Source of the DNA: a bacterium
GTDB lineage: Bacteria; UBP15; UBA6099; JAJRTR01
NCBI GenBank assembly: GCA_024278215.1
Contig: JAJRTR010000012.1
Location: 1 to 31,081 of the forward strand
DNA: 31,081 bases
Direction of reading: 5' to 3'
In this document: one piece after another, positions 1-31,081 of the stretch
Layout: each line of letters starts with the position of its first letter
Position numbering within the stretch: position 1 is the first letter of the stretch
The notes under the pieces: generated by a model
Told to the model about the DNA's origin: nothing
The model's input: only the letters and a program-made list of their open reading frames with translations
The model's database searches: none
Made by a program: the position numbers and the translations under genes

Positions 1-788
1 GCACAAGCACTACTACGGATTGCAGCGGTACGACCACAGGCGTTAATCTGATCGTCTCCAACGGCACCAACCCTTCTTTCAATCCCGACAATACCGCCAT
101 TGCTTTCGAGCGCGGCGGAAACATCATTATCGCCGACACCGCGACCGGCGCGGAAACCAACTACGGCATCAGCGGTTCAAACCCGGACTGGTCGCCCTCG
201 GGCAATATGATCGCATACACCAGAGGAGGCACAATTTACGCCTACGACATCGCCTCATCCACGGAGTTCAACCTGCAAATAGCAGGCGACAACGCTGCAT
301 GGTCGCCCGACGAAAACAAAATCGCTTACGAGTCCGGCGGCGATATCTGGGTCGTCAGCCTGACTATCGACAAAACACCGGAAACATTCAGTGTCTCCAC
401 TTCCTCGGACTCATCACTCGACATCTCATACGACCTGCCCGACGTCAGGTCTTATGCCCTCGGCCTCAACACGGTGAACCTGCTCAACGTGGCTTCCGCG
501 CAGTCTTCAGCCACATCCGCGCTCAGTGCTCTCGAAACCCTCGAAAGCTACAGGTCCGACACACATGCCGCTATGAGAAGAATCCAGAGCATCAGCAGCG
601 ACCTCGCGTCAATGGAATATTCTTCAGAACAATCGAGCGGCAATCTCGCGGACGCCGACATGCCCGCGGAAATAACGAGCCTTGTTTCAAATCTGCTCGT
701 TCAGCAGGGAGGCTATGGGGTACTCAGCGACTGGGTTTCCTACGACCGCATCAGAACCCTTATCAACAGCACTTACAGCAATAATTAG
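1..788 (+). CDS. TolB-like beta-propeller protein, C-terminal part (5' end outside window)
   Basis: The reading frame is open from the first complete codon at base 3 and ends at TAG 786-788, so about 261 residues of a longer protein are visible. At least three propeller blades show the PD40/TolB pattern: NPSFNPDNTAIAFERGG, then NPDWSPSGNMIAYTRGG, then NAAWSPDENKIAYESGG, each followed by a short strand ending in a D or T turn. Such blades usually mediate protein or polymer binding in the periplasm or outside the cell. After the last blade comes a Ser-rich linker and an alpha-helical tail of roughly 110 residues without recognisable motifs. No signal peptide can be judged because the N-terminus is missing. 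A terminator follows at 847-876, so this is the end of its transcription unit. The propeller is well supported; its ligand is unknown. Confidence 0.75.
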   Translation, partial: TSTTTDCSGTTTGVNLIVSNGTNPSFNPDNTAIAFERGGNIIIADTATGAETNYGISGSNPDWSPSGNMIAYTRGGTIYAYDIASSTEFNLQIAGDNAAWSPDENKIAYESGGDIWVVSLTIDKTPETFSVSTSSDSSLDISYDLPDVRSYALGLNTVNLLNVASAQSSATSALSALETLESYRSDTHAAMRRIQSISSDLASMEYSSEQSSGNLADADMPAEITSLVSNLLVQQGGYGVLSDWVSYDRIRTLINSTYSNN

Positions 789-846
789 CTTTCCGCACAC
801 GAGCCGCCGCTACGGAAAGCGGCGCTATTTCAAATAGTACGAACAG

Positions 847-876
847 GGCCGGCACGGAAGCCGGTCTTTTCGTTTT
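847..876 (+). terminator. Rho-independent terminator after the propeller gene
   Basis: GGCCGGC (847-853) pairs with GCCGGTC (860-866), including one G-T wobble, around the loop ACGGAA. TTTT-CG-TTTT follows at 867-876. It lies 58 bases after the upstream stop codon and before the next gene. Confidence 0.75.
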
Positions 877-927
877 CCCGGTGCCGTTTTTCACTATACT
901 ATCACTTGATTTCGAGGTTAAGAACAT

Positions 928-1692
928 ATGATAATCGCAACAGACAACATAAACGCAATGAACCCGCTTGTGTCACACGCTATGGCCTCGCTGGACGCCG
1001 CGCCTATCCGGCACCTTGCCCTGAAACTCGAACGAGCGGGCGCGCAACTGATAGATATCAATCCGGGCCATCTCTCAGCACGTAAACTCGACAGGATGAA
1101 ATTCCTTGTCGAGACAGTCCAGGAAGCGTCCGGCCCCGGCTTGATCCTCGACAGCCCGGACCCGAAAGTTATTGCTGCCGGTCTCGAATCATGCGACACC
1201 GCTCCTCTCATCAGCGCTGTCACTCCCGACAAAAAAGTAATGGACGGCATCGTCCCTCTTGCCGTCGAAAAAGACGCGCAACTCGTCGTTCTTGTGCTGA
1301 ATGATGTGTCGATGCCGCCCGCAAGCATCGACGAAAAGATAAGCATCGCGCTTGAAGTTGCCGAGTATACCGCCGGGCTGGGGCTGCCCCGTGAGAACCT
1401 GGTTTTCGACCCGGTGCTGCCGAATCTAAGCTGGCCCGACTTTTTTCCGCTGCTCGGTGAATCAATAAAAATGGTCCGTATGCTCTCGATCGGAGAAATA
1501 TTCGGAGAGCCCCGCAAAACGATCGCCGGACTCTCGAATCTTCTCAGCGCGCAGCGAAATATGCCGCACCCGCCCGGCATCGAAGAAACAACACTCGCCG
1601 CTCTCGCGGGTGCCGGACTGAGCATCGTCCTTTGCAACATACTCAGGGAAAGAACCGCTTCTGCCGCGACGCTGCTGGCCCGACTTTTGTAA
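928..1692 (+). CDS. Pterin-binding (DHPS-like) domain protein, possible methyltetrahydrofolate:corrinoid methyltransferase
   Basis: A 254-residue TIM-barrel type protein. Features match the pterin-binding family (dihydropteroate synthase, MetH folate domain, AcsE/MtrH-type methyltransferases): an early asparagine-rich N-terminus, GAQLIDINPGH at about residue 38 (the family's acidic strand-2 motif), ILDSPDP near residue 72, LVFDPVLPN near residue 158, and IAGLSNLLSAQ near residue 198, which resembles the GLSN-type strand of methyl-H4folate methyltransferases. Its length matches the ~260-residue AcsE class rather than full MetH. The expected role is transfer of a methyl group between tetrahydrofolate and a cobalamin protein, but no corrinoid protein or Wood-Ljungdahl gene lies beside it, so the substrate is inferred. 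A GAGG box precedes the ATG by about 10 bases, and a TATACT hexamer at 895-900 may be its -10 box. The gene is monocistronic here. Confidence 0.7.
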   Translation: MIIATDNINAMNPLVSHAMASLDAAPIRHLALKLERAGAQLIDINPGHLSARKLDRMKFLVETVQEASGPGLILDSPDPKVIAAGLESCDTAPLISAVTPDKKVMDGIVPLAVEKDAQLVVLVLNDVSMPPASIDEKISIALEVAEYTAGLGLPRENLVFDPVLPNLSWPDFFPLLGESIKMVRMLSIGEIFGEPRKTIAGLSNLLSAQRNMPHPPGIEETTLAALAGAGLSIVLCNILRERTASAATLLARLL

Positions 1693-1820
1693 CATACCCC
1701 TCCCTGTCGATAAACTCATCGAGCAGTACAGGCAATAAGATAAAACAGAACATGACTTCAAACTTCTCATAAATCCCGAACTCATCCGTTTGGGGACCCA
1801 ATACTGCTTACAGTAGCCCC

Positions 1821-1920
1821 GAATCGCTTTGGAGTGCTGTGATTCATCACCGCCTTGCTTTTCCCGCCGGGAATTAATCCCCGTCCGCGAAAGCGACAAT
1901 AAATTGTCGCACTCCGAATT
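1821..1920. repeat. Degenerate inverted-repeat element (family E) in the 1693-1972 gap
   Basis: Ends are TTTGGAGTGC (1828-1837) and GCACTCCGAA (1909-1918), inverted copies with one mismatch. Inside the right arm, GCGACAAT-AA-ATTGTCGC (1893-1910) is a perfect 8-bp hairpin. It looks like a small palindromic MITE remnant. I see no gene, terminator or other structure in the rest of the gap (1693-1820, 1921-1972). Confidence 0.5.
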
Positions 1921-1972
1921 AAAGTCGTATTTTGTTGAATAAGCAGCAGCTCCAATACTGTTTATTTAAGAT

Positions 1973-2148
1973 AGCCGATTACAAAATTATGTTCGTAGCG
2001 AGGTCGAGCGAAATTGTTCAGAGCAAGGCGAAGGTGTAAAATCCTCGCAGGCGTACTTGTAGAGTACGTCGAGGACGATTTCGCGCCGACAACGCTGCTG
2101 TGGGCAATAGCAGGCAACCGCAGCCGAATCATAATTTTGCAATTGGCT
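1973..2148 (+). repeat. MITE-like element A, copy 1 (176 bp, terminal inverted repeats)
   Basis: The left end AGCCGATTACAAAATTATG is an inverted copy of the right end CATAATTTTGCAATTGGCT with two mismatches. The interior contains GAGCAAGGCG, an imperfect hairpin around CGTACT-AGTACG, and GCCGACAACGC. A second copy in the same orientation lies at 3203-3379, an internally deleted copy at 18448-18502 and a decayed one at 15932-16020. No protein is credible inside, so mobilisation would have to be in trans. Confidence 0.85.
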
Positions 2149-2231
2149 CAAGAGGGTATGGGTATCAATATTCGGGATAAATACAGGCTTTTTTGCATCA
2201 TTGTTGCTAAAACAGACGGTATTGGGGTTAA
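2149..2231 (-). repeat. Element B, copy 2, truncated and abutting tRNA-Phe
   Basis: The bases from AGAGGGTATG to GGTATTGGGGTTAA are the reverse complement of most of the element at 10459-10561, with only scattered mismatches. The arm carrying the second terminal inverted repeat is missing, and element A copy 1 begins right there. The other end stops at the base next to the 3' end of tRNA-Phe. Confidence 0.8.
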
Positions 2232-2304
2232 TGCCGAGAGACGGATTTGAACCGCCGACGCAGGGATTTTCAGTCCCTCGCTCTACCGACTGAGCTATCT
2301 CGGC
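2232..2304 (-). tRNA. tRNA-Phe (GAA)
   Basis: The reverse strand gives a 73-nt cloverleaf. The acceptor stem GCCGAGA pairs with TCTCGGC, the D-arm has GCTCAGTCGGTAGAGC, the anticodon arm GGGACTGAAAATCCC shows GAA, and the T-arm has GGTTCAAATCC. The discriminator is A and no CCA is encoded. It is the last gene of the minus-strand tRNA/rpsU unit. Confidence 0.95.
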
Positions 2305-2361
2305 CTGCTTCTGTGTTACATTGGTTGCTGACTTTGTCCAGTGCGTTTATGCGAAAAAAAA

Positions 2362-2556
2362 TTATCTCCGCGTAGTTTTCTTCCGGTTTCTTTTGCGCTG
2401 TAGTTCCATCAGCTTTCGCCTTCGTTTTTCACTTGGTTTTTCGTAGCGCTGCGAACGTTTAAAATCTTCCTGGATTCTCGCGTCTCTGCAAACATTTCTG
2501 AACCGCTTCATTGCGCTGTCGATAGTCTCTCCGTCTCTAACGATGATTCCTGGCAA
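2362..2556 (-). CDS. rpsU: 30S ribosomal protein S21 (TTG start)
   Basis: Encodes a 64-residue small, very basic protein (over a third Lys/Arg). It begins PGIIVRDGETIDSAMKRF and contains the S21 hallmark RYEKPSEKRRRK near residue 38. S21 binds the 16S rRNA 3' region on the 30S platform and takes part in translation initiation. The start is TTG at 2556, preceded by GAGAGGTG at good Shine-Dalgarno spacing. No ATG fits, since an upstream extension would run into tRNA-Asp. Length matches the 58-71 residue family. The gene is sandwiched between tRNA-Asp and tRNA-Phe in a minus-strand stable-RNA unit, so mRNA and tRNAs must be separated by processing. Confidence 0.93.
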   Translation of the reverse strand: MPGIIVRDGETIDSAMKRFRNVCRDARIQEDFKRSQRYEKPSEKRRRKLMELQRKRNRKKTTRR

Positions 2557-2587
2557 AATAAACACCTCTCTCAAGTCTAAATAAAAG

Positions 2588-2660
2588 CGGAGTTGACGAG
2601 ATTTGAACTCGCGATCTCCGGCTTGACAGGCCGGCGTGTTAACCCCTACACCACAACTCC
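2588..2660 (-). tRNA. tRNA-Asp (GTC)
   Basis: The reverse strand reads GGAGTTG at the 5' end, paired to CAACTCC with discriminator G. The anticodon arm GCCGGCCTGTCAAGCCGG shows GTC, and the T-arm has GAGTTCAAATCTC. It is 73 nt long with no encoded CCA, and lies 31 bases upstream of the rpsU start. Confidence 0.95.
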
Positions 2661-2686
2661 TTGCTGCTCGGGTCAAGTTGACTCTG

Positions 2687-2758
2687 TGGGCGAGGTGGGT
2701 TTTGAACCCACGGCCTCTTGCGTGTGAAGCAAGCGCTCTCCCGCTGAGCTACCCGCCC
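2687..2758 (-). tRNA. tRNA-Val (CAC)
   Basis: The acceptor GGGCGGG pairs with CTCGCCC (one G-T) and the discriminator is A. The D-arm is GCTCAGCGGGAGAGC, the anticodon loop TTCACAC gives CAC, and the T-arm has GGGTTCAAAACCC. It is 72 nt long with no encoded CCA. CAC reads GUG only, so another Val isoacceptor must exist elsewhere. Confidence 0.93.
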
Positions 2759-2774
2759 GGGTGTTTCTCACATA

Positions 2775-2847
<73 letters not shown>

Positions 2848-2852
2848 GGTCA

Positions 2853-2925
2853 TGAGCCGTCCGGGGTTCGAACCCGGGACACCCGGATTAAAAGTCCGGT
2901 GCTCTGCCAACTGAGCTAACGGCTC
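2853..2925 (-). tRNA. tRNA-Lys (TTT)
   Basis: The acceptor GAGCCGT pairs with ACGGCTC and the discriminator is A. The D-arm is GCTCAGTTGGCAGAGC, the anticodon loop CTTTTAA gives TTT, and the T-arm is CGGGTTCGAACCCCG. It is 73 nt long and without CCA. It is only 5 bases from tRNA-Glu and is the first tRNA of the unit. Confidence 0.95.
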
Positions 2926-2937
2926 TACTGCTAATTA

Positions 2938-3099
2938 TTACTTTCCACTTTTTCGCCGTTTTCTTGCTCCGAAGACTGAAATCCCGGCGAGCCTCGTTTT
3001 ATGCTTCTTCTGTTTAGCTTCAATATCTCTTGTTCTGCCGCCTCTTGCAGACCCGGCAGATTTACTGTTTTCAATCTTCATTTCAACCCGGTTGTTCAT
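2938..3099 (-). CDS. Small basic protein at the head of the tRNA/rpsU unit (hypothetical)
   Basis: A 53-residue frame from ATG 3099, very rich in Lys/Arg (for example RGGRTRDIEAKQKKHKTR and GARKRRKSGK). Composition resembles small ribosomal or RNA-binding proteins, but I recognise no family. It sits between a strong consensus promoter (3124-3152) and tRNA-Lys, so it would be the first open frame of the transcript. A G-run directly precedes the ATG, too close for a normal Shine-Dalgarno site. An alternative ATG at 3081 would give 47 residues. It may be a genuine small protein or only leader RNA preceding the tRNAs. Conservation of the frame in relatives would decide. Confidence 0.4.
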   Translation of the reverse strand: MNNRVEMKIENSKSAGSARGGRTRDIEAKQKKHKTRLAGISVFGARKRRKSGK

Positions 3100-3123
3100 A
3101 CCCCCGAATTTTGATACCAAGAA

Positions 3124-3152
3124 AGTTTAAAGATTCTCTGCTTCCTTGTCAA
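3124..3152 (-). promoter_or_regulatory. Sigma70-type promoter of the tRNA/rpsU unit
   Basis: On the minus strand, TTGACA (3152-3147), a 17-base spacer and TAAACT (3129-3124) form a near-consensus promoter firing into the small ORF, the tRNAs and rpsU. The predicted start point is near 3117. Confidence 0.8.
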
Positions 3153-3202
3153 CACTTTCTTTATGGAATATACTCGATTTTATTAAAAATGTTTTTTACA
3201 GG

Positions 3203-3379
3203 AACTGATTGCAAAATTATGTTCGAAGCGAGGTCGAGCGAAATTATTCATAAGCAAGGCGGAAGTGCAAAATCCCCGCAGGCGTACTCGCCGAGTACGT
3301 TGAGGATGATTTTGTGCCGACAACGCAGCTATGGACAATTGCAGCCGACCACAGCCGAATCAGATTTTTGCAATCGGCT
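3203..3379 (+). repeat. MITE-like element A, copy 2 (177 bp)
   Basis: Aligns along its whole length with 1973-2148 in the same orientation. The left end AACTGATTGCAAAATTATG is inverted relative to the right end TTTTTGCAATCGGCT. The internal CGTACTC-GCC-GAGTACG is a perfect 7-bp hairpin, while copy 1 has a partly altered one. With copy 1 it brackets the entire tRNA/rpsU unit, and it ends 27 bases before the next gene. Confidence 0.85.
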
Positions 3380-3406
3380 CTAAAGAAAATGAGAGTGGGC
3401 GTTAAT

Positions 3407-4804
3407 ATGGCAAAGAAGAAAGGCGAGATTGAATTCAAAAAGGAGTTCTATCGCAACCTTGGTGTGAGCGACGAAAAGATTTTCTCCAACATAGAAATGG
3501 GTATCGAGCTTTACCTGGGGAAACACGACCGCAAGTCGCGACTGACAGATGCGGCGACACATTTCGAACGGTCGATGGGTATCTTCTCGACTTCTTATGT
3601 GCGTATGGTGCAGGAGATTCTTCGCAGTACCGACAACAACCTGTGCCCCTCGCAATCTTTTTTTATTAACTTCGGCGCGCTGGACCCACGACTTGTGCAG
3701 AACCCGAGGGTGATCGAAGAGCTTCGTTCGGAATCCGTTTCTTCTTTCGACACGGCAAAGTATGAAATGTTTTATCTCACCGAATGGCTGGAGAAAATCG
3801 GGCGCGGTCGCATAACGCTCTCGGCTGATAAGGCAAAAGTGAAGTCGAAATCGACTCTCGAGGAAAAAGGCGAAAAGCTCAAAGAGAAAAAGAATAATTT
3901 CCAGGCCGAACTCGATGCTTTCTGTAAAGAGGAAAATGATATTTACTATGAGTTGAAGGGAATGTTCAAACTTTTTTCTCCGTCCGGCAACCAGGAGGAA
4001 AAAATAAAGATTCTTAAAAAGATAAAAGAGAAAGTGAAAAAGCTTGAGAAGGCTGTCAACGAAGAGAACATTCGTTATGCGGAAATAGATGCGATAGAGA
4101 GAAGAGAAAAGGGCGTGTCGGATAAAATGGACGATTTCGCCGCTGTGCGCATGGACCGTAAATTTACGCGCATTCGCGAAGAGTTCGAGTTTATCACTTC
4201 AGCGATGCGCAGTTGCGCCGCGCGTGGGGGGCTGATGAAGAGCACGCCCGCGCTGATCGACAAATGGATTCCGCTGGATGAGCGGCTGAACATCAACACG
4301 AAGCACAATCTCGCCGAGGCGCTCTCGAGATTCGAGGATATAGACTACACGGTTTTTCACAATAAGAAAGGTGAACGCAAGTCACCGAAGTTCCTGATCC
4401 TGCCGGGTGTGGGCACAGGCATATCGTGGAGTGATCGCATGCTGGTGTCGCTTTTTCCGCCGCCGTCTATGCAGCCGGATATTTCTCTTGCGCGCACTCT
4501 CGCCGGTTTCTGGTGGTACAAGGCCACGAGTTCTTTCAACTGGAAACATCTCCCCGGCGAACTCGGAAGTATGTACCAGCTGATTTACCCCGACAAGACC
4601 TTTGCCAGACTGCAACGTTCGTTCGAGGATGATTACGTGAACTGGGTAATGAAAGAATCAATGGGCTACCAGGTGATCAGTTCCGATGTACGCCGACTTT
4701 TCTGGCAGAAGATACCGTTCTCGAGGGAACTGAAGCAAAAGTTGTCGAAACGCGCCACCGTTTACATGAAACTCTATTCCGAGGAACTCGCCCACGGTAG
4801 TTGA
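3407..4804 (+). CDS. Unrecognised cytoplasmic coiled-coil protein (465 aa)
   Basis: I do not recognise a family. The chosen start is ATG 3407, giving MAKKKGEIEFKKEFY. The frame is open further upstream, but that part lies inside repeat element A and is not credible coding sequence. There is no signal peptide or membrane segment. Residues about 1-150 are mixed helix. Residues about 160-265 are strongly charged and heptad-like (KEKKNNFQAELDAFCKEEND, KIKEKVKKLEKAVNEEN), suggesting a coiled coil. Residues about 290-460 form a globular aromatic-rich domain with ILPGVGTGISW, AGFWWYKATSSFNWKHLPGE and SMYQLIYPDKTF. The ribosome site is weak (GAGAGTGGG). The gene stands alone between the tRNA unit and a convergent tatC gene. 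The GTG-rich loop ILPGVGTG is not a convincing Walker motif. Confidence 0.7.
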   Translation: MAKKKGEIEFKKEFYRNLGVSDEKIFSNIEMGIELYLGKHDRKSRLTDAATHFERSMGIFSTSYVRMVQEILRSTDNNLCPSQSFFINFGALDPRLVQNPRVIEELRSESVSSFDTAKYEMFYLTEWLEKIGRGRITLSADKAKVKSKSTLEEKGEKLKEKKNNFQAELDAFCKEENDIYYELKGMFKLFSPSGNQEEKIKILKKIKEKVKKLEKAVNEENIRYAEIDAIERREKGVSDKMDDFAAVRMDRKFTRIREEFEFITSAMRSCAARGGLMKSTPALIDKWIPLDERLNINTKHNLAEALSRFEDIDYTVFHNKKGERKSPKFLILPGVGTGISWSDRMLVSLFPPPSMQPDISLARTLAGFWWYKATSSFNWKHLPGELGSMYQLIYPDKTFARLQRSFEDDYVNWVMKESMGYQVISSDVRRLFWQKIPFSRELKQKLSKRATVYMKLYSEELAHGS

Positions 4805-4872
4805 TGCGTGCTTTTTTAGTCGAAACGGATTCCCGTTCTGATAGTGTCGTGTCAATGATGAAAAGACCTGTC

Positions 4873-4899
4873 CCGGATTTCTTTGTGAGAACTCCGGGG
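4873..4899 (+). repeat. 27-bp hairpin repeat, copy 1 (convergent gap)
   Basis: The segment matches the reverse complement of 10307-10333 at 26 of 27 positions. CCCGGA and TCCGGG pair at the ends. It lies between the convergent ends of the coiled-coil gene and tatC, where it could act as a bidirectional terminator, but no T-run follows. Confidence 0.6.
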
Positions 4900-4937
4900 G
4901 GCAATCTTCCGGGACTCCCGGAGTACACTCGTTGTGC

Positions 4938-5648
4938 TCACGCACGCTCGACGGGTTTCATGAACCTTATGATGAGCAGGCTTATCTCGAAAAGACAATA
5001 GAGCGGGCCTGCGAGGAACAACATCGATGCGACATCGGCGGGTGTGAGTATCGCGCCGACTATGAGTCCGATCATAATTGCATATTTGCGGTTTGCCGCC
5101 AGCATCCGGTAATTGACTATACCGATCTTTGCGAGAATTATCAGCACGATAGGTAGTTCGAAAACGATGGCGAAAGCCAGGATGAATGTCGTACAGAAGC
5201 TCACAAATATTGTTAGCGAATACTCGATTTTCATGTACTCTGTCGCGAATTTGCCCAGGAACTTTAAAGTAAACGGGAGAATGAAAGCGCCGAAAGTGCC
5301 GCCAACAAAAAACAGGATCGTGCCGAATATCACGGCGGGCAGTGTGAATCGCTTTTCATTTGCATAGAGCCCCGGGGCGACAAACAACCATATCTGAAGA
5401 ATGATCATGGGTGACGCGAGCATGACGCCTACCATCAGGGACATCTTCAGTCGTATCATGAAGGGGTCCACCGGGCTCAGCGCCTGCACTACTCCGGCGT
5501 GTTGAATCAGGAAGTCCAGAACGAACGGGCCAATGAACCAGCCGGCACCGCTGCACACGGCAATAGAGACGATTACAATTATTATCCGTGTTCTGAGTTC
5601 GTCGAGATGCTCGAAGAGTGTCATCTCTTTGCGTTCTTCGACTTCCAT
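4938..5648 (-). CDS. tatC: Sec-independent protein translocase TatC
   Basis: A polytopic membrane protein of about 236 residues with six predicted hydrophobic segments. It carries the N-terminal TatC signature MTLFEHLDELRTRI, the following ALSPVDPFMIRLKMSL, and ASPMIILQIWLFVAPGLYANEKR, the conserved cytoplasmic P/E loop region. TatC binds twin-arginine signal peptides and, with TatA/B, forms the translocon for folded proteins. No tatA or tatB lies nearby. Possible starts are GTG 5666, ATG 5648 and ATG 5624. I chose 5648 because a promoter-like pair at 5657-5685 overlaps the GTG. From that promoter the ATG would be almost leaderless, and 5624, directly before TLFEHLDEL, remains possible. Confidence 0.93.
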   Translation of the reverse strand: MEVEERKEMTLFEHLDELRTRIIIVIVSIAVCSGAGWFIGPFVLDFLIQHAGVVQALSPVDPFMIRLKMSLMVGVMLASPMIILQIWLFVAPGLYANEKRFTLPAVIFGTILFFVGGTFGAFILPFTLKFLGKFATEYMKIEYSLTIFVSFCTTFILAFAIVFELPIVLIILAKIGIVNYRMLAANRKYAIMIGLIVGAILTPADVASMLFLAGPLYCLFEISLLIIRFMKPVERA

Positions 5649-5656
5649 AGATAATG

Positions 5657-5685
5657 AATCTATCACGCCGGGTTAAGCATGTCAA
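5657..5685 (-). promoter_or_regulatory. Candidate promoter of tatC
   Basis: On the minus strand, TTGACA (5685-5680), a 17-base spacer and TAGATT (5662-5657; 4 of 6 consensus bases). The expected transcript start is near 5650, almost at the chosen ATG. Confidence 0.5.
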
Positions 5686-5709
5686 TTTTATGGGCTGTTA
5701 TATCGCACA

Positions 5710-5743
5710 GGAGCCGCCATTCGCAGGCGGTGGAATCGGCTCC
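5710..5743. other. Palindromic structure downstream of the barrel gene
   Basis: GGAGCCG (5710-5716) and CGGCTCC (5737-5743) are inverted copies and enclose CCGCC/GGCGG as a nested stem. It lies between the end of the beta-barrel gene and the tatC promoter. It could be a terminator for the barrel gene, although no T-run follows on the minus strand. Confidence 0.4.
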
Positions 5744-5787
5744 GCGATACATCACGGGAACGGCTACGAAAAAAGATAGCGCGGCAC

Positions 5788-7851
5788 TCAGAATTCAGTA
5801 GAATATCCGAGCTCGAATGTTTTCTCTTCGTAGGTGCCGAGCTTGTTCGCTATGTACCTGTATTGCTTGTCGTAATCAATAATTTCGAGTTTTAATTTAT
5901 CGGCCTTATTCAAGTAATAGAGAAATGTGACAGTGTGTTGTTTTTCCAGCGGCGCGCCGGAAAGAACTGCGCCCTCTATGCTTTCCAGTGAATAGACTTT
6001 CTTGCCGGTTCTCCTGTAATTCAAGTTGGTTATGAATTTGAATGGAATGATATTCAACTGGAGAGAATAGGAGTCTGTGTTCGACTTGCCGTAAGTTACG
6101 GACGTACTTTTTCCGGATGAATTTTCAGAGTATGACCAGGCGTAGGCCTTGTTGTATGATGTGCTGTAGCTCATGTTGGCAAACGATTTGTATCTTGTCG
6201 AGAAGCGCCAGCTTCTTGTGTCGTTTCTGCCCATATAGTTCTGGCTGGAGCTGGTGCCGTAGACTAGGCGGTCGATATCATATCTCGAGAATGTGTTGAT
6301 GACAGTGGTGCCGGTGAATGCCGATGTGTTGTGGAACCGTTTCGTGGTTGTAAGCATGAAAGTTGTCGATTCGCTCCGCAGCGTATTCGGTATCTGGACT
6401 CGTTCCCTGGATTTCGTGTAATACTTGCTGTAGCGCAGGTTGAAACGCGGGAATATATTGCCGTAGTTCAGGACGGCGGTCGAGATGGATTCCCTGGTTT
6501 CATCTGTGATGTTGTCAGGCAGGTCATGGTGAAGGTTGTCGTGATATTTTTCATAAGATGTTGTCAATGCGATTTTTCTTGAAGGTCTTATGAAAACAAC
6601 CTTGCCATAGTTGCCTTTTTTGTCGGGGACGACTCTTCCGAGTACGGTCGGGGTGTAACGAGGCCCGATGCTTTTGTGTTCGCCTCTAAATATAAAGTTA
6701 CCGGTTCTGTAGTTGATCCCGGACCTTAAATACAGGTCGGCACCGTTGTCGTATTGTGACGAAGGCGCATCTTCCCTGTGGTTGTCGACTGCTATTTCAC
6801 TGTCCCATGTTAAGTTTTTGTCAAGTATATATACTGTGCTGAGGCTGACCAGAGAATCCTGGATGGGATTGTCGGTGGAGCTCGACAGGCTTCTTTCCGT
6901 TGATCGCAGTGCGGTTAGTTTCGCGGATAATTTAGGTGTGAACCGCCTGTCGAGCTTGAACCCGGTGGTGTATCGCTTGTGCCTGCCGTCGTGTGGTTCC
7001 TGCGACCTTCCCGTGAAGAATGTAAAACGGTTGTAGCCTCTTCTATCATATTTCCGGAGTAGATACAGGCCTCTCATCTGCACTCCGAAAATTGTGCTCT
7101 CCGAGAAATCCCGTTTCGACATCTGGAAATCACCGAAAGTTATGTCATAGTTGCCGCGCGCTATGTAAGGGTCGATATACCTGAACTTGAACCTGTCGTT
7201 TGCTCTGCCTGTAAGCTGTTCCACCGACCTGTCGTAGTGTCCGAGAAGTGTTTTCCCGTAAAACCTGTGTGTAAAATCGAAACTTCCTGTTTTATCTAAA
7301 CCTTCCTGATACTTGATCTCGTTTTCGCTCCTGTTTGCCTTATATCTTTCCGCTCCATTGAGCTCGATAAGTTTGACATTTGCCGTATATTTGCCTGTTG
7401 TGACAACTTCGTTGGACCTGACAACCGGTGCTCGTTTTCTTACAGTCGGAGCGATTTTCTTTACCAGTCGGAAAGACCATGCCAGGGGCACTACTGTTTT
7501 TCCATTGGTATCCTGGTATGTGGCAAGCACATTATGTGTGCCGAAACTCAATGGATTCTGCGGCATATAGAAAATATACTCAAGGCTGACCTGTGTCTCG
7601 GTAGTTACCTCGTCGCCGTCCAGAAAAAGCTTTATTGTAGACATGTCCAGAGGCGGGTCCGGCTTCGGCAGCTTGATGGAAATGTACGGCTGCCTGTCCG
7701 TTATTGCTTCGCCGGGCAACGGAAAGATAATATTTCCCGATGATGTCCCGACCCCGTCTGTTTGTCCGTTGCCCTGTGCCATGCTGAGCGATCCGCCGAT
7801 CAACATGCCAGCACAGGTCACAAATACGATCAATATCGTTTTTATCCTCAT
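5788..7851 (-). CDS. Outer-membrane beta-barrel protein with N-terminal Ig-like domain
   Basis: About 687 residues. The chosen start is ATG 7851, giving a classic signal peptide (MRIKTILIVFVTCAGMLIGG...LSMAQG); an earlier GTG at 7899 only adds a polar stretch. Residues about 30-135 look like an Ig/FN3-like periplasmic domain (FPLPGEAITDRQPYISI, STIKLFLDGDEV, GTHNVLATYQDTNGK). A basic linker follows (RKRAPVVRS). From about residue 160 onward the protein alternates short amphipathic strands and turns rich in Tyr, Arg and Thr, ending ELGYSTEF, a C-terminal aromatic residue as recognised by BamA. I infer a large barrel of 16 or more strands. The cargo is unknown; no TonB plug domain is evident. 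The gene is transcribed away from the aminotransferase gene. Confidence 0.7.
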   Translation of the reverse strand: MRIKTILIVFVTCAGMLIGGSLSMAQGNGQTDGVGTSSGNIIFPLPGEAITDRQPYISIKLPKPDPPLDMSTIKLFLDGDEVTTETQVSLEYIFYMPQNPLSFGTHNVLATYQDTNGKTVVPLAWSFRLVKKIAPTVRKRAPVVRSNEVVTTGKYTANVKLIELNGAERYKANRSENEIKYQEGLDKTGSFDFTHRFYGKTLLGHYDRSVEQLTGRANDRFKFRYIDPYIARGNYDITFGDFQMSKRDFSESTIFGVQMRGLYLLRKYDRRGYNRFTFFTGRSQEPHDGRHKRYTTGFKLDRRFTPKLSAKLTALRSTERSLSSSTDNPIQDSLVSLSTVYILDKNLTWDSEIAVDNHREDAPSSQYDNGADLYLRSGINYRTGNFIFRGEHKSIGPRYTPTVLGRVVPDKKGNYGKVVFIRPSRKIALTTSYEKYHDNLHHDLPDNITDETRESISTAVLNYGNIFPRFNLRYSKYYTKSRERVQIPNTLRSESTTFMLTTTKRFHNTSAFTGTTVINTFSRYDIDRLVYGTSSSQNYMGRNDTRSWRFSTRYKSFANMSYSTSYNKAYAWSYSENSSGKSTSVTYGKSNTDSYSLQLNIIPFKFITNLNYRRTGKKVYSLESIEGAVLSGAPLEKQHTVTFLYYLNKADKLKLEIIDYDKQYRYIANKLGTYEEKTFELGYSTEF

Positions 7852-8136
7852 AATTATGAAGTTATGCTCCCTTGTTTTCTGTTGAGAATTGTTTATCACA
7901 ATATACTAATCAAATCAATATGTTAATAAATATTTTGCAAATACAATTGCCTTTTACAAAAACGCACAAGTTCAGAACTTATTGAAAGTATTCCCGGTTT
8001 TGCGATATTTACGAATATATATTACTGCTGAGTTTGTTTGTATCGCTGAACGCTTTATTCGATAACAATTCTCGCCATCACATATTTCATGTTCTATAAA
8101 ATATTGAAACGTAATAATGAACGGTTGCAATGTATA

Positions 8137-8145
8137 TGCTATAAT
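8137..8145 (+). promoter_or_regulatory. Extended -10 promoter for the aminotransferase gene
   Basis: TGC-TATAAT is a perfect -10 hexamer with the TGn extension. The region upstream has no good -35 box, as is usual for extended -10 promoters. The start would be near 8152, leaving a leader of about 130 bases that contains the CRP-type site. Confidence 0.5.
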
Positions 8146-8169
8146 ACACGATTGCAAGTGGTGAATCAA

Positions 8170-8185
8170 TGTGATTTGGGTCACA
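8170..8185. promoter_or_regulatory. CRP/FNR-superfamily binding site (perfect palindrome)
   Basis: TGTGA-TTTGGG-TCACA matches the CRP consensus TGTGA-N6-TCACA at all ten specific positions. It lies 97 bases before the aminotransferase ATG and about 320 before the barrel ATG. Relative to the 8137-8145 promoter it would sit downstream of the start, a position typical of repression. Confidence 0.6.
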
Positions 8186-8281
8186 AAAAAGTGTACATGG
8201 GAGTGCTGAAGCACCGGAATATGCCGGATACTTGACACTTCCATGAGCACCTGAAGAAAACAAATAAGGGGTAAACAAAGA

Positions 8282-9622
8282 ATGGATTTCAGTGTACTGG
8301 AAAAAAACGGTTTGAAAGATATGCTGTCGAAAACCGCTGTGGACATTTTTCTGCCGGACGGTATATTTTACTGGAGCGGGCGGGCGAAAAAGGAGGCCGA
8401 GATCAACGGCACAATCGGTTCGGCCAGGGGCAGGACGTCGCATTTTCTCGAGGACGCCGACGACACGGTCAGGACCTTTTATCTGCCTTCGGTGATAGAA
8501 GCTCTTCGCAAGCTTGATCCCGAACAAATCGCGCCTTATGCCCCCATTGCCGGTGCGCCGGCTTTCAGGAAAGCATGGCGGAAATGGGTTATTAACAAAC
8601 TTTCGCCACATTACGACTTCGATGCAGACCTGATTTGCACACCGATAGTTGTGCCGGGAGCAACCCCCGGCATCGCCTACCTGTCGAGGATGTTCCTCTC
8701 CCCCGGCGACACGCTGCTCTGCCACGACAGGCACTGGGAGAACTACGAATTGATGTATGAGGACTGCCAGGGACTGAAGATCGACACAGTGCCGCTTTTC
8801 TCGGGCGGTGGCATGGACGTCGGCGCATTCGCGGCAAAAGTGAAGTCGATGGCGGCAAGCGGCAACAATGTCGTCACGGTCCTCAATTTCCCCAACAACC
8901 CCTCGGGGTATATGCCCACTATCAGGGAAGGTGAGGAGTTGCGGAGTGCGCTGGTAAAGGTTGCCGATGAAATCGCGGGAAAGATAATTCTCATATTCGA
9001 CGACGCTTATGAAGGTTATGTTTTCGAGGAAGATGTCGCGCCAGTATCTATTTTCGGACATTTCGTCGGTGCGCACCCGGATATAGTAGCGATCAAGTGC
9101 GACGGAGCGACAAAAGAATTCCTGCTTTATGGGGGCAGAGTCGCTGCAGTCACCTTCGCGCACCATCCTGACTGGGGCGACAAAGACGCTGTCTTCGCTG
9201 CTCTTGAGAACAAGATGAAAGCATTCATCAGAGGCTCGATATCCAACTGCAACAGGGCGGCCCAGGAAGCAGTGGCGGCGGCTCTCGAGGACGAATATAT
9301 AGTTGCGCGAGAGAGACAGACGATAAATGACGTGCTCGCGGACCGCTATCGGGCCTTGAAGACGGCTATCGGAAACGCCGACATGAAGGGCTGCGTGCCG
9401 GACCCATTCAATTCGGGATTCTTCTGTTCCCTGAATGTTAATGTGCCGGCGGAAGAGCTGGCGGACAAGCTGCTCGGGGAATACCGTGTGGGAGTGATCC
9501 CTATTGTCAACAGCAAACTTGGGATAAATGCTGTGAGAATCGCTTTCTGCAGTGTTGAAAGTGAGATGATCGAAGAAATGGTGGACAGGATTTCAAAGGC
9601 TGTCGCAGATTTTTGGACCTAA
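8282..9622 (+). CDS. PLP-dependent class I/II aminotransferase
   Basis: A 446-residue fold-type I enzyme. It shows VVPGATPGIAYLSRMFLSPGD (phosphate-loop region, about 123-143), LNFPNNPSGY (201-210; N206-P-x-G substrate/PLP motif), IFDDAYEGY (239-246; the Asp that pairs with the PLP nitrogen plus the Tyr), DGATKEFLLYGGRVA (274-288; Lys278 is the likely Schiff-base lysine and Arg286 contacts phosphate), and INAVRIAFCS near 414 (carboxylate-binding Arg). The expected reaction is transamination between an amino acid and a 2-oxo acid; the substrate cannot be told from sequence. AAGGGG precedes the ATG at good spacing. It is probably monocistronic, because the next gene has its own promoter. It is preceded by a CRP-type site, so carbon or redox control is possible. 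Confidence 0.88.
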   Translation: MDFSVLEKNGLKDMLSKTAVDIFLPDGIFYWSGRAKKEAEINGTIGSARGRTSHFLEDADDTVRTFYLPSVIEALRKLDPEQIAPYAPIAGAPAFRKAWRKWVINKLSPHYDFDADLICTPIVVPGATPGIAYLSRMFLSPGDTLLCHDRHWENYELMYEDCQGLKIDTVPLFSGGGMDVGAFAAKVKSMAASGNNVVTVLNFPNNPSGYMPTIREGEELRSALVKVADEIAGKIILIFDDAYEGYVFEEDVAPVSIFGHFVGAHPDIVAIKCDGATKEFLLYGGRVAAVTFAHHPDWGDKDAVFAALENKMKAFIRGSISNCNRAAQEAVAAALEDEYIVARERQTINDVLADRYRALKTAIGNADMKGCVPDPFNSGFFCSLNVNVPAEELADKLLGEYRVGVIPIVNSKLGINAVRIAFCSVESEMIEEMVDRISKAVADFWT

Positions 9623-9755
9623 AGAATTCCTCGGATTTCAGTCCGGGGCTGTTCATGCCTGTGGCTATCCGGTTGCCGGGAACGGAAATGGGGATGCTTC
9701 CCATATAAAAAACAATTTTATTGTGTATTTCCGGCCAAATAACTGAAAAATGCAG

Positions 9756-9783
9756 GTGACTTCAGCATATTTTGTGATATAAT
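9756..9783 (+). promoter_or_regulatory. Promoter of the CheX-like gene (leaderless transcript predicted)
   Basis: GTGACT (9756-9761), a 16-base spacer and a perfect TATAAT (9778-9783). Only seven bases separate the hexamer from the ATG at 9791, so transcription would start at or one base before the start codon. Confidence 0.6.
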
Positions 9784-9790
9784 AATCCGC

Positions 9791-10300
9791 ATGAGTTCAA
9801 AAAGGAAAAGTAAACAACTCAAAGAAATAGAAGCCGCATTTGTAAATCCGTTTCTTTCATCCCTCTATTCCACACTGAATCAGATGGGCGGGATTGATTC
9901 TCACAGGCAGGACGTTCAGCTTGAAAACATCAAGACTTTTGCCGGTGATGTCCTTGTGATAATGAAGGTTGACGGAACTATTACCGGACTGGTTATTGTC
10001 AAGCTGGATATAGAAACGATGAAAAAACTTGTCTCCAGGTTCCTTTTCGGTGTTCCCATAGTAGAAGTCGATGAGATGGCCGGAAACGCGCTCAAGGAGT
10101 TCATCCTGCGTGTTGCGGAAAAAGCGAAAAAACTGCTCAGCGAAAGAGATTATCACTCGAATGTATCACACGGCATCACGTTTTCAAAACCACTTGATTT
10201 CGGGAAAAACCTCGAATTTATCAAGGTATCATATATTACTGACTGCGGCCCCCTGGAAGTCTACTTCAACATAATGAAAACAACCCTCCTGTCGAAATAA
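9791..10300 (+). CDS. CheX-like (CheC/CheX/FliY family) domain protein, probably non-catalytic
   Basis: A 169-residue protein with the CheX layout: FVNPFLSSLYSTLNQMGG (17-34), a beta-hairpin GDVLVIMKVDGTITGLVIVKLD (52-73), METMKKL-type helix, FLFGVPIVEVDEMAGNALKEF (85-104), then a second beta-rich half. CheX-type proteins dephosphorylate CheY-P using a Glu-x2-Asn pair. Here Glu103 is present but the Asn position is Leu (KEFILRV), so phosphatase activity is doubtful. It may be a phospho-receiver binding or dimerisation module. No chemotaxis gene is adjacent. The first residues are basic (SSKRKSKQ). There is no Shine-Dalgarno site, consistent with the leaderless promoter just upstream. Confidence 0.6.
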   Translation: MSSKRKSKQLKEIEAAFVNPFLSSLYSTLNQMGGIDSHRQDVQLENIKTFAGDVLVIMKVDGTITGLVIVKLDIETMKKLVSRFLFGVPIVEVDEMAGNALKEFILRVAEKAKKLLSERDYHSNVSHGITFSKPLDFGKNLEFIKVSYITDCGPLEVYFNIMKTTLLSK

Positions 10301-10306
10301 AACTAA

Positions 10307-10333
10307 CCCGGATTTCTCACAAAGAAATCCGGG
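10307..10333 (-). repeat. 27-bp hairpin repeat, copy 2
   Basis: A perfect 11-bp stem, CCCGGATTTCT/AGAAATCCGGG, closes a CACAA loop. It is the reverse complement of the hairpin at 4873-4899 (one mismatch). It lies 6 bases after the CheX-like stop codon and directly next to repeat C copy 1. Confidence 0.7.
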
Positions 10334-10335
10334 GG

Positions 10336-10461
10336 AACTGTTCGCAATGGAACATCTGAAATTCCTGGAATGCAACGACTGTGTCGTTGCAACTGTGAAG
10401 AAGTCGCATTTCGCAAAAATTGCCGTTTTTACATTCCAGGATTTTCTGACAGTGCCGTTAA
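10336..10461 (+). repeat. Structured repeat C, copy 1 (126 bp)
   Basis: Differs from the reverse complement of 24518-24643 at 7 of 126 positions by my count. The outer inverted pair CCTGGAATG...CATTCCAGG encloses two hairpins: TGCAACGAC-TGT-GTCGTTGCA (perfect) and an imperfect GCAAAAA-TTTTTAC arm. A short open frame exists through it but is probably incidental. Confidence 0.85.
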
Positions 10462-10561
10462 CCCCAATACCGTTTGCTTTAGCAACAATGATGCGTAAAA
10501 AACCTGTATTTATCGTGAATATTGATACACATACCCTCTTAAGTAAACGGTATTGGGGCTA
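10459..10561 (+). repeat. Element B, copy 1 (complete, 103 bp with terminal inverted repeats)
   Basis: The left end TAACCCCAATACCGTTTGCTT (10459-10479) and the inverse of the right end (10541-10561) differ at two of 21 positions. The interior matches 2149-2231 in reverse. Its left edge shares the TTAA that ends repeat C copy 1, and the right edge is CTAA. Confidence 0.8.
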
Positions 10562-10588
10562 AGGTAGGTTTTCATCGTTTCTTTTTCC

Positions 10589-10614
10589 CGTTCCCAGGGT
10601 GAACCTTGGGAACG
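10589..10614. repeat. Long palindrome CGTTCCCA...TGGGAACG
   Basis: CGTTCCCAGGGT pairs with ACCTTGGGAACG (one G-T wobble), giving a 12-bp stem around a two-base turn. REP-like palindromes of this composition are common in environmental genomes. No T-run is present. Confidence 0.55.
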
Positions 10615-10882
10615 CCGGAACTGTAAGCTCCAGCTTCCACCAAACTCATTTCATAATTTCTTTCGGGATACAATTATCCTTTAACCATTAACTATAATCG
10701 TTGAAGCTGCTTGTTAGAAGGGAAAAACGCGAGACGCAGGTAACCGCACGATGTGGCGTCACACTGTGCTGTAACCCGCAGCCCCGCGTAATATCTTAAT
10801 GTGCGGTTATATCAGTTCGATCATTATGTCACTCAATGTACGCATTGCGCATGAGCGACGGACGATCATCAGCCGATCTCTG
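10615..10882. other. Remainder of the 10301-10882 gap
   Basis: No gene is seen. A TATAAT at 10693-10698 without a clear -35 box precedes a GC-richer stretch in which TAACCGCAC (10741-10749) and GTGCGGTTA (10801-10809) are perfect inverted copies 51 bases apart. This could be an unannotated structured transcript or the 3' region of the FecR gene. Confidence 0.3.
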
Positions 10883-11815
10883 TTATTCCTCGACAGAGAA
10901 CTGTACGTCTGCGTTGATTGTTATTTCTTCTTTAACATTATCAGTGATCTGGACAGTGGCTTCGCCGCGTTCGTTGCTGATGACTTCAAGAGACTGAGAG
11001 CCGTTTTCAACGAATGTCGCTGATCCGCCGAGCGTAAGAACAAATGTTACAGAACCATTGTAGGACTGTCCGTTTTCCTTGAACTGAACAGTTACCTCGG
11101 CTGTTCCACCGGCAGTGATGACCGGTGGGTTGATGTTGATGTCGAGATCGTAGCTGGATTCCGAGCCGGCTGATCCGCCGATCCCGTTGGAGAGTGCATC
11201 AGACAACTCATCCTGCGGTATCTGACCGGCTGGTGTCGGTGCGTTCGCACCTTTTTTGACCTGTGTCCTGTGGTTCGATTTGACGATGACCGCCTGTCCG
11301 CGATTCTGGTTCTGGGCTACTGAAATCTCGCCGTCGAACACGTCGAACGTGCTGTCGGTTGTTTCCTCGACCTCAGTCGAGAAGTATGTTCCGCGCACTC
11401 CGGCGACTGCTGTCGGTGTGCTTACGTTGAATGCGTCACGCTTTCGGTTAAGTTTTTTGACCTTCATCCAGGTCTTTCCGATCTCGACATCCAGATTCGT
11501 GTTCTTGCCTTTGAGAGATTTTCTCATCTTTTCCATTTTCATGGTGGCAAGCGATGCCAGTTGCGTTATGGAACCATCGTCGAGTTCGATGACGACTTTC
11601 GACCTGCCACCTGTTTTGACGATATCTCCTTCGTACAACTGCATGCCTACATCGGCATCGATCCATGCTGTGTCGTGCATTCTCTGCACTTTGACATTTC
11701 CTTTGAAACTCTGGATCGCTGCAACTCTTACGTTGAGTGCCATGATGTAGCTGACCATCATAACCGGCAATGCCATCATAACCGCTATTACAATAAACTT
11801 GATTTTCACTTTCAT
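10883..11815 (-). CDS. FecR-domain protein with C-terminal bacterial Ig-like domain
   Basis: A 310-residue exported protein. Residues 1-27 form a hydrophobic signal or anchor. Residues about 30-165 are a FecR domain: GNVKVQRMHDTAWIDADVGMQLYEGDIVKTG, KVVIELDDGSITQLAS, and the characteristic TPTAVAGVRGTYFSTEV. Residues about 225-308 form an Ig-like (Big_1/invasin type) domain with PPVITAGGTAEVTVQF and SNERGEATVQITD. In TonB systems FecR relays signals to a sigma factor, but stand-alone FecR-domain proteins like this, without a neighbouring sigma factor or TonB receptor, are usually of unknown periplasmic role. An ideal GGAGGT precedes the ATG by 6 bases. It is probably a single-gene unit. Confidence 0.82.
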   Translation of the reverse strand: MKVKIKFIVIAVMMALPVMMVSYIMALNVRVAAIQSFKGNVKVQRMHDTAWIDADVGMQLYEGDIVKTGGRSKVVIELDDGSITQLASLATMKMEKMRKSLKGKNTNLDVEIGKTWMKVKKLNRKRDAFNVSTPTAVAGVRGTYFSTEVEETTDSTFDVFDGEISVAQNQNRGQAVIVKSNHRTQVKKGANAPTPAGQIPQDELSDALSNGIGGSAGSESSYDLDININPPVITAGGTAEVTVQFKENGQSYNGSVTFVLTLGGSATFVENGSQSLEVISNERGEATVQITDNVKEEITINADVQFSVEE

Positions 11816-12114
11816 TGTAAACCTCCGTTTTCGATTTTCAGACTCTTTTACACATATTTACATTCTATATTAAGTTTATGGCACATGTAAACTATTTTAC
11901 TATATTATATTGTGCTGTTAACTTTCGGCTCTCTCACATTACCCCTGCCGGGGACAATTTAAACATAATTTACAGAAATTGCAAAGAATTACATATAAAG
12001 CTTGTTCCGGTTACATTGTGTCCGAGTGTTAACAGAAAGGTTATTTTTCACCTCCCATATTATTACAATACGCATTTATAACACAGGTTCCACGTAATTT
12101 ACAAGCATTTGTTT

Positions 12115-12130
12115 TGTGATGAATGTCACA
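12115..12130. promoter_or_regulatory. CRP/FNR-superfamily binding site (perfect palindrome)
   Basis: TGTGA-TGAATG-TCACA, the same ten fixed bases as the site at 8170-8185. It lies 187 bases before the TauE/SafE ATG and 300 bases before the FecR ATG on the other strand, so which gene it serves is open. Confidence 0.6.
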
Positions 12131-12171
12131 ATAATATGAGAATAATGTTGGGGGCGGGAGATGAATCGTGT

Positions 12172-12220
12172 GCCTGTCTACGGTTCGAGGCCGGTTTGCC
12201 CGGGAAATGGGCGTAGAGGC
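12172..12220 (+). other. Possible structured leader RNA upstream of the TauE/SafE gene
   Basis: GCCT-gt-CTACG (12172-12182) pairs with CGTAGAGGC (12212-12220) apart from a two-base bulge, enclosing a GC-rich loop with an alternative GCCC-GGGC stem. It lies about 97 bases before the ATG. No known riboswitch consensus was recognised. Confidence 0.3.
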
Positions 12221-12316
12221 GGACGTATCACTGCGCGGCGATCTGCTGTATGCTACAATATGACTTCATTATTACGACAGTCGCAATATGGAGAATGAGA
12301 ATCGGCAGAACTTGAG

Positions 12317-13075
12317 ATGATGAACGGTATAGGAATCATAGTTGCGGGTTTCGTGATAACGCTTGTCAGCGGTATCACGCAAGGGCTCACAGGTTTCGGT
12401 TATTCTCTGGTGTTTGTATCATTCATGGTGATTTTTCTTCCGCCGAAAATCGTTGTTCCGGTGGTCACAATTCATGCCGCGCTGATCAATGTCATGATAA
12501 TATACGGTGCGAGGCGGTGGATCGAACTTCGGCGTGTGTGGCCGCTGATGCTCGCGGGTGTCTGCGGGATGCCGCTTGGGACATATCTGCTCATTTCCCT
12601 GTCGGCGCAAACGCTCAAGCCCGTCATCGGAGTGATTATCATTCTGTTTGCCGTGGCATTTCTGTCCGGGTTCGAGCATAAGTTGAGGAAGGAGACAGCA
12701 GCATCGATTTTCGTCGGTTTCCTGAGCGGAATGCTGAATGCCGGAACGGGCATGAGCGGCCCGCCTGTGATACTTTTTTTCACAAATCAAGGCGTGTCCA
12801 AAGATGTGTTTCGCGCAAATCTTGCCGCATATTTTATGTTTGTTAATCTCTCGACGCTCCTTTTTTTTCTGTATAAAGGGCTTGTCACGGCTGACGTGGC
12901 GCGATATTCCGCCATGCTGCTTCCGGGTCTTGTTATCGGTGCGGTCGGAGGCATCAGGCTTTCTGCGGCAGTGGATGAAAACATCTTTAAAAAGATTGCT
13001 TTGCTGATTGTCATTATGGCAGGTATTATGTCCGTCGCGCCGCGTGCTTACGATCTTATGAAAAGCCTGTTGTGA
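12317..13075 (+). CDS. TauE/SafE-family (DUF81) membrane permease
   Basis: A 252-residue polytopic inner-membrane protein with about eight hydrophobic segments. It begins GIIVAGFVITLVSGITQGLTGFGYSLV, the family's N-terminal repeat motif (x-x-G-x-x-G-x-G-G/F), and has a second repeat FVGFLSGMLNAGTGMSGPPVILFF at about 133-156. The length suits the family (240-270). Members export or import sulfite, sulfoacetate or other anions; the substrate here is unknown. A start at the first of two adjacent ATGs is likely. The TGA is followed after 12 bases by the trmJ-like gene, whose Shine-Dalgarno site overlaps the stop, so they form one transcription unit. Confidence 0.85.
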   Translation: MMNGIGIIVAGFVITLVSGITQGLTGFGYSLVFVSFMVIFLPPKIVVPVVTIHAALINVMIIYGARRWIELRRVWPLMLAGVCGMPLGTYLLISLSAQTLKPVIGVIIILFAVAFLSGFEHKLRKETAASIFVGFLSGMLNAGTGMSGPPVILFFTNQGVSKDVFRANLAAYFMFVNLSTLLFFLYKGLVTADVARYSAMLLPGLVIGAVGGIRLSAAVDENIFKKIALLIVIMAGIMSVAPRAYDLMKSLL

Positions 13076-13087
13076 GGAGGATGCTCT

Positions 13088-13834
13088 ATGGCGCAGTCGA
13101 ATGAAAGCACTGGCGGTGTGGCGTTCAGGGCGCTTGCGGCAAGAACATGCGTGGTGCTTGTCGAGCCGCTGTACGGGGGTAATGTCGGAGCGGTGGCGCG
13201 GTCGATGAACAACTTCGGTTTTTCGCAATTGAGGCTGGTTACGCCGCGTGCGGATATAGACGGCGACGAGGCCCGCAGGATGGCAATGTATTCGGGTGGG
13301 TTGCTGGACAGCGCGCAAATATATGAATCGCTGGAAGCAGCACTGGACGATATCGATATTGCTGTCGGCACAACGCGACGCATGGGCAGAAAGCGCAGCA
13401 GGTTTTTCCGGCCCTGCGCGATGGCGGAAGCGCTTGCGGGGCTCGCCTGCGAAAAAAACGCGGCTGTTCTATTCGGCCCCGAGGACGCCGGTCTTTCAAA
13501 CAAACATCTCGAATATTGCGACTGGCTCGTGACTATCGATACTTTCTCCGATTTCGATTCTCTTAATATAGCCCATTCCGTGACGGTTATTCTTTACGAA
13601 ATCAGCAGATATTTCCGGGTGACTTCAGCATGTGAAATAAAAGAATCAAAACATCTCGACGGGCTTTGCGTACATATAGGAAAAATGCTGAAAAGCTCCG
13701 GTTTCATTGAGGAAGGCGCGGACCCGAAGCGTGTTATGCTCGGACTGCGCAGGATGTTGTCGCGCGGCAGATGGAGCCGCAGCGAGATTGATCTTTTTCA
13801 TGCTGTACTGAATAGTTTTGAAAAGAAAATGTAA
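13088..13834 (+). CDS. trmJ: TrmJ-like tRNA/rRNA 2'-O-methyltransferase (SPOUT family)
   Basis: A 248-residue SpoU/TrmH-class methyltransferase. Motif 1 is VVLVEPLYGGNVGAVARSMNNFGF (22-45; Asn and Arg of the catalytic loop), with motif 2 around AVLFGPEDAGLSNKHL (131-146) and motif 3 as FDSLNIAHSVTVILYE (163-178), together forming the trefoil-knot SAM site. The order and the extra C-terminal helical region fit TrmJ, which methylates the ribose at tRNA position 32. Assignment to TrmJ rather than another SpoU paralogue is by resemblance. GAGGAGG precedes the ATG and overlaps the end of the TauE/SafE gene, implying translational coupling. An ATG at 13081 is in another frame. Confidence 0.82.
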   Translation: MAQSNESTGGVAFRALAARTCVVLVEPLYGGNVGAVARSMNNFGFSQLRLVTPRADIDGDEARRMAMYSGGLLDSAQIYESLEAALDDIDIAVGTTRRMGRKRSRFFRPCAMAEALAGLACEKNAAVLFGPEDAGLSNKHLEYCDWLVTIDTFSDFDSLNIAHSVTVILYEISRYFRVTSACEIKESKHLDGLCVHIGKMLKSSGFIEEGADPKRVMLGLRRMLSRGRWSRSEIDLFHAVLNSFEKKM

Positions 13835-13843
13835 CCGGCTCAA

Positions 13844-13885
13844 TAAAAAAACGGCCCCGCACTGTACAGGCCCGGTTCGGGCCCT
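13844..13885. terminator. Possible terminator between convergent trmJ-like and YtxH genes
   Basis: GC-rich inverted segments (GGCCCG-GTT-CGGGCC at 13869-13883) follow a run of seven A on the plus strand, which reads as TTTTTTT on the minus strand. The arrangement is plausible for minus-strand termination, but the stem next to the T-run is imperfect. Confidence 0.35.
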
Positions 13886-13954
13886 AGCTCGTGCATTTTG
13901 TTGGTTTCTATCGCAGAACTCCGCCGGGTTCGGTATTATTCCCGGGCAATTCAA

Positions 13955-14305
13955 TTACACTTCGGCATCATCATCTTCGTCGTCGTCCGTTGCTTTTTTA
14001 CCGACTTTGGCTTTTGCCTGCTCGATTATAGAAGAAGTTTTATCTACAGCATCTTCATAAGCAGAGGTCATTTTGTCGCGTGCTTCTTCAAGTGCTTCTT
14101 TCGAGCGATCGAGCGCATCGCCGGCTTTATCCGATACATCATTCATACGTTCTTTGATCCTGTCCCGTGTTTCTTCACCTGACGCAGGTGCAAGCAAAAG
14201 AGCTGTGACAGCGCCAACGACGGCTCCCGCGGTGAAACCGATCAGTGTGCCGAGGAATCCTTTGCCTTTTGAGCCCTTACCTTCCGAATGTTCAGCTTCC
14301 GACAT
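13955..14305 (-). CDS. YtxH-domain (gas-vesicle-like) small membrane-associated protein
   Basis: A 116-residue protein. After a polar, Gly/Lys-rich N-terminus there is one hydrophobic segment (GFLGTLIGFTAGAVVGAVTALLLAPASGEETRDRI split over residues 16-48), whose LLLAPxSGxETR pattern is the hallmark of YtxH proteins. A long amphipathic helix follows (about 50-100, with KEALEEARDKMTSAYEDAVD) and an acidic tail DDDEDDDAEV. Members are often general-stress proteins and their molecular role is poorly known. A GGGGG ribosome site lies 4 to 9 bases before the ATG. It is a single gene upstream of and convergent with the trmJ-like gene. Confidence 0.85.
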   Translation of the reverse strand: MSEAEHSEGKGSKGKGFLGTLIGFTAGAVVGAVTALLLAPASGEETRDRIKERMNDVSDKAGDALDRSKEALEEARDKMTSAYEDAVDKTSSIIEQAKAKVGKKATDDDEDDDAEV

Positions 14306-14407
14306 AATTTCCCCCTTTAAAAGCTATTTTCTTTTTAATATCTATTGCGAACAAGTATAGAATTTCAGAATTCGAGTGTCAAGTTGCTTTCAGTCGATTG
14401 TACAGAC

Positions 14408-14446
14408 AGGAATAAGGAAGAGGCCCCCGGCATGGCCGGGAGCCTC
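14408..14446 (-). terminator. Terminator of rnpB
   Basis: On the minus strand, GAGGC-CCCGGC and GCCGGG-GCCTC (14420-14446) form a long stem with an ATG loop and one internal mismatch. TTCCTTATT follows. It starts 10 bases after the RNase P RNA 3' end. Confidence 0.7.
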
Positions 14447-14455
14447 TGTATTGAT

Positions 14456-14847
14456 GAAAGAGACAGTCTGTAAGCGGGATTCTGTCGTGAGCGGCCATTT
14501 GTCTGGGACGTGTGTTGCCGCACGTCTCGCGCGGACTACCCGGAGTTGCCCATGATGGGCGCGGCGATGATACAGCGCCGCCTCGGCGGGCCGCCTCCCA
14601 ACTCCTGTTTGTCCTTGCACCCGGCGGGGTTTGCCAGGCCGCCGCGTCTCCGCGACGCCGGTGCGCTCTTACCGCACCATTTCACCCTTACCTGTGCCGG
14701 CCCTGTTCGAGGCCGGTCATCGGCGGTATCTTTTCTGTTGCACTTTCCGTGGGGTCGCCCCCCCCGGCCGTTAGCCGGCGCCGTGCCCTGTGGTGTCCCG
14801 ACTTTCCTCAGGCGTTCAACGCCCGCGACCGTTCAACCATCTCTTTC
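14456..14847 (-). ncRNA. rnpB: RNase P RNA (bacterial type A-like)
   Basis: The catalytic RNA that matures tRNA 5' ends. Near its 5' end the minus strand has the universally conserved GAGGAAAGTC block (read as GACTTTCCTC around 14801-14810) followed by the CACAGGGC-type region. Near its 3' end it has GACAGAATCCCGCTTACAG, the hallmark counterpart. P1 is a 13-bp helix between 14835-14847 and 14456-14468 with wobbles. The length of about 392 nt fits type A. It has its own consensus promoter (14864-14891) and terminator (14408-14446). The exact 5' end may be about 10 bases further upstream, at the predicted transcription start near 14857. Confidence 0.93.
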
Positions 14848-14863
14848 TCTTTCCTATACTTAA

Positions 14864-14891
14864 ATTATATCTGAACTTCCGGGTTTTTCAA
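14864..14891 (-). promoter_or_regulatory. Promoter of rnpB
   Basis: On the minus strand, TTGAAA (14891-14886), a 16-base spacer and a perfect TATAAT (14869-14864). The start is expected about 7 bases on, just outside helix P1. Confidence 0.75.
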
Positions 14892-14909
14892 AAAAACGGG
14901 TTCCGCAAT

Positions 14910-15911
14910 TCATTTGACGACAAAACTGCGATCAAATAATGCAATGGATGAAACATGTGTGTAATCATAGAATATGCCGGTGAATGGAGTAATGCTTGTG
15001 ATCGCGCCGTCTGCGGCAATGATTTTCAAGTGGCCACTCGGCGTGTCGCCTATCTGGTCGTTGCTTATCTTGAACCATACGGTGCCGCCGCTGGTTTCAC
15101 ATTCGATATTCCTGCCCTCGATAATAACATCGTTCGACGGCTGATGTATTATCGAACATGCGGGATATGAAAACGACTCGGCCTGTGGCGCCCAGAAGCC
15201 GAGGAAACCCTGTGTGATAATGTCCGAGGGGTCGCCCTTGTCCACGTTCGCGACCCCAAAACCGTAGAGGTGCACAAAAACCGGAGAGACGGTTCCGTCG
15301 GATATGTCACCCTGCACAGAGAGTTCGAGATAAAGATTGTCTTCGTCGACGCCTCCTCTGAATGACATGAAATCGAAATTGTCGGGGATCACCTGTTCCT
15401 CGTCGTCCACCGGTGGTTCGTCGATAGCGAGGTCGAACATGCACGGGTCGTTTTCCGGTGGCCATTCCGTCACAAGGCACGGTGTGTCGGTGTATACATT
15501 GCCCGAAGAATCCCTGGCGCTGAAACCATACAGGATTTCCGTGCCTGCTTTGAATGCCGGAAGTGTCGCACTCCATATCCTGCCTTCCATCACCTGTTCC
15601 ATATCGATATATTCCCAGTTGTCGCCAAGGTCCGCAGTGAACATCAGTGTCGCATCGAATGTTTCATCACTTGTTTTGCTCGGATCGTTATAGATGTGGG
15701 CGGTTACAACAGTCGGCACTTCAGCCTGGGGAGGGTCGGGATCGAGTATCACATCATGGACCCAGGGCGGGTACATTGTTTCCTGAATATCCTGGAGCAC
15801 TTTCTCGGTGCCGGGCGGCAACTCGCCGGTTATCTCGGTCGCGTTTGATACGATACATGATATTATGCTTATTGTTGTTATGATAATTGCTGTTTCAATG
15901 ATGTCCTTCAT
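14910..15911 (-). CDS. Secreted, possibly lipid-anchored protein of unknown function
   Basis: 333 residues from ATG 15911, which has GTGAGG at Shine-Dalgarno distance; an upstream TTG/ATG frame extension lacks one. The N-terminus is hydrophobic (IIETAIIITTISIISC) and ends in I-I-S-C, acceptable as a lipobox, so Cys23 may be lipidated. Residues about 60-150 look like an Ig/FN3-type extracellular domain (PTVVTAHIYNDP, DATLMFTADLGDNWEYI, GTEILYGFSARDSSGNVYTD). The rest is acidic and beta-rich, with FDFMSFRGGVDEDNLYLELSVQGDI and TVWFKISNDQIGDTPSGHLKI, resembling carbohydrate- or surface-binding domains. I recognise no enzyme motif. It stands alone upstream of rnpB. Confidence 0.65.
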   Translation of the reverse strand: MKDIIETAIIITTISIISCIVSNATEITGELPPGTEKVLQDIQETMYPPWVHDVILDPDPPQAEVPTVVTAHIYNDPSKTSDETFDATLMFTADLGDNWEYIDMEQVMEGRIWSATLPAFKAGTEILYGFSARDSSGNVYTDTPCLVTEWPPENDPCMFDLAIDEPPVDDEEQVIPDNFDFMSFRGGVDEDNLYLELSVQGDISDGTVSPVFVHLYGFGVANVDKGDPSDIITQGFLGFWAPQAESFSYPACSIIHQPSNDVIIEGRNIECETSGGTVWFKISNDQIGDTPSGHLKIIAADGAITSITPFTGIFYDYTHVSSIALFDRSFVVK

Positions 15912-15931
15912 TAACGAATAATCCTCACTTT

Positions 15932-16020
15932 GGGCCAATTGCAATATTCATGTTCCGCCGGGTCAGGCTGTAAATGTTCCAGTCGCGCTCGTTATAAAGT
16001 ATAATGCGGTAATCGGCTCA
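15932..16020. repeat. Decayed copy of element A
   Basis: The left end GGGCCAATTGCAATATTCATGTTC resembles the element A terminus GAGCCAATTGCAAAATTATG. The right end TAATGCGGTAATCGGCTCA resembles the other terminus. The interior is shortened to about 50 bases. Similarity is partial, so this is a weaker call than the other copies. Confidence 0.5.
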
Positions 16021-16309
16021 ATATAATTAAACTATTGTGAAAGAATCAAATAGTGTCAAGTTTTTATGGGCTTCATCTCACAATTCACTCCCATTCCACG
16101 GTAGTTTTCTTGCGTGAAGAGTAAACGCTTTGAATGCGTGAGAACATCCGACCGGTATTATTATGATATGTAGGAATACTTCAGGAGGAGCCATTAGCTT
16201 AACGGAATAGAAGGGTATGCGACATATTTGTGGTTTTATCGAATTCACCGGGGTCACATTCCAGAGTTGAAACTGATTTTGTGTGTTTTCAGATTTCTGA
16301 TTAAATACA
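16021..16309. other. Rest of the gap upstream of the FG-GAP gene
   Basis: I find no gene. A stretch near 16241-16279 (CACCGGGGTCACATTCCAG) faintly resembles 18968-19010, which may indicate another eroded repeat, but the match is too weak to name. The gap as a whole runs from 15912 to 16480. Confidence 0.3.
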
Positions 16310-16387
16310 GAACTTGTGCGTTTTTATTGAAGGTAGTGCCATGTCAACAAAGAAAAGATGTAAGATGGGGTAGCGTAAAAACCATAA
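16310..16387 (+). repeat. Repeat D, copy 1 (78 bp)
   Basis: GAACTTGTGCGTTTTTATT and the following bases match 18786-18863 in direct orientation, with four mismatches in 78 by my count. It lies 93 bases before the FG-GAP gene. No internal inverted repeats are evident, unlike elements A to C. Confidence 0.85.
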
Positions 16388-16480
16388 AAGTACACAACAA
16401 TAGTGAATTGTAGAATTATTCTTTTGAGGTAGAATATAAAAAGCACATGTTTAAATGAATGTGAGGGGAATACGAAAGAA

Positions 16481-18433
16481 ATGAAGATAAAGAAAATGAT
16501 AATGATAGTATTACTTGCCGTGCTGACGGCACCGGTTGCGACACATGCGGAGGCGTTGCCGAGGATCGCCGTACTTGACTTCTATGTTCTTGAGAGAATC
16601 CCATACGATTATCTGAAGGATGCGGTGGTGCCGGAGGGCGGCGATTTTATTGCCGCCGAGCGACTTGGGATGACTATTGCAATGCGCGAGATTCTACATA
16701 GTATGATCGAGGATGTGCCGGGCTACAAACTTAGAAAACTGAAAAGCCTCGAATCGCTGGCTGACGATGTCGACCTGGTTTTCAAGTATTACATCGAGTC
16801 TGATGATCCTACTGCTTTTTTCGACCGGACCCTGCTTGCGAAACTTGCAGGTGACCTGCGTGCCGACGCCCTGATTATCGGTCTCGTCAAAAGCATCAAA
16901 TATGAAAACAACCCGCGCGAACTCTCCGCGAAAAAGGCGCGTCTGAAAATCGTTTACATGATTTACAATGCGCCTGAAGACAAATTCGACTATGTGGAAA
17001 CAATGGATATGGACTCGGATAATGTGGGCGGCTTTGCCGATGCTGAAAACCTGCCCGGCGGAAAGTATGCCGAAGACATAAAGAAGTTCGCAAACAGCGA
17101 GCCCGGCAGGGTTTTCATAGCATCGGCAAAGCAATTCATCGTCAACGGATTGAAGGGGGAAGCAGAGGAGTTGCTGAGTTCGGAACATTCGCGCACCGAG
17201 GATATTGCGCAGAACGCTGTCTCGCATCGCGGCAGGCCGGGGACTTTCGATACGGATGCCGACATGCCACGCAGACCTGAAACAAGTTCGCCGGAACCGG
17301 ATGCCGGCACAGTGCCGAGCCGACCGACCGGCGATTCCGGGACCTCATCGGGGCAGCCGGGTGCGGGGCGCACTTCGGCCCCGCCGCCCCAGCAGTCGTC
17401 TCCGGCGAGCGGCACTCACGGCTGCATCTACAGGGGGCAGTCCATCATCACTTCCGTTGCTCACGATAATCGTGGTCTGCGGATTTATCGTTGCGATAAC
17501 GGGTCCTACAACCTGCGCTTCCCCTATATGGAAACCGGCAGGGTGGTAAGCAGCCGAAAAGGTATTTCGGGTATCGACACCGGCGACCTCGACGGCGACG
17601 GCCTCGACGAAATCATCGTGTCTTCCTATGAGCGCGGCGAAAATATTCGCGTCTACAAGATGGCGGATCGAGGTCTTAATGCCGATAATCCTTTCTATGT
17701 TGTACACGATGTTATCCCAAACGCGAATCTCCAGGTTTATGCCGCCGCGGGCGATTTCGACGGCGACGGAATCGACGAACTCGCTGTTTCCACCGCTGAC
17801 GCAGCCGATCAGACACTTGTGTTCAATTTTGTGGAGGGCAGGCTTGATGTCGACATGCCGATTTTCGATATATCCGATACCTTCGGAGAGCCGGGATACG
17901 GTGCGTTCGTGACATCCGGTGATTTTGACGGTGACGGTGTGGACGAACTGGTGATCTCTTCAGACGGTGGCGGAGAAATGATAAATGTTTATAAGATACC
18001 TCACGGGGATCAGACCACAGGGGTCGAGACGGCGACTCTGAGGTCGTTTTTCGGCAACATCACAAGTTCGGTTTCAGTGGCCGCCGGCGATTTTGATATG
18101 GACGGAAAAGACGAACTCGCCGTGGGTGCGTTCGCGCCGGGGATCAATATAAAAGTATTCAAATATAAAGACGGCGCTTTCGATGTGTTGAACCCGATGG
18201 CGGACATTCACGCCGACACGGGCGTTTCATCGGGCGGCACACGTGTGTTTGCAGGCGACTATAACGGGGACCGGCAGGACGACCTTGCGCTGAGTGTGCA
18301 GGGCACACTCTGGATCGCTCAGTACCGGCGCGGCCGCTTCTTCCTCTCGCCGCCATATATTGACGAAGTGGAGCTTTATCCCGATGCGCGCGGCGGCATC
18401 TTCGCGGTCACTGGCAGATTCGAGAAAGAATAA
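16481..18433 (+). CDS. Secreted FG-GAP/VCBS repeat protein with CsgG/TolB-like N-terminal domain
   Basis: 650 residues. A signal peptide (MIMIVLLAVLTAPVATHAEA, residues about 6-25) is followed by LPRIAVLDFYVLERI, the opening strand typical of CsgG/TolB-N-like domains, extending to about residue 230. A low-complexity Pro/Ser/Gly linker (about 255-315) leads to a beta-propeller of FG-GAP/VCBS blades with calcium-binding loops: DLDGDGLDE, DFDGDGIDE, DFDGDGVDE, DFDMDGKDE and the degenerate DYNGDRQDD. Such propellers sit on the cell surface or in the periplasm and bind ligands or matrix. GAGGGGAA precedes the ATG. The gene is flanked by direct copies of repeat D and followed by a perfect palindromic mini-element. 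The ligand is unknown. Confidence 0.82.
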   Translation: MKIKKMIMIVLLAVLTAPVATHAEALPRIAVLDFYVLERIPYDYLKDAVVPEGGDFIAAERLGMTIAMREILHSMIEDVPGYKLRKLKSLESLADDVDLVFKYYIESDDPTAFFDRTLLAKLAGDLRADALIIGLVKSIKYENNPRELSAKKARLKIVYMIYNAPEDKFDYVETMDMDSDNVGGFADAENLPGGKYAEDIKKFANSEPGRVFIASAKQFIVNGLKGEAEELLSSEHSRTEDIAQNAVSHRGRPGTFDTDADMPRRPETSSPEPDAGTVPSRPTGDSGTSSGQPGAGRTSAPPPQQSSPASGTHGCIYRGQSIITSVAHDNRGLRIYRCDNGSYNLRFPYMETGRVVSSRKGISGIDTGDLDGDGLDEIIVSSYERGENIRVYKMADRGLNADNPFYVVHDVIPNANLQVYAAAGDFDGDGIDELAVSTADAADQTLVFNFVEGRLDVDMPIFDISDTFGEPGYGAFVTSGDFDGDGVDELVISSDGGGEMINVYKIPHGDQTTGVETATLRSFFGNITSSVSVAAGDFDMDGKDELAVGAFAPGINIKVFKYKDGAFDVLNPMADIHADTGVSSGGTRVFAGDYNGDRQDDLALSVQGTLWIAQYRRGRFFLSPPYIDEVELYPDARGGIFAVTGRFEKE

Positions 18434-18447
18434 TATACATCACCATG

Positions 18448-18502
18448 TGAGCCAATTGCAAAATTCTGATTCTGCTACGAACATAATTTTGCAATTGGCT
18501 CA
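18448..18502. repeat. Internally deleted element A (55 bp, perfect 18-bp terminal inverted repeats)
   Basis: TGAGCCAATTGCAAAATT (18448-18465) is exactly inverted at 18485-18502. The inner bases GCTACGAACATAATTTT equal the reverse complement of the left end of copy 1, so this is element A in reverse with most of its interior lost. It sits 14 bases after the FG-GAP stop and could fold as a transcript-end hairpin. Confidence 0.85.
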
Positions 18503-18785
18503 TGTTTGTGTTTACATGTTTCCACCGTTCCCGGTGTGAACGAATGGACCGGACGCACTGTGTTCATCCTGAAAGCTTTGAGTTTGTTGCGGACATGATT
18601 TTGAAACGAGCTCACAAGTTAATGGAAACCTGCAAATACTGTGATGTTTTCAGGATATTATATTACAATTGAAGGCGAAACTCGCGATTTATGCCGTTTG
18701 GTTGTAAACTAATTATCTGATTAAGGATCATACTATTTGAGAGGTAATCGAGCGGCGTGCGCGTGCTCACATAATTTTATTTACT
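18503..18785. other. Gap after the FG-GAP gene
   Basis: No gene or clear structure is seen. It is part of a ~700-base non-coding stretch (18434-19128) that otherwise consists of repeats. Confidence 0.4.
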
Positions 18786-18863
18786 GAACTTGTGCGTTTT
18801 TATAAAAGGTAGTGCCAAGTCAACAAAGAAAAGATGTAAGATGGGGTAGCGTAAAAACTATAA
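18786..18863 (+). repeat. Repeat D, copy 2 (78 bp)
   Basis: Direct copy of 16310-16387. A reversed 26-base fragment of the same repeat occurs at 7950-7975. With copy 1 it brackets the FG-GAP gene. Confidence 0.85.
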
Positions 18864-18970
18864 CAATAAGGTGTAGGACTAGGGTGTGTGTGAAGAAACA
18901 TTACAACGGGTGCCCCGCCCTACACCTTCCAGCAGCGACATTACAAGCCCGACGTGCCAGTAGTAGAATA

Positions 18971-19023
18971 TTTGGGGGACACGATCCGGAATTAAAGGTT
19001 AAATTTCAGTCATGTCCCCAAAA
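18971..19023. repeat. Small inverted-repeat element (family F, 53 bp)
   Basis: TTTGGGGGACACGA (18971-18984) and TCATGTCCCCAAAA (19010-19023) are inverted copies with two mismatches. Just before it, GGTGTAGG...CCTACACC around 18870-18926 is another 8-bp inverted pair. Both appear to be repeat remnants. Confidence 0.5.
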
Positions 19024-19128
19024 GGCTCACAATATATTGAGAAACGCACAGGATTAGTTATTTATTAAATTGTCGGCAGAATTTTTCGGACGCGATTTTA
19101 AACAGGGGCAATCACGACAGACAATAAT

Positions 19129-19440
19129 ATGGCTGATATCAGAATAGTACATACTTCGAATCTGCACCTAGGGCGCAGGTTTCCCGATTTCGACAGGGAT
19201 ACGGAAGAACTTCGCATACAGGATACAATAAACGTCTTCCATGATCTAGCCGGTTATGTGATCAAAAACGAAGTGTCGTTGCTGCTTATCGCCGGTGACT
19301 TGTTCGACAAGGCGAATCCGAAGCGCGAGACGATCTCGAAAGTGCTTTCCGTATTCGGCGAGATACACCGGAATCTTCCCGACACGCGAATAATAATCAC
19401 TCCGGGCCGTGAAGAACTGGTGATGAAGAATGATGGATAA
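19129..19440 (+). pseudogene. SbcD/Mre11/YhaO-like gene, N-terminal fragment ending at an in-frame TAA
   Basis: The first 103 codons of a metallophosphoesterase of the DNA-repair nuclease class. It starts ADIRIVHTSNLHLGRRF, where the family has HTSDLHLG: the metal-binding Asp is Asn. LLLIAGDLFDKANP keeps the GDxFD motif. Where the family has PGNHD it reads TPGREEL, so the Asn-His pair is gone. TAA at 19438-19440 stops the frame, yet the same frame continues with matching sequence to 20319, giving a total length near 396 codons, normal for SbcD/YhaO. Either a nonsense mutation, a sequence error, or two separate polypeptides explains this. The ribosome site is weak. Confidence 0.7.
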
Positions 19441-19485
19441 CTCGAGTGTACGCTGAACTTCTTCGAGCATCTCTCGTATGTTAAA

Positions 19486-20319
19486 GTGATCGGCGGCGCG
19501 AAAACGCCCGAGTCGGTCAGGTACGAATTCGGCGACACCCCTGTAGTGATATCATCGTGCAGGGCGGACCTGCTTTCAGAGAAGTCGGCGGCGCTTCGAA
19601 AGATACCACATCCGGCGGAAGGCGAGGTAGGGATATTCCTGCTTTCATCATATTTGCGGCGTGGGAGTGTGCTCGAGATCGACGACGATCTGCTGAGAGA
19701 TCGAATAATCGCGCCGCTCAAGAACCGTGGCTACAAGTATCTCGCGCTCGGCGGTCGCCATGAAATTGATATTGTTGAAACCGGCGAATTCAGCGCGATT
19801 TTTTCCGGCGGTCTCGAGCGTTTTGATTTCGAGAAAGACAGGGGCCGCAAATGCTTCATTTCTTTCATGGTCGGTAGCGGCGGAATAAAAAATGTCGAAA
19901 CCGTTCGCACGCGCGCCCGCAAGATGGAGTTCATAAACATCACCTGCGACAGCAAGACAACCGCCCTTGAAATCGAAGAGGCGGCGGCGGGTTTCGCTGC
20001 AAAGCGAACGAAAAGCAAACTCCTTTATATCGTTCTCGGCGGACAGCTTACCTTCGAACAGTTCAAGGCATTCGAGTCGAGCGAGAAGCTGCGCGAACTC
20101 AGGGAACAATTCATCGCGGTCCATATCGACAACCGTCTTTACCTGATCGACAGCGACATGGACTACAACTTCGACGCGCTGTGCGTCAATTCGCCGGCCG
20201 ACGAATTTATGAGAACAGTGAAAAAGGAAATGGACGAAGCCGGCGACAGGGGCAAGGAAGTGAAGCTCCTCGAGGAACTGCTTCAAATGGGACTGGAGGA
20301 GATCGAAAAAGGATTTTGA
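19486..20319 (+). CDS. SbcD/YhaO-like protein, C-terminal part (split gene, non-catalytic)
   Basis: In the same frame as the upstream fragment; codons 19441-19485 (LECTLNFFEHLSYVK) join them seamlessly. If translated separately, GTG 19486 could start it. LLSSYLRRG and NRGYKYLALGGRHEID correspond to the family's second histidine region, where active nucleases have GHxH; here it is GGRH, so another ligand is missing. The later half (CFISFMVGSGG, KLLYIVLGGQLTFEQFKAF, IDNRLYLIDSD) fits the capping domain. It overlaps the next gene by 4 bases (TTGA), as SbcD and SbcC partners usually do. I infer a structural partner of the ATPase rather than a nuclease, or a decaying gene. Confidence 0.65.
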   Translation: MIGGAKTPESVRYEFGDTPVVISSCRADLLSEKSAALRKIPHPAEGEVGIFLLSSYLRRGSVLEIDDDLLRDRIIAPLKNRGYKYLALGGRHEIDIVETGEFSAIFSGGLERFDFEKDRGRKCFISFMVGSGGIKNVETVRTRARKMEFINITCDSKTTALEIEEAAAGFAAKRTKSKLLYIVLGGQLTFEQFKAFESSEKLRELREQFIAVHIDNRLYLIDSDMDYNFDALCVNSPADEFMRTVKKEMDEAGDRGKEVKLLEELLQMGLEEIEKGF

Positions 20320-23267
20320 TAGTAAACGGCGTAAAAGCACATAACTTCATGCGCTACGGCGATTTCCAGCTTGATGGTTTTCCCGAAAAGGGACTGATCG
20401 GTATATTCGGCGAGAACGAAAGCGGGAAGTCCACCATCGGCGAGCTTATTTGTTTCTGCCTCTTCGGTCGCACGCCGCGTGCGCCCGAGGGCGAGCCGGA
20501 AAAGCTTATCCGCTGGGGTGAAGACACTTGCAGCGCTGAACTCATTTTCACTGTGGTGGATAAAAAGTTTCGCGTGAACAGAATGTTGACGCGCGACGGC
20601 GGGTCCGACGGCGGGCTTGTAGCGGTCGACAGCAGCGATATCTACGCGTCCAACGCGCAGCAGATCGAAGGTGCCGTCACCGATCTGCTGGGATACGGGT
20701 TCAAGGAATTCCGCTATTCGACATTTATCGCGCAGAACGAACTCGACATCATCCTGCACAGTTCGGAAGACCGCAAACTGGTACTCAACAACATGCTCGG
20801 CGTGGGTTTCATGGAGAATATGGCGCAGAGGGTGTCCGACAGGAGATACGGCTATGAGGCCGAACTGAAACAACTGCGGAGCAGGGCAGCAGACAAATAT
20901 GAGGTGTTGAATGTTTATGCGGCACGCGAAAGAGACATGGAGCGTGTCAGGCAACGGATGGACAGCGTCAGCAAAAAACTCCTCGAACGGCTCAAAGAGC
21001 ACGACCACGTCCAGTCGACTATTTCTCTGCTCAGCGAGATCAGCAGGAAAACCGAGCAATATGAAGTGCTGGACGCACGCATAAAAAGCAGGCGCGAACG
21101 TCTCCAGAAGATCGAAGTTCAGTGCAGCGAGTTGATGCGCGAAGTCGACAGGATTCCTGAGATAGAAAAAGCAATCGAAGAAAAAAAGAACAGCATTTAT
21201 GAAATTCAGCACAGTCGACAGGCGCGGATAGACGAGCAGTTCAAAAAGCTGGACGAGTACCGGGACAGGCGCGATGAACTCGACAGGATCAACTCGAATA
21301 TCGACTTGAAGAACGCCGCGCTGGGCGAGATCACCGCGAAACTCAGGCAGATCGAAGAAAAGGAAAACCTGATTCAGGAATTTACTGTCGAACATGCCAC
21401 GCTGGATTATTTCATCAAGGCTTATTCCGGCTCCGACAGGTTCAAAACAGCGGCTACACATCTGATAAAAGATATGGAGTTGCTGCACAGCGAAATAGAC
21501 AAAGTGCGGACTACTCACCGTAAAGACCTCGAGATATTCCGGGAGCGCGAGAAAGCATTCGTCGAGCAGCAGTCGAGAATAAAAAAGCAGATCAGCGCGT
21601 CGACCATTCAGGAAGTGGACCCCGGCAGGCTGGCCGATCTGAAAAAAAAGGCGAACTCGAACACGAAACTGCGCGACCTCGGACTGATGGCCGGCATTTT
21701 ATTCCTCGCCGCCGGTGTCGGACTCACTGTCGCGCTCGGGAGCGTCACGTATCTCGCCGTGCTTGCGGGCATGATACCCTCATGCGGCGTGAGCTTGCTG
21801 CTGCAGAATAAAATCCGGGCGCTCCGCGACGATATTCAGGAACTCCAGCAGCAGTCCTACGCCTACAGCATTACCCAGCGCGGAATAGCCGAACTCCAGG
21901 ATTCGACCGAAGACGTGCAGCAGCATCTCGCCGCGATTCACGACGAAATCGCGCAAAAAGAAAAAATGGGACCGGTGCTTTCTAAAATTAAGGTAAACAA
22001 TTTCGTCGACCTCGAAAACAACATCGAAATGCTCGAAGAAATAAGCTTCCGCGAACTCGAACGCACACGCAGCATGATGAAGGATATGCTCCACAGTTAT
22101 ACCGACCTGCGGAAGCTCGTCGGCGACGACTCCATTCCGTTCGGGCATATAATAAGCTTCGATCTCGATGAATTCATGAACCGCAAAAGCGAGCGGCGCG
22201 ACCGGCTCGAAGAAGACCTCGACAGGCTGAAAAGTGAACTCCACGGCAAAGAAGAACTCGTGCGGCAGTCGGAAACTCTCCTCGAAAGCATCGCCCGCAT
22301 GAGGCAGAATGCCGAGTCGGTTGTCGAAGCGATAGACGCGCTCGGCGTGACCGAGGAAGACGAGCCGGAGCTTAAAAGACAGGAACAACAGTTGTCGGTC
22401 GACCTCGAACGACTTCAGCGCGAGATCGACGAATGCCGGGCGGAAATACGAACGATAGAGGCACGCCAGGACGAGGCCGCCGAACTCGAGGACAGCCGCC
22501 GTGCCATCATCGACGAAATAGACAAAGACCTTATAAAACTCTACGAATTGCGCGAAACTACTGTGGACATCGATTGTTCACCCGAACGGTTCAGAGAACT
22601 CCAGAGGCAGCTCGAGAGCCTCGAATTGTTGATTCAGGAAGCGCGTGAGGAACTGAAGGAAGTCGAAGGCGAAATGAAGGTGGTCCGCAAAGACCTCGAC
22701 CGGATGCCGGCTGTCCAGGAAGAAATCGATAAGCTCGAGCAGAATGCCGAATATACTGAAACATACATGTTGAAACTCAAGGAACTGGAGAATCTGTTCC
22801 TTCAGACAGGCGCTAATATACGCAGACGGTTGCTGCCGCAGATCGAGGCCTATTTCAGCTGGGTGCTGCCACGCATGACGCGCGGTCGCTACCATAAGGT
22901 CAGGCTCGACGAAGACTTCGAGATAAAAGTTTTCTCCGACGAATACGGCGATTATGTGAGTCTCGACACACTCAGCGGCGGCACCATCGACCAGTTGCTT
23001 ATTTCACTGCGTCTCGCTTTCGCCCACGCGACTTTCGCAAACTCCGGCACTTCCGGCCAGTTCCTTTTCCTCGACGAACCTTTCAGTTCCTTCGACGAAT
23101 CGCGCCGCGAACAGTTCTTTAAGCTCCTGCAATCACTGAAATCGAATTTTCAGCAGATTTTCCTCATTTCGCATCTTCCCAACCTTGAAGACTTCACAGA
23201 TCATTACTTCAGACTCGACATCACAAAACAGGAATTACCCGCATCGGTAAGCTGGACCCACTCTTGA
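20316..23267 (+). CDS. SbcC/Rad50/YhaN-like SMC-type ATPase with membrane hairpin in the coiled coil
   Basis: 983 residues from TTG 20316, which overlaps the upstream TGA. The frame is open further upstream, but the family N-terminus (NGVKAHNFMRYGDFQL) begins here and AAAGGA precedes it. Walker A GIFGENESGKST is at about 29-40, and the Q-loop FIAQNE near 138. Two coiled-coil arms (about 190-450 and 500-860) enclose a hydrophobic pair at about 455-500 (GLMAGILFLAAGVGLTVALG then YLAVLAGMIPSCGVSLLL), at the centre of the chain. No CxxC zinc hook is present. The C-terminal lobe has the signature LSGGTIDQLLISLRLAF, Walker B FLFLDEPFSSFDE, and ISHL. This resembles the YhaN type of Rad50-like proteins. 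It likely works at the membrane with the upstream SbcD-like partner in DNA maintenance. Confidence 0.85.
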   Translation: MIVNGVKAHNFMRYGDFQLDGFPEKGLIGIFGENESGKSTIGELICFCLFGRTPRAPEGEPEKLIRWGEDTCSAELIFTVVDKKFRVNRMLTRDGGSDGGLVAVDSSDIYASNAQQIEGAVTDLLGYGFKEFRYSTFIAQNELDIILHSSEDRKLVLNNMLGVGFMENMAQRVSDRRYGYEAELKQLRSRAADKYEVLNVYAARERDMERVRQRMDSVSKKLLERLKEHDHVQSTISLLSEISRKTEQYEVLDARIKSRRERLQKIEVQCSELMREVDRIPEIEKAIEEKKNSIYEIQHSRQARIDEQFKKLDEYRDRRDELDRINSNIDLKNAALGEITAKLRQIEEKENLIQEFTVEHATLDYFIKAYSGSDRFKTAATHLIKDMELLHSEIDKVRTTHRKDLEIFREREKAFVEQQSRIKKQISASTIQEVDPGRLADLKKKANSNTKLRDLGLMAGILFLAAGVGLTVALGSVTYLAVLAGMIPSCGVSLLLQNKIRALRDDIQELQQQSYAYSITQRGIAELQDSTEDVQQHLAAIHDEIAQKEKMGPVLSKIKVNNFVDLENNIEMLEEISFRELERTRSMMKDMLHSYTDLRKLVGDDSIPFGHIISFDLDEFMNRKSERRDRLEEDLDRLKSELHGKEELVRQSETLLESIARMRQNAESVVEAIDALGVTEEDEPELKRQEQQLSVDLERLQREIDECRAEIRTIEARQDEAAELEDSRRAIIDEIDKDLIKLYELRETTVDIDCSPERFRELQRQLESLELLIQEAREELKEVEGEMKVVRKDLDRMPAVQEEIDKLEQNAEYTETYMLKLKELENLFLQTGANIRRRLLPQIEAYFSWVLPRMTRGRYHKVRLDEDFEIKVFSDEYGDYVSLDTLSGGTIDQLLISLRLAFAHATFANSGTSGQFLFLDEPFSSFDESRREQFFKLLQSLKSNFQQIFLISHLPNLEDFTDHYFRLDITKQELPASVSWTHS

Positions 23268-24184
23268 AGATCGCCATTGTCGACATCGGAACAAATACAT
23301 GCCGCCTCGCAGTTTTTCAACTCGGGCAGGACGTTCGCCATGAATTGATTATCGAAAGAAATGTCATTACCAGGCTTGGGGAAGGCCTGTCACCGGGCAG
23401 TGCCCTGAAACACGAAGCTGTTGGCAGAACGATTGAAACCCTGCAAAGTTTCAAGAACGAAATAGATGAAATCGGATGCACCGGAGTTGTCGCCGTCGGT
23501 ACGCAGGCGCTGCGCGAAGCGGCAAACGGCAACGAGTTCCTGCGTGCCGTGTCCGGGGTCGGTTTTGATGTCGAAGTGATTACAGGCGAGGAAGAAGCGA
23601 TGCTGTCGTTCCGGGGCGTAGTGTCGGGACTCGAGACAATGCCGGCGCGCCTTCTCGTTTTCGATACAGGCGGCGGCAGCACGGAATTCACCAGTTATGC
23701 CGGCGGTATCGTATCTGTGAGCAGTGTAAAGCTGGGCGCGGTTCGAGGCCGAACGGAATTCTTTCATCACGATCCTCCGACCGCCGAAGAATTATCCGAA
23801 TTTGAAAAACATTGCGAGCAAGTAATTCAACATTATGTCGCGAAGGAAACAGGCGATGTTGTCGATAAATGTATCGGTGTCGCGGGCACGATCACAACAC
23901 TTGCGATGATCGACCTGGGCCTACCCGCGTACGACTCGGAAGCTGTCCACGGGCACATAATCAGCGCGGAAAATACAGACCGCCTGACCGATGAATTATG
24001 CAGGATGGACGACAGGCAAAGGAGTGCGATTCCCGGTATCCAGCCGTGCCGCGCCGACATCATTCATGCGGGTGCCGTCATTGTCAGGGCAATAATAAAT
24101 GTGTTTCAGTTGAATGAAATATCGATATCCGAGCGCGACATACGGCATGGACTGCTCATGCGCGAGATCGAAAAATTGAAGTAA
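23264..24184 (+). CDS. Ppx/GppA-family exopolyphosphatase / guanosine pentaphosphatase
   Basis: 306 residues of the ASKHA (actin-like) fold. Phosphate-1 loop is VDIGTNTCRLAVF (6-18), then GTQALREAANGNEF near 84, the catalytic-glutamate region ITGEEEAMLSFRG near 107 (Glu), phosphate-2 loop FDTGGGSTEF (132-141), and GVAGTITTLAM near 206. The length matches the short Ppx forms that lack the C-terminal HD domain. The family hydrolyses inorganic polyphosphate and/or pppGpp; which one cannot be decided here. The start is TTG 23264 overlapping the preceding TGA (TTGA), as at the previous junction, so the SbcD-like, SbcC-like and Ppx genes form one translationally coupled unit. No terminator is visible after it. 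Confidence 0.88.
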   Translation: MKIAIVDIGTNTCRLAVFQLGQDVRHELIIERNVITRLGEGLSPGSALKHEAVGRTIETLQSFKNEIDEIGCTGVVAVGTQALREAANGNEFLRAVSGVGFDVEVITGEEEAMLSFRGVVSGLETMPARLLVFDTGGGSTEFTSYAGGIVSVSSVKLGAVRGRTEFFHHDPPTAEELSEFEKHCEQVIQHYVAKETGDVVDKCIGVAGTITTLAMIDLGLPAYDSEAVHGHIISAENTDRLTDELCRMDDRQRSAIPGIQPCRADIIHAGAVIVRAIINVFQLNEISISERDIRHGLLMREIEKLK

Positions 24185-24770
24185 TAATTTTAGATAGTCC
24201 GAATACTAACATCACTTTTAAAATCATTTTGGAACATATTCTATTATTTACTGTCTGAAGTTTGAAGATGATCTTTTATTGTGGTATCTGCTATGTGTTA
24301 TAATCGGATTTGTGGTGAACATTGCGTAGTGGCGTAAAAGGGCGAAACTTGTAAACAGGGCGTTATTCGTAATATAATCGAAACCGCGAAAAGATCACCA
24401 TATAGGGAACGACGAAATAAGATTTCGGGGGACTGTTCACGGGGGACATTGAAAATAATGCGTAAACACCTGACGATTCTTCGCTTCGCGCATAATGACA
24501 ACTCGTGGATTTTGAGTTTAACGGCACTATCAGAAAATCCTGGAATGCAAAAACGTCAGTTTTTGCGAAATGCGACTTCTTCATAGTTGCAACGACACAG
24601 TCGTTGCATTCCAGAAATTTCAGAGGTTCCATTGCGAACAGTTACCTGTGAACGGATACGATTTCGGATAGGGGAATATATGCACGAAGGAAACAGATTT
24701 GTGTATGGCATGTTATAGTTGGTTTTTAGTATTGTGTAAAATCGTAAAAACAGTATGACAGGGGTTGCAA
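24185..24770. other. Gap between the Ppx/GppA gene and the ABC operon
   Basis: 586 bases. Apart from repeat C copy 2 it contains two nearby G-rich motifs (CGGGGGACTGTTC at 24427 and CGGGGGACATTG at 24439) and a stretch CTGACGATTCTTCGCTTCGCG near 24471 of repeat-like character. No gene is supported. Confidence 0.4.
24518..24643 (-). repeat. Structured repeat C, copy 2 (126 bp)
   Basis: Reverse complement of 10336-10461, with about 7 differences. Here both inner hairpins are perfect: TGCAACGAC-ACA-GTCGTTGCA and GCAAAAAC-GTCA-GTTTTTGC. The outer arms CCTGGAATGC and GCATTCCAG pair as well. Inverted relative to copy 1, 14 kb away. Confidence 0.85.
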
Positions 24771-25724
24771 ATGATTGAAGTCGGCAATGTAACGAAGCTG
24801 TACGGTACGCTCCGTGCGGTCAACGGGGTTGATTTCAAGGTGAAGAGAGGCGAAGTGCTCGGGTTGCTGGGACCGAACGCCGCGGGAAAAACCACGCTCA
24901 TGAGGATAATGACGGGTTATCTTCCTGCGACGGAGGGCACGGTGAAGATCGGTGGAAAAGATGTGTTCGACCAGCCGCTCGAAGCGAAGAAAAACATCGG
25001 CTACCTGCCTGAGAATCCGCCGCTGTACCCGGAGATGTCCGTGAAAATGTATCTTGGTTTCACTGCGGAAATCAGGGGTGTGCCACGTGGCGAGCGCAGG
25101 CAACGGGTAGCCGAAGTGATTGAGATGACAGGGCTGGGCGATGTACGGGACAGGCTCATTGATAACATCTCGAAGGGTTACAGGCAGAGGGTAGGCCTTG
25201 CGCAGGCGCTTGTGCACGACCCGGATGTTCTCATTCTCGACGAACCCACCGTCGGGCTCGACCCGCGTCAGATTATCGACATACGCAACCTGATAAAAAG
25301 CCAGGCCGGAAAGCGAACGATTGTGCTCAGTTCACACATATTGCCCGAGGTGAGCGCGACTTGCGACCGAATAGTGATACTTAACCGGGGCAATGTCGTT
25401 GCCGTCGACACGCAGGACGAACTCACCCGGCGTGCGAGCGGCGGCGAACATCTTCGCGTCGAGATCGGCGGGTGCACGGCATCGGATGCAGCGGAGGAGA
25501 TCGAGGGGATCGAAGGCGTCGTAAAGGTGGAGACGGCGGGTGGCGCGGGCGACGCGGCAAAGCTGGATGTTATGACGGCCCAGGGCGCAGATGTGCGCGA
25601 AGCAGTTTTTAAAAAGGTGGTCGAGAAAGAATGGATACTCCTCGAGATGTCGCGGGCGGGCATGAGCCTCGAGGATGTGTTTCTGCAACTGACTACCACC
25701 GAGGAGGTGGCGCACAATGGGTAA
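24771..25724 (+). CDS. ABC transporter ATP-binding protein (GldA-like)
   Basis: 317 residues from ATG 24771, with AGGGG about 8 bases upstream; TTG 24765 is an alternative. Walker A GPNAAGKTT (34-42), Q-loop YLPENPPLYPEM, the variant signature ISKGYRQRVGLAQAL (typical of GldA and gliding-type or Nod-like exporters rather than LSGGQ), Walker B VLILDEPTVGLD, and H-loop SSHILPE. A C-terminal regulatory domain of about 90 residues follows. It provides energy for the membrane partner encoded next, whose ATG overlaps this gene's last codons by 8 bases. Together with the three downstream genes it forms a GldA/F/G-type ABC system, here with no other gliding genes in view. Confidence 0.92.
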   Translation: MIEVGNVTKLYGTLRAVNGVDFKVKRGEVLGLLGPNAAGKTTLMRIMTGYLPATEGTVKIGGKDVFDQPLEAKKNIGYLPENPPLYPEMSVKMYLGFTAEIRGVPRGERRQRVAEVIEMTGLGDVRDRLIDNISKGYRQRVGLAQALVHDPDVLILDEPTVGLDPRQIIDIRNLIKSQAGKRTIVLSSHILPEVSATCDRIVILNRGNVVAVDTQDELTRRASGGEHLRVEIGGCTASDAAEEIEGIEGVVKVETAGGAGDAAKLDVMTAQGADVREAVFKKVVEKEWILLEMSRAGMSLEDVFLQLTTTEEVAHNG

Positions 25725-26415
25725 GGCATACTCGGTTTTCAAGAAAGATTTTCGCGGCATGTTCCTCTCGCCGCTGGCTTATGTAGTTATCGCGGTGTTT
25801 TTTGCTTTCAACTCGCTGCTGATCATTCCCGGGATGCAGACTGCGGACATGCGGGGCGCTTTCGGGCTGATGGCGACGATGTTTATTTTCGTTATCCCGC
25901 TCCTTACAATGAGGGTTTTCTCGGAAGAGCTGAGGTCGGGCACAGACGAATTGCTCATGACTTCTCCGATAACACTGCCGCAGATCGTGATAGGAAAGTA
26001 TCTGGCAGTGGTGGGGCTGATCGTGGTGATACTCGCGATCTCGCTCCAGTATGTATACATAATCGCAAAGTTCGGCAACCCGGACTGGGGGCCCATCGCA
26101 ACAGGCTACATCGGCTTGTTTCTGCTGGGAAGCGCGTTCGCGGCGTTCGGCGTCTTCGCGTCGTCGCTGACAAAAAACCAGATAGTCGCCGGAGTTCTGG
26201 CGCTGATCGTGTCGCTGCTGCTTGTGGTGATCGAGGTGGTGTCGTCGATGGTGGGTCCGAAAGCAGCCGACATCCTCGATAAAATCGGGATTATCAATCA
26301 CTATTACGATTTTGATAAAGGTGTAATCGATTCAACGCATATCATTTATTATATCGGATTCATTGTACTGTTTCTTTTCCTGACTGTAAGAAGTCTTGAT
26401 TCGAGACGGTGGTGA
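25717..26415 (+). CDS. ABC transporter permease (GldF-like, ABC-2 type)
   Basis: 232 residues, about six transmembrane segments: PLAYVVIAVFFAFNSLLI, GAFGLMATMFIFVIPLLTMR, YLAVVGLIVVILAISLQYVYI, GYIGLFLLGSAFAAFGVFAS, QIVAGVLALIVSLLLVVIEVV and IIYYIGFIVLFLFLTV. The motif RVFSEELRSGTDELLMTSPI (about 67-86) between the second and third segments is typical of GldF/NosY-type permeases. It begins inside the upstream ATPase gene and is followed by the GldG-like gene with only 13 bases between stop and start. The transported substrate is unknown. Confidence 0.9.
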   Translation: MGKAYSVFKKDFRGMFLSPLAYVVIAVFFAFNSLLIIPGMQTADMRGAFGLMATMFIFVIPLLTMRVFSEELRSGTDELLMTSPITLPQIVIGKYLAVVGLIVVILAISLQYVYIIAKFGNPDWGPIATGYIGLFLLGSAFAAFGVFASSLTKNQIVAGVLALIVSLLLVVIEVVSSMVGPKAADILDKIGIINHYYDFDKGVIDSTHIIYYIGFIVLFLFLTVRSLDSRRW

Positions 26416-26428
26416 GGAGGCGGCACAG

Positions 26429-27892
26429 ATGAAACGAAAAGCGATAAGCGGAATAAATTCATTCCTGATGATAATAATAGTTGCAGGCATAGTGTCGGCG
26501 CTGTATTACATCGCCGACAGGCACCCCCTGAGATATGATTTTACGAGCAATAAAACACAAACTCTCTCCAACAAAACAATAAAAGTGCTCGGAGGGCTGG
26601 ACCGGAATATTGAAATAATCGGTTTCCTCGAAAACGGCAGCATGCCCGCCGAAATGATAGAAGACCTGCTGAAGGAATATCGCAGGCGGACGGATAAAAT
26701 TAGTTTTACTACAGTTGATCCGACGGCGAAACCCGGCGAAGCGCAGAAATACGGCATCACTGAATTCGGCGTCGTTCTGAAATCCGGTGACAATAAGAAA
26801 TTTATTAAGTTGAAGGAAATGTTCGAGACATCACAGAATCCGTACTCGCAGGAGCCGCCGAAATTCTTTGGCGAACAGGCGATCACGAACGCACTCATTT
26901 CCATCACCGGAAAGGACAAACGCCGTGTGTGCTTCATCGAGGGACACGGCGAGCGCGACTTCAACGCTAAGGACGAGAGCGGATACTCGGGTATCAAAGA
27001 CCTGCTCGAAGGCGAAAACTACGAGGTGGCGCCGCTTAACCTCATGACAGAGAAAAATGTACCCGCCACATGCAGTATTATCGCGACGATCGGGCCGGCA
27101 AAACCTTTGAGCGGCGATGAAATAGAAACCGTCAGGCAGTATTTGAACAAAGGCGGTGCCGGGTTGTTCCTGCTGGATGCTATGAAACAATCAGGACTCG
27201 AACCCCTGCTCCACGATTGGGGCGTCAGGGTCGACAACGACCTTGTTATCGACCCGGAAAGGTACTATGGCAACGACCCGCTTTCGCCTGTGCCCTACAT
27301 GAAGCCTCACAAGATAACAGCTGAACTCATGAGCACAAAGTTGACAATCAGCCTCTTCTATGCGCGGAGTATCACCCCGATTGAGGACGATAAAACACAG
27401 ACCGATGTGGAAACACTCCTCGAGACGTCCGATCGAGGCTGGGGTGAGACAAACGTAACGGATGAAAACGCGAAATATGACCGGGGCGAAGACGTGAAGG
27501 GGCCGGTCTCGGTTGCAGTTGCGGTTACGGGACGTGCAACGCCGGACAACGACGATAGTGAGCCCGGAGAAAAATCACAGGCGTTGGACAGGCAAACCAG
27601 ACTTATAGTGATCGGCGACGCTGATTTCGCGTCCAATGCCTTTGTATACCAGTCGGGTCTGGTCAAAGCGCTGGCAGGCGGCGCGGGCAATACTGACTTC
27701 CTTATGAACTCGATCAACTGGCTTGCAGGCGAAGAAGAACTGATCTCAATAAGGCCGAAACCGACTGATATCCGTCCGATGAATATCACGGGCGACCAGA
27801 TAAGTAAGTTTACAATATTATTCGCGGGGGTCGTTCCGTTTTTGATCATAATATTCGGTGTTGTGATCTGGTACAGGAGGCGGTCGCTTTGA
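26429..27892 (+). CDS. GldG-like ABC auxiliary protein
   Basis: 487 residues from ATG 26429 with GAGGAGG at ideal distance; an upstream in-frame start inside the previous gene is unlikely. One N-terminal transmembrane helix (FLMIIIVAGIVSALYYIA), then RYDFTSNKTQTLSNKT, the typical entry of the ABC_transp_aux domain. A large periplasmic part includes VCFIEGHGERDF and GLFLLDAMKQSGLEPLL. It ends with VIGDADFASNAFV, NSINWLAGEEELISIRPK and a C-terminal helix (ILFAGVVPFLIIIFGVVIWYRRR). This matches GldG and related proteins that accompany GldF-type permeases. Its stop TGA overlaps the TTG start of the next gene. Confidence 0.88.
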   Translation: MKRKAISGINSFLMIIIVAGIVSALYYIADRHPLRYDFTSNKTQTLSNKTIKVLGGLDRNIEIIGFLENGSMPAEMIEDLLKEYRRRTDKISFTTVDPTAKPGEAQKYGITEFGVVLKSGDNKKFIKLKEMFETSQNPYSQEPPKFFGEQAITNALISITGKDKRRVCFIEGHGERDFNAKDESGYSGIKDLLEGENYEVAPLNLMTEKNVPATCSIIATIGPAKPLSGDEIETVRQYLNKGGAGLFLLDAMKQSGLEPLLHDWGVRVDNDLVIDPERYYGNDPLSPVPYMKPHKITAELMSTKLTISLFYARSITPIEDDKTQTDVETLLETSDRGWGETNVTDENAKYDRGEDVKGPVSVAVAVTGRATPDNDDSEPGEKSQALDRQTRLIVIGDADFASNAFVYQSGLVKALAGGAGNTDFLMNSINWLAGEEELISIRPKPTDIRPMNITGDQISKFTILFAGVVPFLIIIFGVVIWYRRRSL

Positions 27893-28920
27893 AGAAGTTC
27901 ATCCCGACACTCGCGCTGCTGTCGGTCCTTTGCGGATTGATGGCCTATGCGTATTTTTACGAGAGAGAACCAGTCAGGGACAAAGACAAAAAGGACGTGG
28001 TCGTGGTTCAGAAACTCGATCCGGATTCCGTCGAGCGTATTGAAATCGACGAAGGTTACAATATGATAACGCTCGAAAAAGTCGACGGGAAATGGAGACT
28101 TACCGTGCCCTATGATTCGGCAACAGCTGATATTCCGGCGAAAAACCTTGTGGATGCGGTAACCAAACTCAAAGCGGAGACAAAACTCGATGATGTGAGT
28201 TCGCTCGCTGATTTCGGACTGACTGAACCGGAAAGAAAAATCACGGCATTCCTCAAAAGCGGTGGGAAAGAGCAGCTTATCATCGGCGGCAAATCTCCTG
28301 TGGGCAATAAGCGATATGTTATGAAAAACGGAGCAGGAGCAGTCTATGTTGTCGACAGTTTCAATGTTAATCCACTTATGAAAAGCGCGTTCGATCTGCG
28401 CGACAAAAGTGTGGTCGACGACTTTGACCGTGATAACGTCACGACAGTTGTTGTGATGACACCCGATAAGGATACTGTGTGCGCACGCAACGCCGACGAA
28501 AAGAAAGAAAATGAGGATTCGCACGCGACTGGAACGGTCGACGCATCCGCCACGGCCACCGCTGATACGGGTGCCAGGAAAGACGAAAATGAAAAACAGC
28601 CAAAATGGAGTTTCATCAACAGGCCGGGCACAAACTGCGAGTCCGAAGCAAACGCCATAATGAGCTGGCTCGATTATGCGGAAGCAAAGGGTTTCGAGGA
28701 TGAGGAATACCCGCCGCTCATTGATTTCGGCCTTGTCTCACCGAGATACAAACTCATCTTATGGATGAAGGATAATTCAGAGATAAAACTGGAAGTCGGC
28801 AACTTTGTGGGTAGCGAAGTGTATGTGCGCAATGCGAACAGGGATAAAGTATACAAGGTCGAGCGCGCGCTGACTGAAAAGATCGAAGCGCTGAAACTGG
28901 CGGAATCCAAGTTGCATTAG
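27889..28920 (+). CDS. DUF4340-domain protein of the ABC operon
   Basis: 343 residues from TTG 27889, coupled to the GldG-like gene by a TTGA overlap; AGGAGG lies 8 bases upstream. An N-terminal membrane anchor (TLALLSVLCGLMAYAYF) is followed by an extracytoplasmic beta-rich region in which the DUF4340 unit recurs: VERIEIDEGYNMITLEKVDGKWRLTVP, FGLTEPERKITAFLKSG, KSPVGNKRYVMKNGAGAVYVV, and near the C-terminus FGLVSPRYKLILWMKDN, GSEVYVRNANRDKVYKV. In between, a low-complexity Ala/Thr/Asp/Lys stretch at about 204-235 (DASATATADTGARK) is probably a disordered linker. DUF4340 proteins commonly follow GldG-like genes; their role is unknown. The operon ends here, facing a gene on the other strand. 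Confidence 0.85.
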   Translation: MKKFIPTLALLSVLCGLMAYAYFYEREPVRDKDKKDVVVVQKLDPDSVERIEIDEGYNMITLEKVDGKWRLTVPYDSATADIPAKNLVDAVTKLKAETKLDDVSSLADFGLTEPERKITAFLKSGGKEQLIIGGKSPVGNKRYVMKNGAGAVYVVDSFNVNPLMKSAFDLRDKSVVDDFDRDNVTTVVVMTPDKDTVCARNADEKKENEDSHATGTVDASATATADTGARKDENEKQPKWSFINRPGTNCESEANAIMSWLDYAEAKGFEDEEYPPLIDFGLVSPRYKLILWMKDNSEIKLEVGNFVGSEVYVRNANRDKVYKVERALTEKIEALKLAESKLH

Positions 28921-28992
28921 CCCGCTCACTTGTCTTCCGGAAACCCCCAGTGTGCGGCGATGGCATGTAGAAAAGGTATCATCGGCCAGACG

Positions 28993-29667
28993 TCATCCAC
29001 TGACAAATATATCAATAAACCGCCTGATAAAATCCGCACCCGCGAAATTGTCGAGTTCACTGTCGGCAATGACATTCCAGTCGGGGTCGACTTTTTTTAT
29101 GCCTGCATCTACTTCGGGATGGAACTGCACACCATAGATCGGCAACTGCCTGTGCTTCATAGCTTGAATGGGACAATCGGGAGTGGAGCCTGCAACCACA
29201 AATCCCGGCGGCGCTTCCGCCACCTGCACAGAATGCGCCAGCGGCATCCTCACAGTCGGCGCGAACACGTCAAACAACGGATCACCCCCGACGCGTATCT
29301 CCACATCCTGCATCTCGACAACATAACGACCTGTGTGTTCGAGCTTTCCGCCCAGTGCCGAAGCCAGCGCCTCGTGTGCAAAACATATCGCGAGCACGGG
29401 CAGTCCCGCCTCCGGCCATGCACGCAGGAACTGCTCGAAATCCCTGATCCATTCATCATCATCAAGCGGAGAACTCAGCGAACCCGGCGCAATGGCGGCG
29501 GCAATACTTTGTTTCCGCGTCCACTCGACCGGCTGATCCGGCAACTCGTCTCTTGTCGCGTCAAGAACCACATATTCGTATCCGCTACCGAGAATCGTCT
29601 CGATTCGTCGATTGCAGTATGCTCCGATGTCGTTGCCAAGACTGTCGATAATAAGTATTCTTTTCAT
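28993..29667 (-). CDS. Class-I glutamine amidotransferase-like protein
   Basis: 224 residues with the GATase1 triad: Cys95 in the nucleophile elbow VLAICFAHEAL (family GxCxGHQ; here the residues around the Cys deviate, with Phe-Ala in place of the usual Leu-Gly), His183 and Glu185 in GVQFHPEVD. GGKLEHTGRY and HSVQVAEAPPGFVVAGST match the strand order of the GuaA/TrpG amidotransferase domain. It has no attached synthase domain and no partner nearby, like the stand-alone GMP-synthase-like amidotransferases and gamma-glutamyl hydrolases. GGGAG lies 9 bases before the ATG. It converges on the DUF4340 gene and is divergent from the hydrolase gene. Confidence 0.82.
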   Translation of the reverse strand: MKRILIIDSLGNDIGAYCNRRIETILGSGYEYVVLDATRDELPDQPVEWTRKQSIAAAIAPGSLSSPLDDDEWIRDFEQFLRAWPEAGLPVLAICFAHEALASALGGKLEHTGRYVVEMQDVEIRVGGDPLFDVFAPTVRMPLAHSVQVAEAPPGFVVAGSTPDCPIQAMKHRQLPIYGVQFHPEVDAGIKKVDPDWNVIADSELDNFAGADFIRRFIDIFVSG

Positions 29668-29836
29668 TTTTCAGGTCTCCCGCATGATCATAATAACTGA
29701 ACCGATTATTACAAAAACACCCGCACTGTAACTATCATTTGCCCTGTCATTTTTTTTAATCTAAAGTATAGTATTACTGAATGAGCAGCGCGAGAAGTGA
29801 AGCGTGTAACATAAAAAATACAGGAGTTCACAAAAA

Positions 29837-31081
29837 ATGAAAAGATACGCATTGATCATGTTGGTTATTACCATATTCGCCGTATCAGCGACACACGCAT
29901 ACGCGCAGAACGACGCCTTTTACAATAAAGATTTCGAGCGCATCGACAGTGTTCCGCTCGACGCTCTGTTCGGCTATGACAGGAACCTTCCTTTCAACCT
30001 GGAGAAAAAAGTCAAGCGCGAGACTGCGCTCACCATTACTTATGACATCCATTATGACAGCGCAAACAATGAGCGTGTGCCAGCCATACTGACCGTGCCG
30101 AAGAAAAAGGGACCGCACCCGGTAATCATTTTCATGCACGGGCACGGCATGAAAAAAGATATGGGCAAAACCGCCGATGTTCTCATCGCTCAGAAGGGAT
30201 ACGCTCTTTTTGCCATCGACGCGCAGTACAGGAATGAAAGGAAACGCGAGGGGCACGATATTATTTCCAAATATATCTACTCCAGCCGCGACGCTTTTAT
30301 CCAGACCGTTATCGACAACATGCGCGGCATCGACTACCTCGAAACCCTGGACGAGATCGACAGTGACCGGATAGGGATAATGGGACTTAGCATGGGCTCG
30401 TTCATTGGCTCGGTTCTCTTCTCTCTCGACGACCGCATACGTGTCGGCGCGTTCGGTGTGGGCGGCGCAAACTGGATGAAGGTAGGCGAAAAAAGCATAT
30501 TCGGTCCGCTCTACAGCCTGAAAATGTCGGGCAAACCGCTCGAAGAAATCTTCAGCGTTTACAATTGCATCGACCCGCTGAACTATGTCTACCGGACGAA
30601 AGGAAGGCCGGTGCTTATGATCAACGGAAGGCTCGACGAACTTGTTCCGTCCGAAGCGGCCCTGGCCCTGTACCACGGATTCGGCGAGCCAAAACAGATA
30701 ACGTGGTTCGACGGCGGGCATGTTCCCTCGATGGACACGATCTTCGGACTCGTCGATGATATGTTCGCCTATTTTAATAAGTATCTGAAGCGCAAAGAAT
30801 ATCACCCGCCCTGGGCAAGGGACGAATCGAAGAACATGCCACCGAAGGTTTCAGACTTCGAGGTGAGCGTAGACGGCGAAGCCCGGCAGAACAAATTGAT
30901 AAAGTTCAGCGTCAAGGCCGAGGACCCCAACAGAGACATAATATTTGTAAAGGTGTGGCTCGACTGCGGCAACGATATGGCGTTGCTTTATGATGACGGA
31001 AAAAACGGCGGCGACAAAGTTAAAAAGGACGGCGTCTATACAGGTAGATACAGGATTTATGAAAAAGCCGCGCTTGGCAAA
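29837..31081 (+). CDS. Secreted alpha/beta hydrolase (dienelactone-hydrolase/acetyl-esterase type), 3' end outside window
   Basis: 415 residues are visible and the frame is still open at the last base. The start is ATG 29837 with CAGGAG 10 bases upstream. A signal peptide (MKRYALIMLVITIFAVSATHAYA) is probably cleaved before Gln24. The hydrolase core shows the oxyanion strand HPVIIFMHGHGMKKD (94-108), nucleophile elbow IMGLSMGS with Ser185, acid NGRLDELV with Asp267, and His295 in DGGHVPSMD, a complete catalytic triad. Residues about 335-415 (VSDFEVSVDGEARQNKLIKF split, then DDGKNGGDKVKKDGVYTGRY) look like the start of an Ig-like domain. Likely a periplasmic or extracellular esterase; the substrate is unknown. 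Confidence 0.85.
   Translation, partial: MKRYALIMLVITIFAVSATHAYAQNDAFYNKDFERIDSVPLDALFGYDRNLPFNLEKKVKRETALTITYDIHYDSANNERVPAILTVPKKKGPHPVIIFMHGHGMKKDMGKTADVLIAQKGYALFAIDAQYRNERKREGHDIISKYIYSSRDAFIQTVIDNMRGIDYLETLDEIDSDRIGIMGLSMGSFIGSVLFSLDDRIRVGAFGVGGANWMKVGEKSIFGPLYSLKMSGKPLEEIFSVYNCIDPLNYVYRTKGRPVLMINGRLDELVPSEAALALYHGFGEPKQITWFDGGHVPSMDTIFGLVDDMFAYFNKYLKRKEYHPPWARDESKNMPPKVSDFEVSVDGEARQNKLIKFSVKAEDPNRDIIFVKVWLDCGNDMALLYDDGKNGGDKVKKDGVYTGRYRIYEKAALGK

Follow-up and report, generated by a model that had tools for sequence, protein, structure and literature searches.

The window analysed here, the whole stretch of 31,081 nucleotides from a genome of candidate phylum UBP15, carries an Mre11/SbcD-like gene that is interrupted by an in-frame TAA codon and in which several metal ligands of the nuclease centre are replaced. 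The question raised by this locus is whether the gene is simply decaying or whether its product has been retained without nuclease activity. In our assessment, the gene probably represents a pseudo-nuclease scaffold conserved in UBP15, the nuclease centre of which was lost before the sampled lineages split, with the TAA being a later change private to this genome.

Reading frame, active-site motifs and predicted fold

The features of the gene, all on the + strand, are as follows.

19129..20319, +, Mre11/SbcD (YhaO-like) pseudo-nuclease gene, 396 codons when the internal TAA is read through, as judged from translation, motifs and predicted fold
19159..19161, +, motif I (HTSNLH), metal-ligand Asp replaced by Asn11, unique among the 56 compared sequences
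19297..19299, +, motif II (GDLFD), Asp57 kept in the window, Ser in five relatives (GS for GD)
19405..19416, +, motif III (GREE for GNHD), residues 94-96, GQEE in relatives; metal-ligand Asn and catalytic His gone phylum-wide
19438..19440, +, in-frame TAA, codon 104, present in this genome alone; aligned with Glu in genome G005 and with Ser in genus g2
19486..20319, +, ORF from a GTG, candidate reinitiation product of 277 aa comprising the remaining nuclease domain, capping domain and C-terminal helices
19645..19647, +, motif IV, metal-ligand His position occupied by Ser173, Cys in relatives
19750..19761, +, motif V (GGRH for GHxH), first His lost (Gly209), second kept (His211)
20194..20307, +, C-terminal helices, residues 356-393 (356-371 and 375-393), predicted, matched in structural alignment by the Mre11 helices that bind Rad50

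The frame reaches its terminal TGA after 396 codons with the TAA as the only internal stop, whereas approximately 19.2 stops would be expected by chance over this length at the local base composition (probability of at most 1 stop, ~6e-8). The 2 alternative frames contain 22 and 12 stops, respectively, and codon bias supports the coding frame both 5' and 3' of the TAA. The translation, the stop expectation and the codon bias thus bear out the preliminary description of about 396 codons open except for the TAA, and its view that the remainder of the frame is intact holds as well, with no second stop or frameshift and coding bias kept on both sides. The N-terminal part of the protein scored 53.1 bits against the curated SbcD model TIGR00619, under the cut-off of 77.65, as did the 5 UBP15 relatives (49.9-60.7 bits).

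All 3 motif changes described earlier (HTSN, GREE and GGRH) are present, and the loss of the motif IV His is additional to them. Altogether, 5 of the 8 checked active-site residues are lost in the window protein, which retains His13, Asp57 and His211.

The structure of the read-through product was modelled from 54 homologues, with the TAA arbitrarily read as Gln. This model (pLDDT 87.9, pTM 0.81) superseded an earlier, poor one from six close sequences (pLDDT 66.5). The read-through product is confidently predicted to fold as a complete Mre11, with a phosphoesterase fold, a capping domain and C-terminal Rad50-binding helices. The best 50 Foldseek matches were all Mre11 or SbcD; in a second structural comparison, Mre11/SbcD chains had Z scores of 23.7-27.1 and the next phosphoesterases 18.3; and chains from Mre11-Rad50 complexes (e.g., 3av0_A) align over model residues 1-392, C-terminal helices included. 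In the model, the stop is located just ahead of a strand within the phosphoesterase core. Because it interrupts this core, a nuclease domain is not expected to form from the truncated product of 103 residues.

Shared loss of the nuclease centre and selection on the protein

We compared all 7 UBP15 genomes of our sample, which represent one order and include the window genome (an assembly of 4.55 Mb in 207 contigs). An orthologue was found in 6 of the 7; in the remaining genome, G002, a contig of 3487 bases ends within the neighbouring ATPase, leaving the pseudo-mre11 region unassembled. The 5 relatives encode full-length, stop-free orthologues approximately 46-49% identical to the window read-through product. 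The motif III Asn, the motif III His and the motif IV His are absent from all 6 orthologues, with the other ligands lost variably: the 5 relatives keep the motif I DxH, motif V reads GHRH in G005 and GHKN or GHKQ in genus g2, and His13 is invariant in all 6. Since the 2 motif III residues and the motif IV His are lost throughout, their loss is most likely ancestral; on this sequence comparison, the ancestor of the sampled UBP15 lineages most likely already lacked all 3, and the remaining ligands were most likely lost afterwards, in combinations differing by lineage. The preliminary description of a pseudo-nuclease proposed an alignment of homologues as a check, and close homologues with intact ligands were not found: the 5 relatives, full-length and stop-free, lack 4 or 5 of the 8 checked residues (at least 4 in each). 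Decay of the gene in this genome alone is therefore ruled out as the origin of the active-site loss, the relatives showing the same losses.

The selection regime was assessed in genus g2. Among its 4 species, codons 1-103 encode an identical protein sequence, and dN/dS over the codons after 103 is 0.030-0.066, similar to that of the partner ATPase (0.029-0.045). Thus, the pseudo-nuclease is under strong purifying selection in genus g2 (dN/dS ≤0.07) and, therefore, the protein is maintained without its metal site. Synonymous sites are saturated in comparisons of the window with its relatives, so that codon dN/dS gives no date for the stop. Branch lengths for the first 103 codons are 0.53 on the window branch versus 0.35 summed for the sisters, and those for the partner ATPase are 0.70 versus 0.89. 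The faster evolution of the N-terminal part than of the ATPase on the window branch fits some relaxation of constraint in this small sample, and the gene could perhaps have been fading in this genome already.

A stretch that begins approximately 85 nt ahead of the pseudo-mre11 start and reaches about codon 55 is near-identical across the 4 g2 species (L109-L112). Even of its fourfold-degenerate sites, 0-1 of 27 changed, compared with about one in five in the remainder of the gene pair, which may reflect either local recombination or a conserved regulatory element at the 5' end.

Searches of genus g2 with the SbcD model and with the intact YhaO-like protein of the window genome (contig C39) detected no intact SbcD/YhaO, including in genomes that are 97% and 92% complete; the pseudo-nuclease is therefore the only SbcD/Mre11-type protein detected in this genus. 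The C39 gene is separate from the window gene, has all motifs intact and lies beside a gene for a 1185-residue ATPase; G005 also has an intact YhaO, on contig C220. By our scans, the ATPase on C39 (L107:1137-4691) has neither a CxxC hook nor a hydrophobic hairpin.

Origin and consequences of the in-frame TAA

The stop at codon 104 is missing from all 5 relatives. Of 350 long ORFs in the window and 800 kb of this genome, 108 end in TAA, and the codon terminates normal genes. Among 314 matches to 5 Pfam families in this genome, 2 domains contain an internal stop (~0.6%); a third flagged case proved to be a normal terminal stop. The 2 cases are listed below.

G000:C123:21638-22066 (L143), ABC ATPase with an isolated in-frame TAA, Pfam domain match
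G000:C115:48536-48895 (L151), response regulator with an isolated in-frame TAG, Pfam domain match

An ab initio scan for isolated stops in the 800 kb plus the window, which supports a rough background rate only, yielded mostly antisense shadow ORFs and one further plausible case (C115:47598, TAG). Stop-codon reassignment is ruled out, given that TAA ends normal genes and that internal stops are rare and mixed (TAA and TAG). The TAA probably reflects either recent damage or an error of sequencing; it would represent an event later than the ancestral ligand loss, be it a recent null mutation, a strain variant or a consensus error.

The chances are nearly even that the TAA stems from an error in the consensus or base calls of the metagenome assembly, or from a minority strain within it, the real gene encoding the full-length pseudo-nuclease. 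A lone stop in an otherwise clean frame fits this explanation, and similar stops are present in the C123 ABC ATPase and the C115 response regulator. At the window site, G005 has Glu, and at the C123 and C115 sites Glu is the usual residue of the respective families. A single type of substitution error could account for this, although 3 cases do not suffice to establish a pattern and internal stops in just 2 of the 314 domain matches indicate that error is not rampant.

That the locus is a plain pseudogene in this species is possible, but we lean against it. The scaffold would then be dispensable, the nonsense codon would be a fixed null mutation, and the ATPase would be either retained or the next to decay. 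Were the TAA genuine, the protein would lose its capping domain, its Rad50-binding helices and whatever part of the nuclease domain lies beyond the stop, and the acceleration of the N-terminal part relative to the partner, the loss of the motif I Asp in the window alone and the intact YhaO/YhaN-like pair on C39 all fit this explanation. It is harder to reconcile with 396 codons devoid of any other stop or frameshift, with coding bias intact on either side of the TAA, with a complete partner ATPase and with a ligand loss that is ancestral rather than a product of decay.

It is unlikely that the family is still alive through a single-metal site that serves another phosphoesterase activity or metal sensing. 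Under the Mre11 ligand assignment that we assume, the window and G005 proteins each retain 3 of the 4 residues of one metal site and may thus still bind a single metal. Next to the invariant His13, Asp57 and His211 are kept in the window protein; in that of G005, the DxH and GHxH residues are kept. However, the retained subset differs by lineage, and the g2 proteins keep just Asp11, His13 and one motif V His.

Translation might also restart at GTG 19486, an in-frame codon 15 codons past the stop, to give a headless protein (partial nuclease domain, capping domain and Rad50-binding helices) still serving the ATPase. The C-terminal helices would be kept, but the split falls inside the phosphoesterase core and no Shine-Dalgarno-like sequence was seen upstream of the GTG, making this scenario decidedly improbable.

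Programmed readthrough or recoding of the TAA as a means of regulating production of the full-length protein is hardly credible despite conservation of the frame on either side of the stop, because TAA is an ordinary terminator in this genome, isolated in-frame stops occur in ~0.6% of the sampled domains and include TAG, and no relative has the stop, leaving the earlier suggestion of a regulatory stop without support.

The partner ATPase, a putative DNA clamp and the wider family

The pseudo-nuclease gene is followed by that of its partner.

20316..23267, +, Rad50/SbcC-like (YhaN/SbcE-type) ATPase, 983 aa, beginning at a TTG that overlaps the TGA of the pseudo-nuclease gene
21672..21821, +, hydrophobic (possible transmembrane) hairpin, residues ~453-502, mid coiled coil at the Rad50 zinc-hook position

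As proposed earlier, the ATPase is complete, with all ATPase motifs (Walker A GENESGKS, Q-loop FIAQ, signature LSGG and Walker B FLFLDEPF), and these are intact in the relatives as well, save one protein ended by a contig edge. The CxxC zinc hook is absent from every UBP15 partner protein scanned; all of them have a mid-coil hydrophobic hairpin near residue 453. Because most YhaN-type partners among the sampled homologues also have such a hairpin, the UBP15 gene pair is, to judge from the sequences, of YhaO/YhaN-type architecture. The hairpin possibly anchors the ATPase in the membrane, as judged solely from its hydrophobicity.

The ATPase matches LmuB (E value 1.1e-27) and Rad50 NCBIfam models (E values down to 1.4e-40), with which it shares the ATPase/coiled-coil architecture. 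None of 10 other window proteins had a PADLOC match, and the Lamassu effector LmuA was accordingly not found nearby. Membership of a defence island or a Lamassu system is unlikely, there being no effector and the neighbours being ordinary chromosomal genes. An ABC transporter block resembling GldA/GldG occupies positions 24765-28920; in genus g2, such a block is also near pseudo-mre11 but flanks its opposite side and points the other way. The long ORFs at 3314-4804 and 5788-7899 (496 and 703 aa) have no Pfam, NCBIfam or PADLOC match.

From the sequences and the predicted structure, we infer loss of activity, dimerisation, scaffolding, DNA clamping and membrane anchoring. The 2 genes would encode an Mre11-Rad50-like complex in which the Mre11 subunit was kept as a structural partner after loss of its nuclease centre. 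The pseudo-Mre11 would dimerise, bind the base of the ATPase coiled coils via its C-terminal helices and shape an ATP-driven clamp on DNA without cutting, and the mid-coil hairpin would anchor or tether the coil ends, perhaps at the membrane. More broadly, and tentatively enough that we would not call it likely, an Mre11-Rad50 machine devoid of nuclease, its zinc hook replaced by a membrane hairpin, may operate throughout UBP15. It would clamp or tether DNA at the expense of ATP, cutting having been lost in evolution, and in genus g2 it would contain the only SbcD/Mre11-type protein detected.

The UBP15 pair resembles Mre11-Rad50 and SbcCD in predicted fold, capping domain, Rad50-binding helices and an operon with a Rad50/SbcC-like ATPase; it differs in the lost metal ligands and catalytic His and in the partner without a CxxC zinc hook. 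With YhaO/YhaN it shares the gene order, a nuclease-like gene and then an ATPase, and the hairpin in place of the hook. However, most sampled YhaO-type homologues keep all ligands, and the UBP15 proteins form a clade of their own on a long stem (support 100/100, stem 1.49), the deeper placement of which is weakly supported among long branches. The title of Krishnamurthy et al. 2010, as cited in PMC4205851 and PMC3896406, links YhaN (SbcE) to the repair of double-strand breaks in Bacillus subtilis.

Across the 56 aligned homologues, 34 have lost none of the checked active-site residues, 12 have lost one and 10 have lost 3 to 5. Parsimony on these sequences gives 5 independent degenerations, and degenerate YhaO-type nucleases appear to have arisen at least 5 times among the sampled homologues. 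Outside UBP15, degenerate forms were found in Zixibacteria (L040 and L053), Sedimentibacter (L069) and Eubacterium (L051). Like the UBP15 proteins, they have lost the motif III Asn and the motif IV His and have an altered motif V, and in L040, L053 and L069 a hairpin-bearing ATPase adjoins the degenerate gene; their origins on the tree, however, are independent.

In DNA polymerase B subunits and GAP50, a non-catalytic phosphoesterase fold has been retained for a structural or membrane-anchoring role. These offer a parallel for the idea of a phosphoesterase fold serving as a scaffold, and GAP50 is among the structural fold matches, but they are not Mre11 relatives in detail and have no Rad50 partner. 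Our literature search found no paper on a dead bacterial Mre11/SbcD. Which roles of Mre11-Rad50 need the nuclease and which depend on end binding, tethering or signalling is a long-standing question, usually tackled with point mutants. A natural lineage without the active site, in which the subunit is under strong selection, would, together with at least 4 further independent cases, allow the structural role to be tested by evolution and supply nuclease-free material for biochemistry.

Among the 12 homologues with a single loss, the residue lost is the motif III Asn in 11. In the YhaO-type proteins L038, L042, L044, L047, L049, L058, L061, L078, L091 and L098, motif III reads GTHD, GSHD or GCHD, only the Asn ligand being replaced and every other ligand retained.
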